In this document: positions 1 through 64,000 of the stretch, piece after piece
How positions within the stretch are numbered: position 1 is the first letter of the stretch
Layout of the letters: every line of letters starts with the position of its first letter
Assembly: GCF_029637605.1 (NCBI RefSeq)
Contig: NZ_CP121261.1
Coordinates: 5,890,001 to 5,954,000 of the forward strand
DNA length: 64,000 nucleotides
Direction: 5' to 3'
Source of the DNA: Achromobacter spanius
Lineage (GTDB): Bacteria > Pseudomonadota > Gammaproteobacteria > Burkholderiales > Burkholderiaceae_B
Program-made: the position numbers and the translations under genes
Notes under the pieces: generated by a model
What the model saw: only the letters and a program-made list of their open reading frames with translations
What the model was told of the DNA's origin: nothing
Database searches by the model: none

Positions 1-2229
1 GCGGCCATAGCGGCGCCCGCCCTGTTCATCAGCCCCTACGCCGCCGCGCAGTCCGCGGATTCGGGCGTCACGCAGCTTGCGCCGGTGCGGGTAGAGGGCG
101 AAGGCTCTTCATACCAGACCACCACGGTGCCGTCGCCCAAGATGACGGCACCTCTGCTGGACACGCCGCGCACGGTGCAGGTGGTGCCGAAACAGGTGAT
201 CCAGGACCAAGCCGCGTCGACCTTGCAGGACGTGCTGCGCAACTCGCCGGGCATCACGTTCGGCGCTGGCGAAGGCGGCCGTCCGGGCGGCGACTTGCCC
301 ATCATCCGCGGTCAGAATTCCGCAGGCAGCCTGTTCCTGGACGGTATCCGCGATTCCAGCACGCAGGTGCGCGACACCTTCAACCTGGAACAGGTGGAAG
401 TCATCAAGGGCCCGGACTCGGTGTATTCGGGCCGGGGGGGCGCGGGCGGCAGCATCAACATGGTCAGCAAGGCCCCCAAGGTGACGGACTTCACCGAAGC
501 CACCGCGCAGATCGGCACCGACAACAACTATCGCGCCACCATCGACAGCAACTGGCGCCTGGCCGATAAGGCCGCGTTCCGCTTGAACGTGATGGGCAAC
601 AAGGGCGATGTGGCCGGCCGCGACAATGCCGTGGACTTCGAACGCTGGGGCGTGGCGCCGTCCTTGATGCTGGGCGTGGGTACGCCGACGCGCATCACGC
701 TGAGCTACTACCACTATCAAGACGACAGCATGCCGGATTACTCGATCCCGTATGACCCCAAGACGGGGCAGTCGGTGACGGAGACCATGGGCGTCAGCCG
801 CAAGTCGTTTTACGGACTGACCGGGCGCGACTTCATGAAGACGCGCGACGACGTGGCCACCGTGGACTTCCAGCATGATTTTTCCGACAAGCTGCAACTG
901 CGCAACGTGACCCGCTATGGCCGTGGCACGACGGACTTCGCCGCCACCAACCCGGACGACAGCAAGCTGAACGTGCCCAATGGGCTGGTGTACCGTGCCT
1001 TGAAGTCGGGTTACTACGTCACCAAGAGCTTCGCCAACCAGACCGACCTGACGGGTGAATTCGAGACGGGCAGTCTCAAGCATTCGTTCGACCTGGGCTT
1101 CGAATACAGCAACATCAAGCAGGACAAGGATGGCTACAAGGAATCGGGTGTGCCCACGGGCGGCAGCAACTGCGTGACCGCAACCAGCGCCGCCGGCGTC
1201 AACACCTACGCCAACCCGGCACTGTGCGCGTCCTTGTGGGACCCGGACCCCGGCACCGACTACCCGGGCACCCTGACCCGCAACAACAACCCCGCGCGCT
1301 ACAACACGGACACCTTGGCGCTCTACGGGTTTGACACCATCAAGTTCAACGAGCAGTGGCAAGCCAGCCTGGGCGCGCGCTGGGACAACTACCGTACCAG
1401 CGGCAGCAACATCGCCGCCGGCCGTAACGACCCGGCGGGCACGCCGGATTTCTACAGCACCAGCCGCAACGACAACCTGTTCAACTACCAGGTCGGCCTG
1501 GCGTACAAGCCCTTGCCCAACGGCACCATCTACGCCACCTACGGCACCTCGTCCACGCCCTCGGCCATTGCGGCCAGCGCCACCAGTGATGCCACGTCGC
1601 TGAGCAATTCATCGCTGGAACCTGAAAAGAGCCGCACCGTGGAAGTGGGCACCAAGTGGCAAGTCTTCGACGACCGCCTGACGCTGTCGGCAGCGGCATT
1701 CCACGACATCCGCAAGAACACCAGCGTGGCCGTGTCGGCCACTGAAGTGGCGCAGGTGGGCGAGGCCAAGGTGCGCGGCATCGAACTGGGCTTCTCGGGC
1801 AGCATCACGCCCAAGTGGAACGTGTTCGGTGGCTACACCTTCATGGACAGCGAAATGACCAAGGGCGCCTACAACAGCGGCGCCGTCGGCCAGGACCTGC
1901 CCAACACCCCGCGCAATGCCTTCAGCCTGTGGACCACCTACAAGGTATTGCCCAAGCTGACGGTGGGCGGTGGCGCCTATTACGTGGACAAGGTCTACGG
2001 CAATTCAGACGCCACCCGCAACGCCAACGGCACGCCCAAGGCGCGCTGGGTGCCGTCGTACTGGCGTTTCGACGCCATGGCGGCCTACGAATTCAACGAA
2101 CACTATTCGGCGCAGTTGAACGTGCTGAACCTGTTCGACGAAACGTACTACACCAAGGCCTACGCGGCGCACTATGCGGCGCTGGGTACCGGCCGCGCGG
2201 CGTTGTTGACGCTGAAGATGCGCTACTGA
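1..2229 (+). CDS. TonB-dependent siderophore receptor, 5' end outside window
   Basis: Outer-membrane, TonB-gated importer of a ferric siderophore, probably of the catecholate (Fiu-like) class. The reading frame is open from base 1, so the start codon and first part of the signal peptide lie upstream; what is visible begins with a hydrophobic stretch ending in an AAA-Q cleavage-like site. A plug domain follows (roughly visible residues 50-150, with LDTPRTVQVVP, RNSPGITFG and VEVIKGPDSVYSGRGG), then a beta-barrel that ends in the terminal aromatic residue typical of outer-membrane proteins (LKMRY). Two cysteines in a predicted surface loop (near base 1180) could form a disulfide. Iron/Fur control is expected for the family, but the promoter is not in view. 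The class is secure; the substrate is not. Confidence 0.9.
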   Translation, partial: AAIAAPALFISPYAAAQSADSGVTQLAPVRVEGEGSSYQTTTVPSPKMTAPLLDTPRTVQVVPKQVIQDQAASTLQDVLRNSPGITFGAGEGGRPGGDLPIIRGQNSAGSLFLDGIRDSSTQVRDTFNLEQVEVIKGPDSVYSGRGGAGGSINMVSKAPKVTDFTEATAQIGTDNNYRATIDSNWRLADKAAFRLNVMGNKGDVAGRDNAVDFERWGVAPSLMLGVGTPTRITLSYYHYQDDSMPDYSIPYDPKTGQSVTETMGVSRKSFYGLTGRDFMKTRDDVATVDFQHDFSDKLQLRNVTRYGRGTTDFAATNPDDSKLNVPNGLVYRALKSGYYVTKSFANQTDLTGEFETGSLKHSFDLGFEYSNIKQDKDGYKESGVPTGGSNCVTATSAAGVNTYANPALCASLWDPDPGTDYPGTLTRNNNPARYNTDTLALYGFDTIKFNEQWQASLGARWDNYRTSGSNIAAGRNDPAGTPDFYSTSRNDNLFNYQVGLAYKPLPNGTIYATYGTSSTPSAIAASATSDATSLSNSSLEPEKSRTVEVGTKWQVFDDRLTLSAAAFHDIRKNTSVAVSATEVAQVGEAKVRGIELGFSGSITPKWNVFGGYTFMDSEMTKGAYNSGAVGQDLPNTPRNAFSLWTTYKVLPKLTVGGGAYYVDKVYGNSDATRNANGTPKARWVPSYWRFDAMAAYEFNEHYSAQLNVLNLFDETYYTKAYAAHYAALGTGRAALLTLKMRY

Positions 2230-2245
2230 GCGGGCGCGGGAATGA

Positions 2246-2277
2246 AAATAGCCACCTTGATCGGTGGCTATTTTTTT
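2246..2277 (+). terminator. Rho-independent terminator of the siderophore receptor gene
   Basis: An 11-bp stem (AAATAGCCACC paired with GGTGGCTATTT) with a 6-nt loop runs into a 7-T tract, 17 bases after the stop codon. It separates the receptor gene from convergent serB. Confidence 0.9.
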
Positions 2278-2299
2278 GCCTGCTGAAATCCGGCCGAAA

Positions 2300-3157
2300 T
2301 CAGCTTTCAAACCAGTTCAACACGCCGTCCAGCCCGGTGACGTTCAAGGCGAAGCGCGTTTGCTCGCGCACCACCGGCTTGGCGTGATAGGCCACGGGGA
2401 AGCCCGCGGCGCCCAGCATCAGCAAGTCGTTGGCGCCATCGCCCATGGCGATGATCTGGTCTTTGGTGGCGCCGTGGGTACGCGCGAATTCGCGCAGGTA
2501 GACGGCTTTGGCCTGCGCGTCCAGGATGTCGCCCAGCACGTGGCCGGTCAGCACGCCGTTGTCGATTTCCAGCGTATTGGCGTGGGCGCTGTCCAGCTTC
2601 AGGCGTTCGCGCAGGCGGTCGGTAAAGAAGGTGAAGCCGCCCGACACCAGCAGCACCTTGATGCCGGCTGCCTGCGCCGTGGAGATGAGCCGTTCGGCGC
2701 CGGGGTTCAGGCGCAGCTTTTCCACATAGACCTGTTCCAGCGCCTCGGCCGGCACGCCCTTGAGCAGCGCGACGCGGCGGCGCAGGCTTTCGGCGAAGTC
2801 CTTGATTTCACCGCGCATGGCGGCTTCGGTGATTTCAGACACCTTGTCCTTCACGCCCACCACGCCTGCGATCTCGTCAATGCACTCGATGTTGATCAGC
2901 GTGGAATCCATGTCCATCGCCAGCACCTTGCAGTCAGACAGCTTCAGCCCGGCAGGCACGAACGCCACATCGACACCGTGCTGTTCGGCCCAGGCCACCA
3001 CTTCGGCGCGGGTCAGGGCGTCGTGCTGAACGTCCAGCAAGCGGGCGGCGGTGTTGCTGATGCGCGCCACGCCCTGGGCCTGGGCCATGGCGGCCAGTTG
3101 CTCGGCCTGTTCGATGCGAAGGCCGGGGGATTGGACGACAAGGTGATGGGTGGTCAT
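2300..3157 (-). CDS. serB: Phosphoserine phosphatase SerB
   Basis: Cytosolic HAD-superfamily enzyme that hydrolyses O-phospho-L-serine to serine, the last step of serine synthesis. The 285-residue protein has an N-terminal regulatory segment (about 1-75) and a HAD core with motif I DMDSTLIN (nucleophile Asp82, acid/base Asp84), motif II in VLLVSGG and motif III GDGANDL. The SerB cap motif ECIDEIA directly follows motif I. It lies 24 bp downstream of mfd on the same strand, so the two are probably cotranscribed. No clear Shine-Dalgarno sequence precedes the ATG. Confidence 0.96.
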   Translation of the reverse strand: MTTHHLVVQSPGLRIEQAEQLAAMAQAQGVARISNTAARLLDVQHDALTRAEVVAWAEQHGVDVAFVPAGLKLSDCKVLAMDMDSTLINIECIDEIAGVVGVKDKVSEITEAAMRGEIKDFAESLRRRVALLKGVPAEALEQVYVEKLRLNPGAERLISTAQAAGIKVLLVSGGFTFFTDRLRERLKLDSAHANTLEIDNGVLTGHVLGDILDAQAKAVYLREFARTHGATKDQIIAMGDGANDLLMLGAAGFPVAYHAKPVVREQTRFALNVTGLDGVLNWFES

Positions 3158-3181
3158 AAGAAAAGTAAGAAGGTCGTGGAT

Positions 3182-6100
3182 TTACTTCAAGGCACGCAGC
3201 ACGGCGCGAACGGCGTCTGAGCGAGCGGGGATCTGCGCGGCTTTGATCTCAACGCGCAATTTATCCTGTCCGGCCAGTTTGATGTTGCGTTGGCGTTGCA
3301 CCAGTTCGATGATGCGGGCCGGGTCGACGCTGGTCTTGGGGCCAAACTGGATCAGCGCCTGGGTTTCGCTGGCGTCGATCTTGACAATGCCTAGCGGCTG
3401 CGCGGCCAGGCGCAGGCGATGCGAGGTCAAGAGAGTTTGTGCCGCTTCGGGCAGCTTGCCGAAGCGGTCGATGAGTTCTTCCTGGATGCGGATCAGGTCG
3501 TCTTCGTCGGCGGCGTGCGCCAGGCGCTTGTAGATGCCCAGGCGTGCATGCACGTCGGCGCAGTAGTCGGACGGCAGCAGGGCGGGCGCATGCAAATTGA
3601 CTTCGCAGGCCAGGTTGAAGGGCGCGTCCAGGTCCGGCTCTTCGCCCGCGCGCAGCGCGCGTACGGCTTCGTTGAGCATCTCGTTGTACATCGAGAAGCC
3701 CACTTCCTGGATGTTGCCCGACTGCGAATCCCCCAGTACTTCGCCGGTGCCGCGGATTTCCAGGTCGTGCATGGCCAGGTAGAAGCCGGACCCCAGTTCC
3801 TCCATGGCCTGGATCGCTTCCAGGCGCTTCTTGGCATTGCTGGTGATGGCGTCTTCGCCGGGCGTCAGCAGGTAGGCGTAGGCCTGATGGTGCGAGCGGC
3901 CCACGCGGCCGCGCAACTGGTGCAACTGCGCCAGCCCGAAGCGGTCGGCGCGGTGGATCACGATGGTGTTGGCGGTGGGCACGTCGATGCCGGTCTCAAT
4001 GATGGTGGTACACAGCAGCACGTTGTAGCGCTGCTGGTAGAAGCCCTTCATCACCTGTTCCAGCTCGCGCTCGGGCATCTGGCCGTGCGCCACCGCAATG
4101 CGCGCTTCCGGCACCAGTTCTTCCAGGCGGGCACGGCGGTTGTGGATGGTTTCCACCTCGTTGTGCAGGAAGTAGCACTGGCCGCCGCGCTTGAGTTCGC
4201 GCAACAGCGCTTCGCGCAGCGTGCTGCCGTCTTCGCGGCGCACGAAGGTCTTGATGGCCAGGCGCTTTTGCGGCGCGGTGGCGATGACGGAGAAATCTCG
4301 GATGCCTTCCAGCGACATGCCCAGCGTGCGCGGAATGGGGGTGGCCGTCAGCGTCAGCACGTCGACCTCGGCGCGCAGCGCCTTCAGCGCTTCTTTCTGG
4401 CGCACGCCAAAGCGGTGTTCCTCGTCGATGATGACCAGTCCCAGGCGTTTGAATTTCACATCCTTGGACAGGATCTTGTGCGTGCCGATCACGATGTCGA
4501 CCCGGCCGTCGTTGATGCCTTCGACGGCGGCCGCCACTTCCTTGGCGGAACGGAAACGCGACAGTTCCACCACGCGCACGGGCCAATCGGCAAAGCGGTC
4601 GGAAAACGTCTGCGCGTGCTGTTCGGCCAGCAGCGTGGTGGGGCAGAGCAGGGCGACCTGCTTGCCGTTGGCCACGGCCAGGAAGGCGGCGCGCAAGGCC
4701 ACTTCGGTCTTGCCGAAGCCCACATCGCCGCAGACCAGCCGGTCCATCGGGCGGCCCGACGTCATGTCGGCGATCACGGCTTCGATGGCGGCGCGCTGGT
4801 CGACGGTTTCCTCGAAGCCGAAGCCCTCGGCGAACGCCTGGTAATCGTTCAAGGGCAGGTTGAAGGCGAAGCCTTCGCGGGCCGCGCGCTGCGCATACAG
4901 CGCCAGCAGTTCGGCGGCGGTGTCGCGCACTTGCTTGGCGGCCTTGCGGCGCGCCTTGTCCCACTGGCCGGAACCCAGTTGGTGCAGCGGCGCCGCGTCG
5001 GGGTCGGCGCCGCTGTAGCGCGCGATCACATGCAGTTGTGACACCGGCACGTAGAGCGTGCTGCCGTTGGCGTATTCAAGATGGAGGAATTCCATCTCGC
5101 CTTCGCCCATATCCATGTTGACCAGACCGTGGTAGCGGCCGATGCCGTGCTGCGCGTGGACGACGGGATCGCCGGCGCGCAGTTCGGACAGGTCGCGCAC
5201 CATGGCTTCGACGTTGCTGGCGCGTTCCTGGTCGCGCTTGCCACGGCGGCCCGTGTTGGCGTGGCCTGGGTACAGGTCGTTTTCGGTCAGGAAGGCCAGG
5301 TTGGCTTGCGGCAGGCCGAAGCCCGTGGCCAGCGGCGCGGCGACGATGCCGAAGTTGGCGTCCGACGCCAGGAAGGCTTCGATCGTGTCGGGCTGCGCGT
5401 CCGGCGTGACGCCGAATTCGTTCAGCATCTGCACCAGGGTCTCGCGCCGGCCGGCGGAGTCGGCGCATAGCAATACCCGGGTCTCGCGTGTTTGGACCAA
5501 GGCGCGCAGCTTGGCGATGGGGGCGTCGGAACGGCGCGCCACGCTGACGTCGGGCACGGCGCGGAAATCGGGATGCGGGTCGCCGGCGGTCAAGGACAGG
5601 CGGCGGAATTCCTTGAGCCGCGTGTACAGCGTTTCGTTATCCAGGAACAACGCCGAAGGCGGCAGCACGGGGCGCTCGCGGTCGCTCTTGAGGAAGTTGT
5701 AGCGGCTGGACGTGTCCTGATTGAAGCGCTGGATGGCGTCGTCGATATCGCCAATGGTGACGGTGACCGTGCCCTGGGTCAGGTAATCGAAGAGCGTGGC
5801 GGTTTCTTCGAAGAACAGGGGCAGGTAGTACTCGACGCCGGCGAACGGGATGCCGTTGCCGATATCTTTATAGGGCAGGGCGCGGGACGGATCGCCCTCG
5901 AAAATTTCGCGAAAGCGCGCGCGGAAACGGGTGCGCGAGTCTTCGTCCATGGGAAATTCGCGGCCGGGCAGCAACTGGACTTCGCGCACGGGGTACAGGC
6001 TGCGCTGGGTGTCCACGTCGAAGCTGCGGATGGTTTCGATTTCGTCGTCGAACAGGTCCAGCCGGTAGGGCACGACCGAGCCCATGGGAAACAGGTCGAT

Positions 6101-6664
6101 CAGACCACCCCGCAGGCAGAATTCGCCTGGCGCGGTGACCTGGGTCACGTGGTTGTAGTTGGCCAGCGTCAACTGCGCGCGCAAGGCCGCTTCGTTCAGC
6201 TTGTCTTTCTGCCTGAACGAAAACGTGTAGGCGGCCAGGAACGACGGCGGCGCCAGGCGGTACAAGGCGGTGGTGATGGGCACCGTCAGCACGTCCACTG
6301 TCTTCATCATCAGCGAATGCAGCGTGTGCAGGCGCTGGGAAATCAGATCCTGGTGCGGCGAAAAGGCGTCGTAGGGCAGCGTTTCCCAGTCCGGCAACTG
6401 GCTGACGCGCAAGTCCGGCGCGAAAAGCTGAATCTCTTCGGCCAGCCGCTGGGCCTCCACCGGCTCGGCGGTCAGGATGACCACGGGCGCGGACGCCTGA
6501 CGGGCCAAGTCCGCCAGTAGCCAGGCGTCTCCCGAGCCGGGCGGCCGGGGCTGCGCATAGCGCGCGCCGGCTTTCAGCGCGGACAAAGTTGAGGCGGTCG
6601 CGGGGACGGGCGGCGCGGCGGTGGCGGGGGAAGTGGGGGTGGGCATCAGGGTGGAAGCAGGCAT
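3182..6664 (-). CDS. mfd: Transcription-repair coupling factor Mfd
   Basis: ATP-dependent translocase that removes RNA polymerase stalled at lesions and recruits UvrA. With the start used here the protein has 1160 residues, normal for the family. Visible in order: UvrB-homology module (LPDWETLPYD), CarD-like RNA-polymerase interaction domain (VVHAQHGIGRYHGL), SF2 helicase lobes with Walker A GDVGFGKTE and DEEH box (IIDEEHRFG), the second lobe ending in QLRGRVGRS, and the C-terminal TRCF domain. The frame extends to 6706, but that would overlap ispD. The ATG at 6664 or the one at 6646 is more likely; neither has a strong Shine-Dalgarno sequence. Confidence 0.96.
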   Translation of the reverse strand: MPASTLMPTPTSPATAAPPVPATASTLSALKAGARYAQPRPPGSGDAWLLADLARQASAPVVILTAEPVEAQRLAEEIQLFAPDLRVSQLPDWETLPYDAFSPHQDLISQRLHTLHSLMMKTVDVLTVPITTALYRLAPPSFLAAYTFSFRQKDKLNEAALRAQLTLANYNHVTQVTAPGEFCLRGGLIDLFPMGSVVPYRLDLFDDEIETIRSFDVDTQRSLYPVREVQLLPGREFPMDEDSRTRFRARFREIFEGDPSRALPYKDIGNGIPFAGVEYYLPLFFEETATLFDYLTQGTVTVTIGDIDDAIQRFNQDTSSRYNFLKSDRERPVLPPSALFLDNETLYTRLKEFRRLSLTAGDPHPDFRAVPDVSVARRSDAPIAKLRALVQTRETRVLLCADSAGRRETLVQMLNEFGVTPDAQPDTIEAFLASDANFGIVAAPLATGFGLPQANLAFLTENDLYPGHANTGRRGKRDQERASNVEAMVRDLSELRAGDPVVHAQHGIGRYHGLVNMDMGEGEMEFLHLEYANGSTLYVPVSQLHVIARYSGADPDAAPLHQLGSGQWDKARRKAAKQVRDTAAELLALYAQRAAREGFAFNLPLNDYQAFAEGFGFEETVDQRAAIEAVIADMTSGRPMDRLVCGDVGFGKTEVALRAAFLAVANGKQVALLCPTTLLAEQHAQTFSDRFADWPVRVVELSRFRSAKEVAAAVEGINDGRVDIVIGTHKILSKDVKFKRLGLVIIDEEHRFGVRQKEALKALRAEVDVLTLTATPIPRTLGMSLEGIRDFSVIATAPQKRLAIKTFVRREDGSTLREALLRELKRGGQCYFLHNEVETIHNRRARLEELVPEARIAVAHGQMPERELEQVMKGFYQQRYNVLLCTTIIETGIDVPTANTIVIHRADRFGLAQLHQLRGRVGRSHHQAYAYLLTPGEDAITSNAKKRLEAIQAMEELGSGFYLAMHDLEIRGTGEVLGDSQSGNIQEVGFSMYNEMLNEAVRALRAGEEPDLDAPFNLACEVNLHAPALLPSDYCADVHARLGIYKRLAHAADEDDLIRIQEELIDRFGKLPEAAQTLLTSHRLRLAAQPLGIVKIDASETQALIQFGPKTSVDPARIIELVQRQRNIKLAGQDKLRVEIKAAQIPARSDAVRAVLRALK

Positions 6665-6674
6665 CAAGCGGAAG

Positions 6675-6682
6675 ATTATAAA
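6675..6682. promoter_or_regulatory. Back-to-back TATA-like -10 elements between mfd and ispD
   Basis: The 29-bp gap between divergent mfd and ispD contains ATTATAAA. Read on the minus strand it gives a perfect TATAAT (6680 to 6675), and on the plus strand TATAAA (6677-6682). Either would start transcription within a few bases of the start codon, implying very short leaders. No good -35 box is evident, so this is tentative. Confidence 0.35.
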
Positions 6683-6693
6683 ATCACCGCACC

Positions 6694-7377
6694 ATGTCTG
6701 ACTCAATCATTGCAATCGTTCCCGCCGCGGGCGTTGGCGCCCGTGCCAGCCAGCCCGGCGCCGAGCCCGTGCCCAAGCAATATCGTCCATTGGCCGGACA
6801 GCCCATGCTGCGCCATGCGGTGCTTGCCTTGCTGGCCGATGAGCGCGTGTCGCAGGTGCGGGTGGCAGTGACGCCGGGCGATGGCTGGGTGGACGCGGCA
6901 CTGGCGGGCTTGCCGCGCACCGTTTGGCGCGCGTGCGGCGGCGCGACGCGGGCCGATACCGTGGCTGGCGCACTGGCCGATAGCGGCGTGGCCGACGATA
7001 CCTGGGTGCTGGTGCACGATGCGGCCCGCCCCGGGCTGCCTGAAAGCGCGTTGCGCCGCTTGATCGACGCCTGCCTGGCTGACCCCGTGGGCGGCCTGCT
7101 GGCGTTGCCCGTGGCCGACACCGTCAAGGGCGGGCACGATCGCGTCGAACGCACGCTGGACCGCAATGGCCTGTGGCTGGCGCAGACGCCGCAAATGTTT
7201 CGGGCCGGTGTGCTGCGCGATGCGCTGACGGCGGCCTCCGTGAATGGCGTGACCGTTACCGACGAAGCCTCGGCGCTTGAGGCGGCCGGCTACGCGCCGT
7301 TGCTGGTCCCCGGCGCCTTGCGCAATTTCAAGGTGACGTGGCCGGATGATTTCGAACTGATGGAAAAATGGTTATGA
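6694..7377 (+). CDS. ispD: 2-C-methyl-D-erythritol 4-phosphate cytidylyltransferase IspD
   Basis: Third enzyme of the MEP isoprenoid pathway: joins CTP and MEP to give CDP-methylerythritol. The 227-residue protein carries the nucleotide-binding signature PAAGVGARA followed by PKQYRPL near the N terminus, [10 protein letters not shown] in the middle, and the VADTVKGG and AQTPQMF motifs. It overlaps ispF by 4 bp (ATGA), so the two are translationally coupled, the usual arrangement in betaproteobacteria. The start lies only 29 bp from the divergent mfd start. Confidence 0.97.
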
Positions 7378-7865
7378 GCATTCCTTTTCGCGTCGGGCAG
7401 GGCTTTGACGTGCATGCGTTGGTCGAAGGCCGGCCGCTGATCATCGGCGGTGTCACGATCCCGCACACCCATGGTTTGCTGGGCCATTCCGATGCCGACG
7501 TGCTGCTGCACGCCATTACCGACGCGCTGCTGGGCGCAGCGGGCCTGGGCGATATCGGGCGGCATTTTCCGGATACCGATCCCGCCTTCAAGGGGGCAGA
7601 CAGCCGTGTGCTGTTGCGCGAAGCCATGGCGCGCGTGCGCGCCGCGGGCTGGACGCCCGTCAACATCGACGCGACGTTGCATGCGCAGGCCCCCAAGATC
7701 GGCCCGCACGCGCCCGCCATGGTGAAGAACATTGCGGCCGATATCGGGCTGGCCGAGGCCGATGTGAACATCAAGGCCAAGACCAACGAAGGCTTGGGTT
7801 ACCTGGGCCGCAAGGAGGGCATCGCCGCCACCGTTGTCACGCTGCTGGCCCGGACGGACGCGTGA
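7374..7865 (+). CDS. ispF: 2-C-methyl-D-erythritol 2,4-cyclodiphosphate synthase IspF
   Basis: MEP-pathway enzyme that cyclises CDP-methylerythritol phosphate with release of CMP; a zinc-dependent trimer in the family. The start at 7374 ([10 protein letters not shown]) gives an ATGA overlap with the ispD stop and matches the usual N terminus; an upstream in-frame ATG at 7368 would add only two residues. Metal-binding GFDVHAL, then [26 protein letters not shown] and [17 protein letters not shown] are all present in the 163-residue product. An 11-bp duplication lies across its stop codon. Confidence 0.97.
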
Positions 7866-7882
7866 TCGACGCGTGATCACGC
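7857..7882 (+). repeat. 11-bp tandem duplication across the ispF stop, ending in a 12-bp palindrome
   Basis: GACGCGTGATC occurs twice in a row (7857-7867 and 7868-7878). The first copy includes the ispF TGA stop codon. The second copy flows into the perfect palindrome GCGTGATCACGC (7871-7882). It is seen directly; no function is assigned. Confidence 0.8.
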
Positions 7883-7983
7883 CTGCCATTTACGTTGGCA
7901 TACATCTTTAACAAATGAATAAGCGGGTCCATATGATTCGGAATATTCTGCGCGCTACCTAAATCTGATCATGAGAAATTCGG

Positions 7984-10116
7984 ATGCATTTACGTGGCGC
8001 AGCCCTGCTTTTCGTCCTTGGTGCAGTGTGCGCTCCGGCGCACGCCGAATTTGAACAACAGCTTGGGCCTCTGGCGGGCACGGTCAAGCAGCAGCTGTTG
8101 CAGGGCTGGACGGCAGGGCTGCAGGATGGCTGGTTCACCTTGCGGAACCCGGGTACGCCCGGTAGCGAGCAAACGCTTTACGTGAATGTGGGCCCTGCGC
8201 CGGATGCCGGCCGCATTACCGACGTCAACGTGGTCGTCAGTTCACAAAACCCCAAGGCTTCCATCGGCGTGGTGCTGAACAACCGCCCGCGCAAAAGCCT
8301 GTGCCTGCTTGAGATTTCGGCGGACAAGAATACTCAGCTATTCTGTCTGGAAGGCCAGAACCGCCGCGATTTCGGCTCGGTGCCCAATGTGGCCAAGCTG
8401 GACGGCTCGGACCGCATCAAAGTGGTTGAAGTGCCCGGCGCCGCGCGCTTCATCGTGAACGGCCAGAAGATCGGCGACGTTGCCGATGTGCCCGCGCTGG
8501 GCGGCGACATCGGCATCATGGCGTATGACGTTGGCACGTTCGGCGTTGCGGACTTTGCCATCACCACCAACAAGGGCACTCCGCAAGCCGCGCAAAATCC
8601 GCCGCCTGCCGGACTGCCGCCCCGGTCCGGACTACCGCCTCGTGGTGGTGGCGCGGGGACCAGTCCGCAGAACACGCAGCCGCCCGCCGCGCCGCCGCAG
8701 TCGGCACCCGCGCAAGGCAGCAATAATTCCGGCTTGCAGGGCGCGGGTCCGTACCCGCGTTTCGGCGGCGACACCGAGCGTATCGTCGCGGTGTACATCG
8801 GCCTGATGAAGAGCATTTTCATGCACGAATTCGGCCATGCCTTGATCGGCGAATTGGAATTGCCGTCGACCGGCGCGGAAGAAGACGCCGTGGATATCTA
8901 CGCGGCGCTGCAGATCGTGGAACCCACCATGTACCCGTCGGGCAGCAAGGACGTGGACCGCATGGCGCGCGAAGCCGCAACCTATGCCGCTTTGCAGTGG
9001 TACTACAGCGGCAAGCTTTCCGAGGGTAAGGGCCAGGCCCCCTCGGCATGGCAGGACGAGCATACCGGCGACCTGAAGCGCTTTCGCAACATGCTGTGCA
9101 TCATGTACGGCGGCAACCCCGAAGTGTTTGAATCCGTCGTGCGACAAACCGGCTTTGAAGACCGCACCAAGGCGCGTTGCACCGACGAATTCAACAAGCA
9201 GAATCGCGCCTGGCGCAAGATTCTGGCGCCTCATACCCGCGTGGGAACCTGGACACCCGATGGCTTGCAGCCCGCCAACGCGCCTGGCGCGCCAGTGAAC
9301 GTGGTGTTTGAACCGTCCACGCGCAAGATCGGCAATCTGTTCGCCAAGCATCTGTCGGACGCCATCAGCGAAAACATCAAGCTCTTGGGCAAGACCTATG
9401 TGCTGCCGCGCCCCGTGAACGTGGTCTTCAAGGACTGCGGCAAGCTGAACGCCTGGTACAGCCCGCGTGAAGGCTCGATCACCATGTGCTATGAGCTGAT
9501 CGAGAACATCGCGGTGATGATCTCGGACATTGAAATGGGCACCGTGGGTGGCGAAGTGGTCGCCAAGGATGGTTCGGCGCCGCCGCCGCGCCAGCAAGCG
9601 CCCGCTGGGCAAGGACAAGGGCAAGGCCGAGGGCAGGGCGCTGCCGCGCCGACCGGCCCCTTTGATGAACTGAAAGACAGCGGCGTGCCGGCCACCACCT
9701 TGCTGTTCACGGCGCCTTATAAAGGCCCGACGCCTGTTCAGCACTACCGCGCCAAGGTCATCACGACCAAGGACCTGGTGCCGCTGATAACGAACAACAA
9801 GAATATCGTCATCGTCGATACCAGCGGGCTGCGCGATACGCTGCCCATCGCCTATCCGTTGGCCGACGCGGGGTCGGACGGCAGCGTCAAGGACCACCTG
9901 CAAGGCGCGCTGGATGACTGGCTGTTGAAGAAGGCGGGTGGCAATCGCGGCGTGCCGATTGTGCTGATGGGCGCCAGCATGAATGATCGATCGTCGTACA
10001 ACGCGGCCTTGCGTGTCGGGACGTTGGGTTGGGATGCCTACTGGTACCGGGGCGGCATGGAAGCCTGGGTGGCCAATGGGCTGCCGACGGCGCCGGTGAA
10101 GCCGGCGCAGAACTAA
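7984..10116 (+). CDS. Exported DUF4344-like HExxH metallopeptidase with rhodanese-like C-terminal domain
   Basis: 710-residue secreted or periplasmic protein with a signal peptide (cleavage likely after APAHA, residue 22). Residues about 23-195 look like a beta-sandwich (DUF1080/LamG-like pattern, low certainty), followed by a Pro/Gly-rich linker to about 255. A putative zinc metallopeptidase follows: HEFGH at 281-285 with a downstream EEDAVD motif that could supply a further ligand. About 200 residues later comes the other DUF4344 signature, DCGKLNAWY (484-492) and CYEL (502-505). In DUF4344 proteins as I know them the CYEL segment precedes HExxH, so the order here looks permuted. After a Gln/Gly-rich linker (about 530-555), residues 595-705 resemble the rhodanese group ending WYRGGMEAW, but the active-site loop (GASMNDRS, 663-670) has no cysteine. 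Substrate and role are unknown; it sits alone between ispF and convergent ahpD. Confidence 0.72.
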   Translation: MHLRGAALLFVLGAVCAPAHAEFEQQLGPLAGTVKQQLLQGWTAGLQDGWFTLRNPGTPGSEQTLYVNVGPAPDAGRITDVNVVVSSQNPKASIGVVLNNRPRKSLCLLEISADKNTQLFCLEGQNRRDFGSVPNVAKLDGSDRIKVVEVPGAARFIVNGQKIGDVADVPALGGDIGIMAYDVGTFGVADFAITTNKGTPQAAQNPPPAGLPPRSGLPPRGGGAGTSPQNTQPPAAPPQSAPAQGSNNSGLQGAGPYPRFGGDTERIVAVYIGLMKSIFMHEFGHALIGELELPSTGAEEDAVDIYAALQIVEPTMYPSGSKDVDRMAREAATYAALQWYYSGKLSEGKGQAPSAWQDEHTGDLKRFRNMLCIMYGGNPEVFESVVRQTGFEDRTKARCTDEFNKQNRAWRKILAPHTRVGTWTPDGLQPANAPGAPVNVVFEPSTRKIGNLFAKHLSDAISENIKLLGKTYVLPRPVNVVFKDCGKLNAWYSPREGSITMCYELIENIAVMISDIEMGTVGGEVVAKDGSAPPPRQQAPAGQGQGQGRGQGAAAPTGPFDELKDSGVPATTLLFTAPYKGPTPVQHYRAKVITTKDLVPLITNNKNIVIVDTSGLRDTLPIAYPLADAGSDGSVKDHLQGALDDWLLKKAGGNRGVPIVLMGASMNDRSSYNAALRVGTLGWDAYWYRGGMEAWVANGLPTAPVKPAQN

Positions 10117-10151
10117 GCCTCGGTTGCCGGCAGACAGCGGCAAGCGATAAA

Positions 10152-10190
10152 AAGCCCGCCTGTTTTTACGCAGGCGGGCTTCTTCGTTTT
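10152..10190. terminator. Terminator between convergent metallopeptidase gene and ahpD
   Basis: An 11-bp GC-rich stem (AAGCCCGCCTG with CAGGCGGGCTT) with an 8-nt loop, followed by TCTTCGTTTT on the plus strand and preceded by A-rich sequence, so it may act in both directions. Confidence 0.8.
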
Positions 10191-10225
10191 CGGCCCGAGT
10201 TTTCAGGCTGGGGCTTCAGACCGGC

Positions 10226-10744
10226 TTACTTGCCCTGTGCGGCCAGCGCCAGGGCGGCGGCGTTGACGACCGCGGCAATCCGGCCGGCGTCGCGCAGTTG
10301 TTCCGTCGACACGCCGTCGTTCTTCAGGTTTTCATAGTGCGAGGCCACGCAGAAATGGCACTTGCCAATGATCGAAGCGACCAGCGCGAACAGTTCGAAG
10401 CGCTTTTTCTCGACGCCACCATGGGTGGCGTAGGCGTTCATGCGCAACTGGGCGGGCAGGCTCTTCAGGTTGGCGTCACCGGTCATTTCCACATAGGGAT
10501 ACCAGGTGTTGTTCATGCCCATCAGCGCGGACGCGGTCAGGGCGGCGTTGGCGTCGCCTTCCGACAGGCCGCTTTTGAAGGCCTCGACCAGCACCGGGCT
10601 GCGGGCGGCATACGCGGCCGACAGGGCGGCGCCCACGGCGTCTTCCGGCGCCAGGGTCGAACGGGCAATCACGGCGTCCAGATTCAGGCGGATATCCTTG
10701 GCCCAATCCGGGAGCTGTTCCTTAATGGTGGTAAGAAATTCCAT
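10226..10744 (-). CDS. ahpD: Alkyl hydroperoxide reductase AhpD
   Basis: Thioredoxin-like AhpD-fold protein that reduces oxidised AhpC. In the 172-residue product the CxxC-type active site is CHFCVASH (Cys129, Cys132, His136), with the conserved upstream Glu117. It lies 73 bp downstream of ahpC on the same strand and no ahpF flavoenzyme is nearby, so this looks like an AhpC/AhpD system of the mycobacterial type rather than the enteric AhpC/AhpF system. A nested hairpin in the ahpC-ahpD gap may lower its expression relative to ahpC. Confidence 0.95.
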   Translation of the reverse strand: MEFLTTIKEQLPDWAKDIRLNLDAVIARSTLAPEDAVGAALSAAYAARSPVLVEAFKSGLSEGDANAALTASALMGMNNTWYPYVEMTGDANLKSLPAQLRMNAYATHGGVEKKRFELFALVASIIGKCHFCVASHYENLKNDGVSTEQLRDAGRIAAVVNAAALALAAQGK

Positions 10745-10773
10745 AGTTTTTACCTATAATCTAGCGCAATGAA

Positions 10774-10812
10774 AGCCCAGCGAGGAGCCTGCAAGCAGGC
10801 CCCGGCTGGGCT
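10774..10812 (-). promoter_or_regulatory. Nested hairpin in the ahpC-ahpD intercistronic gap
   Basis: An outer 8-bp stem (AGCCCAGC at 10774-10781 with GCTGGGCT at 10805-10812) encloses an inner perfect 6-bp stem (GCCTGC with GCAGGC, 10787-10800). On the minus strand only a short TTTC follows, so it is a weak terminator, attenuator or mRNA-stabilising structure. Confidence 0.55.
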
Positions 10813-10817
10813 GGAAA

Positions 10818-11366
10818 TTACAGCGTAGCGCCGCCAACCGTACGGTTGCACGGGCACAGTTCGTCGGTTTGCAGACCGTCGAGCAGACGCAGAACTTCTT
10901 CCGGGTTACGGCCGACGTTCAGGTTGTTCACCGAAACGTGCTGGATCGTGTTGTCCGGGTCAACGATGAACGTGGCGCGCAGGGCAACGCCAGCACCCTT
11001 TTCGCGGACGCCCAGTTGGTCGATCAGGGCACCGGTGGTGTCGCCGAATTGGTAGTGGCCCAGCTTGTTCAGGTCCGGATGCTCACGGCGCCATGCCAGC
11101 TTGACGAATTCGTTGTCGGTGGAGCCGCCCAGCAGGACGGCGTCGCGGTCTTCGAAATCCTTGGCCAGCTTGTTGAAGCCGACGATTTCGGTCGGGCACA
11201 CAAACGTGAAGTCTTTCGGGTAGAAGTAGATCACCTTCCACTTGCCGGGGAACGAGCTTTCGGTGATGTCTTCAAACGCCGACACGCCATTTTCTTCGTG
11301 CTGGTTGAAGCCGGGCTTGACGCCGGTGACCTTGAAGGGCTCGAGTTTGTCGCCAACAGTTTTCAT
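10818..11366 (-). CDS. ahpC: Alkyl hydroperoxide reductase (peroxiredoxin) AhpC
   Basis: Typical 2-Cys peroxiredoxin that reduces H2O2 and organic hydroperoxides in the cytosol. The 182-residue protein has the peroxidatic motif FTFVCPTE (Cys57) and a C-terminal resolving region CPC (Cys171, Cys173). Upstream lies a strong sigma70-type promoter overlapped by an inverted repeat, consistent with OxyR activation, which is known for this family in related bacteria but inferred here. It is followed by ahpD, its likely reductase partner. Confidence 0.96.
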   Translation of the reverse strand: MKTVGDKLEPFKVTGVKPGFNQHEENGVSAFEDITESSFPGKWKVIYFYPKDFTFVCPTEIVGFNKLAKDFEDRDAVLLGGSTDNEFVKLAWRREHPDLNKLGHYQFGDTTGALIDQLGVREKGAGVALRATFIVDPDNTIQHVSVNNLNVGRNPEEVLRLLDGLQTDELCPCNRTVGGATL

Positions 11367-11417
11367 GTTTACTCCCAGTAGTTGTTGGTGGAGATAAGGC
11401 AGTGCCTTAAACCATAA

Positions 11418-11445
11418 ATTCTACGCTATGGATTATCGTTGTCTA
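11418..11445 (-). promoter_or_regulatory. Sigma70-type promoter of ahpC
   Basis: On the minus strand, TAGACA (11445-11440; 5 of 6 to TTGACA) and TAGAAT (11423-11418; 5 of 6 to TATAAT) are separated by 16 bp. Transcription would begin about 45 nt before the ahpC ATG. The promoter lies across the end of risS, so ahpC can be expressed independently of risAS. Confidence 0.65.
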
Positions 11446-12820
11446 ATTGATAATTCCTAAACTTGGCTTTGGGCAACTCTATCCGCGCGGTCAGTCCGCC
11501 GCCCTCGCGCGGTAGCATCCGCAACGACCCGCCGACGTGCTTGAGCAGGCGCTCGACAATGGCCAGGCCCAGCCCCGCGCCGCTCACGCCAGTACGTGCC
11601 GCTTCGCCGCGCGAGAAAGGCCGCAGCAAGCGGTCGACATCTTCGGGCGCGATGCCCGGACCACGGTCGCAGACTTCGATCACGATCATGCCGCCCTCGG
11701 CTTGCAGCGTCATGACAAGATGGGCCATGCCGTCGGTGGATCGCCCATAGCGGCGGGCGTTTTCGATCAGGTTGCTGACCACGCGCTTCAGATCCAGCGC
11801 CGTGATCCGGGCGCGCAACCCGGGTTCCAGCGATGCCTCGAGTTCGCCGCCCAGCGACGCGGTGTGGCTGCGCTCGCGTTCGTACAGTTCGGCCAGCACG
11901 GCCGAAATGTCCGTCGCCAATTGCGGCAGCGAGCCCGCCGGCCGCGCGTATTCCATCAGCTGCCCGATGCTGTGGTCGATCTGGCCCAGGTCTTCGTCAA
12001 TGGCCTGGCGCGCATCTTCCGACACGCCGCTGAGTTCGATTTCCAGGCGCATGCGCGCAAGCGGGGTGCGTAAGTCGTGCGAGATCCCCGCCAGCATCAG
12101 CTCGCGATCGGCCTCGGCCTGCCGCAAGTCCTTGGCCATCCGGTTGAACGAGGCGTTCAAGTCGCGGATTTCCAGCGGGCCTTGCTCCGGCAAGGCGGCA
12201 GGCGTTTCACCACGCGACAGTACTTGGGCCGCGCGCGCGAGCCGGGACAGGGGCCGGTTCACGAACCCCACGCTGACCGCCGCGCCGACAAGGGAAAGCA
12301 GCAACGCCGTGGCGCCCCATCCCAGCCATTCGATCCCGCCGGTCAGCCCGATCTGCTCTCGCTCGAACACCAGCCAGTACAGGTCTTTTTCAATCTGGAA
12401 GCTGACCCAGAAGCCGGGTACCTGGTTCACCCCCCAGGCGATCTGGGTTTCCGGACCGAAGCGCGTACGGATGTGCTGGGCCACCCGCTGCCAGTAGTCG
12501 TCGTCGGGAAGGGCTTCGGCAAAGTCGGTGACTTCGCGCGGATAGACCTGAATGCCTTCGTTGGTGGCCAGGTCAAGCAGGAGCTTGCTGCGTTCGCCGT
12601 TCTGGGAATAGATCAGCGCCGTGCGCGTGATATTGACGGCCGTGATCACCCGCTGCGCCATTTGATTGGCGCGCGGTCCCAGCTCCATGCTGAAAAAAAC
12701 TTGTAGCCACGCGCCCAGGCTGACCAGCATCAGCGCGGCAAGCAGCAGGAACGTGCGGCCGAACAAGCCGAGCCGCAAACGTGAAGTCAGGTTCCTGAAG
12801 GTTCTGCGCAAGCGGGGCAC
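11426..12820 (-). CDS. risS: Sensor histidine kinase RisS (EnvZ-like)
   Basis: Inner-membrane sensor kinase that phosphorylates the adjacent regulator. Domains in order in the 464-residue product: transmembrane helix 1 (about 18-36), periplasmic segment, transmembrane helix 2 (TALLLSLVGAAVSVGFV), HAMP, HisKA with phospho-acceptor motif GISHDLRTPLARM, and HATPase with NLIENARRYG and GAGLGLAIVERL. The GTG start at 12820 (VPRLRRTFRN) has AGGAG about 9 nt upstream. The open frame runs further upstream, but that would overlap risA. In B. pertussis the risS gene is reported as frameshifted; here it is intact. Confidence 0.92.
   Translation of the reverse strand: MPRLRRTFRNLTSRLRLGLFGRTFLLLAALMLVSLGAWLQVFFSMELGPRANQMAQRVITAVNITRTALIYSQNGERSKLLLDLATNEGIQVYPREVTDFAEALPDDDYWQRVAQHIRTRFGPETQIAWGVNQVPGFWVSFQIEKDLYWLVFEREQIGLTGGIEWLGWGATALLLSLVGAAVSVGFVNRPLSRLARAAQVLSRGETPAALPEQGPLEIRDLNASFNRMAKDLRQAEADRELMLAGISHDLRTPLARMRLEIELSGVSEDARQAIDEDLGQIDHSIGQLMEYARPAGSLPQLATDISAVLAELYERERSHTASLGGELEASLEPGLRARITALDLKRVVSNLIENARRYGRSTDGMAHLVMTLQAEGGMIVIEVCDRGPGIAPEDVDRLLRPFSRGEAARTGVSGAGLGLAIVERLLKHVGGSLRMLPREGGGLTARIELPKAKFRNYQLDNDNP
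11432..11454. promoter_or_regulatory. Inverted repeat over the ahpC -35 box, candidate OxyR site
   Basis: ATTATC (11432-11437) and GATAAT (11449-11454) form an inverted repeat with an 11-bp spacer that brackets the -35 box. A second repeat CCATA-N10-TATGG lies just downstream, over the -10. The position suits an OxyR-type activator; assigning it to OxyR is inference. Confidence 0.4.
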
Positions 12821-12854
12821 GAGGCTGCGCTCCTGCCCAGGGCGGGCGACTCGG

Positions 12855-13589
12855 TCAGCTACCACCGTCCGGCACAAACACGTATCCAAGACCCCAAACG
12901 GTCTGGATGAACACGGGCTTGGACGGATTGGGTTCAATCAGCTTGCGCAGGCGCGAGATCTGAACGTCAAGGCTGCGATCGAAAGCTTCGTATTCGCGGC
13001 CACGCGCCAGTTCCATGAGCTTGTCGCGGGACAGGGGAATCTTCGGATGGCGCGCAAAGACCTTGAGCACCGAGAATTCACCCGTGGTGATGGGCACCTG
13101 TTCTCCGTTGCGCGTGAGCGTACGGGTGGACAAGTTCAGCACGTAGGGGCCGAAGGCGATGGATTCGTTCTCCTGGCTGGGGGCGCCGGGATGCTCCTCG
13201 GTGCCGCGGCGGCGCAGGATCGCGTTGATCCGTGCCAGCAGTTCCCGGGGGTTGAACGGTTTGGACAGGTAATCGTCCGCGCCCATCTCCAGGCCCACGA
13301 TGCGGTCGATTTCTTCCGCTTTGGCCGTGAGCATGATGATGGGGGTGTTGTCGTGGCCACCGCGCAGCCGGCGACAGATGGACAAGCCATCTTCGCCGGG
13401 CAGCATCAGATCCAGCACGAGCAAATCAAAGTGCTCGCGTTGCCAGAGTTTGCCCATCTCTTTGGCGTCTTCGGCAACGAAAACGTTGAATCCCTGCTCG
13501 GACAAATACCGGCGCAGCAAATCGCGCAAGCGCGGATCATCGTCGACGACGAGGATTTTTCGGGTGGGGGTGGTGTTTTGCGTATTCAT
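12855..13589 (-). CDS. risA: Response regulator RisA (OmpR family)
   Basis: DNA-binding response regulator of 244 residues: receiver domain with acidic pocket VVDDDPR, phosphorylation site VLDLMLPGEDG and conserved lysine in MLTAKAEE, then a winged-helix OmpR/PhoB domain ending near TVWGLGYVFVPDG. It precedes risS by 34 bp and forms an operon with it. In Bordetella RisA/RisS controls genes for stress and intracellular survival; the targets here are not known. Annotation as ompR would be equivalent. Confidence 0.93.
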   Translation of the reverse strand: MNTQNTTPTRKILVVDDDPRLRDLLRRYLSEQGFNVFVAEDAKEMGKLWQREHFDLLVLDLMLPGEDGLSICRRLRGGHDNTPIIMLTAKAEEIDRIVGLEMGADDYLSKPFNPRELLARINAILRRRGTEEHPGAPSQENESIAFGPYVLNLSTRTLTRNGEQVPITTGEFSVLKVFARHPKIPLSRDKLMELARGREYEAFDRSLDVQISRLRKLIEPNPSKPVFIQTVWGLGYVFVPDGGS

Positions 13590-13720
13590 GGCCGGAAATG
13601 TAACAGTGACAAGAACCAGCGGCTAGTGGGCGTTCACAAGATATTACACATTGCGAACCATGGTTGAAATCCCCCTTACAACCGGGGGCGAAGCCGCCGT
13701 ATTTCGTACAATCTGCATCT

Positions 13721-15028
13721 ATGGAACTAAACCTGCTGGCTTTGGAAACGTCTTCGTCCCGTTGTGGGGTGGCCCTTTTGCGCGTGCTCGATGGCCGCCT
13801 GGAGGTCATGACCCGCGAGCACGAGGGGTCTCAAGAGCATGCGGAACGGCTCTTGCCGATGGCGGGCGAACTGCTGGCCGAGTCCGGCCTGAAGCCCGAT
13901 GCGCTGCATGCCGTGGCGTTTGGGCAGGGCCCGGGCGGCTTTACCGGCTTGCGCGTGGCTTGCGGGATGGCGCAAGGGATGGGGTTGGGGCTGGGTATAC
14001 CCGTAGTGCCCGTAGTGTCCCACCAGGCGGTCGCCGCCCAAGTGTCCCAGGCGACGCCGGCAGACGCCATCATTGTGGCGCTGGATGCCCGCATGAACGA
14101 GGTTTATCTTGCCGTCTACCGCCGCCAGGAGGCCGCAGTGGCTGATGACGCCGGCTGGGACGTGTTGCAAGCCCCCTTGCTGATCGCGGCGGCCGAAGTT
14201 GTGCCCTGGACGGCGCATTATCTGAGCCAGTGGTCGGCCCAGGTGGGCCAGCCGCTGCAACCGCTGCTGGCGGGCGATGCCTGGGATGCCTACGCGGCCG
14301 ATATGAATCCGCCCGCCGCGTGGCGCCGCGCCACGGATGCATTGCGTCCCGAGGCTGCCAGCGTGGCCCGCTTGGCGCGCCAGGGCTGGCTGCGCGGCGA
14401 AGCGCTGCCGCCCGAATCCGCCGCGCCGCTGTATGTGCGCGACAAGGTCGCATTCACCACCGCCGAGCGCATGCGCGGCGAGGGCGGCAACCCCAAGGCT
14501 CAGCCTACGCTGGCGTCGCAGGCCCATCAAACCCCCGAAAGCCCCGCCATCCCCGAAACTCCTGCAACTCTGCAGCCGCTGACGCTAGCTGATCTGGACG
14601 ACGTGGTGGCGCTGGAAGCGCAAGTGCAGGCGTTTCCCTGGACGCGCGGCAATTTCGCGGACGCGCTGGCGTCGGGCTACGGTGCCTGGGTGTTGCGGCG
14701 TGAGGGCAAGGTAGCGGCTTTTTGCATTTTGATGTTCGCGCCCGACGTGGCGCATCTGCTGGTGATCGCCGTGTCCAAACATTTGCATCGTCAAGGCCTG
14801 GGCGGCATCTTGCTGGACTGGTGTGAGCAGCAAGCGCGTGAGCGCGGGCTGGAAGGCGTGTTGCTGGAGGTGCGCCCGTCCAATACGTCGGCGGTCAGTT
14901 TCTACCAGCACCATGGTTATTTGCAGATCGGCGTGCGGCGGGGGTATTACCCCGCTGAGAAGGGCGCACGCGAAGATGCGCTGGTCATGCAGAAGCGCTT
15001 TAACGCCGTGGCCGAGGTGGCGGCATGA
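13721..15028 (+). CDS. tsaB: TsaB-RimI fusion: t6A synthesis subunit plus ribosomal-protein N-acetyltransferase
   Basis: One 435-residue chain holds two normally separate proteins. Residues about 1-235 are TsaB (LALETSSSRCGVAL, GQGPGGFTGLRVACGMAQG), the ASKHA-fold partner of TsaD in making threonylcarbamoyl-adenosine 37 of tRNA. A variable Pro/Ala-rich linker (about 255-285) leads to a GNAT domain (about 287-425) with acetyl-CoA-binding HRQGLGGILL and FYQHHGY, matching RimI, which acetylates the N terminus of ribosomal protein S18. The two genes are often neighbours in other bacteria; here they are fused. The start at 13721 gives the family N terminus. The gene overlaps the downstream glycosylase gene by 4 bp (ATGA). 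Confidence 0.93.
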   Translation: MELNLLALETSSSRCGVALLRVLDGRLEVMTREHEGSQEHAERLLPMAGELLAESGLKPDALHAVAFGQGPGGFTGLRVACGMAQGMGLGLGIPVVPVVSHQAVAAQVSQATPADAIIVALDARMNEVYLAVYRRQEAAVADDAGWDVLQAPLLIAAAEVVPWTAHYLSQWSAQVGQPLQPLLAGDAWDAYAADMNPPAAWRRATDALRPEAASVARLARQGWLRGEALPPESAAPLYVRDKVAFTTAERMRGEGGNPKAQPTLASQAHQTPESPAIPETPATLQPLTLADLDDVVALEAQVQAFPWTRGNFADALASGYGAWVLRREGKVAAFCILMFAPDVAHLLVIAVSKHLHRQGLGGILLDWCEQQARERGLEGVLLEVRPSNTSAVSFYQHHGYLQIGVRRGYYPAEKGAREDALVMQKRFNAVAEVAA

Positions 15029-16035
15029 GCCTGCCAACCCCCGCGACGGCGCCACGCGTCAATCCGCTACAGCGGATCTGGCTGCGCGAAATCGGCATGG
15101 AGCGCCTGTGGTTAAGGCCAGCGCCTGTCGTCACTCCCCCGGCTGTCACGGCTCCGGTTGCGGCCCCTTCAGCTGACATGGCTTCCGCCGTCACGTCGCA
15201 AGCCACTGTTTCAAAAGCAGTTTCTCCAGTTCCGCCTGCCGCGCCGACGATTGCCGCGAACGCGGTCGCGCCTGCCGCCGCCGTGGCGCAAGACGCCGTC
15301 GCCGCGGTCGAGCAGCCTGCGCAGGCTGTCGTTCCCACAGGGCGGGCCAGCGGGCGTCCGACGATTCCGGCATCCATCCTGAACCGCAGCGGCCCGCCAC
15401 CGCGTCCGGTCCCCAAGACGGTCGAGGACGAGGCCGTCGAAGCGCCGCGCGTTCCGGTGGCCGAAGCCGTCAAGAACGCCACCCTGGACGAATTGCGCGA
15501 GCAGGTCGTGGCATGCACGGCGTGTGGCCTATGCCAGGGCCGCCGCCACGCCGTGTTTGGCCAAGGTGCGACGCCCACCCGTTGGCTGGTCGTCGGCGAG
15601 GCGCCCGGCGAGCAAGAGGACCGGCAGGGCCATCCTTTTGTCGGCCGCTCCGGGCAGTTGCTGGACGCCATGCTGGCCGCCGTGGGCATGAGCCGCGACA
15701 CCGATGTCTTCATCACCAACGTGATCAAGTGCCGGCCGCCGGGCAACCGCAATCCCAAGCCCGAGGAAATCGCGTCGTGCAGCCCCTATCTGATGCGGCA
15801 GATTGCGCTGCTCAAGCCCGAACGCATTCTGGTGCTGGGCCGTTTCGCGGCGCAGACGCTGCTGGGCACGGATGCCACGATCGGCAGCCTGCGCGGCCGC
15901 GTGCATCAGTTGAAGACGGACGACGGCGCCGAAATCCCGCTTATCGTCAGCTATCATCCGGCCTATCTGCTGCGCAGCCCGTCTGAAAAGGCGCGTGCCT
16001 GGCAAGACCTGAAGCTGGCGTCGCGAATGGTTTGA
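15025..16035 (+). CDS. Uracil-DNA glycosylase, family 4 (iron-sulfur type)
   Basis: Removes uracil from DNA. The C-terminal 190 residues carry the family 4 layout: cluster ligands CTACGLC, motif GEAPGEQEDRQGHPF, a second ligand pair in IKCRPPGNRNP and IASC, and the distal motif SYHPAYLLR. These ligands would bind a 4Fe-4S cluster. The first roughly 150 residues are an Ala/Pro/Val-rich low-complexity extension of the kind seen in SPO1-DNA-polymerase-like homologues and have no recognisable domain. It is translationally coupled to tsaB-rimI through an ATGA overlap. Confidence 0.92.
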   Translation: MSLPTPATAPRVNPLQRIWLREIGMERLWLRPAPVVTPPAVTAPVAAPSADMASAVTSQATVSKAVSPVPPAAPTIAANAVAPAAAVAQDAVAAVEQPAQAVVPTGRASGRPTIPASILNRSGPPPRPVPKTVEDEAVEAPRVPVAEAVKNATLDELREQVVACTACGLCQGRRHAVFGQGATPTRWLVVGEAPGEQEDRQGHPFVGRSGQLLDAMLAAVGMSRDTDVFITNVIKCRPPGNRNPKPEEIASCSPYLMRQIALLKPERILVLGRFAAQTLLGTDATIGSLRGRVHQLKTDDGAEIPLIVSYHPAYLLRSPSEKARAWQDLKLASRMV

Positions 16036-16061
16036 TGTCGAATCGGTCGGCGCACGGGCGA

Positions 16062-16099
16062 AAAAAAACCGGGGGTTGGTTCACATCCCCGGTTTTTTC
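16062..16099. terminator. Bidirectional terminator between udg and lplT
   Basis: The stem A(n)CCGGGG with CCCCGGTTTTTT is flanked by an A-run on the left and a T-run on the right, so it can serve both convergent genes. Confidence 0.85.
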
Positions 16100-16114
16100 T
16101 TTCAGATCAATCGT

Positions 16115-17428
16115 TTAGTGCGTGGAGTCCAGTGCGCGACCGTGGCCTTCCTGGCCAATCTGATCGTGCAGCCCGGGGTCGTCCTGCATGTTGCGCTTGC
16201 TCCAGCGCATGAACACCACCATCAGCACGGCGACGACGGTGCCGAAGATGACGATGATGATGTTGATGGGTAGTTGCAGCCACAGCAGCAGCGTGTACAT
16301 CGCCACCATCAACAGAATGTTGAGCTGTTCGTTGAAGTTCTGCACGGCGATGGAATGGCCCGCCGACAGCAGCACGTGGCCGCGATGCTGCAGCAGGGCG
16401 TTCATCGGCACGACGAAGAAGCCGGCCAGGCCCCCGGTGATGAGCAGCAGCAGGTAGACGCTCCAGGGCGAATAGACCAGCGGCATCAGCAGCACGACCA
16501 GGCCCATGGCGGCGCCCACCGGCAACACGGTCAGGGCGCGGCGCAGCGGGATTCGGCCGGCCAGGATGGAACCCACCACCGTACCCAGCGCGGCCACGCC
16601 CATCAGCATCGACGCCTTGTCCAATTGATAGCCCAGGTGGCTGCGGCCCCATTCGATGACGATAAGCTGCAGCGTTGCGCCCGCGCCCCAGAACAGCGTG
16701 GTGACGGCCAGCGAGATCTGCCCCAGCTTGTCTTTCCAGAGCACGCAAACGTAGCCCCAGAAGGTACGCATCAGCCGAACCGGGTTTTTCTGCTGCGGCG
16801 GATAACGCACGTGCGTGCGCGGAATCAACAGATTGCAAAGCGCTGCCAGCAGATACACAAAGGCGATCACCAGGATGGCGGCCTCGGCCGGCGTGTGCAC
16901 CAGGCTGCCGATGAAGGAATGGCTGAGCAGCGCGGTGGATACCGACGACGAGATAAGCAGGCCGCCCAGCACCGTGCCCAGGATGATGGAGAAGACGGTC
17001 AGGCCCTCGATCCAGCTATTGCCCTTGACCAGCATGTGCGGGGGCAGCATTTCGGTGACGATGCCGTACTTGGCGGGGGAATACGCGGCGGCGCCGATAC
17101 CCACGACCGCGTAGGCGGCGCACACCAGGTAGGTTTGGTATTCGGGGGCGACGCCGATGCTGGCGTACGAGAACATCAGCAGGCAGCCCGCCACTTTCAG
17201 GGCATTCGTGGAGAACATCACGCGGCCCTTGGGAAAGGAGTCCGCCAGGGCGCCGACAAAGGCCGCCAGCACCACATAGGCCAGCGCGAAGGACCATTTC
17301 ATCATGGGCGCCAACCAGTCGGGGCCGTGCAGCTCCTGTATCAAGGCGATGGCTGCGATGAACAGCGCATTGTCCGCCAATGACGAGAAGGCCTGCGCGG
17401 CCATGACCAGATAGAAACCACGTTTCAA
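16115..17428 (-). CDS. lplT: Lysophospholipid transporter LplT (MFS)
   Basis: Inner-membrane major facilitator protein predicted to flip lysophospholipids into the cell for re-acylation. About 12 hydrophobic segments are visible in the 437-residue product, which begins KRGFYLVMAAQAFSSLADNALF, the family's N-terminal signature. The start used is TTG at 17428, preceded by GGGGA about 5 nt upstream; the frame continues to 17635 but that extension is not hydrophobic and has no family similarity. No acyltransferase (aas) gene is adjacent, unlike in enterics. Confidence 0.85.
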   Translation of the reverse strand: MKRGFYLVMAAQAFSSLADNALFIAAIALIQELHGPDWLAPMMKWSFALAYVVLAAFVGALADSFPKGRVMFSTNALKVAGCLLMFSYASIGVAPEYQTYLVCAAYAVVGIGAAAYSPAKYGIVTEMLPPHMLVKGNSWIEGLTVFSIILGTVLGGLLISSSVSTALLSHSFIGSLVHTPAEAAILVIAFVYLLAALCNLLIPRTHVRYPPQQKNPVRLMRTFWGYVCVLWKDKLGQISLAVTTLFWGAGATLQLIVIEWGRSHLGYQLDKASMLMGVAALGTVVGSILAGRIPLRRALTVLPVGAAMGLVVLLMPLVYSPWSVYLLLLITGGLAGFFVVPMNALLQHRGHVLLSAGHSIAVQNFNEQLNILLMVAMYTLLLWLQLPINIIIVIFGTVVAVLMVVFMRWSKRNMQDDPGLHDQIGQEGHGRALDSTH

Positions 17429-17609
17429 GAATGTCCCCGTTCTTTGGCCAGCGCCCGGCCAGTCCGCGTGAAAATTATGTGTCGTGCCAAAAAGTGTCAG
17501 GGAGTATAGCCGGTGCCTTGCCGTGGGCCATTGAGCGTTTGCCCGCGAGTTGACCGTTGCTGACGTTTGGCCACGGACTGCCTGCGGTATCATACGACCC
17601 ATATGTGAG

Positions 17610-17632
17610 CCGGCCCTTCTTGGGCCGGTTTG
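17610..17632 (+). promoter_or_regulatory. Hairpin in the smc leader
   Basis: A 7-bp GC stem (CCGGCCC with GGGCCGG) with a 5-nt loop is followed by TTT, about 60 nt upstream of the smc GTG. A possible -10 box, TATCAT, lies at 17588-17593. It could be a weak attenuator. Confidence 0.35.
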
Positions 17633-17691
17633 CAATCTGTGCGGCAGGTCCGTTAACGCCTTTCGTCAACCCACCCCGTCGTCATCGTACT

Positions 17692-20600
17692 GTGCGTCTT
17701 ACTCAGCTAAAACTCGCCGGCTTCAAGTCCTTCGTCGATCCCACCGTGATTCCCGTGCCCAGCCAACTGGTCGGCGTGGTGGGTCCGAACGGCTGCGGAA
17801 AATCGAACATCATCGACGCCGTCCGCTGGGTGCTGGGCGAGGCCAAGGCCTCGGAACTGCGCGGCGAGTCCATGCAGGACGTCATTTTCAACGGCTCGGG
17901 CAACCGCAAGCCCGCCGCCCGGGCCTCGGTGGAAATGGTGTTCGACAACAGCGAAGGGCGCGCCGCCGGCCAGTGGAGCACCTACGCCGAAATCGCCGTA
18001 CGGCGGGTGCTGACCCGGGACGGCACCAGCAGCTATTTCGTCAACAACCAGCAGGTTCGGCGGCGCGACATCCACGACATCTTCCTGGGCACCGGCCTGG
18101 GCGCGCGCGGCTACGCCATCATCGGGCAGGGCATGATCAACCGCCTGATCGAGGCGCGCCCCGAAGAACTGCGGGTATTCCTGGAAGAAGCGGCCGGCGT
18201 GTCGCGCTACAAGGAACGCCGCCGCGAGACCGAAAACCGCCTGTCCGACACGCGCGAAAACCTGACCCGCGTTGAAGACATCCTGCGCGAGCTCAATAGC
18301 CAGCTTGAAAAGCTGGAGGCCCAGGCCGAAGTCGCCACGCGTTACCGCGAGCTTCAGGCCGACGGCGAAAAGAAGCAGCATTCCCTGTGGTTCCTGAAGG
18401 AAACCGGGGCGCGCGAAGAGCGCGCCAGGAAGGCCCAGGAAATGGCGCAGGCCCAGAACGAGCTCGAAGCCGCCATTGCTGGCTTGCGGGCGGGCGAAGC
18501 GGCGCTGGAATCCCGCCGTCAGGCCCACTATGCGGCCAGCGACGCGGTGCATACCGCGCAGGGCGCGCTGTATGAGGCCAACGCCCAGGTCAGCCGCCTG
18601 GAAGCCGAAATCCGCCATGTGGTCGATTCCCGCAATCGCTTGCAGTCGCGCCGCGACCAGTTGCAGCAGCAGATCGCGGAATGGACCAGCCAGCGCGAGC
18701 ATTGCACTGAACAAATCGCCCAGGCCGAAGACGACCTGGCCGCCGCCGCCGCCCGCACCGAAGAGGCGCGCGCCGCCGCGGAAGACGCCCAGGCCGGCTT
18801 GCCCTCGGTTGAACAGCGCGTGCGCGAAGCCGCGTCCGGCCGTGACGAGATGCGCGCCGCCCTGGCCCGCGTCGAACAGAACCTGGCGCTGGTCGCCCAA
18901 ACCCAGCGCGACGCCGATCGCCAGATGCAGGTGCTGGAGCAGCGCCGTGAGCGCTTGCAGCAGGAACTGCGTGAGCTGCACGCCCCGGATCCCATCCGCC
19001 TGGAACAACTGGCGGGCGACCGTCTGGCGGGCGAAGACCAACTGCAGGAAGCCCAGGAAGAACTGGCCACGCTGGAAGGCCGCGTGCCGGAAGCAGATGC
19101 CGAGCGCAGCCGCGCCCAGGCCGCCGCGCAGACCGACGCGCAGAACCTGGCTCGCCTTGAGGCCCGCCTGTCGGCCTTGGTGAAGTTGCAGGAAGACGTG
19201 CAGAAGCAGGGCGCCCTGGAACCCTGGCTGGCCAAGCACGAGCTTGCCGGTCTGTCGCGCCTGTGGCAGAAGCTGCATGTGGAGCCGGGTTGGGAAACCG
19301 CCCTGGAATCCGCGCTGCGCGAACGCATGGCCTCGATGGAAGTGCGCAACCTGGATTGGGCCCGCGCCTTCGCCGAAGATGCACCGCCCGCCCGGCTGGC
19401 CTTTTACCAATTGCCTGTCGCGGCCCCCGTGCCGCCCGCGCCCGCCGGTCTTACCTCGTTGGCCAGCCTGCTGCGCATCACGGATCCCGACCTGCGCACG
19501 CTGCTGAATGAATGGCTGGCCGGTATCTACACCGCCACCGACGTCACTCAGGCCCTGGCCATGCGGGCAAGCTTGCCCGCGGGCAGCGCCTGCGTGGTCA
19601 AGGCGGGCCATCTGATCGACGCGCACAGCGTTCGCTTTTACGCGCCCGATTCCGAACAGGCCGGCCTGTTGGCCCGCCAACAGGAAATCGAAAACCTGCA
19701 ACGCGAGATCAAGGCCCAGCAGTTGATCGCGGATCAGGCCCGCGCGGCAGTCGCCCGCGCCGAAGCGGCCTGGCAGCAGGTCACGCAAGCCATCGCCCCG
19801 GCGCGCACGCGCGTGGCCGAGGTCACGCGCCGCGTACACGACATCCAGTTGGAGCACTCGCGGCTGCAGCAGCAGGCGGAGCAATCCGGCGAACGCGCCT
19901 CGCGTCTGCGTCAGGACCTGGAAGAAATCAAGGTTCAGGAAGAAGACCTGCGCGCCACCCGCGAAGAAGCGGAAGCCCGCTTCGAGACACTGGACGAAGA
20001 ACTGGCCGAGCATCAATCGCGCTTTGCCGATGCCGAGATCGACGGCGAAACCCTGGCCGCCCAGGCCGAAGCCGCGCGCACGCGTCTGCGCGAGCTGGAG
20101 CGCGCCGCCCAGGAAGCCGAATTCGCCGAGCGCGGCATCCAGGTCCGCATCACCGACCTGCAACGCAATCAGCAATTGGCCGCCGACCAAAGCCAGCGTG
20201 GCGCGGTTGAGCTGGAACAACTGATGGGCGATCTGGTCGAGCTGGATGCCTCGGCTTCGCAAGCCGGTTTGCAGGACGCCCTGGAAGCCCGCGCCGAGCG
20301 CGAGGAAGCGTTGTCGCGCGCGCGCCAGGAACTGGAAAACCTGGCCGCCTTGCTGCGCGGGGCCGACGAAGACCGCCAGCAGCAGGAACAGACGTTGGAA
20401 CCGCGCCGCGCGCGCATCATGGAACTGCAATTGCAGGAACAGGCCGCCCGCCTGGCCGAAGAGCAGTTCACCGAACAATTGAACGCGCGCGAAGTCGACC
20501 GCGAGGCGCTGGCGCAAGACCTGGCCAACCAGCCGGACGAATGGCGTCGCGCCAGTTGGCTGCAACAGGAAGTGGGGCGGATCTCGCGCCAGATCGAATC

Positions 20601-21225
20601 GTTGGGCTCGGTCAACCTGGCGGCCTTGGACGAACTGAACACGTCGCGCGAACGCAAGGGCTTCCTGGATTCACAACACCAGGACTTGATGACCGCCATC
20701 GAGACCCTGGAAGACGCCATCCGCAAGATCGACCGTGAAACGCGCGAGCTGCTGCAAGAGACGTTCAACATCGTGAACGGCCACTTCGGCGAGCTCTTCC
20801 CCAAGCTTTTCGGCGGGGGCGAGGCCAAGCTCAGCATGACCGGCGAAGAAATTCTCGACGCGGGCGTGCAGGTGATGGCCCAGCCGCCCGGCAAGCGCAA
20901 CAGCACGATCCACCTGCTTTCCGGCGGCGAAAAAGCGCTGACCGCAACCGCGTTGGTGTTCGCGCTGTTCAAGCTGAACCCGGCGCCGTTCTGCCTGCTG
21001 GACGAGGTGGACGCGCCGTTGGACGACGCCAATACGGAACGCTATGCGAACCTGGTCGCCAACATGAGCGAGCAAACCCAATTCCTTTTCATTTCGCACA
21101 ACAAGATCGCCATGCAGATGGCCAAGCAACTGATCGGCGTAACCATGCAAGAGCAAGGGGTTTCGCGTATCGTTGCGGTAGACATAGATTCGGCCGTGCA
21201 AATGATGGCCTCCGAAGCGGCATAA
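17692..21225 (+). CDS. smc: Chromosome segregation protein SMC
   Basis: Condensin ATPase that compacts and helps segregate the chromosome. The 1177-residue protein has N-terminal Walker A GPNGCGKS (31-38), long coiled-coil arms rich in Glu, Gln, Arg and Ala on both sides of a hinge (about 500-650), C-terminal signature LSGGEKALTA (about 1076) and Walker B CLLDEVDAPLDD. The GTG start at 17692 gives VRLTQLKLAGFKSF, the usual N terminus; the frame is open upstream, but that sequence is not SMC-like. The scpA and scpB partner genes are not in the window. First gene of a smc-zipA-ligA operon. Confidence 0.96.
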   Translation: MRLTQLKLAGFKSFVDPTVIPVPSQLVGVVGPNGCGKSNIIDAVRWVLGEAKASELRGESMQDVIFNGSGNRKPAARASVEMVFDNSEGRAAGQWSTYAEIAVRRVLTRDGTSSYFVNNQQVRRRDIHDIFLGTGLGARGYAIIGQGMINRLIEARPEELRVFLEEAAGVSRYKERRRETENRLSDTRENLTRVEDILRELNSQLEKLEAQAEVATRYRELQADGEKKQHSLWFLKETGAREERARKAQEMAQAQNELEAAIAGLRAGEAALESRRQAHYAASDAVHTAQGALYEANAQVSRLEAEIRHVVDSRNRLQSRRDQLQQQIAEWTSQREHCTEQIAQAEDDLAAAAARTEEARAAAEDAQAGLPSVEQRVREAASGRDEMRAALARVEQNLALVAQTQRDADRQMQVLEQRRERLQQELRELHAPDPIRLEQLAGDRLAGEDQLQEAQEELATLEGRVPEADAERSRAQAAAQTDAQNLARLEARLSALVKLQEDVQKQGALEPWLAKHELAGLSRLWQKLHVEPGWETALESALRERMASMEVRNLDWARAFAEDAPPARLAFYQLPVAAPVPPAPAGLTSLASLLRITDPDLRTLLNEWLAGIYTATDVTQALAMRASLPAGSACVVKAGHLIDAHSVRFYAPDSEQAGLLARQQEIENLQREIKAQQLIADQARAAVARAEAAWQQVTQAIAPARTRVAEVTRRVHDIQLEHSRLQQQAEQSGERASRLRQDLEEIKVQEEDLRATREEAEARFETLDEELAEHQSRFADAEIDGETLAAQAEAARTRLRELERAAQEAEFAERGIQVRITDLQRNQQLAADQSQRGAVELEQLMGDLVELDASASQAGLQDALEARAEREEALSRARQELENLAALLRGADEDRQQQEQTLEPRRARIMELQLQEQAARLAEEQFTEQLNAREVDREALAQDLANQPDEWRRASWLQQEVGRISRQIESLGSVNLAALDELNTSRERKGFLDSQHQDLMTAIETLEDAIRKIDRETRELLQETFNIVNGHFGELFPKLFGGGEAKLSMTGEEILDAGVQVMAQPPGKRNSTIHLLSGGEKALTATALVFALFKLNPAPFCLLDEVDAPLDDANTERYANLVANMSEQTQFLFISHNKIAMQMAKQLIGVTMQEQGVSRIVAVDIDSAVQMMASEAA

Positions 21226-21270
21226 ACCCTCTATTTAGAATGGCGCCGCCTTCTGGCGCGGGATGTACAC

Positions 21271-22350
21271 ATGAGTGATTTGCAGATCGGGCTGATAGCC
21301 CTGGGCGTCTTGCTGATACTGCTGGTGTTGGGATTCAACTGGTGGCAGGACCGTCGTGTCCGGCGCAAGATGCAGAGCCATTTCCCCACGTCTGAACAGG
21401 ATCCGCTGCTGGGTGCGGGCGCCGCTGCCGGTGCCTCCTCGGCCACGGCGGCTGGCGCCAGCCGGCGCGAACCCGGCATGGGCGGGGACGCCCCGCGCGC
21501 GCAACCGGGCCAACCTGCCCCGGTGGATCCGGGCAGCGACGCCGACGACGCCGAAGAGCCCGATCCGGCCTGCGAAGTGGTCATTGAAATCAACTTCGCG
21601 GAGCCCGTGCGCGGCGCTGACCTGCTTCCCTATATGCAAAGCCTGCGTCATGTTGGCCGCAAGCCCATGCGCGTGTTTGCCGAAACCGACCAGCGCCGCC
21701 ACCGCGCGCGCGTGCATCCTGCCGAGTCCTATGCATCGATGCAATTGGCCGTGTTGCTGGCCAACCGTAGCGGCCCGCTGACCGCCATCGAATGGTCGCA
21801 GGCCTGGGCGCGTGCCCAAGACATGGCTGAACGCTTCGACGCCACCATCGAAGGCCCGGACCAGCAAGCCGTGCTGGAGCAGGGCGCGCGCCTCGACGAC
21901 ACCTGCGCCGCACTGGACACCCAAGTGGGTCTGACCTTGTTGTTGGGTTCGGCCCAGCCGGCGGCGGAAGTGCTTGCCGTTGCCCGCGACACCGGTTTCC
22001 TGGCCGACGGCAACCGTCTTGCCTGGCCCGCTGAAAACGGCGTCACCCGCTTCACCTTGTCGCGCGCTGACGGCGCCACCTTCGATGCGGGCATGGGGGG
22101 CGTGGAACGCCTCTACCTGTTGCTGGATGTGCCGTGCGCGCCGGCTGACAAGCGCGCCTTTGGCCGCATGGTGGACGTGGGCCGCGACCTGGCCGCTCGC
22201 CTGCGCGCGGAACTGGTGGATGACCAAGGCAAGCCGCTGGCCGAAGGGTCGGAAACCGTTATCGACGAACGCCTGCAAGTGTTGTTCGAACAGCTTGAGC
22301 AAGCGGGCCTGCCCGCCGGAAGCGAGCGTGCTCAACGGGTGTTTGCATAA
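21271..22350 (+). CDS. zipA: Cell division protein ZipA homologue
   Basis: Membrane-anchored FtsZ-binding division protein. The 359-residue chain begins with a single transmembrane helix (residues about 5-22), followed by a basic stretch, an Ala/Gly/Pro-rich linker, and a C-terminal ZipA-type FtsZ-binding domain (about 205-340). Sequence conservation is low across this family, so the call rests on architecture and position: between smc and ligA, as in other Burkholderiales. The stop codon directly abuts the ligA ATG. Confidence 0.82.
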   Translation: MSDLQIGLIALGVLLILLVLGFNWWQDRRVRRKMQSHFPTSEQDPLLGAGAAAGASSATAAGASRREPGMGGDAPRAQPGQPAPVDPGSDADDAEEPDPACEVVIEINFAEPVRGADLLPYMQSLRHVGRKPMRVFAETDQRRHRARVHPAESYASMQLAVLLANRSGPLTAIEWSQAWARAQDMAERFDATIEGPDQQAVLEQGARLDDTCAALDTQVGLTLLLGSAQPAAEVLAVARDTGFLADGNRLAWPAENGVTRFTLSRADGATFDAGMGGVERLYLLLDVPCAPADKRAFGRMVDVGRDLAARLRAELVDDQGKPLAEGSETVIDERLQVLFEQLEQAGLPAGSERAQRVFA

Positions 22351-24453
<2,103 letters not shown>

Positions 24454-24506
24454 CCGGACGTGATCAAAAGACGGTAGATCAACGGCAGTAGGCCAACACG
24501 CAAATC

Positions 24507-24544
24507 AAAAAGCTGCACGCCCCAAGGCGCGCAGCTTTTTTTTG
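24507..24544 (+). terminator. Terminator of the smc-zipA-ligA operon
   Basis: A 10-bp stem (AAAAAGCTGC with GCAGCTTTTT) with a GC-rich internal loop is followed by a long T tract. Confidence 0.9.
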
Positions 24545-24571
24545 GTTCTAGTGCACGATCCGCAAGCGCAC

Positions 24572-24601
24572 AAAAAAACTGCCCGCATGGGCGGGCAGTT
24601 T
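24572..24601 (-). terminator. Terminator of the msrB-yciB-bolA-par27 operon
   Basis: An 11-bp stem (AAACTGCCCGC with GCGGGCAGTTT) with a 4-nt loop runs, on the minus strand, into a T7 tract just past the par27 stop. Confidence 0.9.
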
Positions 24602-24617
24602 CAGGTCTGGCGCAGGC

Positions 24618-25394
24618 TTACTGGATCTTGGCCTTGTCGCGCAGTTGCTTCTGGTAGTCGGCCAGGGTTTGCTGGCGCAGCATTTCTTCCAGTTGCGGAC
24701 GCACTTGGTCCAGCGGCGGGAATTCCACCGGGCGAGTGTCGTCAACCTTGATGATGTGCCAGCCGAACTGGGTCTGAATCGGCTTGTCGACCATTTCGCC
24801 CTTCTTCAGTTGGGTCACGGCTTGCGCGAACGGCTGGACGTAGTTGGTCGGGGGAGCCCAACCCAGATCGCCACCCTTTTCGGCGCTGCCGGGGTCCTTC
24901 GAGTTCTTCTTGGCCAGATCGTCGAACTTGTTCTTGTTGCTCTTGATCTGGGCCAGCAGGTCATTGGCCGTCTTCTCGTCTTCGACGAGGATGTGGCGGA
25001 CCTTGTATTCCATCTTGCCGGCTTGTTCCTGCTTGATCTTGTCGTATTCAGCAGTGACCTTGGCGTCCGACACCGGGTGCTTGGCCAGGTAGTCGGCCAT
25101 CAGGGCACGAACCAGGATGCCTTGGCGGGCCAGTTCGATTTCGGTCTGAACGTCGGCTTGCTTGGCGATGCCGCTGGATTCGGCGGCCTGCACGAAGATC
25201 TGGCGGTTGATCATTTCTTGCTTGACCTGTTCGCGCAGTTGCGGCGAATCGGTGGCGCCCTGGCTGACCAGCAGCTTGACGAATTGATCCAAATTCTTTT
25301 GCGGAATGGCCTTGCCGTTAACGGTGGCCACGTTCTGCGCGAAAGCAGGCACGGCGATGACGCAGGCCGCAGCCAGCATGACGATGCGTTTCAT
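24618..25394 (-). CDS. par27: Periplasmic parvulin-type peptidyl-prolyl isomerase, Par27-like
   Basis: Exported folding factor: a signal peptide (MKRIVMLAAACVIAVPAFA) is followed by a SurA/PpiD-like N-terminal chaperone helix region, a single parvulin domain (about 128-222; YKVRHILVEDE, GGDLGWAPP, FGWHIIKV) and a short helical tail. Length (258) and layout match Bordetella Par27, which has both isomerase and chaperone activity and helps outer-membrane protein biogenesis. It is the last gene of the operon, 17 bp after bolA. Confidence 0.9.
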   Translation of the reverse strand: MKRIVMLAAACVIAVPAFAQNVATVNGKAIPQKNLDQFVKLLVSQGATDSPQLREQVKQEMINRQIFVQAAESSGIAKQADVQTEIELARQGILVRALMADYLAKHPVSDAKVTAEYDKIKQEQAGKMEYKVRHILVEDEKTANDLLAQIKSNKNKFDDLAKKNSKDPGSAEKGGDLGWAPPTNYVQPFAQAVTQLKKGEMVDKPIQTQFGWHIIKVDDTRPVEFPPLDQVRPQLEEMLRQQTLADYQKQLRDKAKIQ

Positions 25395-25411
25395 GAATAT
25401 CCTTTTACTTT

Positions 25412-25681
25412 CTATTTGGGAGCCTGGGCATCTAGCGCAAGCGCATGAATCGGATAGGGGATCAAATCTTGCAAATGATGATACACCAGCCTATGTCGCG
25501 CTACGGCGGAGAGCCCCGTGAAGCAAGGCGCTACGATGTGCACGCGATAGTGGCCGGCGCCGTTTTTACTGCCTTCGTGGCCGGCATGCAAATGCGAGTC
25601 GTCCAGGATGTCCAGCGTGACGGGATCCAGGGCGGCCAGGCGCTCCCGGATCAGGGTGATGCGGTCGGTGGTTTCTGACAT
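25412..25681 (-). CDS. bolA: BolA family protein
   Basis: Small (89 residues) BolA-fold protein with the family's LxIxDxSxxHxGH-type signature (LDILDDSHLHAGH) and the RHRLVYHHL helix. BolA proteins work with monothiol glutaredoxins in iron-sulfur and iron homeostasis, and some regulate morphology genes; which applies here is not known. It lies between yciB and par27 in the operon. Confidence 0.92.
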   Translation of the reverse strand: MSETTDRITLIRERLAALDPVTLDILDDSHLHAGHEGSKNGAGHYRVHIVAPCFTGLSAVARHRLVYHHLQDLIPYPIHALALDAQAPK

Positions 25682-25772
25682 GGCGGCAATATGAAAGTTC
25701 CGGCGCGCGCACTTGTCAGTGCGCGCTGATGATTGGACCGTTGGAGTGGAGCGTCTTGGGCCGTCTGGCGGA

Positions 25773-26348
25773 TCAGGGTTTGCTCGGCGGGGTGTCCGAG
25801 CCAGCGTTTTCGTCGGTCTGGATGTGCTTGCCCAGCCAGACCGATTGCCCGATCACGAAGACGATCATCAGGCCCATCAGGCCAAAGGCCTTGAAGCTGA
25901 CCCATTGCGACTCGGTGAAATGGCCCGAGAACGCCACATACAGGTTCAGCGCGCCCGCTACCAGGAAGAAGGCTGCCCAGACCAGGTTGAGCTTGTCCCA
26001 TGCCGCATCGGGCAGTTGAATCTGTTTTTCCATCAGGCGGCGGATCAGGTTGCGGCCGAACAGCAGGCGGGCGAAGACCAGCGCGCCGCCGAACAGCCAG
26101 TACAGCACCGTGGGCTTCCACTTGATGAACACATCGCTATGCAGCCAGATGGTGGCGCCGCCGAAGACCAGGATGACGGTCAGGTTCACCCAATGCATGG
26201 CTTCGGTGGGGCGGCCCGTTACCTTCAACCAGACAATCTGCAATACGGCGGCCGCCATGGCGACGGCCGTGGCGGTGAAGATGTCCGTGTACCGATAGGC
26301 AATGAAGAACAGGAACAGCGGGAACAGGTCGAACAGAAACTTCTTCAT
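25773..26348 (-). CDS. yciB: Inner-membrane septation protein A (YciB/IspZ)
   Basis: Integral membrane protein of 191 residues with about five transmembrane helices and the family motifs FDLFPLFLFF, AMHWVNLT and KWKPTVLYW. YciB contributes to cell-envelope synthesis and septation in enterics and Shigella. Its start codon directly follows the msrB stop, so the two are coupled. Confidence 0.93.
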   Translation of the reverse strand: MKKFLFDLFPLFLFFIAYRYTDIFTATAVAMAAAVLQIVWLKVTGRPTEAMHWVNLTVILVFGGATIWLHSDVFIKWKPTVLYWLFGGALVFARLLFGRNLIRRLMEKQIQLPDAAWDKLNLVWAAFFLVAGALNLYVAFSGHFTESQWVSFKAFGLMGLMIVFVIGQSVWLGKHIQTDENAGSDTPPSKP

Positions 26349-26747
26349 TCAGTTTTCTATGGGTTCAAACGTCATCGACAGGGAATTGATGCAATAGCGC
26401 AGCCCGGTGGGCGGCGGGCCGTCGGGAAAGACGTGACCCAGGTGTGAATCGCAGACGTTGCACAGCACTTCGGTGCGGACCATGCCGTGGGTCGTGTCGC
26501 GCTCTTCGCGCACCAATTCGGGATCCAGCGCCTGGAAATAGCTGGGCCAGCCACAGCCGGCGTCGAATTTGGTGTCGGATGCGAACAGGGCCGTGCCACA
26601 GCCCACGCAGCGGTATATGCCCGGCGTGGTCGTATCCCAGTAACGCCCGGTGAATGCGCGTTCGGTACCTTTTTGACGGGTGACCACGTATTCTTCGGGG
26701 GAAAGTTGTGCGCGCCATTCGGCGTCGGATTTGCGTACTTTTTCCAT
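26349..26747 (-). CDS. msrB: Peptide-methionine (R)-S-oxide reductase MsrB
   Basis: Repairs the R form of methionine sulfoxide in cytosolic proteins. In the 132-residue product, zinc ligands CVGC and CNVC and the catalytic cysteine in RYCINS are present, as is the GCGWPSYF motif. The start at 26747 ([11 protein letters not shown]) fits the family; the same frame stays open far upstream, antisense to bioMN, which is an artefact of GC-rich coding. First gene of the operon, divergent from bioM with a 52-bp gap. Confidence 0.95.
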
Positions 26748-26768
26748 ATCAGCTCTTGGAGTCCCGAT

Positions 26769-26786
26769 GCCCGAAATGGTTCGGGC
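26769..26786. promoter_or_regulatory. Inverted repeat between msrB and bioM
   Basis: GCCCGAA-N4-TTCGGGC sits between the divergent starts and abuts CATAAT (26786-26791), a possible -10 box for bioM. It could be an operator for a biotin-responsive repressor or simply a hairpin; it does not match the BioR consensus I know. Confidence 0.3.
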
Positions 26787-26799
26787 ATAATCCCGCCCC

Positions 26800-27477
26800 A
26801 TGTTAATCGAGTTTGACCAGGCGGTAGTGTCGACGCCCCAGGCGGAAGTGTTGCGCGGGGTGAGCGTAACCCTGGCCGAACGGCGCATCGGCATTGTCGG
26901 ACCCAACGGCGCGGGCAAGAGCACGCTGGCGCGCCTGGTCAACGGCCTGGTGGTGCCTTCGGCGGGCAGCGTGCGGGTGGACGGCCTGGATACCCGCCAC
27001 GACTTGAAGGCCGTGCGCCGCCGCGTGGGCTTCGTATTCCAGAACCCGGAAAACCAGATCGTGTTTCCCAATGTGCGCGAAGACCTGGCGTTTGGCCTGA
27101 AGCGCCTGGAGCCGGACAAGGCGCGGCGCGAATCACGCATCGACAGCCAATTGAACGCGCTGGGCGTGGGCCACCTGGCCGACCGCAGCAGCCACACGCT
27201 GTCCGGCGGCGAGCGCCAACTGGTGGCGCTGGCGGCAGTGCTGGTCATGGAACCGGCGCTGGTCGTCTTTGACGAACCGACCACGCAATTGGACCTGCGC
27301 AACCGCAACCGGGTCCGCCATGCCATTGCGGCGCTGCCCCACGACGCGATTGTCGTCAGCCACGATCTGGAATTACTGGAAGATTTTGACCGGGTGCTGG
27401 TGGTGCGCGAGGGCGCCATCGCCGCCGACGACACGCCCGCGGCGGCCTTGCGCTGGTATCGGGAGCACTGCGCATGA
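26800..27477 (+). CDS. bioM: Biotin ECF transporter ATPase BioM
   Basis: Cytosolic ATPase of the energy-coupling-factor biotin importer. The 225-residue protein has Walker [11 protein letters not shown]-loop [10 protein letters not shown] (the PENQ form is typical of ECF A-subunits), signature LSGGERQ and Walker [12 protein letters not shown]. It overlaps bioN by 4 bp and belongs with bioN and bioY in a three-gene operon. Confidence 0.94.
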
Positions 27478-28070
27478 TCGAACCGCTTTACGTTGCCGGC
27501 CGCTCGGCGCTGCACCGGTTGCCCGCCTGGCTGAAGCTGGCCGCGCTGGTGGCGGCCGGGGCAAGCCTGTTCGTACTGCGCGACCCCCGTTGGCTGGGCG
27601 CGGCGTTCGCGGCGGCGGCCCTGCTGGTGTGGTCGACCGGCGTCTCGGCGGCTGCCGTCTGGCGCCAGGTGCGCGGGCTGTTGTGGGTGTTGCTGGCGGT
27701 GGGCGTGTTCACGGGTGTGTTCCAAGGCTGGGTTGAGGCCCTGGCGGTGGTGCTGCGCGTGGGGGCCATGGTGGGGTTGGCGCTGGCGGTGACGCTGGCG
27801 ACTCGTACCTCGGACCTGATCGCCGTCTGCGAACGCGCCTTGATGCCGCTGGAGCGCATCGGGCTGCTGGACGCCGGCAAGGTGGCGCTGGCCCTGGCGC
27901 TGGCCTTGCGTTTCGTACCCGAAATCTGGCGCAACTTTCACGAGATTCGCGAAGCCCAGGCGGCGCGCGGCTTAGGCGCCCACCCGCTTGCGTTGATCGT
28001 GCCGCTGATTGTGCTGACCTTGAAGCGTGCCCAGGAAGTGGCCGAAGCTATTGACGCGCGCAGTGCCTGA
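27474..28070 (+). CDS. bioN: Biotin ECF transporter transmembrane coupling protein BioN
   Basis: T-component linking the ATPase to BioY. The 198-residue protein has several transmembrane helices and a C-terminal coupling helix with the Ala-Arg-Gly motif (QAARGLG), characteristic of EcfT proteins. Its start overlaps the bioM stop (ATGA). Confidence 0.92.
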
Positions 28071-28125
28071 GCGGACCGCCCGCCGTCGTGATCCCACGCC
28101 GTATTGATTCCATAAAGGTGAACCC

Positions 28126-28683
28126 ATGAAATCCCACAACACCGTGCTGATCGCGCTGTTCGCGGCGCTGATCGTCGTCCTGAGCCTGATTCCGCCCATT
28201 CCCCTGCCGGGCATTCCCGTGCCGATCACCTTGCAGACGCTGGGTGCCATGCTGGCCGGCGCCATGCTGGGCCCGGTGCGCGGGGCGCTGGCTTGCCTGC
28301 TCTATCTGGTTTTGGCGGCGATCGGGCTGCCTGTGCTGCCTGGTGGGCGCGGTGGCCTGGGCGCATTCCTGGGGCCGACGGGCGGTTTCCTGGTGGGCAT
28401 GGCGGTGGGCGCATTGGTGATCGGCTGGCTGGCGCGCATGCTGGCGGCGCGTGCAGCGCGGGATTGGGCGAAGCTGGGCGGCTACATGGTCGCCTGCGTG
28501 GTGGGCGGTATCTTGGTCGTGTATGCCTTCGGGGTGCCGTGGCTGGCATCCGTTACGAAGATGGGCTTGCCCAAGGCGGCGGCCGCCGTTGCGGTATTCC
28601 TGCCGGGCGATCTCATCAAAGCCGTGATTGCGGCGTGGGTGGCGTCGCGGGTAGAGCGTGTCTGGCCGATGCTGGGCCGTTAG
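28126..28683 (+). CDS. bioY: Biotin transporter substrate-binding protein BioY
   Basis: S-component that binds biotin in the membrane. The 185-residue protein has six predicted helices and the BioY motifs PVPITLQTLG, GLPVLPGGRGGLGAFLGPTGGFL and the lysine near the C terminus (FLPGDLIKAV). It completes BioMNY; the 55-bp gap after bioN has a usable ribosome site (AAAGGTG) before the ATG. Confidence 0.95.
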   Translation: MKSHNTVLIALFAALIVVLSLIPPIPLPGIPVPITLQTLGAMLAGAMLGPVRGALACLLYLVLAAIGLPVLPGGRGGLGAFLGPTGGFLVGMAVGALVIGWLARMLAARAARDWAKLGGYMVACVVGGILVVYAFGVPWLASVTKMGLPKAAAAVAVFLPGDLIKAVIAAWVASRVERVWPMLGR

Positions 28684-28980
28684 CCGCCATGCCGGGCGTC
28701 GGGTGACAGCACCGTAACCGGGCACCGGCCGGCTTTGCGGCATGCTCCAATTTCCAAGGGAATCCCCCAACAGACGTGCCGAAAGTTTTTCAAGTACAAG
28801 TTCGCCATTAACGAATGCGTTTGCTGAATCAATGTTTCCGCAGCACATCAGGGATTTACCGTAGTTGCGCGGCGTCATTTGATACTGTTTTAACCCTATA
28901 ATATTTTTTTCTGTATAACTTTAACTAGGCTCGCTTCGCCTCAATCGAGGCACATAAGAGCCATCACAGGAGACAAAAAT
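28684..28980 (+). promoter_or_regulatory. Promoter region of the first LIV operon
   Basis: This 297-bp gap turns AT-rich near its end. It holds a perfect -10 hexamer TATAAT at 28897-28902 (its -35 is poor) and an alternative pair TTGATA (28879-28884) with TATTTT 17 bp downstream. AGGAGA lies about 8 nt before the ATG. No clear terminator for bioY was found. Confidence 0.5.
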
Positions 28981-30144
28981 ATGCGCAAGCACTTCGGCTT
29001 GTCCGCGGCGGCTGCCGCTTTCGCCCTGGCCGTGCCGCTCCTGGCGAGCGCGCAGGTCAAGGTAGGCGTAACGGTGTCCAGCACCGGCCCGGCCGCCTCG
29101 CTGGGTATCCCCGAACGCAATACCGTGGCGCTGCTGCCCAAGGAAGTGGCAGGCCAGAAGATCGAATGGATCGTCCTGGACGACGCCACCGATACCACCC
29201 AAGCCGTCAAGAACTCGCGCAAGCTGGCCACCGACGACAAGGTCGATGTGCTGATCGGTACGTCCGTGACGCCGGGCTCGCTGGCCATGGTCGACGTGGC
29301 CGCCGAAGCCAAGGTGCCGATGATCAGCGTGGCCGCCAGCGCCAAGATCGTCGAACCCGTGGATGACAAGCGCCGCTGGGTCTTCAAGACCCCGCAGAAC
29401 GACGCGCTGATGGCCGGCGCCCTGGCTGACGCCATGGCCAAGTCCAAGGTCAAGACGCTGGGCTTCATCGGCTTTGCCGACGCCTACGGCGACGGCTGGC
29501 TGGACGTGATGCAAAAGGCCGCCAAGGCCAAGGGCATTGAAATCGTCGCCATCGAAAAATACAGCCGTACCGACACCAGCGTGACGGGCCAGGTGCTCAA
29601 GCTGGTCGGCGCAAAGCCGGACGCCATCCTGATCGCCGGCGCCGGCACCCCGTCGGCGCTGCCGCAAAAGGAACTGAAGGCCCGCAACTACGGCGGCACC
29701 ATCTACCAAACCCACGGCGCTGCCAACAACGACGTGCTGCGCGTTTGCGGCAAGGACTGCAATGGCATGTACCTGCCGGCCGGTCCGCTGCTGGTTGCCG
29801 CCCAATTGCCCGATTCGAACCCGGTCAAGAAGTCGGCCCTGGCTTATGTCGAGACCTACGAAAAGGCCAACGGCGCCAATTCCACCAACACGTTCGGCGG
29901 CCACATGTGGGATGCCGGCCAACTGGTCGTGACGGCGCTGCCCGTGGCGCTGAAGACCGGCGCCAAGCCCGGTACGCCGGAATTCCGCGCCGCCATGCGC
30001 GACGCCCTGGAAGGCGTGAAGAACCTGGCTGCGTCGCAGGGCGTGTTCAACATGTCGCCCACCGACCACGCCGGCTTCGACGAGCGTTCGCGCGTCATCG
30101 TCAAGGTCGAAAATGGCAAGTGGGTTTATCAGCCCGACCTGTAA
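28981..30144 (+). CDS. Branched-chain amino acid (LIV-type) ABC transporter substrate-binding protein
   Basis: Periplasmic type I binding protein with a signal peptide (cleavage near LASA-QV, residue 22) and Leu/Ile/Val-binding fold features: VKVGVTVSSTGPAASLG at the mature N terminus, GTSVTPGSLAMVDVAAEAKVP, and the C-terminal hinge region. It has 387 residues. The ligand cannot be told from sequence; proteins of this fold also bind aromatic compounds, urea or amides. First gene of a four-gene operon, followed by three hairpins. Confidence 0.88.
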   Translation: MRKHFGLSAAAAAFALAVPLLASAQVKVGVTVSSTGPAASLGIPERNTVALLPKEVAGQKIEWIVLDDATDTTQAVKNSRKLATDDKVDVLIGTSVTPGSLAMVDVAAEAKVPMISVAASAKIVEPVDDKRRWVFKTPQNDALMAGALADAMAKSKVKTLGFIGFADAYGDGWLDVMQKAAKAKGIEIVAIEKYSRTDTSVTGQVLKLVGAKPDAILIAGAGTPSALPQKELKARNYGGTIYQTHGAANNDVLRVCGKDCNGMYLPAGPLLVAAQLPDSNPVKKSALAYVETYEKANGANSTNTFGGHMWDAGQLVVTALPVALKTGAKPGTPEFRAAMRDALEGVKNLAASQGVFNMSPTDHAGFDERSRVIVKVENGKWVYQPDL

Positions 30145-30188
30145 TTTCCCCAGGATTGCCCGATCCACGGATGTGCAACGCAAAGGGG

Positions 30189-30289
30189 GCGCCAGTGGCT
30201 GGCGCTTGCCTTGCGGCGCCTGAGCAATGCTTCGCACCGGCCTTTCCGGCCGGTGTGTCGTATCAGTGTTCCGGGCGGGGCCGGAACAC
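30189..30289 (+). promoter_or_regulatory. Three consecutive hairpins between binding protein and permease genes
   Basis: Stem 1 is GCGCCAG/CTGGCGC (30189-30205, loop 3), stem 2 is CACCGGCC/GGCCGGTG (30235-30255, loop 5), stem 3 is GTGTTCCGG/CCGGAACAC (30266-30289, loop 6). None is followed by a T-run, so they are more likely mRNA-stabilising or processing elements than terminators. Confidence 0.65.
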
Positions 30290-30311
30290 CAAGAATCAAT
30301 AAGGTTGTTAG

Positions 30312-31349
30312 ATGGATTCCACAATTGCGCTGATCCTGCTGCAAGACGGTGTCGTCAACGGTGCTATCTATGCCCTTCTGGGTATGGCTCTGGTGCTGGT
30401 TTTCGCCGTTACGCGCGTCATTTTCATTCCCCAGGGTGAGTTCGTGGCGTTCGGCGCCCTGACCCTGGCCATGCTGGTTGACGGCAAAATGCCGGGCACG
30501 GCCTACCTGCTGCCACTGCTGGGCGCCTTGTGCCTGGCGATGGAACTGGTGCGTGCGCTGCGCACCCGCAACTTCGCCGGACTGCCCAAAACCTTCGTCA
30601 TCAGCCTCGTCCTGCCTTTGGCCCTGTTCTGGCTGACCAAGAGCTACACCGCGCCCGACAACTCGTTGTGGCTGAACATGCTGTTGACGCTGTTGCTGGT
30701 GATCCCGATGGGGCCGATGGTCTATCGCATCGTCTATCAACCCCTGGCCGAAGCCACGGTGCTGGTGCTGCTGATCGTCTCGGTCGCGGTGCACTTCGCG
30801 CTGACCGGCCTGGCGTTGGTGTTCTTTGGCGCTGAAGGCTGGCGCACGCCGCCGTTCGTCAGCGGGCAAGTCGACTTCGGCTTCATGACCTGGTCCGCGC
30901 AAAGCCTCTTCGTGGTGGCCACCTGCGGGCTGCTCATCACCGCGCTGTGGCTGTTCTTCGGCAAGACGCTGTATGGCCGCGCGCTGCGCGCCACGGCCGT
31001 GAACCGTCGCGGTGCCCGCCTGGTGGGCATCAGCACCACCATGTCCGGCAGCCTGACGTTCACGTTGGCGACCGCCATTGGCGCCATGTCCGGCATGTTG
31101 ATCGCGCCCATCACGACCGTGTATTACGACACCGGTTTCCTGATCGGCCTGAAGGGCTTCGTGGGCGCCATCATCGGCGGCCTGGCCAGCTACCCCGTGG
31201 CCGCCGCCGGCTCGCTGTTGGTCGGTGTGCTGGAATCGTTCTCGTCCTTCTGGGCAAGCGCCTATAAGGAAGTGATCGTCTTTACCTTGATTATCCCGGT
31301 TCTGGTCTGGCGTTCGTTCAGCACCCATCACGTGGACGAAGAGGAATAA
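30312..31349 (+). CDS. LIV-type ABC transporter permease (LivH-like)
   Basis: Inner-membrane permease of 345 residues with about eight or nine helices. It opens with [36 protein letters not shown], the LivH N-terminal pattern, and has the cytoplasmic coupling segment [17 protein letters not shown] that contacts the ATPase. It pairs with the fused permease-ATPase 5 bp downstream. Confidence 0.9.
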
Positions 31350-31354
31350 ACGCC

Positions 31355-33193
31355 ATGAATCGCATTCTGCTTGCTGTATTCATCGTCGTCCTGGTGGGCC
31401 TGCCATTGCTGCCGGTCACGCCCGAATTCTGGGTGACGCAACTCAACTACATCGGTCTGGCCAGCCTGATCGTGCTGGGCCTGGTATTGCTGACCGGCGT
31501 GGGCGGCTTGACGTCGTTCGGGCAGGCCGCGTTTGTCGGGCTGGGCGCCTACACCACGGCGTTCCTGACCACGCAGTACGACGTGTCGCCCTGGCTGGCG
31601 TTGCCGGTGGGCCTGGTCTTGACCGCTGTCGTCGCCTACCTGCTGGGCGCGATCACCCTGCGCCTGTCCGGCCACTACCTGCCGCTGGGCACCATTGCGT
31701 GGGGCCTGTCCTTGTACTTCCTGTTCGGCAACATCGACTGGCTGGGCAAGCACGACGGTATTGCCGGCATCGAGCCCATCAGCATCTTCGGGGTGTCGCT
31801 GGCCAGCGGTCGCAACATCTATTACCTGATCTGGGTATTCGTGCTGCTGGCGCTGTGGGCCACCCGCAACCTGCTCAATTCGCGTCCGGGCCGTGCCATC
31901 CGTGCCTTGAAGAGCGGCGCGGGCATGGCGGAATCCATGGGCGTGAACACCGCGGCCTACAAGGTTGTGATCTTTGTCTGGGCGGCCTTGCTGGCCTGCA
32001 TTTCGGGCTGGCTCTACGCACACATGCAGCGCGCCGTCAGCCCCAGCCCGTTTGGCATCAACTACGGCATCGAATACCTGTTCATGGCGGTCGTGGGCGG
32101 CGCGGGCTACGTCTGGGGCGCCTTGCTGGGTTCCGGCGTCATCCTGGTGCTGAAGGACCAGTTGCAGAATTGGCTGCCCAAGCTGCTGGACACCAACGCC
32201 AACTTCGAGATGATCGTCTTCGGCGTGCTGCTGATCCTGATGCTGCAATACGCACGCAATGGCCTGTGGCCCATTCTGGCGGGCTGGTGGAGCAGCATTA
32301 CCGGCGCCGATGGCTCGCGCCGCAACCTTGCGCCGCCCGCTGCCGCGCCGGCTTTGCCGACGCGCGCCCGTCCCCAGGCGGGCCAGGTGGTGCTGGAAGT
32401 GGACGCCATCCGCAAGGAATTCGGTGGGCTGGTCGCCGTGAACGACATCACGTTCAAAGTCAGCTCGGGTGAAATCATGGGCCTGATCGGCCCCAATGGC
32501 GCCGGCAAGAGCACGACGTTCAACCTGATCAGCGGCGTGTTGCCGGTGACGCGCGGCAAGGTCACGTTCATGGGCCAGCGCATCGACAACCGCTCGGCGC
32601 GCGAGATCGCCAAGTTGGGCGTCGGCCGCACGTTCCAACACGTGCAATTGCTGCCGGGCATGAGCGTGCTGGAAAATGTGGCGTTGGGCGCGCACTTGCG
32701 GTCCGACGTGGGTGTGCTGGCGGGCGCCTTGCATTCGGATCGCGCCCGCGAGGCGCAACTGCTGCATGAAGCCGCCGAGCAGATCAAGCGCGTTGGCCTG
32801 GGCGAATACCTGTACGAACAGGCGGGCAACCTGGCGCTGGGCCAGCAACGCATCCTGGAAATCGCGCGCGCCCTGGCGTCCGATCCGGTGCTGCTGCTGC
32901 TGGACGAGCCGGCCGCCGGCCTGCGCTACAAGGAAAAGCAAGACCTGGCTCGCGTGCTGGAGCAACTGCGCTCGGAAGGCATGAGCATTTTGCTGGTCGA
33001 ACACGATATGGATTTTGTCATGCGCCTGACCAACCACCTGGTGGTGATGGACTTCGGCACCAAGCTGGCCGAAGGCGTGCCCGCCGACGTGCAAAAGAAC
33101 CCAGCGGTGCTGGAAGCCTATTTGGGCGGCATCGATGACGACCTGCCCGAAGCGGATCAGGCCAAGCCCGTGTCCGCGGGAGGTGTGCAATGA
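31355..33193 (+). CDS. Fused LIV-type ABC permease (LivM) and ATPase (LivG)
   Basis: A single 612-residue chain. Residues about 1-310 form a LivM permease with multiple helices ([19 protein letters not shown] and the coupling motif [16 protein letters not shown]). A Pro/Ala-rich linker (about 318-345) leads to a LivG-type ATPase with Walker [10 protein letters not shown], signature [15 protein letters not shown] and Walker [12 protein letters not shown]. Such fusions occur in proteobacteria and fix permease:ATPase stoichiometry. The second ATPase gene overlaps its end by 4 bp. Confidence 0.93.
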
Positions 33194-33951
33194 ACGCAAC
33201 CCAATCGCCCGTGCTGGAAGTCAGCAACCTGTCGGCGCGTTACGGCAAGGTCGGCGCGCTGGTCGGCGCATCGTTGACCGTGCCGGCCGGCAGCATCGTT
33301 ACCGTGATCGGCGCCAACGGTGCCGGCAAATCCACCATGCTGAACGCCATGATGGGTTCCTTGCCGCAAACCGGCCATGCGGCCGGCAGTGTGCAATACG
33401 CGGGCACCGACGTGTCCGGCTGGCAGGTCGAGCGCCGCGTGGCGGCCGGCATGTCGCTGGTGCCCGAGCGCCGCGAATTGTTCGGCACCATGTCCGTCGA
33501 AGACAACCTGCTGCTGGGCGGCTTTCGCCGCTACCGCGCCCGCGAGGCCGGCTGGCGCGACACGCTGAATGAAGTGTTCGACCTGTTTCCACGCCTGCGC
33601 GAGCGCCGTGGGCAACAGGCCGGCACCTTGTCGGGCGGCGAACGCCAGATGCTGGCCGTAGGCCGCGCGCTGATGGCCAAGCCCACCTTGCTGATGCTGG
33701 ATGAGCCCAGCCTTGGCCTGGCGCCGCGCATTGTGCGCGAGATCTTCCACATCATTGCCCGCCTGCGCGAAACCGGCGTGGCGATCTTGCTGGTCGAGCA
33801 AAACGCCCGCGCGGCGCTGCAAGTGGCGGATTACGGCTATGTGCTGGAAACCGGTGAAGTCATCCTGCATGGCCCGGCGCGCGAACTGGCCGGCAACCCG
33901 AAGGTGATCGAAAGCTATCTGGGCTTGGGCAAGGGCGCCGAAGCGGACTGA
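33190..33951 (+). CDS. LIV-type ABC transporter ATPase (LivF-like)
   Basis: Second ATPase of the transporter, 253 residues. Walker [10 protein letters not shown], signature [15 protein letters not shown] and Walker [14 protein letters not shown] are intact, and the C terminus carries the LivF pattern VIESYLGLG. It pairs with the LivG domain of the upstream fusion and is the last gene of the operon. Confidence 0.92.
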
Positions 33952-33994
33952 CCCGTACCCTGAGTCACCTTTCTGGCTGATTCGATGGCCAAGA

Positions 33995-34033
33995 AAAATG
34001 CCGCGATCCTGATTCGGATCGCGGCATTTTTTT
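33995..34033. terminator. Terminator between the first LIV operon and the aminotransferase gene
   Basis: A 15-bp perfect stem (AAAATGCCGCGATCC with its complement) with a 6-nt loop and A/T runs on both sides. It is suited to both converging transcripts. Confidence 0.93.
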
Positions 34034-34059
34034 GCGCGCTTGCGGCGCGATGCAGGGCC

Positions 34060-34911
34060 CTATGCGGACTGGCGGCCGGTGCTTTCCGCGTAATCCATAT
34101 ACAGCTTGTGTGCGCGACGGGCCATCGGGCCGTACTCCAGCGCGCGGTCTTCCACGCGATTCACGTGCACCACCTTGCCGTAGTTACCGCTTGAGAACAC
34201 TTCGTCCGCGTCTTCGATGTCGGCGCGGGTCAGGCTGCGTTCCTGCACCTCGACGCCATCGGCTTGCAGCAGGGCCAATACGCGGCGGCGCGTGATGCCG
34301 TTCAGGAAGGTGCCATTGTCCACGGGGGTGGAAACCACGCCATTCTTGGCGATCCACAGATTGCTGGTGGCGAACTCGGCAATATTGCCCGCGCCGTCCA
34401 GCATGATGGCGTTGTCGAAACCCTTCTCGGCGGCTTCGCGGATGGCGCGTTGGCCGTTCGGATACAGGCACGATGCCTTGGCGTCGGTGGGCGCCATGTT
34501 CGGCCACGAGCGCGCGTAGCTGGAAAAGCAGGCCGAAAAGCCAAGTTCGCCCGGCATCGGCACCTTGAACACGTGCAATACGAACTGGGTCTTGTCGGCA
34601 TCCGGCAGCAGGAAACCGTCGGCGCAATAGAACATCGGCTTGATGTAGAGCTCGGTGCCGGCCGGGAACTTGGCAACGGCTTCCAGGCACAGCTTCTGGA
34701 TGTCTTCCCAGCCAATCTGCGGCTTCATCAGCATTTTTTCGGCCGAACGCACGACACGCTGGCAGTGCAGGTCCAGGTCAGGCGTGAGGCCGCGGAAAGC
34801 GCGCGCGCCGTCAAAGACCATGCTGGCCATCCAGAAGGCGTGGTCGGCCGGGCCGAGCAGTTTGGGGTTTTCAGTGGTCCAGTGACCGTCGTGCCAATAC
34901 AGGGCGTCCAT
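34060..34911 (-). CDS. Class IV aminotransferase, branched-chain type (IlvE-like)
   Basis: PLP-dependent transaminase, probably of branched-chain amino acids. By alignment to the class IV fold, the PLP lysine is Lys145 in DAKASCLYPNG; the downstream DGAGNIAEFATSNLW matches the cofactor-phosphate region. The ATG at 34911 is chosen because AAGGAAG lies just upstream and MDALYWHDGHW fits the family N terminus, giving 283 residues. It lies between two LIV transporter operons, which suits a role in branched-chain amino acid turnover. A D-amino-acid or other keto-acid specificity is not excluded. Confidence 0.85.
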   Translation of the reverse strand: MDALYWHDGHWTTENPKLLGPADHAFWMASMVFDGARAFRGLTPDLDLHCQRVVRSAEKMLMKPQIGWEDIQKLCLEAVAKFPAGTELYIKPMFYCADGFLLPDADKTQFVLHVFKVPMPGELGFSACFSSYARSWPNMAPTDAKASCLYPNGQRAIREAAEKGFDNAIMLDGAGNIAEFATSNLWIAKNGVVSTPVDNGTFLNGITRRRVLALLQADGVEVQERSLTRADIEDADEVFSSGNYGKVVHVNRVEDRALEYGPMARRAHKLYMDYAESTGRQSA

Positions 34912-35013
34912 GTTGGAATCTTCCTTCGCTTGAATCGGGGGGCGCCGCGTTGGCGCCGAAACGTCAGGATACAGGAGGCGGCCGGCGTCCACGGCCGGCC
35001 GCCCCTGGAAAAT

Positions 35014-36051
35014 CTACTCCTTTTGCAGCGCCGCCTGCACGCGGTCGGCAACGTCCGCGGGCATCCATTGCCGCCAGACAGAGCCGTATTGCTTCAGGAA
35101 ATAGCGCGAGGCGTCCTCGGGTTCCTTGCCTTCGTTTTCCAGCCAGCCCAGGGTGGCGTCGATGGCCTCATCGGGCACCGTCAGCTTGGTGAGAAATTCG
35201 GTGATCTTCGGCGCTTGCTTGGCAAACGCCGCATTGACGCCGGTGACCACGGGGTTGGGCTTGAATTCAGTGGCAACGGGATTGGCGCACTTGGGATCCG
35301 TCATGCAGGTGTAGGCGGCCTGATCGAAGGCGGGCAGTTCCAGCTTCACCAGGTCCAGCGCGCCGACCAGCGAGGTGGGTGTCCAGTAGTAAAAGACGAT
35401 GTCGCGCTTGCGCTTGTAGGCCGATACGATGGCAGCCTTCTGCGCGGCGCCCGAGCCGGGCGCGAACAGCGAATAGTCCTTGTCCAGCTTCAGCGCGCGC
35501 AGCAGGTTGTCGTTCAGCGTGCCGCAGGCCCAGCCGGCAGGGCAGCCGTAGATGCGGCCGCGCCCCGGATCTTCGGGGTCGATGAATACCTCTTTGAAGC
35601 GCGTCAGGTCGGATGCGGACTTCAAGTCAGGATGGCGCTCGGCCGTGTAGCGCGGGATATACCAGCCTTCGCCTGCGTCGTACACGTGGCCCACGCCCAG
35701 TGCTTTGCCGCTGGCAAGCGCTTTTTTCCAGGCGCCTTCGATCTGGCCCGGCCAGACCTCCGGTGTCACGTCCACGTCGCCGCGTTGCAGCGCCGCCAGC
35801 ATCGGCAGCGTTTCGCCGATTTCAACGGTGGTCTTGCAGCCGTAGCCATGTTCCAACACGTAGCGTTCGATGCCGGCCAGCACCAGGTTGGACTCCCAGT
35901 TCAGGCCGCTGAAACGGACCGGGCGATCAACTTCGCAGGTCGGGGCGGGCGATGTGGCTGGAGGTGGGGCGGCGGATGCGGTGGGGGCGATGAACGCCGC
36001 GGCCAGCGCGAATGCGCCAAGAACGGGGGCGAGCGGATGCGGGTTGCGCAT
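35014..36051 (-). CDS. Glycine betaine/choline-type ABC substrate-binding protein (ProX/OpuAC)
   Basis: Periplasmic binding protein of the OpuAC family: signal peptide (cleavage near ASA-AP), then a 320-residue body with aromatic-rich motifs NWESN, VTPEVWPGQ, GEGWYIPR and YYWTPTS that form the quaternary-amine cage in relatives. Four cysteines in CPAGWACG and CMTDPKC could form disulfides. No permease or ATPase gene of the Opu type is adjacent, so it is an orphan that must work with a transporter encoded elsewhere. The start at 36051 begins the signal peptide. Confidence 0.85.
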   Translation of the reverse strand: MRNPHPLAPVLGAFALAAAFIAPTASAAPPPATSPAPTCEVDRPVRFSGLNWESNLVLAGIERYVLEHGYGCKTTVEIGETLPMLAALQRGDVDVTPEVWPGQIEGAWKKALASGKALGVGHVYDAGEGWYIPRYTAERHPDLKSASDLTRFKEVFIDPEDPGRGRIYGCPAGWACGTLNDNLLRALKLDKDYSLFAPGSGAAQKAAIVSAYKRKRDIVFYYWTPTSLVGALDLVKLELPAFDQAAYTCMTDPKCANPVATEFKPNPVVTGVNAAFAKQAPKITEFLTKLTVPDEAIDATLGWLENEGKEPEDASRYFLKQYGSVWRQWMPADVADRVQAALQKE

Positions 36052-36112
36052 GGTCAGGCACCTGTGAAGTTGGGTGCGTTTTATTGTACGGGCGGATGCC
36101 GGCATTCAATGC

Positions 36113-36140
36113 AAACGGGGCCGCGTGATGCGGCCCCGTT
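36113..36140 (-). terminator. Probable terminator of the second LIV operon
   Basis: An 11-bp stem (AACGGGGCCGC with GCGGCCCCGTT, 5-nt loop) lies 19 bp past the livM stop and is followed on the minus strand by TTTGC. The short T-run makes it moderate. Confidence 0.6.
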
Positions 36141-36158
36141 GGGATGGCGTGTCGCGCT

Positions 36159-37142
36159 TCAGGCGCGGGCAGCGCGGCGCTTTTCGATAAAGGCGCCAAG
36201 TTCGCCCACGATGCCGCGCCGGAACGCCAGCACGCAGATCACAAAGATCAGCCCGATCACGATGGTGACGGATTCACCCAAGCGCAGGAACCAATCCACG
36301 CCGGTCAGGTTGGCCATCATCTGGCCAAAGTCGCCCACCTTGTTCTCAAGCAGCACCACGATGAACGCGCCCAGGATGGGGCCGGTCAAGGTGCCCAGCC
36401 CGCCGATCAGCGTCATCAAGATGACCAGCCCGGACATTTGCCAAGTGGCATCCGACAGGGTGGCCGATACGAACACCAGCGTCTTGGTGGCGCCCGCCAG
36501 GCCAGCCAAGGCGGCGGACAGGACAAAGGCAAGCAGCTTGAAGCGATCAACGTCATAGCCCAGCGAAACGGCGCGCGGCTCGTTCTCGCGCAGGGCTTGC
36601 AGCACTTGCCCGAAGGGTGAGTGCACCGTGCGCCAGATGATGAAATAGCCAATGACGAAGATGGCCATCACCAGGTAGTACAGGTTGATGTCCTGGGATA
36701 GATCAATGAAGCCGAACAACGTGCCGCGCGGCACGCTTTGCAGCCCGTCTTCGCCACCCGTGAAATGGGCTTGCAGGAAAAAGAAGAACACCATCTGCGA
36801 CAGTGCCAGCGTGATCATGGCGAAGTAGATGCCGCTGCGCCGGATGGCGATCGCGCCCATCGCCAGCCCCAGCAGCGCTGCCACGCCCACGCCGAACAGC
36901 AGGCCGATTTCGGTGGGAAAGCCCCATACTTTCATCGCGTGCCCGGCCGCGTAGGCCGCACTGCCCAGGAAGGCGGCGTGCCCGAAGGACAGCAGGCCGG
37001 TAAACCCCAGCAGCAGGTTGAACGCGCAGGCGAAAAGCGCGTAACACATGATCTTCATGACAAAGATCGGGTACACCCCCAGAAAGGGAAGAGCGGCCAC
37101 CACGACGGCCAGTACCGCATAGCCCAGGAATTGACGATTCAT
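36159..37142 (-). CDS. livM: LIV-type ABC transporter permease LivM
   Basis: Inner-membrane permease of 327 residues with the LivM pattern FTGLLSFGHAAFLGSAAYAAG near the N terminus and the coupling loop VLQALRENEPRAVSLGYDV. It ends in a basic tail. Overlaps livH by 4 bp and closes the second LIV operon (livG-livF-livK-livH-livM on the minus strand). Confidence 0.92.
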   Translation of the reverse strand: MNRQFLGYAVLAVVVAALPFLGVYPIFVMKIMCYALFACAFNLLLGFTGLLSFGHAAFLGSAAYAAGHAMKVWGFPTEIGLLFGVGVAALLGLAMGAIAIRRSGIYFAMITLALSQMVFFFFLQAHFTGGEDGLQSVPRGTLFGFIDLSQDINLYYLVMAIFVIGYFIIWRTVHSPFGQVLQALRENEPRAVSLGYDVDRFKLLAFVLSAALAGLAGATKTLVFVSATLSDATWQMSGLVILMTLIGGLGTLTGPILGAFIVVLLENKVGDFGQMMANLTGVDWFLRLGESVTIVIGLIFVICVLAFRRGIVGELGAFIEKRRAARA

Positions 37143-38026
37143 TTTTCTTTTCCGAACAGCCCGGCCGGGCGGATCAACAGAACAATGGCCATGATGATGA
37201 ACACGACGGTGCTGGAGGCTTCGGGCCAGAACACCTTTGTCAGTCCTTCAATCACACCCAGGCCCAGACCAGTGACGATGGCGCCCATGATGGACCCCAT
37301 GCCGCCAATCACGACCACGGCGAACACGACGATGATGAGGTTGGACCCCATCAGCGGGGAAATCTGCAGAACGGGCGCCGCCAGCACGCCGGCAAAGCCC
37401 GCCAGCGCCACGCCGAAACCATAGGTCAGCGTAATCATGCGGGGCACGTTCACGCCAAAGGCCTCGACCAGGCGCGGGTTTTCGGTGCCAGCGCGCAGCA
37501 GGGCGCCCAGGCGGGTGCGTTCGATCACGAACCAGGTCGCCATGCAGACCACTACCGACGCCACCACGACCCAGCCCCGGTAGTTCGGCAGGAACATAAA
37601 GCCCAGGTTGGTCGCGCCGCGCAGCGCGTCGGGCGTGGGATAGGGTTGGCCCGACACGCCGTAGAAGCTGCGGAACAGCCCCTCGATCAGCAGCGTCAAC
37701 CCGAAGGTGAGCAGCAAGCCGTAAAGGTGGTCCAGCTTGTACAGGTGCCTGAGCAAGAGCTTTTCAATGATGATGCCGAAGAGCCCGACGACCAGCGGCG
37801 CCAGAATCAACATCACCCAATAGTTCAACCCCAGGTACGACAGCCCCATCCAGGCGACGAACGCGCCCAGCATGTAGAGCGCGCCGTGCGCGAAGTTGAT
37901 GACGTTCAGCAGCCCGAAGATCACGGCAAGCCCGAGCGACAGCATGGCATAGAAGGAACCGTTGACCAGGCCCAGTAATAGCTGGCCGAGCAAGGCCTGT
38001 ATAGGGATGCCAAAAAGGTCAGTCAT
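37139..38026 (-). CDS. livH: LIV-type ABC transporter permease LivH
   Basis: Inner-membrane permease of 295 residues with the LivH signature LLGLVNGSFYAMLSLGLAVIFGLLNVINFAHGA (one of the most conserved in the family) and the coupling segment LLRAGTENPRLVEAFGV. A strong hairpin precedes it in the mRNA, separating it from the binding-protein gene. Confidence 0.93.
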   Translation of the reverse strand: MTDLFGIPIQALLGQLLLGLVNGSFYAMLSLGLAVIFGLLNVINFAHGALYMLGAFVAWMGLSYLGLNYWVMLILAPLVVGLFGIIIEKLLLRHLYKLDHLYGLLLTFGLTLLIEGLFRSFYGVSGQPYPTPDALRGATNLGFMFLPNYRGWVVVASVVVCMATWFVIERTRLGALLRAGTENPRLVEAFGVNVPRMITLTYGFGVALAGFAGVLAAPVLQISPLMGSNLIIVVFAVVVIGGMGSIMGAIVTGLGLGVIEGLTKVFWPEASSTVVFIIMAIVLLIRPAGLFGKEK

Positions 38027-38068
38027 CTTGTGAAAATCCTGCGCGTACGGATGGAAGCGAGCAAATTC

Positions 38069-38103
38069 AAGGTGCGGCCAGGGCCTGGGCCAGGCCGCAC
38101 CTT
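38069..38103 (-). promoter_or_regulatory. Strong intercistronic hairpin between livK and livH
   Basis: A perfect 11-bp stem (AAGGTGCGGCC with GGCCGCACCTT) encloses a further GGCC/GGCC pair. No T-run follows on the minus strand, so it is unlikely to stop transcription fully. Confidence 0.65.
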
Positions 38104-38123
38104 GGGGTCACATGAGCTGGGAA

Positions 38124-39338
38124 TTATTTCTTGACCAGCTTGCAGGTGGATTCGGACAACTTGGTATAGACCTCGTCGCCGGGCAGCGTCGCCACGACCT
38201 TGTAGTAGTCCCACGGGGCCTTGGATTCGGCCGGCGTCTTGACCTGCATCAGGTACATGTCGTGGACCATGCGGCCGTCTTCGCGCACGTGGCCGTTCTG
38301 GGCGAAGAAGTCGTTGACCTTGTTCGACTTCATCCACTTCATGATGGTGTCGCCATCGTCCGACCCCGAGGCCTTGACGCCGTTCAGGTAGAACATGGCT
38401 GCCGAGTAGTCACCGGCCTGCAGCATCGACGGCTTGCGGCCGACCTTGCTTTCGAACTTCTTGCTCCAGGCGCGCGAGGCGTCGTTCAGATCCCAGTACC
38501 AGCCCGTGGTCAGGTACATGTTCTGGGTGGTCTTCAAGCCCAGCGCGTGGATGTCGTTGATGAACACGAGCAGGCCGGCCATCTTCATGCTCTGCGTCAC
38601 GCCGAATTCATTCGCGGCCTTGACGGAATTGCTGAAGTCGCCGCCCGCATTGGCCAGGCCCAGGATCTGTGCCTTCGAGGCCTGGGCCTGCAGCAGGAAC
38701 GAGGAGAAGTCGGCGGTGCCCAGCGGTGCGCGCACTTCGCCCTTGATTTCGCCGCCGGCGTCCTTGACGACCTTGATGGTGTCGCGCTCAAGCGCATGGC
38801 CGAAAGCGTAGTCGGCGGTCAGGAAGAACCAGCTCTTGCCGCCGTCTTTCACCACGGCCGAGCCCGTGCCGCGCGCCAGCGCCACGGTGTCGTAGGCATA
38901 GTGCACGGTGTAGGGCGAACATTGGGCGTTGGTCAGGTCGGAAGCGCCCGCGCCGATGGCGATGAACGGCTTCTTCTTTTCGGCTGCCACGGCCGCCATG
39001 GCCAGGCTGGTGGCCGAGTTCGTGCCGGCGATGATGACGTCGACCTTCTGTTGATCGAACCATTCGCGAGCGCGGGCGGATGCAATGTCGGCCTTGTTCT
39101 GATGGTCGGCGGAGACGACCTCGATCTTCTTGCCGTTGATGGTCCCGCCCATCTCGTCGATTGCCATGCGAATCGCGTCCAGACCGGCCTTGCCGTCGAT
39201 GTCGGAATACACACCCGACATGTCGGTGATGAAGCCGATGCGGATGACATCGTCGGAGATACCTTGCGCGTGGGCGGTGGCCCCTGCAAATCCCAGGCCC
39301 GCCATGGCCAGTGCAGCAGTGATGGTGTGCAGCTTCAT
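38124..39338 (-). CDS. livK: LIV-type ABC transporter substrate-binding protein
   Basis: Periplasmic type I binding protein of 404 residues. The start at 39338 is set by GAGGAG about 7 nt upstream and by a clean signal peptide ending ATAHA-QG. The mature protein opens IRIGFITDMSGVYSDIDGKAG. Its C-terminal part (DYYKVVATLPGDEVYTKL) resembles binding proteins of the subgroup that carry hydrophobic or aromatic acids rather than strict Leu/Ile/Val, so the ligand is open. Unusually, it is third in the operon, after both ATPase genes. Confidence 0.88.
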   Translation of the reverse strand: MKLHTITAALAMAGLGFAGATAHAQGISDDVIRIGFITDMSGVYSDIDGKAGLDAIRMAIDEMGGTINGKKIEVVSADHQNKADIASARAREWFDQQKVDVIIAGTNSATSLAMAAVAAEKKKPFIAIGAGASDLTNAQCSPYTVHYAYDTVALARGTGSAVVKDGGKSWFFLTADYAFGHALERDTIKVVKDAGGEIKGEVRAPLGTADFSSFLLQAQASKAQILGLANAGGDFSNSVKAANEFGVTQSMKMAGLLVFINDIHALGLKTTQNMYLTTGWYWDLNDASRAWSKKFESKVGRKPSMLQAGDYSAAMFYLNGVKASGSDDGDTIMKWMKSNKVNDFFAQNGHVREDGRMVHDMYLMQVKTPAESKAPWDYYKVVATLPGDEVYTKLSESTCKLVKK

Positions 39339-39399
39339 GGGATGACTCCTCTTCCCTACGGTGTAGTGTTGCCGGGGTTCCGGCGGATGACAGGTTGTT

Positions 39400-40110
39400 T
39401 TAGACGCCCAGCAATTCGTTGAGCGTGTCCTGTTTTTCTGAAAGTTCTGCAGCTTCGAAATGTTCGACGATCTGCCCGTGCTCCATGACATAGAAGCGAT
39501 CGGCCAGCGGCGCCGCGAAGCGGAAATTCTGCTCGACCATGACGATGGTGTAGCCGCGCTGTTTTAGCGCCGTGATCATGCGGGCCAGCGACTGCACGAT
39601 GACGGGCGCCAAGCCTTCGGAGATCTCGTCCAGCAGCAGCAGGTTGGCACCGGTGCGCAAGATGCGCGCGACCGCCAGCATCTGCTGTTCGCCGCCCGAC
39701 AAGCGCGTGCCCGGAGAATTCCGGCGCTCTTGCAGGTTGGGAAACATGTCATAGATTTCGGCCAGCGACATGCCGCCGCCCAGCGAACCGACCACAGGCG
39801 GCAGCAGCAGGTTTTCTTCGCAAGACAGGCTGGCGAAGATGCCGCGTTCTTCGGGGCAATAGCCTACGCCCAGATGCGCAATCTTGTAGGTGGGCAGGTC
39901 GATGGCTTCGGTGCCATGGATGCGCACCGAACCCTTGCGGGATCCGGTCAAACCCAGGATGGCCCGCAGCGTCGTGGTGCGGCCGGCGCCATTGCGGCCC
40001 AGCAACGTGACCACTTCACCTTGGCCCACGCGCATATCCACGCCATGCAGGATATGCGATTCCCCGTACCAGGCTTGCAAGCCCGAGATTTCAAGTGCCG
40101 GGGTGCTCAT
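39400..40110 (-). CDS. livF: LIV-type ABC transporter ATPase LivF
   Basis: 236-residue ATPase. Walker A is GRNGAGRTT, with Arg in place of the usual Lys of GKT/GKS, a notable change; signature LSGGEQQMLAVARIL and Walker B LLLLDEISEGLAP are otherwise normal (DEIS instead of DEPS). Overlaps livG by 4 bp. The Lys-to-Arg substitution is known in some LivF proteins and would be expected to affect ATP hydrolysis at this site. Confidence 0.92.
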   Translation of the reverse strand: MSTPALEISGLQAWYGESHILHGVDMRVGQGEVVTLLGRNGAGRTTTLRAILGLTGSRKGSVRIHGTEAIDLPTYKIAHLGVGYCPEERGIFASLSCEENLLLPPVVGSLGGGMSLAEIYDMFPNLQERRNSPGTRLSGGEQQMLAVARILRTGANLLLLDEISEGLAPVIVQSLARMITALKQRGYTIVMVEQNFRFAAPLADRFYVMEHGQIVEHFEAAELSEKQDTLNELLGV

Positions 40111-40880
40111 GCGTGCGCTCCTTGAAGTTCGCCGTCGGTGGTGCCCATGTAGGCCTCCATCACGGCGGGATGGCGCGAGACTTCAGCGTACGAACCCTCG
40201 GCCAGCACCGAGCCGCGCGCCAGCACGGTGATGGTGTTGGCGATGGAGGACACCACGTTCATGTTGTGCTCCACCATCAGGATCGTGCGCCCGGCGCTGA
40301 CGCGCTTGATCAGTTGCGTGACGCGGTGCACGTCTTCGTGCCCCATGCCCTGCGTGGGCTCGTCAAGCAGCATCAGTTCCGGCTCCATGGCCAGCGTCGT
40401 GGCGATTTCCAGCGCGCGCTTGCGGCCGTATGGCAGGTTCACCGTGGTCTCGTCCGCGAAGGCACCCAGGTCCACCTGTTCAAGCAGCGCGCGAGCGGGC
40501 TCGTTCAATGCGTCCAGGCGCTTGTCGCTTTGCCAGAAGTGGAACGACAGCCCGGTCTTGCGCTGCAGGCCGATGCGCACGTTCTCCAGCACGGTCAGGT
40601 GAGGGAACACCGCCGAGATCTGGAACGAACGGATAATGCCGCGCCGCGCGATTTGCGCGGGACGTTCGCCGGTAATGTCGACGCCGTTGAACTTGATGGT
40701 TCCCGACGTAGGCGATAAAAACTTGGTAAGCAGGTTGAAGCATGTCGTCTTGCCCGCGCCGTTCGGCCCGATCAAGGCATGAATCTCGCCCCGCTTGATA
40801 CGCAAATCGACCCCATTGACCGCGACGAATCCGCGGAATTCCTTGGTGAGGCCTTTTGTCTCCAGGATTGTGTCATCCAT
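40107..40880 (-). CDS. livG: LIV-type ABC transporter ATPase LivG
   Basis: 257-residue ATPase with Walker A GPNGAGKTT, signature LPYGRKRALEIATTLA (the divergent LivG form) and Walker B LMLLDEPTQGMGHED. First gene of the second LIV operon. A TATAAA (-10-like, minus strand, 40917-40912) lies about 32 bp upstream of the ATG; the -35 is poor. Confidence 0.93.
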   Translation of the reverse strand: MDDTILETKGLTKEFRGFVAVNGVDLRIKRGEIHALIGPNGAGKTTCFNLLTKFLSPTSGTIKFNGVDITGERPAQIARRGIIRSFQISAVFPHLTVLENVRIGLQRKTGLSFHFWQSDKRLDALNEPARALLEQVDLGAFADETTVNLPYGRKRALEIATTLAMEPELMLLDEPTQGMGHEDVHRVTQLIKRVSAGRTILMVEHNMNVVSSIANTITVLARGSVLAEGSYAEVSRHPAVMEAYMGTTDGELQGAHA

Positions 40881-41156
40881 GTCCGCTGCACCAGCGTTGT
40901 ATTTATATGGTCTCTGCCTGCCGTCATTGCGCCAAGCCCCCGAAGGGCAGAAATCCTAACGATCTTTCGTAGTTTTCCGATGAGTTGCCGGCGAGTATGC
41001 GGACGTCCTCCTCAAAATTCCATGAGGGTTTTACATAGGTTTTGCAGTGCGGAAAGGGCAATTGTCGGCAGGCCGACAATACGAGCGGCGCAAGGCGGGA
41101 AAACCCTTTTTACTGAGCAATGCGTTGCAGCAAAACCGCTGTGACATGCGCTGTCT

Positions 41157-41223
41157 GTAGGATGGGTGTAGCGCGCACAGACCTACAAAAAAACCCGGAT
41201 GGACAGCGCGCGAAACCCATCAA
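41157..41223 (+). repeat. GTAG-headed palindromic repeat, module A
   Basis: GTAG followed by GATGGGTGTAGCGCGC (to 41176), a 29-bp spacer, then GCGCGCGAAACCCATCAA (41206-41223). The two arms pair as GATGGGT...GCGCGC with GCGCGC...ACCCATC. A GTAG tetranucleotide before a palindrome is typical of REP sequences mobilised by RAYT proteins (established for the family). No RAYT gene is in this window. Confidence 0.7.
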
Positions 41224-41268
41224 GCAGCGGTTGAACAATAAGAAATTCAGCCACAGCACAACGTCCGT

Positions 41269-41336
41269 GTGATGGGTTTCGCGCGAACGGCGTCAGTGTC
41301 CCAGGCGCAGGTCATGGCGCGCTGCACCCATCCTAC
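41269..41336 (-). repeat. GTAG-headed palindromic repeat, module B (inverted)
   Basis: Inverted copy of module A. Its left arm GTGATGGGTTTCGCGCG (41269-41285) complements the right arm of A, and its right arm (41317-41336, ending CCATCCTAC) matches the left arm of A at 19 of 20 positions. The pair A-B is a head-to-tail inverted doublet like a REPIN. Confidence 0.7.
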
Positions 41337-41423
41337 GATTCGCCAAGCCCCGACAACGAGCCCACGGGAAGTCCACCACGAGCCCACCAAGAACCCGTCA
41401 CGCCCACCCCGAATCATTCCAGA

Positions 41424-42059
41424 TCACGCCACCGTCTTCTGCTTGAATTCGCACAAATCCGAGATGCCGCATTGCGGGCACTTGGGGGTGCGTGCCACGC
41501 AGATGTAGCGGCCGTGCAAAATCAGCCAGTGATGCGCGTCCTGGATGTATTCGCGGGGGACGAATTTGACGAGCTTGTCTTCAACTTCCAGCACGTTCTT
41601 GCCCGGTGCGATACCGGTGCGGTTCGACACGCGGAAAATGTGCGTGTCCACCGCCATCGTGGGTTGGCCGAAGGCGGTGTTGAGTACGACGTTGGCCGTC
41701 TTGCGGCCCACGCCGGGCAGCGATTCCAGCGCCTCGCGCGTTTGCGGGACTTCGCCGCCATGATGCTCAAGCAAGATCCGACAGGTGGCGATCGTGTTCT
41801 TGGCCTTGGTGCGATACAGCCCGATGGTCTTGATGAAATCGGACAGGCCTTCTTCACCCAGCGCCAGCAAGGCTTCAGGCGTGCCGTATTGCGGGAAGAA
41901 CTTGCGCGTGGCGATGTTGACGGATTTGTCGGTGGCCTGCGCCGACAGCAGCACCGCGATCAGCAACTGGAACGGCGTGTCGTATTCCAGTTCAGTGGTG
42001 GGGTTCGGGTTGGCCGCTTGCAGGCGGGCGAAGATTTCACGGCGTTTGGCTGCGTTCAT
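41424..42059 (-). CDS. nth: Endonuclease III
   Basis: DNA glycosylase/AP lyase for oxidised pyrimidines. The 211-residue protein has the helix-hairpin-helix [13 protein letters not shown] with the catalytic lysine, the catalytic aspartate in [12 protein letters not shown], and the C-terminal 4Fe-4S ligands C-x6-C-x2-C-x5-C ([17 protein letters not shown]). It is encoded just after rsxB with a 4-bp overlap. Confidence 0.97.
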
Positions 42060-42694
42060 GACTGCGTGGGATTGCGGCGGGCCCGGGCGCGGGCCAGCGC
42101 GGATTCAATGGCAGAGCGCTTGCGGTCTTCGCTTTGTGCGTTGTCGGCTGCCGGAGCGCTGGGCGCGGCGGGCGTCTCTGGCGCCATCAGGCGCGCATTG
42201 TCGGCGGCCAGGCGCTCAACGCGAGCCAGGTGGTTGCGATGCCGCTGGCGGCTGATGGTGGCGTCCTGCACGGTCCAGGCGCGTCCGGCGGGCACCATCT
42301 GAATACAGTCCACAGGACAGGGCGCCACGCACAGATCGCAGCCGGTGCACCAATCGGCAAGCACGGTGTGCATGTGCTTGTTGGCGCCCACAATGGCATC
42401 GACGGGACAGGCCTGTATGCACAGCGTACAGCCGATGCAGTGCGATTCATCGATGCGAGCAACCAGCAGCGGACCCGGTTCGCCGCGCTCAAGATCCAGC
42501 GGCAGGGCAGGGGTTTGCAACAGCGCTGACAGCGCGGCAATCCCTTCATCGCCACCGGGCGGGCAACGGTTGATAGGCGCCAAGCCTTCCGCGATGGCCT
42601 CGGCATAAGGCCGACAGCCGTCATAGCCGCACTTGGTACATTGCGTCTGAGGCAGCAAAGCGTCAATACGGTCCGCAAGCAAACAAGAATCCAT
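42056..42694 (-). CDS. rsxB: RnfB/RsxB-like ferredoxin subunit
   Basis: Iron-sulfur protein of 212 residues. An N-terminal cluster motif CTKCGYDGC...C with CPPGG is followed by two ferredoxin-type 4Fe-4S motifs, [12 protein letters not shown] and [12 protein letters not shown], and an Arg/Ala-rich tail. It matches the soluble part of RnfB but lacks the N-terminal membrane helix and no other rnf/rsx gene is nearby. The start at 42694 begins [11 protein letters not shown]; the frame runs on through upstream repeats but that is not family-like. It overlaps nth by 4 bp, as in other Burkholderiales, suggesting a shared role such as cluster redox. Confidence 0.85.
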
Positions 42695-43084
42695 TAATCT
42701 GCAACAAAAAAACGTACGATGGCCGAAACGCGGCACCGGACGATGGCTGAAGCGCGCACCCGTGGCTGGGTGAAGCGCGCACCCGTGGCTGGGTGAAGCG
42801 CGCACCCGTAGGATGGGTGAAGCGCGCACCCGTAGGATGGGTGAAGCGCGGCACTGCCAAGGCAAGAACCCAATCCCCCAACGCGCGCAACCCATCAAGC
42901 AGCGCCCGCACCAAGCCACCCCCGCCACAGCACCAACGCACCCAACAAATAGCCCAACGCGCGCAACCCATCAAACTGCGCAGGTGCCGTGGCAACTTCC
43001 ACCACAGCACCCACCCATCTGATGAATTACGCGCGCTAGAGGCCCAAGACCAGGATCAGGGGCAGGCTTCGAGCTTAGCTAAGC
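42695..43084. other. 390-bp gene-free region with tandem and palindromic repeats
   Basis: No supported gene. Contains the tandem array 42748-42855 and two right-arm copies (about 42880-42905 and 42957-42980, both with GCGCGCAACCCATCAA). These belong to the same repeat family as 41157-41336. The stretch 42981-43084 has no evident structure. Confidence 0.7.
42748..42855 (+). repeat. Tandem array of a REP left arm, 23/24-bp units
   Basis: Four head-to-tail units at 42748-42770, 42771-42793 (23 bp, CGTGGCTGGG type) and 42794-42817, 42818-42841 (24 bp, CGTAGGATGGG type), plus a partial fifth unit. Each begins TGAAGCGCGCACCCGT. A degenerate unit may precede the array. The 24-bp units contain GTAGGATGGGTGAAGCGCG, the left arm of the GTAG repeat. 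Confidence 0.85.
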
Positions 43085-44311
43085 CTACGCCGACTGCCGG
43101 ATGAATTCGGCAATTTTAGGGCAGATCATCTCGCGCCAGCGGCGGCCCGAGAAAATCCCGTAATGGCCGCAATTCGGCGCCGTGTAGTGCGACTTGCGCT
43201 CGGCCGGGATGTTCTTGCACAGCTTGATCGCCGCGCGCGTCTGGCCCTGGCCCGAAATATCGTCCAGCTCGCCTTCAATGGTGAAGAGAGCAACCTGCTT
43301 GATATCCGCGGGACGCACGGTCTGGCCGTCGACTTCCCACGTACCGCTGGGCAGCGCGAAGTCCTGGAACACCATGCGGATCGTGTCCAGGTAGAACTCG
43401 GCCGGCATGTCCAGCACCGCGTTGTATTCGTCGTAGAAACGGCGATGCGCCTCGGCGTCGCTATCGTCGCCACGCAGCAGGTCCAGGTAGAACTCGTAAT
43501 GCGACTTCATGTGGCGGTCCGGGTTCATGGCCATGAACCCGGCGTGCTGCAGAAAGCCCGGATACACCTTGCGGCCGGCACCCGGATAGCGCGGCGGCAC
43601 GGGGTGGATCACCTGGCTTTCAAACCAGGAATACGGCTTGGTCGTGGCCAGGCGATTCACCTGCGTGGGTGACTGGCGCGGGTCGATGGGGCCGCCCATC
43701 ATCACCATGCTGCGCGGCTGGCAGGGGTCGTTGGCGGTCGCCATCAGCGACACGGCGGCCAGCACCGGCACGGTGGGCTGGCAAACCGAAATGACGTGCA
43801 CGTCCGGACCCAGGTGGCGGATGAAATCCTGCACGTAGCGGACATAGTCGTTCAGGTGGAACGGTCCGGCCGACAGGGGCACCATGCGGGCGTCGACCCA
43901 ATCTGTCACGTAGACGTCATGCGCGGGCAACAGGGCGCGCACGGTGTCGCGCAACAAGGTGGCGTGGTGACCGGAAAGCGGCGCAACCAGCAGTACCTTC
44001 GGGTCATCCTTGTTGGCGCCGCGCACGTCGCGGTGAAAGTGCACCAGTCGGCAGAAGGGCTTGTCCAGCGCAACGGCTTCGGTCACGCGGACCGACTTGC
44101 CATTGATGTCGGTGGCGGGCAGATTCCAGGCGGGCTTCTGGTATTCCTTGCCGATACGCGTCATCAACTCATACCCGGCGGCCATTTGGCGGGAAATCGG
44201 GGTGTAAGCAAGGGGGCTGTAGGGGCTGGAGAACAGCTGAGAACCGGCATCCGTGAATGCAGCGAACGGAGTCAGGAAGGCGCGCTGCATTTCGTGCAAT
44301 TGGTACAGCAT
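43085..44311 (-). CDS. phaZ: Intracellular polyhydroxybutyrate depolymerase PhaZ
   Basis: Mobilises stored polyhydroxyalkanoate. The 408-residue protein matches the intracellular PhaZ family of Ralstonia/Cupriavidus, with an unusual cysteine nucleophile (Cys177 in VISVCQPTVP) in place of a lipase-box serine, the catalytic aspartate in GELDDISG and the histidine in APNCGHYGIF. No signal peptide, as expected. No phaC or phasin gene is nearby. Confidence 0.93.
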   Translation of the reverse strand: MLYQLHEMQRAFLTPFAAFTDAGSQLFSSPYSPLAYTPISRQMAAGYELMTRIGKEYQKPAWNLPATDINGKSVRVTEAVALDKPFCRLVHFHRDVRGANKDDPKVLLVAPLSGHHATLLRDTVRALLPAHDVYVTDWVDARMVPLSAGPFHLNDYVRYVQDFIRHLGPDVHVISVCQPTVPVLAAVSLMATANDPCQPRSMVMMGGPIDPRQSPTQVNRLATTKPYSWFESQVIHPVPPRYPGAGRKVYPGFLQHAGFMAMNPDRHMKSHYEFYLDLLRGDDSDAEAHRRFYDEYNAVLDMPAEFYLDTIRMVFQDFALPSGTWEVDGQTVRPADIKQVALFTIEGELDDISGQGQTRAAIKLCKNIPAERKSHYTAPNCGHYGIFSGRRWREMICPKIAEFIRQSA

Positions 44312-44498
44312 TTGGGAGATGTCCTTCTGGGTCGTGCGTGTGACCCGATTATTGCGCCGCGGACTAAAGATATATCCAATCAGCCTAAAGAAACTGCCAC
44401 AACAACCGGGAATATGTTGCTAAAAAGAGACCCGTCATCCCATTACGCACCAGTTTAGGGCGTTTTTCGGCCATGCATAGAGACTAAACGGAGGATTT

Positions 44499-44579
44499 AT
44501 GCACTACGCCGGGCAGTGTGGGATCACCAGTAATTTTCCACCGCCAGGTTGCCGGGAATGCCCCGGCGGCCGGGCTTGA
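44499..44579 (+). CDS. Possible 26-residue small ORF with strong ribosome site
   Basis: An ATG at 44499 follows ACGGAGG with 4-nt spacing and opens a 26-codon frame (begins [10 protein letters not shown], three cysteines) ending TGA at 44579. It runs into the 3' end of fpr on the opposite strand. No promoter or homologue is recognised, and chance is a real possibility. Confidence 0.2.
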   Translation: MHYAGQCGITSNFPPPGCRECPGGRA

Positions 44580-45324
44580 AACCGCGTTCGCCCAGCAACT
44601 TGCGAGCGTCCGCCAGCATGTCCGGGTTGCCACACAGCATGACCTTCGCCTGCTCGGGATCCAGCGGCAGCCCGGCTAATTGTTCGAGCCGGCCATCGGC
44701 GATCAGGGTGGTCAGGCGTTCTTGCGGCATGCCGGGCAGCGCTTCGCGGGTGGCGATGGGCAGGTACACCAGCTTATGCGGATCGGCCGCGAACAGCGGC
44801 GCCAGGTCCGGCTGCTTGCCCCAGGATTCAATTTCTTCGCGGTAGGCCAATTCCGCCTTGGTGCGCACGCCGTGCACCAGGATGATGCGACGATAGGCGC
44901 GCCAGGTTGCGGGGTCGCGCAGGATGGACAGATAGGCTGACAGCCCCGTGCCGGAGGCCAGCAGCCACAGGTCGCCGCCCGGCGCGAAGCGCTCAAGGGT
45001 CAGGAATCCGTAGGGGGCTTTTTCGACGTACAACGCGTCGCCCGGTTGCAACTGCGCCATGCGCGGGCTGAACAGGCCGTCGGGGACCACGATGGAATAG
45101 AACTCCAGCCCGGACTCATGCGGGGCGGAAACCATCGAATATGCGCGCCAGAGCGTGGGCGGACCATCGGGATCATCGGCACTTGGCAAACCGACCCGGG
45201 CGAACTGGCCCGGCAGGAACGTATACCCGTCGTCGCGCGTCACGCGCAAAGAGAACAACTTGTCGGGCACCCAGGTATGAACGTGGGTTACGGTCTGGCG
45301 CGTGTATTTGGAGTCGTCGGTCAT
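44524..45324 (-). CDS. fpr: Ferredoxin-NADP reductase Fpr
   Basis: FAD enzyme passing electrons between NADPH and ferredoxin or flavodoxin. The 266-residue protein has the FAD-binding RAYSMVSAP, the nucleotide motif [17 protein letters not shown] and the C-terminal AVENYW, whose terminal aromatic residue stacks on FAD in the family. It is 49 bp downstream of fdxA on the same strand, its likely partner. In related bacteria fpr responds to oxidative stress. Confidence 0.95.
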
Positions 45325-45373
45325 CGGGGCATCGCGCGAGGCCGGCCGCCAAAAGGAAGCCGGCTCTCGTGGA

Positions 45374-45697
45374 TTATTTTTCCAGGTATTGCAGCTTGTC
45401 CTGCTTGCCGTTCCATTCGTCGGCGTCCGGCAGGGGCTTCTTGGCGCGGCTGATGCTGGCGAACTCGGGCGAGAGCTCAGCGTTCAGGGCGATGAAATTC
45501 ATCTGATCCTGCGGCACATCTTCTTCGGCGTAGATGGCATTGGCCGGGCATTCCGGGATGCAGACCGCGCAGTCGATGCATTCGTCAGGGTCGATCACGA
45601 GGAAATTCGGACCCTCACGAAAACAGTCCACCGGGCACACATCAACGCAATCGGTGTACTTGCACTTAATACAGTTTTCGGTGACAACGTGGGTCAT
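45374..45697 (-). CDS. fdxA: Seven-iron ferredoxin FdxA
   Basis: Small electron carrier (107 residues) of the 3Fe-4S/4Fe-4S type. The cysteine pattern begins C9-x2-C12-x4-C17-x3-C21-P and continues [12 protein letters not shown], with the acidic C-terminal extension of Azotobacter-type FdI-like ferredoxins. It heads an operon with fpr. Confidence 0.95.
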
Positions 45698-45853
45698 TCA
45701 GGAACTCCGGGATCGGCGGCTTTTGTGTCTTGTTGGGCGGATTTTACCCAATGCGCGCCCAATGTGCCGGTAATACCCGTATTGACATCGTGGCCCATGG
45801 CCCTGAACCCCGTGTTCTCTATGCTATGGTGTCGCGAAACGATACGCGCAACC

Positions 45854-47029
45854 ATGATAATCACCTCGCTGCTCGACACCGATCTGTATAAATTCAGCAT
45901 GATGCAGGTGGTACTGCATCAGTTTCCCGCTGCTCAGGTCGAGTACCGTTACAAGTGCCGCACCGCTGGGGCCGACTTGCGCCCCTATCTGGACGAAATC
46001 CGCGAAGAGGTGCACCAACTGTGCCAGTTGCGCTTCACCCAGGACGAACTGGATTACCTGGGCGGCTTGCGCTTCATCAAAAGCGACTTCGTCGACTTCC
46101 TTGGCTTGTTCCACCTGCCCGAGCGCTGCATCCACATCAGCGAAGGCGATGCGCCCGGCGAGATCTCGATTGAAGTGAAAGGCCCCTGGCTGCACACGAT
46201 TCTGTTCGAGATCCCGGTGCTGGCCATCGTCAACGAGGTCTACTTCCGCAACACGCGCAAGAACCCCGACTGGGAAGAGGGCCGCCAACGCCTGCAGTCC
46301 AAGATGCACCTGGTGCTGGACGACCCCGCGCTGGCCGATTTCCGCGTGGCCGAATATGGCACACGCCGCCGCTTCTCGAAGGTCTGGCACCAGGAAGTGG
46401 TGTCCACCATGAAAGCCCAGATGGGCGAGCACTTCGCCGGCACCAGCAATGTGTTGCTGGCCAAGCAGCACGAAGTCCTGCCGCTGGGCACGATGGGCCA
46501 CGAATACCTGCAAGCCTGCCAGGCGCTGGGCCCGCGCCTGCGCGATTCGCAGGTGTTCGCCCTGGAAGTCTGGGCCAAGGAATACCGTGGCGACCTGGGC
46601 ATTGCCCTGTCGGACGTGTATGGCATGGACGCCTTCCTGCGCGACTTCGACATGTATTTCTGCAAGCTGTTCGACGGCGCCCGCCATGATTCCGGCGACC
46701 CCTTCGTCTGGGGCGAACGCCTGCTTGAGCACTATCGCAAGAACCGCGTGGACCCGCGCGCGAAGACGCTGGTGTTCTCGGATTCGTTGACGTTCCCGCG
46801 CGCCATCGAGCTGGCGCGCCAGTTCGCCGGGCGCTGCAAGGTGTCGTTCGGCATCGGCACCAACCTGACCAACGACCTGGGCCACGAGCCGCTGCAGATC
46901 GTCATGAAGATGGTTCGCTGCAACGGGCAACCGGTGGCCAAGGTGTCCGACGCACCGGAAAAGACCATGTGCGACGATCCCGCCTACTTGGCCTACTTGC
47001 GCCAGGTGTTCCAGCTACCCCCCGCCTGA
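45854..47029 (+). CDS. pncB: Nicotinate phosphoribosyltransferase PncB
   Basis: Salvages nicotinate to nicotinate mononucleotide for NAD synthesis. The 391-residue protein starts [18 protein letters not shown], the family signature, and has [19 protein letters not shown] and the C-terminal [12 protein letters not shown] phosphate-binding loop. The frame extends upstream, but the region before 45854 is antisense to fdxA and not PncB-like. Confidence 0.95.
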
Positions 47030-47100
47030 GGGCGGCTCGGGGTACATTGCTGGCTTCCTTGTTTTGATCCAACCCACCACTTGACTCTAGGGGAATATTC

Positions 47101-47451
47101 ATGAGCAGCATCAAGCGCTTCCACGTCACCAAGCGCCTGTCGGACATGGCCGTGTACAACGGTGTCGCGTATCTGGCAGGCCAGGTGCCGGACGACGCCA
47201 AGCTGGACATCACCGGCCAGACCGAGCAAGTGCTCGCCACGATCGACCGCCTGCTGGCCGAAGCCGGCACCGACAAGACCAAGATCCTGATGGCCCAGAT
47301 CTACGTGGCCAACATCAAGGAATTCGACGGCATGAACAAGGCCTGGGACGCTTGGGTTGCTGACGGCAATTCGCCCCCGCGCGCCACCGTCGAAGCCCGT
47401 TTGGCCAATCCCGACTTCAAGGTCGAGATCATCGTGACGGCCGCGATCTAA
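47101..47451 (+). CDS. RidA family protein (YoaB-like)
   Basis: 116-residue chorismate-mutase-like trimeric fold. It has the conserved arginine in PPRATVEARLA and an NPDF segment, but differs from archetypal RidA in length and in the opening SSIKRFHVTKRLSDMAVYNG, which places it near the YoaB subgroup. RidA proteins hydrolyse reactive enamines/imines; the activity of YoaB-type members is less certain. AGGGGAA about 6 nt before the ATG serves as ribosome site. Confidence 0.85.
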   Translation: MSSIKRFHVTKRLSDMAVYNGVAYLAGQVPDDAKLDITGQTEQVLATIDRLLAEAGTDKTKILMAQIYVANIKEFDGMNKAWDAWVADGNSPPRATVEARLANPDFKVEIIVTAAI

Positions 47452-47471
47452 GCGAACCCCGCTTGCTTGCG

Positions 47472-47503
47472 AAAAGCCCTTCGGCATGCCGAAGGGCTTT
47501 TTC
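47472..47503 (+). terminator. Terminator after the RidA-family gene
   Basis: A 14-bp stem (AAAAGCCCTTCGGC with its complement) with a 2-nt centre is followed by TTTTTC. Confidence 0.9.
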
Positions 47504-47569
47504 TTGCGCGCTCATCAACGGTGACCCTGGTCTGGCGCGTCGTCAGTTCGCCGTGTCAGCCGTTCGGTG

Positions 47570-48079
47570 TCAGCCTCCCATCAACACCGTCGCCGCCAAA
47601 AACCCGCCCAGTTCCTCGCATCGAGCCAGATCCGCCTGCGGCACCACCTTCTCGGCCCAGATCTGCTCGCCCGTCTGCGCGCCCAGGTTGACGATCAAGG
47701 CGGGCGCTAGCGCCTTCAGCCGCCAGCCGTTGCAGATCCGCTCAAGCTGCCGCGCCGCGCCCGTGCCGTCGCTGCCGGCGCTGATGGCGCAGGCATAAGG
47801 CAGCCCCTGGATGCGATCCAGCACGGCGTAGTAATTGCGGTCGAAAAACTCTTTCATTTCCCCGCTCAGGCTGGCCAGATTTTCCGGCGCGCAGAACAGA
47901 TAGCCCTGGCTGGCAAGCAGGGCATCGGCCTCGACGTCAGCCGCGCGGCGCAGCTCGATGCGCAATTCGTCGGCCTGTTCCAGTTGCGCCGCGGCCGCTG
48001 CCGCACCCCGGGCGGCGGCCTCGGACATTTGCCGCGCGGCGCCCGTACGCGAATGCCAGACGATCAGCAGTTGCTTCAT
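47570..48079 (-). CDS. Flavodoxin-fold NAD(P)H-dependent oxidoreductase
   Basis: 169-residue flavodoxin-like protein with an N-terminal FMN-phosphate loop (IVWHSRTGAARQM) and a second FMN motif CAPENLASLSGEMKEFFDR, as in WrbA/NADPH-dependent FMN reductases. Substrate unknown. The start at 48079 overlaps the mtfA stop by 4 bp, so both form an operon. Confidence 0.82.
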   Translation of the reverse strand: MKQLLIVWHSRTGAARQMSEAAARGAAAAAAQLEQADELRIELRRAADVEADALLASQGYLFCAPENLASLSGEMKEFFDRNYYAVLDRIQGLPYACAISAGSDGTGAARQLERICNGWRLKALAPALIVNLGAQTGEQIWAEKVVPQADLARCEELGGFLAATVLMGG

Positions 48080-48909
48080 GCGTAGCGTTCCAAGGTGTCT
48101 TGCCGGTAGTACGCCCGCAGCAGGGCATGCCATTCGGGCAAGGCCTGCTGCATGGGGGCGGGGTCCACAAAAAAGTGTTCGGAGCTGACGGCGAAGAATT
48201 CCGCTTCGTCCGTGGCGGCATACGGGTCCAGCGGCAGTTGGCCGTACCAGGCGTCCGCGTCTTCGCTCTCGGGGTCCACGTCGTGCGGGATGGCGGCTTC
48301 AACGGCATCCAGGGCGGCAATGAAGCGGTCCAGGCTGTCGTCCAAAACGCGGCGCCACACCTGCGGCTTCAGGTCGGGGTGGGCGGCCAGCGACGGCATG
48401 CCGTCCGCCATGCCTGAGCGCAGGTCCAGCTTGTGGGCGAATTCATGGATGATCACGTTGAAGCCGCCCTCGGACAACTGCGTGTCTTCCCAGGACAGCA
48501 CCAACGGGCCGCCTTCCCAGGCTTCACCCGCCGCGTCCTCGATGAATTCGTGGACCACGCCGTCATCGTCCTGGCGTGTGCGCGGAATGCGGAAGCTGGC
48601 GGGGTACACGATGATCTCGTCCCAGCCTTCATACAGTTCGGGTGACAGGTTCAGGATGGGCAGGCTGGCCTGGGCGGCGATCGACAAACGCATGAAGTCC
48701 GAGACCTCAAGACCCTGCGCGCCATTGATGGTTTTGCTGGCCAGCAGCCAGGCCGACCGCGCCAGCAATTGCGCGGTTTCGTCGGCGTTCAACACCGCCA
48801 GGAAAGGATGGGCATCCAGCACCTGCCGCCACAGTTGCGGCGAGATGCGGGCTTGCATCTCGGCCACTGCCGACGGGCGGGCGCCCCGGCCCTTGAGCCA
48901 GCGCAACAT
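48076..48909 (-). CDS. mtfA: Zinc-dependent peptidase MtfA
   Basis: Cytosolic M90 peptidase of 277 residues with zinc motif HEFAH (His155, Glu156, His159) in NVIIHEFAHKLD, and a C-terminal ligand region in DEAEFFAVSSEHFF. In enterics MtfA titrates the repressor Mlc; Mlc is absent from typical betaproteobacteria, so the partner here is unknown. Confidence 0.92.
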   Translation of the reverse strand: MLRWLKGRGARPSAVAEMQARISPQLWRQVLDAHPFLAVLNADETAQLLARSAWLLASKTINGAQGLEVSDFMRLSIAAQASLPILNLSPELYEGWDEIIVYPASFRIPRTRQDDDGVVHEFIEDAAGEAWEGGPLVLSWEDTQLSEGGFNVIIHEFAHKLDLRSGMADGMPSLAAHPDLKPQVWRRVLDDSLDRFIAALDAVEAAIPHDVDPESEDADAWYGQLPLDPYAATDEAEFFAVSSEHFFVDPAPMQQALPEWHALLRAYYRQDTLERYA

Positions 48910-49013
48910 AAGCTTTGGTTCCTTCTATATGCCGGAATCGGCGGGGGATTCAGCGTAACCAAACGCTAGTGTAGAGTGTCGGGATATCAACCTACCCACG
49001 CACGACGCCTGTG

Positions 49014-51338
49014 ATGTCCGTCCCGCCTGTTATCGACGCGCCTTCGCCTTTCGACGCTTCCTGGCGGCAGGAGGTTGGCGCGGGTTTGGACGCTGCCGGC
49101 GTTGCCTTGATCGACCAGGCCGTTGCCTGGGCCATCCCCCGTTTTGAAGGGCAGCACGCCCTGACCGGCGAGCCTTTGGCAAGCCACGGCGCCGGTGTCG
49201 TCCGCATCCTGGCGGCCTTGCATACCGACGCCGCTACACGCGCCGCCGCGTTGCTGGCAGCCTTGCCCACCGACTTGATGGCGCCCGCACCGGCCTTGCG
49301 TAACGACCCGATCGCCACGGCGTTCGGCGCTGAAGTCGCGCGGCTGGTGCAGGGCACCCGCGCCTTGCTGCGCTTGGGCGTGGTCGCCCGGCAGGCCAGC
49401 GACGCCGAAGCCGAAACCGGTTCGCAAAAGGAAATGCAGCGCAAGATGCTGCTTGCCATGGCGGCCGACCTGCGCATCGTGTTGATGCGGTTGGCGTCCC
49501 GTCTGCGTACTTTGCGCTGGCACGCGGAAAGCAAGGCCCCGTGCTCGACCGACTTCGCCCGCGAAACGCTGGACCTGTACGCCCCGCTGGCAAACCGCCT
49601 GGGCATCTGGCAAATCAAATGGGAAATGGAAGACCTGTCTTTCCGCTTCCTGGAGCCCGACCGCTACAAGCAGATCGCCCGCTTGCTGGAAGAAAAGCGG
49701 ATTGAGCGCGAGGCCTTCATCGCCGGCGCCATCGACCGCCTGCAAACGGCGCTGACCAAGGCCGGCATCGATGCCGAAGTCAGCGGCCGGCCCAAGCACA
49801 TCTACAGCATCTGGAACAAGATGCGCGTCAAGCGTCTGGATTTTTCCCAGATGTATGACCTGCGCGCCCTGCGCATCATCGTCGACGATGTGCGCGCCTG
49901 CTACACGGCGTTGGGGCTGGTGCACGAAATGTGGACGCCGCTGTCCGACGAGTTCGACGATTACATTTCCCGGCCCAAGCCCAACGGCTACCGTTCGCTG
50001 CATACCGTGGTGGCGGACGATGACGGCCGCCCGTTCGAAGTGCAGATCCGCACGCGCGAGATGCACCAGTTTGCCGAGTACGGCATGGCGGCGCATTGGC
50101 GCTACAAGGAAGCGGGCGCCAAGGGCGGCCAGGTTGCCGCGTCAAGCGAGTACGACCGCCAACTGGCGTGGATGCGCCAGTTGCTGGCCTGGAACAGCGA
50201 TGTCGAAGGTGGCGGCGAGCCGGGGCAAGAGGTCGGCAAATCCGACGCAAGCAAAATTGAATCCGGCAAATCCGACTCCGGCAAGACCGCTTCCGGCAAG
50301 CCCGCATCCAGCAAGAACCGCAATGCGATCAAGCCGCCGCCACACACGGATGAACGCATCTACGTGCTGACGCCGCAGGCGCGCGTGATCGAGCTGCCCG
50401 CCGGCGCCACGCCGGTGGACTTCGCTTACCACCTGCATACCGACCTGGGACACCGCTGCCGGGGCGCCCGTGTCGATGGGCAGATGGTGCCGCTGCAGAC
50501 CCATCTGTCCACGGGGCAGACCGTGGAGATCATCTCGGCCAAGTCGGGCGGGCCGTCGCGGGATTGGCTGAATCCCCAATTGGGGTTTCTGGCAAGCCCA
50601 CGCGCGCGCGCCAAGGTGAGGATGTGGTTCAACGCCATTGAATTGCAGCAACGCATCACGCAGGGCCAGGCGCTGGTGGAAAAAGAACTGCAACGCCTGG
50701 GCAAGACCGCGATCAACCTTGAACAGTTGGCGCAGAACCTGGGCTTTGCGCGCGCCGATGACCTATACGTGGCGGCGGCCAAGGAAGAGTTCAGCCTGCG
50801 CCAGATCGACAGCGTATTCCAGCAGCCGGCGCCGGCCACCGAACCGCAACCCGCGGCGCTGCGCCACGCCAGTGCCGGCAGTGCCGAGAAAAGCGGCAAG
50901 AGCGGTGTGCTGGTGGTGGGCGTGGGGTCCTTGCTGACGCAGTTGGCGCGCTGCTGCCGCCCCGCGCCGCCCGATGCCATCGCCGGCTTTGTCACCCGTG
51001 GCCGTGGCGTGTCCATCCACCGTAGCGACTGCCACAGCTATCTGGCGTTGGCCGCGCGCGAACCCGAACGCGTCATCGACGTGGCTTGGGGTGAAACGTC
51101 AGACACTTTCTATCCGGTGGACATCAGCGTGCGCGCGCACGACCGCCCCGGCCTGCTGCGCGACCTGTCAGAAGTGTTTGCGCGCTTGCGCCTGAACGTG
51201 GTGGGTGTGAACACGCAAAGCAAGCAGTCGCTGGCCCATATGGTGTTCACGGTGGAAGTGCGCGGGGGCGAATCGCTGACCCGGGCGCTGGACGCCCTGG
51301 CCGAAGTGGCGGGCGTGTCCTCGGCGTCGCGCCGATAG
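49014..51338 (+). CDS. relA: (p)ppGpp synthetase RelA
   Basis: Ribosome-associated alarmone synthetase for the stringent response. In the 774-residue product the N-terminal HD-like region lacks the His-Asp metal motif (the matching segment reads LLAALPTD), so hydrolase activity is not expected. The synthetase domain (about 260-370) has KMRVKRLDFSQMYDLRALRII, RPKPNGYRSLH and EVQIRTREMHQFAEYG. TGS (about 443-505), zinc-finger-like CCRPAPP...C and a C-terminal ACT domain follow. A Ser/Lys/Gly-rich insert lies before TGS (about 405-440). An alternative GTG at 49011 adds one residue. The stop codon is part of a tandem repeat. Confidence 0.95.
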   Translation: MSVPPVIDAPSPFDASWRQEVGAGLDAAGVALIDQAVAWAIPRFEGQHALTGEPLASHGAGVVRILAALHTDAATRAAALLAALPTDLMAPAPALRNDPIATAFGAEVARLVQGTRALLRLGVVARQASDAEAETGSQKEMQRKMLLAMAADLRIVLMRLASRLRTLRWHAESKAPCSTDFARETLDLYAPLANRLGIWQIKWEMEDLSFRFLEPDRYKQIARLLEEKRIEREAFIAGAIDRLQTALTKAGIDAEVSGRPKHIYSIWNKMRVKRLDFSQMYDLRALRIIVDDVRACYTALGLVHEMWTPLSDEFDDYISRPKPNGYRSLHTVVADDDGRPFEVQIRTREMHQFAEYGMAAHWRYKEAGAKGGQVAASSEYDRQLAWMRQLLAWNSDVEGGGEPGQEVGKSDASKIESGKSDSGKTASGKPASSKNRNAIKPPPHTDERIYVLTPQARVIELPAGATPVDFAYHLHTDLGHRCRGARVDGQMVPLQTHLSTGQTVEIISAKSGGPSRDWLNPQLGFLASPRARAKVRMWFNAIELQQRITQGQALVEKELQRLGKTAINLEQLAQNLGFARADDLYVAAAKEEFSLRQIDSVFQQPAPATEPQPAALRHASAGSAEKSGKSGVLVVGVGSLLTQLARCCRPAPPDAIAGFVTRGRGVSIHRSDCHSYLALAAREPERVIDVAWGETSDTFYPVDISVRAHDRPGLLRDLSEVFARLRLNVVGVNTQSKQSLAHMVFTVEVRGGESLTRALDALAEVAGVSSASRR

Positions 51339-51409
51339 GGCTTATTTACGATAGGGCTTGCTGACGATAGGGCTTGCTGACGATAGGGCTTGCTGACGAT
51401 AGGGCTGAC
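51334..51409 (+). repeat. 16-bp tandem repeat containing the relA stop codon
   Basis: Units of GATAGGGCTTGCTGAC: a variant first copy (51334-51349), three identical copies (51350-51365, 51366-51381, 51382-51397) and a shortened fifth (51398-51409). The relA stop TAG (51336-51338) lies in the first unit. Confidence 0.9.
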
Positions 51410-51464
51410 TTATTAGCCCCCCCTGGGCCATGCGGCCGCAGGGGGACAGGGGTGGTGCCCAGGT

Positions 51465-52778
51465 TTAGTGGTCCAGATTGTCGTGCGCGCGATCGCGCAT
51501 GAAGAACGACGCAACCAGGCCCAGCGCCACGCCGAACATCACGTAGTAGGCGGGTGCCATCGGCGAGCCGGTGGTCTTGATCAGCCACGTCACGATGAAC
51601 TGCGCGAAGCCGCCGAAGATCATCACGGCCACGTTGTAGGCCAGGGACAGGCCCACGGACCGCACGCGCGCCGGGAACAATTCCGCCATCACCGTGCTGA
51701 ACACGCCGAAGAAGGCCGACACGAAGAAGCAGACCACGATCTGCACCGTCAGCAGGCGGCCGATCGACGGCGCGTCCGACAGCCAGTGATACAGCGGGTA
51801 CAGCACGATCAGGTAGCCGATCAGCGAACCGATCACCAACGGACGGCGGCCGATACGGTCGGACCACGCGCCCATGAACGGCGTCATCAGCACCATCAGC
51901 GCCGCGCCTGCCATCTGCACCATGAAGGTTTCCTTCATCGGCAGCTTCAGGATCTGCGTGGAGTAGGTCACCAGGTACGTGAAGGTGATGTAGATGGACA
52001 CCGTGGCAGTCACGACCAGGCCCACGCCTATCATCGTTTCGCGCGTGTGGCTCTTGATCATCTGGACGAGGCTCAGGCGCTGCACTTCACCGCGCGCGGC
52101 GGCCTGACGGTCTTCTTCCTGCATCTGCTTGAAGACGTCGGTTTCGTCGATGTTGCGGCGGATATAGATCGCGATGGGAACAATCACCAGGCCAAGGGCG
52201 AACGGCAGGCGCCAGGCCCAGTCGGCAATCTGTTGCTGCGTGAAGAACTCGGTGATCAGCGTGCCGCAGGCCGCGCCGATCAGCAAGGCCAGCATCTGGC
52301 CGGCCATCTGCCACGACCCGTAGAAGCCGCGCTTGCCGTTAGGCGCCATTTCAATCAGCAGCGCCGTGGACGTGCCGAATTCCCCGCCCGCCGAAAAGCC
52401 CTGCAACAGGCGCGCGATCAAGATGAAGATGGGGGCCAGGATGCCGGCCGCGTGGTAGGTGGGGGCCACCGTGATCAGCGCAATGGACACGGCCATCAGC
52501 GACGTCACCATCACCATGGCCGCCTTGCGCCCCTTCTTGTCGCCGTACAGGCCCAGGATGATGCCGCCCACGGGGCGCATGAAAAAGCCGACGCCGAAGA
52601 TGGCCGTCGTCATCAGGATGGCATTGAGCTCGCTGCCGGGCAGAGTGGGGTCGGTGGGGAAAAACAGCTTCGCGATGATAGGCGTCATGAACGCGAACAC
52701 CAGGAAGTCATACCATTCAAGGGCGTTGCCTATGACTGCGGCCACGATGTTGCGTGTGGGAACTGCTTTGTGCTGCAC
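51465..52778 (-). CDS. MFS metabolite:proton symporter (MHS family)
   Basis: Inner-membrane transporter of 437 residues with 12 predicted helices. The signatures NALEWYDFLVF, GDKKGRKAAM, and DRIGRRPLV fit the metabolite-H+ symporter group (ProP, KgtP, citrate carriers). The GTG start at 52778 is preceded by AGGAG with 5-nt spacing, which decides against the upstream ATG at 52817. The substrate (dicarboxylate, citrate, shikimate, proline/betaine) cannot be told from sequence. Divergent from argE. Confidence 0.88.
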   Translation of the reverse strand: MQHKAVPTRNIVAAVIGNALEWYDFLVFAFMTPIIAKLFFPTDPTLPGSELNAILMTTAIFGVGFFMRPVGGIILGLYGDKKGRKAAMVMVTSLMAVSIALITVAPTYHAAGILAPIFILIARLLQGFSAGGEFGTSTALLIEMAPNGKRGFYGSWQMAGQMLALLIGAACGTLITEFFTQQQIADWAWRLPFALGLVIVPIAIYIRRNIDETDVFKQMQEEDRQAAARGEVQRLSLVQMIKSHTRETMIGVGLVVTATVSIYITFTYLVTYSTQILKLPMKETFMVQMAGAALMVLMTPFMGAWSDRIGRRPLVIGSLIGYLIVLYPLYHWLSDAPSIGRLLTVQIVVCFFVSAFFGVFSTVMAELFPARVRSVGLSLAYNVAVMIFGGFAQFIVTWLIKTTGSPMAPAYYVMFGVALGLVASFFMRDRAHDNLDH

Positions 52779-52913
52779 GGTTTCTCCTAATGGGGCTGGC
52801 TTCAATTCGGGCGACATTCTAGGCGCTTAACGCGTGAACAGTGCGGGACGCTATTCGAGACGAACGCGCTTCCTGGCTTTACACTCCTGTTTTTTCCCCC
52901 AAAGAGAAGTGAC

Positions 52914-54062
52914 ATGAACGCGCGCACCTGGCTGGAAACGCTGGTGGGTTTCGATACCACCAGCCGCAATTCCAATCTTGCCCTGATCGAAACCGTTCGC
53001 GATTGGCTCAAGGGCCAGGGCGTTGATGCATGGCTCTCGCACAATCCCGAGCGCACCAAGGCCAACCTGTTCGCTACCCTGCCGGGGCAAGACGGCGAGC
53101 AAGGCGGCATCGTGTTGTCGGGCCACACGGACGTCGTGCCCGTGGATGGCCAGGACTGGAGCACGGACCCGTTCAAGCTTGTCGAAAAAGACGGGCTTCT
53201 CTATGGGCGCGGCGCCTGCGACATGAAGGGCTTCATCGCCGGTTCGCTGGCGCTGGTGCCGGAATTCCTGGCCATGCCGCGCAAGAAGCCGATCCATCTG
53301 GCGTTTTCGTACGACGAAGAAGTGGGCTGCGCCGGGGCACCGTACATGCTGGCCGACCTGCTGGAACGCGGCGTCCGGCCCGAAGGCTGCGTGGTGGGCG
53401 AGCCCACCGGCATGCAGGTGGTGGTGGCGCACAAGGGCATCAACCTGTTCCGCTGCAAGGTGCATGGCAAGGCGGCGCACTCGTCGCTGACCCCGCGCGG
53501 CTGCAACGCCATTGAATACGCCGCCCGCCTGATCTGCCGCATCCGCGACCTGGCCGACAGCTTCAAGGCCAACGGCCCGTACGACCAGTTCTATGACGTG
53601 CCGTTCTCCACGATGACCACCAACCAGATTCGTGGCGGCATTGCGGTCAACACCATCCCCGAGCTCTGTGAATTCACCTATGAATTCCGTAACTTGCCGG
53701 GCATGCAACCCGACCAGATCCAGGCAGAAGTCGAAAAATACGTGCGTGATGAGCTGTTGCCGCGCATGAAAGCCGAATTCGACGGGGCCACCATCGAAAT
53801 CGAAACGGGCGCCGCGGCCCCGGCGCTGGAAGCCTCGGAAGAAGCCGCCATTACCCAGTTGGTGCGCGCGCTGACCGAAGACCGCGACACCCGCAAGGTG
53901 GCCTATGGCACCGAAGCCGGCCTGTTCCAGGGCATCGGCATCCCCACGGTGGTCTGCGGCCCCGGCCATATCGAACAGGCACACAAGCCCGATGAATTTG
54001 TGGCGATGGATCAAATGGCGTCGTGCGAGACCTTCCTGCGCCGCCTGGGCCAGTCGCTCTAA
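52914..54062 (+). CDS. argE: Acetylornithine deacetylase ArgE
   Basis: Zinc-dependent M20 amidohydrolase that deacetylates N-acetylornithine to ornithine in arginine synthesis. The 382-residue product has the metal ligands and catalytic residues in LSGHTDVVPVDG, GRGACDMKGF, YDEEVGCAGAP and CGPGHIEQAHKPDEF. AGAGAAG about 5 nt before the ATG is the ribosome site. It precedes trpB by 126 bp. Confidence 0.94.
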   Translation: MNARTWLETLVGFDTTSRNSNLALIETVRDWLKGQGVDAWLSHNPERTKANLFATLPGQDGEQGGIVLSGHTDVVPVDGQDWSTDPFKLVEKDGLLYGRGACDMKGFIAGSLALVPEFLAMPRKKPIHLAFSYDEEVGCAGAPYMLADLLERGVRPEGCVVGEPTGMQVVVAHKGINLFRCKVHGKAAHSSLTPRGCNAIEYAARLICRIRDLADSFKANGPYDQFYDVPFSTMTTNQIRGGIAVNTIPELCEFTYEFRNLPGMQPDQIQAEVEKYVRDELLPRMKAEFDGATIEIETGAAAPALEASEEAAITQLVRALTEDRDTRKVAYGTEAGLFQGIGIPTVVCGPGHIEQAHKPDEFVAMDQMASCETFLRRLGQSL

Positions 54063-54188
54063 GTGTTTGCCGGGCCAGGCCGGGGACGGGTTCTCCGGCC
54101 CGGCTTGGCTCGGGTCAGGTAAAATAACGGGTTGCAAACCGGATTTGCGGCCGGCACTGGCTTGCCGTGATACCGGGGGAGATGCTTG

Positions 54189-55388
54189 GTGAAACCTTAC
54201 GACTTTCCGGATGCCAAGGGCCATTTCGGTCCCTATGGCGGTGTTTTCGTGGCGGAAACGCTGATGCACGCGCTCGACGAGCTGCGGGCAGCCTATGACC
54301 ATTACCGTGTCGATCCCGCCTTCCTGGAAGAGTTCAACTACGAACTCAAGCACTTTGTCGGCCGGCCCAGCCCGGTCTACTACGCCCGCCGCTGGTCGGA
54401 AATGCTGGGCGGCGCGCAGATCTGGTTCAAGCGCGAAGACCTGAACCACACCGGCGCGCACAAGGTCAACAACTGCATCGGCCAGGCGCTGCTGGCCAAG
54501 CGCATGGGCAAGCCCCGCGTCATCGCCGAAACCGGCGCCGGCCAGCACGGCGTGGCCACGGCCACGGTGGCAGCCCGCTACGGCATGGAATGCGTGGTCT
54601 ACATGGGTAGCGAAGACATCCGGCGCCAAGCGTCCAACGTCTACCGCATGAAGCTGCTGGGCGCCACGGTCGTACCCGTCACGTCCGGTTCGCGCACCCT
54701 GAAAGACGCGCTGAACGAAGCCATGCGCGACTGGGTCACCAACATCGAGAACACGTTCTACATCATCGGCACGGTGGCGGGCCCTGACCCCTACCCCCGC
54801 ATGGTGCGTGATTTCCAAACCGTCATCGGCAACGAATGCCTGACGCAAATGCCTGAAGCCCTCGGCCGCCAGCCCGACTACGTCGTGGCGGCGGTGGGCG
54901 GCGGTTCCAACGCCATGGGCATCTTCCACCCCTATATTCCCTACGAGAACGTACGCCTGATCGGCGTCGAAGCCGCGGGCGAGGGCATGGATAGCGGCAA
55001 GCACGCCGCGTCGCTGGCGGCTGGCCAGGTGGGTGTGCTGCACGGCAACCGTACCTATGTCATGCAGAACGCCGACGGCCAGGTTCAAGAAACGCATTCC
55101 GTCTCGGCAGGCCTGGACTACCCAGGCGTCGGCCCTGAACACGCCTGGCTGAAGGATTCCGGCCGCGCTGAATACGCGGGGATCACCGACGATGAAGCCC
55201 TGAAGGCCTTCCACGACTGCTGCCGCATCGAAGGCATCATGCCGGCGCTGGAGTCGTCGCACGCCATCGCACAAGCCGTGAAGATGGCCACCACGCTGCC
55301 GCGTGACGCCGTCATCCTGGTCAATTTGTCGGGCCGCGGCGACAAAGACATGCATACCGTCGCCGAACGTGCCGGTATCGAGCTCTAA
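54189..55388 (+). CDS. trpB: Tryptophan synthase beta subunit TrpB
   Basis: PLP enzyme that condenses indole with serine. The start GTG at 54189 is set by GGGGGAGA about 7 nt upstream and gives [18 protein letters not shown], the family N terminus in 399 residues. The PLP lysine is Lys92 ([10 protein letters not shown]), followed by ETGAGQHG and VGGGSNAMG. Pairs with TrpA, whose gene begins 4 bp after the stop. Confidence 0.97.
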
Positions 55389-55392
55389 CAAC

Positions 55393-56256
55393 ATGACAAC
55401 TCGCATTGATCGTATCGCTGCGGCCTTCGCCCGCACCGCCGAATCCGGCCGTGCCGCGGCGCTGATTCCCTACATCGCGGCTGGCGATCCTTCGCCCGCC
55501 GCCACCGTGGCCGTGATGCACGCGCTGGTCGAGGCCGGCGCCGACATCATCGAACTCGGGGTGCCGTTCTCCGACCCCATGGCTGATGGCCCCGTGATCC
55601 AGCGCGCGGCCGACCGCGCCATTGCCCAAGGCGTGGGCCTGGCCCGCGTGTTGGAACTGGTGGCCGAATTCCGTCAACGCGATACCGAAACGCCGGTGGT
55701 GCTGATGGGCTACGCCAACCCCATCGAACGCATGGGCCAGTCTGAATTCGCCGCCAACGCCGAACGCGCAGGCGTGGACGGTGTGCTGGTCGTGGACTAT
55801 CCGCCGGAAGAAGTCATCGAATTCGCGTCGACGCTGGGCGCGCACGGCATTGCCCCAATTTTTCTCTTGGCCCCCACCTCGACCGAGGCGCGCATCAAGG
55901 CCGTGGCGCAGGTGGCGCGCGGCTATGTGTATTACGTGTCGCTCAAGGGCGTCACGGGCGCGGGCTCGCTCAATACCGACGACGTCGCCGAGCGCGTGGC
56001 CGTCATCCGCCGCCACATGGGCAGCATTCCGGTGGGCGTGGGCTTCGGCATCCGCGACGCCGAAAGCGCCCAGCGCGTGGCGCGCGTGGCCGACGCGGTG
56101 GTCATCGGCAGCAAACTGATTGAAACGATGGAGCAGGCGGTGGCGGACGCTCCGGCTGCCCAGCAAACCAACGCCGCAGTCACCGCCGCCAGCGGCTGGC
56201 TGCGCACCATCCGGCACGCGCTGGATCAAGTAAAACGAGACGGCGCGTCGGCCTGA
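55393..56256 (+). CDS. trpA: Tryptophan synthase alpha subunit TrpA
   Basis: Cleaves indole-3-glycerol phosphate to indole. The 287-residue TIM barrel shows the catalytic glutamate in [17 protein letters not shown], the aspartate in VVDYPPEE, and GVGFGIRD. The ATG at 55393 lies 4 bp after the trpB stop. No trpF gene precedes trpB here. Confidence 0.97.
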
Positions 56257-56292
56257 GCGGCCGTGCGCGACCTCTAACGGGATGAAAAATCA

Positions 56293-57168
56293 ATGAGCTG
56301 GATCGAAAAACTCCTGCCTCCTCGCATCAATAAAAACAGCGACAGCGGCGCCCGCCGCGTCCCGGAAGGCCTGTGGGTGAAATGCCCGTCGTGCGAATCG
56401 GTGCTGTACAGCGAAGACCTGGCCGCCAACCTGCACGTGTGCCCCAAGTGCGATCACCACATGCGTATTGGCGCCCGCGCCCGCATCGACTCGCTGCTGG
56501 ACATGGAAGGCCGGGTTGAAATTGGCCAGAACACGCGGTCCGTGGATACGCTGAAGTTCAAGGACACCCGCAAGTATCCCGAGCGCCTGCAAGAGGCCGT
56601 CAAGCAAACGGGTGAGTCCGATGCGCTGGTGGTCATGAGCGGTTCGATTCGCGGCGTGCCCGCCACGCTGGCCTGCTTCGAATTCGAGTTCATGGGCGGG
56701 TCCATGGGTTCGGTTGTGGGCGAACGCTTTGCGCGTGGCGCCCAGGCAGCCCTGGACAACAAAACGCCGTTCATCTGCGTGGCCGCTTCGGGTGGCGCGC
56801 GCATGCAGGAAAGCCTGCTGTCACTGATGCAGATGGCCAAGACGAACGCCATGTTGACCCGCCTGTCGGCGGCCGGCCTGCCGTTCATCAGCGTGCTGAC
56901 CGACCCCACCATGGGCGGTGTATCGGCCAGCTTCGCCTTCATGGGCGACGTGGTCATTGCCGAGCCCAAGGCGCTGATCGGTTTTGCCGGCCCGCGCGTG
57001 ATCGAGCAGACGGTGCGCGAGAAGCTGCCCGAAGGCTTCCAGCGTTCGGAGTTCCTGCTGCAAAAGGGCGCAATTGATATGGTGGTTGATCGCCGCCAAC
57101 TGCGCGAGGAAATCGCGCGCTTGCTGGCCTTGCTGACCAATCAGCCGGCGGATGTCGTGACGGCCTGA
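56293..57168 (+). CDS. accD: Acetyl-CoA carboxylase carboxyltransferase subunit beta AccD
   Basis: Beta subunit of the carboxyltransferase that makes malonyl-CoA with AccA. The 291-residue protein has the N-terminal Cys4 zinc finger ([16 protein letters not shown]), the [10 protein letters not shown] motif and the crotonase-fold core [22 protein letters not shown]. Clustered after trpA as usual in betaproteobacteria. Confidence 0.97.
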
Positions 57169-57212
57169 TCCGCCGCGCGAATTTAGGGGCCGGCCGGGCC
57201 CAAATTCAATGA

Positions 57213-57252
57213 CAAATGCCGTCGTCAGCTTAGCGCTCGCGACGGCATTTTC
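57213..57252 (+). terminator. Terminator after accD
   Basis: An 11-bp stem (AAATGCCGTCG with CGACGGCATTT) and 15-nt loop followed by TTTCG. It ends the trp-accD unit without folC, which often follows in relatives. Confidence 0.8.
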
Positions 57253-57432
57253 GTTCAGCCGCCCGTGGGGTTTGTGACGCCGCCTACTGGATCTCGTATC
57301 GATTGTGACTGCGGTTTTCGGAACAGTGTTTTCCACCCTGTTTATGTTGCCATATTGCGACAAGGCGCAAGCCATCCGGCCCGTATTTTGCTATGTTGCC
57401 TGCTAGTCCTAGATATCTACGGAGTTACCTTC

Positions 57433-57981
57433 ATGCTGTCGACCAAAAAGAAACTGCTCACGCGCCTTGTCGGTGTGGCACTGGCCGGCGCGGCTACGAT
57501 GGCCAGCGCCCAATCCTCGGAAGGCACCCAGGGCGGCGTAAGCCTGCATTACGGCATCGGTGACCACTACAAGCGCCTGACGTTGAACTACGAGACCCCG
57601 TCGGTCTGGACGTACCATTTCGGCGGCAATTGGGGCCGCCTGGATCTCACGCCCGAGATCGGCGCGTCGTACTGGCAGGCGGATGGCTCGCGTTCGCCGG
57701 GCCACGTCTGGCAACTGAATGCGATCCCCATGTTCCGTTGGTGGACGGGCGAGCGCTTCTACCTTGAAGCCGGTATCGGCGCCACCTTGTTTTCCAGCAC
57801 GCGCTTTGCCGACGAGAACATCAGCACTGCCTTCCAGTTTGGTGACCACGTTGGCTTGGGCTTTTTGCTTACCCCGAACAACCGGATCGGCCTGCGTTAC
57901 TCGCACTTCTCCAACGCCAGCATCAAGCGTCCCAACCCCGGCCTGGATGTGGTGCAGCTGACCTACACGTATCAGTTCTGA
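57433..57981 (+). CDS. pagL: Lipid A deacylase PagL-like outer-membrane protein
   Basis: Outer-membrane barrel enzyme that removes the 3-O-acyl chain from lipid A in the family. The 182-residue protein has a signal peptide (cleavage ASA-QS, residue 26) and a C-terminal phenylalanine. The catalytic motif is YSHFSNASIKRPNPG (His158, Ser160, Asn161). The acidic residue at the third triad position is Asp172 (LDVV) rather than the Glu of Pseudomonas PagL; this is inferred by spacing. The ATG at 57433 follows GGAG with 8-nt spacing. Own promoter likely, as the gene follows a terminator. Confidence 0.88.
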   Translation: MLSTKKKLLTRLVGVALAGAATMASAQSSEGTQGGVSLHYGIGDHYKRLTLNYETPSVWTYHFGGNWGRLDLTPEIGASYWQADGSRSPGHVWQLNAIPMFRWWTGERFYLEAGIGATLFSSTRFADENISTAFQFGDHVGLGFLLTPNNRIGLRYSHFSNASIKRPNPGLDVVQLTYTYQF

Positions 57982-58002
57982 TTCTGCGCTGGGCAGAATG
58001 TG

Positions 58003-58032
58003 AAAAACCCTCGCCACCGAGGGTTTTTTTTC
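58003..58032 (+). terminator. Terminator after pagL
   Basis: An 11-bp stem (AAAAACCCTCG with CGAGGGTTTTT, 4-nt loop) followed by more T residues. Confidence 0.9.
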
Positions 58033-58076
58033 GTCCTGCGTTTGCGTGCAGGTTTCGATAGGCTGCGGCAGGCAAC

Positions 58077-58110
58077 AAAAAAAGGCCGCCCGGTTTTAAC
58101 CGGGCGGCCT
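58077..58110 (-). terminator. Terminator after rne
   Basis: A 13-bp perfect stem (AGGCCGCCCGGTT with its complement) with a 2-nt centre runs, on the minus strand, into TTTTTTT. Confidence 0.93.
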
Positions 58111-58133
58111 CTTGGCGCTTAGTGCTTTGCGGC

Positions 58134-61100
58134 TCAGTGGCGCGTTTCGACTTGAACCAGAGGTTCGTTCGATACCGCTGCAACCGGCTTGCGCTCACGG
58201 CCCAGACGGGTCGGCGTGTGCGCCGCGGCGATGCGCAGCTGGGTTTGCGCATGGCGGTCCGGATCGGTTTCCACCCACTTCAAACCAGCGGCGTTGACCA
58301 CGTCGTGCAACGCTTGAGCCTTGGCCGACGGAGCCGTTGCCGGCATCACGATGGGCTGGGCATCGGTCTGTGCGGGGGCTGCCGGTACGGGGGGCGTCAC
58401 TACGGGTTCGACTGCGGCGGCTTGCACCGGCTGCTCGGCGGGGGCCTGGGCCGGCGCGGCGGGTTCCACGGCAACCGGCTGGGTCACCTGAGGAGCCGCT
58501 TGCACGGGCTGGGCCACGGGTTCGACGGTGGTTTGCTCCGGTTCGGCCTTGGCGGCTTCGGCCGGCGTTTCTGCCGCGCTGGTTACTGCAGCAACCGAGG
58601 TTTCGGTCTGGGTTTCAGCCGGGGCTTCGACCTGGGCTTGAGCCGGGACTTGGGTCGGGACCTGAATCGGTGCTTGAGCCGGAACTTCGGCAGGCGCTTC
58701 AACCTTCACGGTTTCAGCCGGCTTGGACTCGACGATCTGAGCTTCCGTCACCTTGGTTTCGACAACTTGCGTCGGCGCCACCGGGGCGGCGGGAGCGGTT
58801 TCCGAGGCAGTGGCCGGAGCAGCAGCCGGGGTGGCTTCCACCGAGGCTGTCAACGCTGCGGGAACAGCGGCGTTGTCGGCTTGATCGGCGGATTCGTCAT
58901 CCGAACCCTCATCCTGTTGCTCGTCGCTACCGGCCAGGCCAGCTTCGTCCGGGCTGCGGCGGCCACGACGGCTGCGGCGGCGGCGGCGCTTGCGTTCCGG
59001 ATCGGCTGCGCCTTCGGCGCCTTCAGCCATGGGGATGCCATCAGCGGTTTGCTCGGCGGCGTCAGCGGCGTCGGTCGAGGCGTCGGCGGCGTGCTTGGTG
59101 TCGGGCAGGGCGGTCGCAACGGACTGCGCCAGCGCGGCCACCATGCTTTCCTGTTCGCTCATCGGCGCGTCGGACTGACCTTCTTCGCGGCGGTTGCGGC
59201 CACGGCCACGGCGGCGGTTACGGCCGGCGCCGGAGTCGTCGCCATTGGCCTGGTCAGCCTGGTCAGGGCGGTTGGACGCCAGGGCGGCTTGCGCTGCCTG
59301 GCCTTCGCGGTCGCCACGGGCCTCGTTGCGGTTACCGCGATCGCCACGTTCGCCGCGCTCGCCTTCACCGCGACGGTTGCCGCGAGCGTGGTGACGGCCG
59401 CCTTCGCTGCCTTCAGCGCCTTCGCCGCGCGATTCGCCACGGCGACTGTTGCGGTTGCGGTCCGAACCATGGCGTTCACCACGGCGTTCCTGGCCGTCAT
59501 GTCCCGTGCGGCCCTTGCCACGGCCGGAAGCGGTGCGCTTGGTGCTGTCTTCCGTGGTGGCGGGGGCCGGCTTGGCGGCTTCGGAGCCTCCGGTCAGCCA
59601 GCCGACCAGGCGCTTGAACAAGCCACCCAGGCCACCGGTAGCGGCCGGAGCGGCAGGGGCGGCGACAGGAGCAGCGGGCGTGGAAACCGGGGCGGGCTGC
59701 GAGGGCGTAATACCCTTGACCAGCGCTTCCGGGCGAGCCTTGATTTCGCTTTCGCGCGGCTGCCAGGGAGCATCCGTGGCCGGCGCTTCAACCAGTTCGA
59801 AGCTGGTCTTCAGCTCTTCCAGGCGCGGATCATCGTGGCGCAGGCGCTCGATGTGGTGATGCGGTGTTTCCAGATGCTTGTTCGGGATCAGCATCAGGTT
59901 GACCTTCAGGCGGGCTTCCATCTTGGTGATGTCGGCGCGCTTTTCGTTCAGAAGGTAGGTGGCGACATCCACCGGCACCTGGGCGTGGACCGCCGCGGTA
60001 TTTTCCTTCATGGCCTCTTCTTGCAGCAGGCGCAACACATGCAGGGCGCTGGATTCGGCATCGCGGATCACGCCGGTGCCGTTGCAGCGCGGGCAGGTGA
60101 TGTGCGAGCCTTCGTTCAGGGCCGGGCGCAGGCGCTGACGCGACAGTTCCATCAGGCCAAAGCGCGAAATCTTGCCCATTTGCACACGGGCGCGGTCGAA
60201 ATGGAGGGCGTCACGCAGGCGCTGTTCAACGGCGCGCTGGTTCTTGCTGTCTTCCATGTCGATGAAGTCGATGACGATCAGGCCGCCCAAGTCGCGCAAG
60301 CGCAACTGGCGGGCCACTTCGTCGGCCGCTTCGGAGTTGGTGCGCAGCGCGGTTTCCTCGATGTCGGCGCCGCGCGTGGAGCGGGCGGAGTTCACGTCGA
60401 CGGAAACCAGGGCTTCGGTGTGGTCGATCACGATGGCGCCGCCCGAGGGCAGTTGCACCGTGCGCGAATACGCCGTTTCAATCTGGTGTTCGATCTGGAA
60501 GCGCGAGAACAGCGGGATGTCGTCACGGTAGCGTTTGACGCGCTGGACGTTGTCCGGCATCACCACGCTCATGAAGGCGGTGGCCTGGTCGGCGATCTCG
60601 TCGGTGTCGATCAGGATCTCGCCGATTTCGGGCGAGAAATAATCGCGGATGGCCCGGATGACCAGGCTGGATTCCAGATAGATGAGGATGGGCGCGGAGT
60701 TGTCGCGGGCGGCGCCGTCGATGGCGGTCCACAACTGCAACAGATAGGACAAGTCCCACTGGAGTTCTTCGACGTTGCGGCCGATGCCGGCGGTGCGAGC
60801 AATGATGCTCATGCCCTGGGGCAGATCAAGCTGCTCCATGGTGTCGCGCAGTTCCTGGCGGTCTTCACCCTCGACGCGGCGCGAAACACCACCGCCACGG
60901 GGGTTGTTGGGCATCAGGACCAGGTAGCGGCCAGCCAGCGAGATGAACGTGGTCAGGGCTGCGCCCTTGTTGCCGCGTTCTTCCTTTTCGACCTGAACGA
61001 TCAGTTCCTGGCCTTCGCGCAGCGCATCCTGGATGCGGGCGCTACGGACATCGACGCCTTCCTTGAAGAAGCTGCGAGCCACTTCCTTGAAGGGCAGAAA

Positions 61101-61298
61101 GCCGTGACGGTCTTCACCGTAGTTGACGAAGCAAGCTTCCAGGCCGGGTTCGATCCGGGTAATGACACCTTTGTAGATGTTGCCTTTGCGTTGTTCGCGG
61201 CCGGCAGTCTCGATGTCGAGGTCGATGAGTTTTTGCCCATCAACGATAGCGACGCGTAATTCTTCCTGATGCGTCGCATTGAACAGCATGCGCTTCAT
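58134..61298 (-). CDS. rne: Ribonuclease E
   Basis: Endoribonuclease and degradosome scaffold, 1054 residues. The catalytic half has an S1 domain (about 35-120), 5'-sensor and RNase H folds, the DNase I-like core with metal-binding aspartates in LVSVDVNSARS (about 299) and IVIDFIDMED (about 336), and the zinc link CPRCNGTG (about 401). The C-terminal half (about 510-1054) is low-complexity: an Arg/Gly-rich segment, an Arg cluster (RRRRRSRRGRRS) and a long Ala/Pro/Val/Glu/Thr tail, likely disordered and used for RNA and partner binding. It ends QVETRH. The leader is long and structured. Confidence 0.97.
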   Translation of the reverse strand: MKRMLFNATHQEELRVAIVDGQKLIDLDIETAGREQRKGNIYKGVITRIEPGLEACFVNYGEDRHGFLPFKEVARSFFKEGVDVRSARIQDALREGQELIVQVEKEERGNKGAALTTFISLAGRYLVLMPNNPRGGGVSRRVEGEDRQELRDTMEQLDLPQGMSIIARTAGIGRNVEELQWDLSYLLQLWTAIDGAARDNSAPILIYLESSLVIRAIRDYFSPEIGEILIDTDEIADQATAFMSVVMPDNVQRVKRYRDDIPLFSRFQIEHQIETAYSRTVQLPSGGAIVIDHTEALVSVDVNSARSTRGADIEETALRTNSEAADEVARQLRLRDLGGLIVIDFIDMEDSKNQRAVEQRLRDALHFDRARVQMGKISRFGLMELSRQRLRPALNEGSHITCPRCNGTGVIRDAESSALHVLRLLQEEAMKENTAAVHAQVPVDVATYLLNEKRADITKMEARLKVNLMLIPNKHLETPHHHIERLRHDDPRLEELKTSFELVEAPATDAPWQPRESEIKARPEALVKGITPSQPAPVSTPAAPVAAPAAPAATGGLGGLFKRLVGWLTGGSEAAKPAPATTEDSTKRTASGRGKGRTGHDGQERRGERHGSDRNRNSRRGESRGEGAEGSEGGRHHARGNRRGEGERGERGDRGNRNEARGDREGQAAQAALASNRPDQADQANGDDSGAGRNRRRGRGRNRREEGQSDAPMSEQESMVAALAQSVATALPDTKHAADASTDAADAAEQTADGIPMAEGAEGAADPERKRRRRRSRRGRRSPDEAGLAGSDEQQDEGSDDESADQADNAAVPAALTASVEATPAAAPATASETAPAAPVAPTQVVETKVTEAQIVESKPAETVKVEAPAEVPAQAPIQVPTQVPAQAQVEAPAETQTETSVAAVTSAAETPAEAAKAEPEQTTVEPVAQPVQAAPQVTQPVAVEPAAPAQAPAEQPVQAAAVEPVVTPPVPAAPAQTDAQPIVMPATAPSAKAQALHDVVNAAGLKWVETDPDRHAQTQLRIAAAHTPTRLGRERKPVAAVSNEPLVQVETRH

Positions 61299-61807
61299 GA
61301 GAGGGTTTCTCCGTTGTCATGACGCGCCGATATCGGCGCGTGACCTCGGGTCACTCGGGCTGCGGCTGAAGCGGGCAAGAAATGCGGACCGTACCTGGGC
61401 GGCGCCCAGGCGTATCCGCCGCGGGTCAGGCGGGCACGTCGTGCCGTGGGGCACGGGGTTCTGTCAGCAGGAGGGTCAGCTTCACTGAATGTGGTTTGAC
61501 GGAAAAATTGCTGTGAACGGCAGTTGCGGTCGGATTGGTTGCCTACACGCAGCTGGTGCTTTAAATATGCGACGATTCTTGCAGTGCTTCAGAGCCGCTT
61601 GCGGCATGCAACGGACCTGCTGGGACAGCGGGCAAAGTGAATGCCACACCACTATCCGGCAGGGCGCGGTTGCGCCGGCGACCAAGAGACCCAGGGGTTG
61701 AATCAGCAGGCAGTACAATGGCGGCCCGCGCGCTCGACGGAGTTGCGTACTTGTTTGCATCTCTACGCCAGGCGGCTAGTTCAGCCCCTTAAGGCTGTCC
61801 CGATTAT
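61299..61807. other. 509-bp gap between divergent rne and rluC
   Basis: No supported gene. The rne-proximal 160 bp hold a series of hairpins. AT-rich sequence near 61560 (TTTAAATATG) could contain promoters for either gene, with TTGCCT 17 bp upstream of TAAATA on the plus strand, but none is strong. Short frames here have no homology signal. Confidence 0.6.
61322..61455 (-). promoter_or_regulatory. Structured rne 5' leader: four hairpins
   Basis: ACGCGCCGATATCGGCGCGT (61322-61341) is a perfect 20-bp palindrome; TGACC-TCG-GGTCA follows at 61341-61353; a compound stem CCTGGGC/GCCCAGG (61394-61410) sits inside an outer GCGGA/TCCGC pair (61384-61419); CGTGCC/GGCACG forms a fourth (61440-61455). 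In E. coli the rne leader mediates feedback cleavage by RNase E; a similar role is inferred here. Confidence 0.55.
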
Positions 61808-62785
61808 ATGTCGCTTTCCGCAATGCGCAAAGAAACTTCCTCCCCCATATCCCCCTCTAAAGCCGCCCCCGCCGTCCGTATGGTGGAGGTCGATGGCGAA
61901 CACGCCGGCCAGCGTCTGGACAACTTCCTGATGCGCTTGTGCAAGGGCGTTCCCAAAACGCATATCTACAAAGCCATCCGTGGCGGCGAGGTACGCGTAA
62001 ACAAGGGACGCATCTCGGTCGACTATCGCATCGTCGAAGGCGACATCGTCCGCATTCCGCCCTTGCGATTGCCTGACCCGGGCAAGCCCCGCCCCGTGCC
62101 GGGCGCCGAGTTTCCCGTCGTGTTCGAAGACGATGCGCTGCTGGTTGTGGACAAGCCGGCCGGCGTCGCGGTGCACGGCGGCAGTGGTGTGTCCTTCGGG
62201 GTAATCGAACAACTGCGCGCGGCGCGGCCGGACGCCAAGTTTCTTGAGCTGGTGCATCGGCTGGACCGGGAAACGTCCGGGCTGCTCATGGTGGCCAAGA
62301 AGCGCAGCGCCTTGCTGGCCCTGCACGCCATGCTGCGCGAAGGCAAGGGCGACAAGCATTACCTGGCCCTGGTCGAAGGCGACTGGGTGAACGACCGTCA
62401 GCACATCAAGCTGGGCCTGTCCAAATGGACCACCCAGTCTGGTGAGCGCCGCGTCAAGGTGGACCCCGACGGCCAGACCGCGCACACCATCATCACGCTC
62501 AAACAGCGTTTTGGCCGTTACAGTCTGGTCGACGCGGAACTGCGCACGGGCCGCACCCATCAAATCCGGGTGCACTTGGCAGCCAGCGGCTTTCCCATCG
62601 TGGGCGACGATAAATACGGCCATGACGACGTCCGCGCCGAATTCTCGCGCATGGGTTTTGGCCGGATGTTTCTGCACGCCCACCAACTGACCTTGGCCCA
62701 TCCGGTAACCGGCGAGCCCATGACGCTTACCGCCGAGCTGCCCCCTGCCTGCCAAAAATTACTGAAACAACTGGAGTCGGTCTGA
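61808..62785 (+). CDS. rluC: 23S rRNA pseudouridine synthase RluC
   Basis: Makes pseudouridines at positions 955, 2504 and 2580 of 23S rRNA in the family. The 325-residue protein has an N-terminal S4 RNA-binding domain (about 28-85) and the RluA-type catalytic motif VHRLDRETSG with catalytic Asp153. A second possible start at MRKET (residue 6) cannot be excluded. The next gene starts 2 bp after its stop. Confidence 0.95.
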   Translation: MSLSAMRKETSSPISPSKAAPAVRMVEVDGEHAGQRLDNFLMRLCKGVPKTHIYKAIRGGEVRVNKGRISVDYRIVEGDIVRIPPLRLPDPGKPRPVPGAEFPVVFEDDALLVVDKPAGVAVHGGSGVSFGVIEQLRAARPDAKFLELVHRLDRETSGLLMVAKKRSALLALHAMLREGKGDKHYLALVEGDWVNDRQHIKLGLSKWTTQSGERRVKVDPDGQTAHTIITLKQRFGRYSLVDAELRTGRTHQIRVHLAASGFPIVGDDKYGHDDVRAEFSRMGFGRMFLHAHQLTLAHPVTGEPMTLTAELPPACQKLLKQLESV

Positions 62786-62787
62786 TT

Positions 62788-63453
62788 ATGTCGTCGTATT
62801 CGCTGGTTGTTTTTGACTGGGATGGCACCCTGATGGACTCCACGCACAGCATCGTGGCCGCCATCCAGGGCGCGTGTCGCGACCTGGAACTGGCGGTGCC
62901 CTCGACGTCCGAGGCAAGCTGGGTGATTGGTCTGTCCCTGGAAAGCGCGTTGCGCCGTGCCGTGCCGGAACTGACGCAGGCCATGATGCCGCGCTTCCTG
63001 GAACGCTATCGCACGCACTATCTGCTGCGCGATCCCGAACTGCGCTTGTTTGACGGCATTCCCGAGCTGCTGACCGAACTGGCCGGCCAGAACGTGCGAT
63101 TGGCCGTAGCCACCGGCAAAAGCCGGGTGGGCCTGACCCGCGCCCTGGCCGCGACCGGTCTGGGGCCCTTGTTTGACGCTACCCGCACGGCCGATGAAAC
63201 CTTCAGCAAACCGCATCCCGCCATGTTGCATGAGCTGATGCAGGAGTTGGACGTGGAGCCTGGTCGTGTGGTGATGGTGGGTGACACCTCGCACGACCTG
63301 CAGATGGCGGTCAACGCGGGCGTGCATGGTCTGGGGGTGACATATGGCGCCCATACCATGAAGGAGCTTGAGGGTTGCGCACCCCAAGCTGTGCTGGATA
63401 GCGTGCCGCTTGTGCGCGATTGGCTATTGCCCCGCGTGTCGGCAAGCGCCTGA
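62788..63453 (+). CDS. HAD-family phosphatase (phosphoglycolate phosphatase-like)
   Basis: 221-residue HAD hydrolase of the Gph/PGP type. Motif I is FDWDGTLMDS (nucleophile Asp10, Asp12), motif II lies in LAVATGKS, the lysine in FSKPHP, and motif III is VMVGDTSHDLQMA. An alpha-helical cap lies between motifs I and II. The substrate is not determinable; sugar or nucleotide monophosphates are common. It is coupled to rluC. Confidence 0.92.
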   Translation: MSSYSLVVFDWDGTLMDSTHSIVAAIQGACRDLELAVPSTSEASWVIGLSLESALRRAVPELTQAMMPRFLERYRTHYLLRDPELRLFDGIPELLTELAGQNVRLAVATGKSRVGLTRALAATGLGPLFDATRTADETFSKPHPAMLHELMQELDVEPGRVVMVGDTSHDLQMAVNAGVHGLGVTYGAHTMKELEGCAPQAVLDSVPLVRDWLLPRVSASA

Positions 63454-63631
63454 TTGGTGAATGGTCAGATGCACGGCCATCCCGCGGGTCGGGAACGTCT
63501 GGCTTCGCGGCGAGTCAATCTGAACATGCCCAGCCGCTGGCGTGCCGCCGCGGAATATCATGGGGCTGCGCGACGTCTATGTGTTGCGCAGGGTGCTGCC
63601 ATGGCTGGATAGTGCCAAACCGGAGACCACG

Positions 63632-64000
63632 ATGTTGATACGCAAGCCCGACGATATTCTTCCGTCCGAAATCACCGACGAGGCGGTCTGGCGTTCGCGC
63701 CGTGAATTGATGCTGCGCGCCGGAATGACGGCGGCAGCCGTGGGCCTGTCCGGCTGGGCCTCTCGTAGCGCCTTCGCGCAGGACGCCGGGGCCTTGGTCG
63801 GCAAGTCAAACGCCGCTCTTAGCGTGATGGACAAGCAAACCTCGCTGGCTGACATCACCTCCTACAACAACTACTACGAATTCGGGCTCGATAAAGGCGA
63901 TCCTGCCGCCAAGGCTGGCAAATTGCAGACCCGGCCCTGGAGCGTCAGCGTCGAGGGCGAAGTCGGCAAGCCGCGCACGTTCACCATCGAAGAACTGCTC
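63632..64000 (+). CDS. msrP: MsrP (YedY) methionine sulfoxide reductase catalytic subunit, 3' end outside window
   Basis: Periplasmic molybdopterin enzyme that repairs oxidised methionine in envelope proteins. 123 codons are visible. After MLIRKPDDILPSEIT there is a twin-arginine signal (RSRRELMLRAG followed by a hydrophobic run) with cleavage likely after AFA-QD. The next segment, SYNNYYEFGLDKGDPA, is the YedY hallmark. GGAG lies 8 nt before the ATG. The molybdenum-binding cysteine is beyond the window, as is the expected haem subunit msrQ. Confidence 0.95.
   Translation, partial: MLIRKPDDILPSEITDEAVWRSRRELMLRAGMTAAAVGLSGWASRSAFAQDAGALVGKSNAALSVMDKQTSLADITSYNNYYEFGLDKGDPAAKAGKLQTRPWSVSVEGEVGKPRTFTIEELL

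What the first reader, a model, noticed from the sequence alone, without database searches (positions are those of the whole stretch)
7984..10116. Exported DUF4344-type metallopeptidase with its two halves in permuted order
HEFGH with EEDAVD (residues 281-300) comes before the CG..NAWY...CYEL block (484-505). In the DUF4344 proteins I know, the CYEL block precedes HExxH. The pieces look complete, with a normal linker between old C and N termini, which suggests a circular permutation rather than decay. The motifs are seen directly; the canonical order is from memory of the family.
Basis: partly seen in the sequence, partly recalled or inferred. Interest (0 to 1): 0.7.

Follow-up and report, generated by a model that had tools for sequence, protein, structure and literature searches.

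The report
Circularly permuted exported zinc peptidase
This gene encodes a predicted exported zinc peptidase whose catalytic domain has its two halves in swapped order relative to the family model; hundreds of bacterial relatives share the swap, probably from one or very few ancient rearrangements, giving natural pairs of enzymes with which to test how a fold tolerates rewiring.

Summary
In the 710-aa ORF (7984-10116, +) the PF14247/DUF4344 profile aligns as two stretches in swapped order: residues 272-414 match profile 90-220, and a later stretch matches 19-74. A profile built from canonical members, with its column blocks swapped, aligns in one piece (272-512, 120.2 bits against 85.5 unswapped). 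Predicted structures show helices and strands in the matching permuted order. Circular permutation is the right reading, but it is not peculiar to this protein: 21 of 28 alphaproteobacterial genomes with a hit and all 32 with a hit in the window's genus are permuted; Actinomycetota plasmids and 9 of 14 genomes with a hit in the window's class are canonical. A single origin is not rejected. A 514-aa tandem fusion, P0121, reads permuted-permuted with a canonical-order unit across its middle. The window protein adds a CBM66-like N-terminal module and a rhodanese-like C-terminal module without cysteines. No paper found describes the permutation. I read it as a likely active periplasmic gluzincin with neprilysin-like catalytic residues; activity is untested.

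The parts
7984..10116 (+). 710-aa ORF: exported three-module protein with permuted DUF4344 domain
7984..8049 (+). likely signal peptide, residues 1-22, cleavage probably after AHA
   Evidence: read by eye from the translation; no signal-peptide program run
8047..8571 (+). N-terminal beta-sandwich module, residues 22-196, CBM66/LamG-like fold
8782..9240 (+). permuted DUF4344, old C-half first (residues 267-419): HExxH H281 E282 H285, ExxxD E300/D304, DxHx5R D358/H360/R366, Cys372/Cys399
9274..9516 (+). permuted DUF4344, old N-half second (residues 431-511): beta-sheet half with C485..N489-A490-W491-Y492..C502-Y-E-L
9655..10116 (+). C-terminal rhodanese-like module (residues 558-710), catalytic Cys absent
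   Evidence: PF00581 E 2.4e-5 when residues 554-710 are scanned alone; TIGR03865 E 1.7e-11 but 44.3 bits against a cut-off of 128; 0 of 72 fused rows have a Cys in residues 560-708
7908..7937 (+). promoter-like TTAACA-18-TATGAT
   Evidence: consensus match only, 1 found where 0.8 is expected by chance
10152..10181 (+). terminator-like 12-pair hairpin after the ORF
   Evidence: the number of such sites in the region is at chance level (4 found, 4.5 expected)

Best explanation
The protein carries a DUF4344 metallopeptidase domain whose two halves stand in swapped order, most likely a natural circular permutation cut in the loop between the substrate-binding beta-sheet half and the HExxH helix, and it likely still works as an exported zinc peptidase. 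Shown: swapped order, presence of both halves, a single collinear alignment to a column-swapped canonical profile, conservation of the same catalytic-type residues in both orders, and spread of the swapped order across many Alphaproteobacteria and some Pseudomonas. Inferred: (1) the swapped chain folds back to the same zincin core; (2) H281, H285 and E300 hold zinc, E282 is the general base, D304 orients a ligand His, H360 and R366 plus N489/A490 hold the substrate backbone, by analogy with neprilysin-type (M13) gluzincins; (3) the permutation arose once or very few times from the canonical order, plausibly by tandem duplication and fusion followed by loss of the outer halves (P0121 shows that tandem fusions of this family exist); (4) the CBM66-like module likely tethers the enzyme to a periplasmic or surface glycan, and the cysteine-less rhodanese-like module likely serves as a binding or scaffold part and not as a sulfurtransferase.
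Against: No coordinates were available, so no 3D superposition shows that the swapped chain reaches the canonical fold; the window model's pTM is 0.64 and residues 351-360 average pLDDT 57. In the free tree 3 of 46 permuted rows (L072, L073, L155) fell outside the main permuted clade, and only 34% of 200 bootstrap trees needed no more than one change; the first tree of 82 rows needed three. Couplings of the canonical set did not cluster beyond chance nor overlap those of the permuted set (0 of top 20, 1 of 40, 12 of 80 against about 12 by chance; canonical Neff 72), and the helix-pair couplings lie near the join of the two extracted halves, where edge effects are possible. M13 kinship is weak by profile: hhalign E 0.0028, probability 11%, while the M48 control scored 13% on 16 columns around HExxH, M4 1.7% and M1 0.2%. 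The motifs are not M13-specific: NA(F/Y/W)(Y/F/W) is in 3 of 3 M4 and 1 of 10 M48 loci, DxHx5R in 3 of 10 M1 and 1 of 10 M48 loci, and in 4 of 6 M13 loci. Foldseek gave the canonical model no PDB hit under E 0.001. No activity data were found.
Confidence: 0.8

Rival explanations
1. The swapped order arose by gene fission and re-fusion (the two halves became separate genes and were joined the other way round) and not by tandem duplication. The end product and mechanism are the same; only the history differs.
For: The short linker between old C and N ends (median 1 residue between profile ends, 382 entries) is equally expected. Stand-alone relatives of the N-terminal and C-terminal modules exist in Alphaproteobacteria, so this lineage shuffles modules.
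Against: No separately encoded half-domain pair turned up, though I did not search for one; a tandem fusion (P0121) and side-by-side permuted gene copies in 7 of 20 genomes did.
Confidence: 0.25
2. The protein is no longer a peptidase: the permuted domain is a binding or regulatory module in an exported scaffold, as the rhodanese-like module seems to be.
For: The fused rhodanese-like module has no cysteine in 72 of 72 rows; one genus has permuted-type relatives without HExxH (L059, L080, L081).
Against: HExxH, ExxxD, H360 and R366 are kept in nearly all permuted proteins examined, the window's included.
Confidence: 0.15
3. The two swapped pieces are two independent modules and not one rotated domain; the profile spans two modules by accident of curation.
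For: The conserved Cys pairs lie within each half (C372/C399, C485/C502), and the strands all come from one half.
Against: 119 of 120 listed canonical proteins carry both halves; inter-half couplings cluster in permuted proteins; a zincin needs both parts for its substrate cleft (established knowledge).
Confidence: 0.05

Closest known systems
DUF4344 (PF14247), canonical order
   Same: both halves, HExxH, EExxxD, DxH-x5-R, NA(F/W/Y)Y and four conserved cysteines
   Different: halves in swapped order; new termini between the sheet half and the HExxH helix
Peptidase family M13 (neprilysin, ECE-1, PepO)
   Different: no PF01431 hit; shorter spacing from HExxH to ExxxD (19 against 61 residues); weak profile match; no room for the large helical lid domain of M13 (established knowledge)
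PQQ-dependent catabolism-associated CXXCW protein (TIGR03865, rhodanese-like)
   Same: C-terminal 92 residues align (E 1.7e-11); stand-alone relatives L190, L191, L193, L202 share the GVP..GPTP and YNAALRA..WYRGG..AW blocks
   Different: the C-x4-C-W loop of those relatives is replaced by a cysteine-free loop ending DRSSYN; below the family cut-off
CBM66 / LamG-like carbohydrate-binding modules
   Different: about 11% identity, no Pfam match, no glycan known
Circularly permuted NlpC/P60 (YaeF/LRAT-like) peptidases (PMC3142127, start of abstract seen in the listing)
   Same: a peptidase fold with natural circular permutation
   Different: papain-like cysteine fold, unrelated to zincins
CA_C2195 type protein (PMC4000134, title and start of abstract seen in the listing)
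   Same: metallopeptidase-related domain and a circular permutation in one protein
   Different: by its title the permuted part is a winged helix, not the metallopeptidase-like domain

Membership tests
DUF4344 (PF14247) | profile score over the gathering cut-off | tested here: met
   143.7 bits against 29.6
DUF4344 (PF14247) | collinear order of the profile | tested here: not met
   90-220 precedes 19-74; hence filed as a permuted subfamily of DUF4344, not a canonical member
DUF4344 (PF14247) | HExxH with downstream EExxxD | tested here: met
   H281 E282 H285, E299 E300 D304
Natural circular permutation | rotated homologous profile aligns in one collinear piece | tested here: met
   window 272-512, model 3-219 of 224
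Natural circular permutation | same 3D fold with different termini | tested here: inconclusive
   order of predicted elements is rotated; no superposition possible
Zincin (clan MA, gluzincin) | HExxH plus Glu third ligand | tested here: met
   sequence pattern only; zinc binding not testable
Zincin (clan MA, gluzincin) | zincin fold | tested here: inconclusive
Peptidase M13 | PF01431 profile match | tested here: not met
   not listed up to E 10 for the window or for 9 canonical members (HMMER's filters drop most matches above about 0.1)
Peptidase M13 | NAxY and DxHx5R motifs | tested here: met
   N489-A490-W-Y492 and D358-x-H360-x5-R366 in the window; DxHx5R in 313 of 382 permuted and 113 of 155 canonical entries; motifs not exclusive to M13
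Rhodanese / TIGR03865 | catalytic cysteine | tested here: not met
   0 of 72 fused rows
CBM66-like module | beta-sandwich fold | tested here: met
CBM66-like module | glycan binding | not testable with these tools
   -
Exported protein | signal peptide | not tested
   read by eye only; no predictor run

The most novel reading that the evidence does not exclude
A natural circular permutation of a HExxH zincin core, with no earlier description found, that moves the substrate-binding sheet behind the catalytic helices, fixed in a large proteobacterial subfamily alongside unpermuted relatives, with a living tandem fusion (permuted-permuted, containing a canonical unit across its middle) that shows the duplication route by which one order can turn into the other.
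Probability: 0.6. Interest if true: 0.72.

Novelty: new variant of a known kind. Interest (0 to 1): 0.56.

Why it matters
Natural circular permutations of enzymes are uncommon, and my searches found none described for HExxH peptidases. Here both orders occur in nature, in one case seen within one genome (G319), with the same conserved catalytic-type residues, so fold, stability and kinetics can be compared without engineering. It also means that annotation with PF14247 alone hides a subfamily and reports it as two fragments. The probable M13-like residue set gives an uncharacterised family a testable mechanism.

Tried and rejected
Decay: rejected, frame and catalytic-type residues are intact. 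One-off oddity: rejected by the wide spread. Defence or phage gene: no PADLOC or PHROG match at E<=0.1. Solved relative by sequence: none; the window gave no hit at E<=10 and profile searches of the PDB gave only matches at E 0.48 or worse, none a metallopeptidase. M13 membership by profile: weak, no better than the M48 control. Foldseek with the canonical model: no hit at E<=0.001, best an M61 peptidase at E 0.18. Gene neighbourhood of 79 named loci: recurrent neighbours (a transporter ATPase, an Lrp-type regulator, a rhodanese of SseA type; named by eye except the rhodanese) look like inherited chromosomal neighbourhood; no functional link drawn. Coupling overlap between canonical and permuted sets: none beyond chance.

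Full report
What is there. The ORF 7984-10116 on the + strand codes for 710 residues on a 6.47-Mb chromosome, between ispF and a convergent alkylhydroperoxidase-type gene (both named from sequence by eye). It starts with a likely signal peptide (by eye), has low-confidence linkers at 198-246 and 528-557, and three confident modules: a beta-sandwich (22-196), the metallopeptidase region (about 255-520) and a rhodanese-like end (about 558-705). A promoter-like and a terminator-like site flank it; both are consensus matches, and their numbers in the region are at chance level.

The swap. PF14247 aligns in two stretches, 272-414 to profile 90-220 and, downstream, profile 19-74. I built one profile from 39 canonical proteins and a second with the two column blocks swapped. 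The swapped profile scores higher for 382 of 382 permuted entries (352 distinct; median gain 40.2 bits, median coverage 0.96 against 0.61), and the natural one for 116 of 116 canonical entries outside the training set. The window scores 120.2 bits over residues 272-512 with the swapped profile and 85.5 bits with the natural one.

Structure. The AlphaFold model of the full protein (mean pLDDT 86.5, pTM 0.64, 98 sequences) puts the HExxH helix 264-291 and five more helices first, then strand, helix, three strands and a helix. The canonical model (P0241, pLDDT 87.3, pTM 0.84, 60 sequences) has strand, helices, three strands and helix first, then the HExxH helix 119-142. The cut thus falls in the loop between the helix after CYEL and the HExxH helix. 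In permuted proteins alone, direct-coupling analysis (381 sequences, Neff 162) finds 505-278, 509-275, 510-274, 510-270 and A490-R366 among the 20 strongest inter-half pairs; the first four run antiparallel, as the helix hairpin of the canonical chain would, though they lie near the join of the two extracted halves. Clustering of the top pairs exceeds partner-shuffled controls (top 20: 95 of 2000 shuffles reach it; top 30: 10; top 50: 36). The same analysis of canonical proteins (153, Neff 72) shows no clustering and no overlap beyond chance.

Spread. Of 61 relatives, 32 of 37 same-genus genomes (own included) carry the permuted form and 5 have no hit; of 24 genomes from other families of the order one has a hit, canonical. 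In 299 genomes of the phylum 32 have a hit: by hit order 10 are permuted (own included), 16 canonical, G319 being in both counts, and 7 are partial or unclear. In 385 genomes of G323's class (Alphaproteobacteria by the named relatives) 28 have a hit: 21 permuted, 1 canonical over the full profile (G072), 1 divergent and canonical by eye (G478), 4 of one genus with only the sheet half matching, and 1 fragment with stops. In 369 genomes of the window's class 14 have a hit: 3 permuted (G000, G913, G902), 9 canonical, 2 partial. Listed protein hits, each list being the best 120 of 133, 741 and 1746: 120 of 120 window relatives permuted; with a permuted query 119 of 120 permuted and one tandem; with a canonical query 119 of 120 canonical and one without the N-half. 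Among 79 named loci (the best of 382 confirmed) found with a permuted query, 87 ORFs were permuted and one lacked the second half; the query favours this outcome. They are from Rhizobium, Ciceribacter, Devosia, Roseibium, Pseudomonas and others. Canonical proteins also occur on plasmids of Streptomyces, Embleya and Microbacterium.

Origin. A careful tree of 73 rows (9 of 82 dropped: eight for long or odd branches, one as an exact copy) puts 43 of 46 permuted rows in one clade (96/93); L072, L073 and L155 form a small group elsewhere whose place is not supported. The first quick tree with all 82 rows needed three changes. Holding all permuted rows together gives a likelihood higher by 1.90 and p-AU 0.582, so one origin is allowed but not shown. 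That the canonical order came first is inferred: it is the order in M13 loci (NAYY before HExxH in 5 of 6) and it was seen in two phyla, the permuted one in one. The window stands with P0022 beside an Ochrobactrum protein (P0029; 97/98) in a fused clade that also holds Devosia and Fuscibacter rows and the betaproteobacterial P0093 (Achromobacter aloeverae) and P0099 (Bordetella sp. N). Lateral transfer between Alphaproteobacteria and the window's family is therefore possible; I did not test it.

The tandem. P0121 (514 aa, unnamed source) reads C-N-C-N, and Pfam's best single stretch in it, 158-401, matches profile 12-220 in canonical order across the two copies. Seven of 20 genomes searched through named loci hold two permuted stand-alone copies side by side on one strand. 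This makes duplication, fusion and trimming a plausible route; it does not prove it.

Literature. DUF4344 occurs in 2 papers of the library and PF14247 in 1; the passages seen are a figure legend on X-T4SS effectors (PMC6536674) and a table row (PMC12828279). Searches for circular permutation with metallopeptidase, HExxH, zincin or metalloprotease (of the last 20 of 45 papers were listed) showed no title or abstract start about a permuted zincin; passages only were looked up in PMC12667903, PMC3650047, PMC3482391, PMC12419801 and PMC7824862, none about one. Subscription papers are not covered.

Noticed in passing
P0121 (514 aa): Tandem fusion of two permuted DUF4344 copies whose middle reads as a canonical-order domain.
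   Followed up: partly
window 9655-10116: Rhodanese-like module without cysteines, with a conserved DRSSYNAALR-type loop in place of C-x4-C-W; 72 of 72 fused rows.
   Followed up: partly
L059, L080, L081 (genus g90): Permuted-type relatives that keep the sheet half but have no HExxH: possible pseudo-peptidases in one genus (3 of its 4 genomes with a hit were read).
   Followed up: partly
L247-L249 (fused proteins in open frames of 906-978 aa, Devosia genomes): The N-terminal sandwich module matches more than once, so larger relatives seem to carry a second copy.
   Followed up: no
P0067, P0074, P0081, P0103: Fused relatives that also carry PAN-type domains (PF14295, some PF00024) by precomputed Pfam.
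   Followed up: no
G1063, G1064, G1065, G1068, G1070, G1072, G1077: Two permuted stand-alone genes side by side on one strand.
   Followed up: no
L088 5856-7286 and similar: A rhodanese-family gene lies on the opposite strand near the stand-alone permuted gene in 18 of 79 loci.
   Followed up: no
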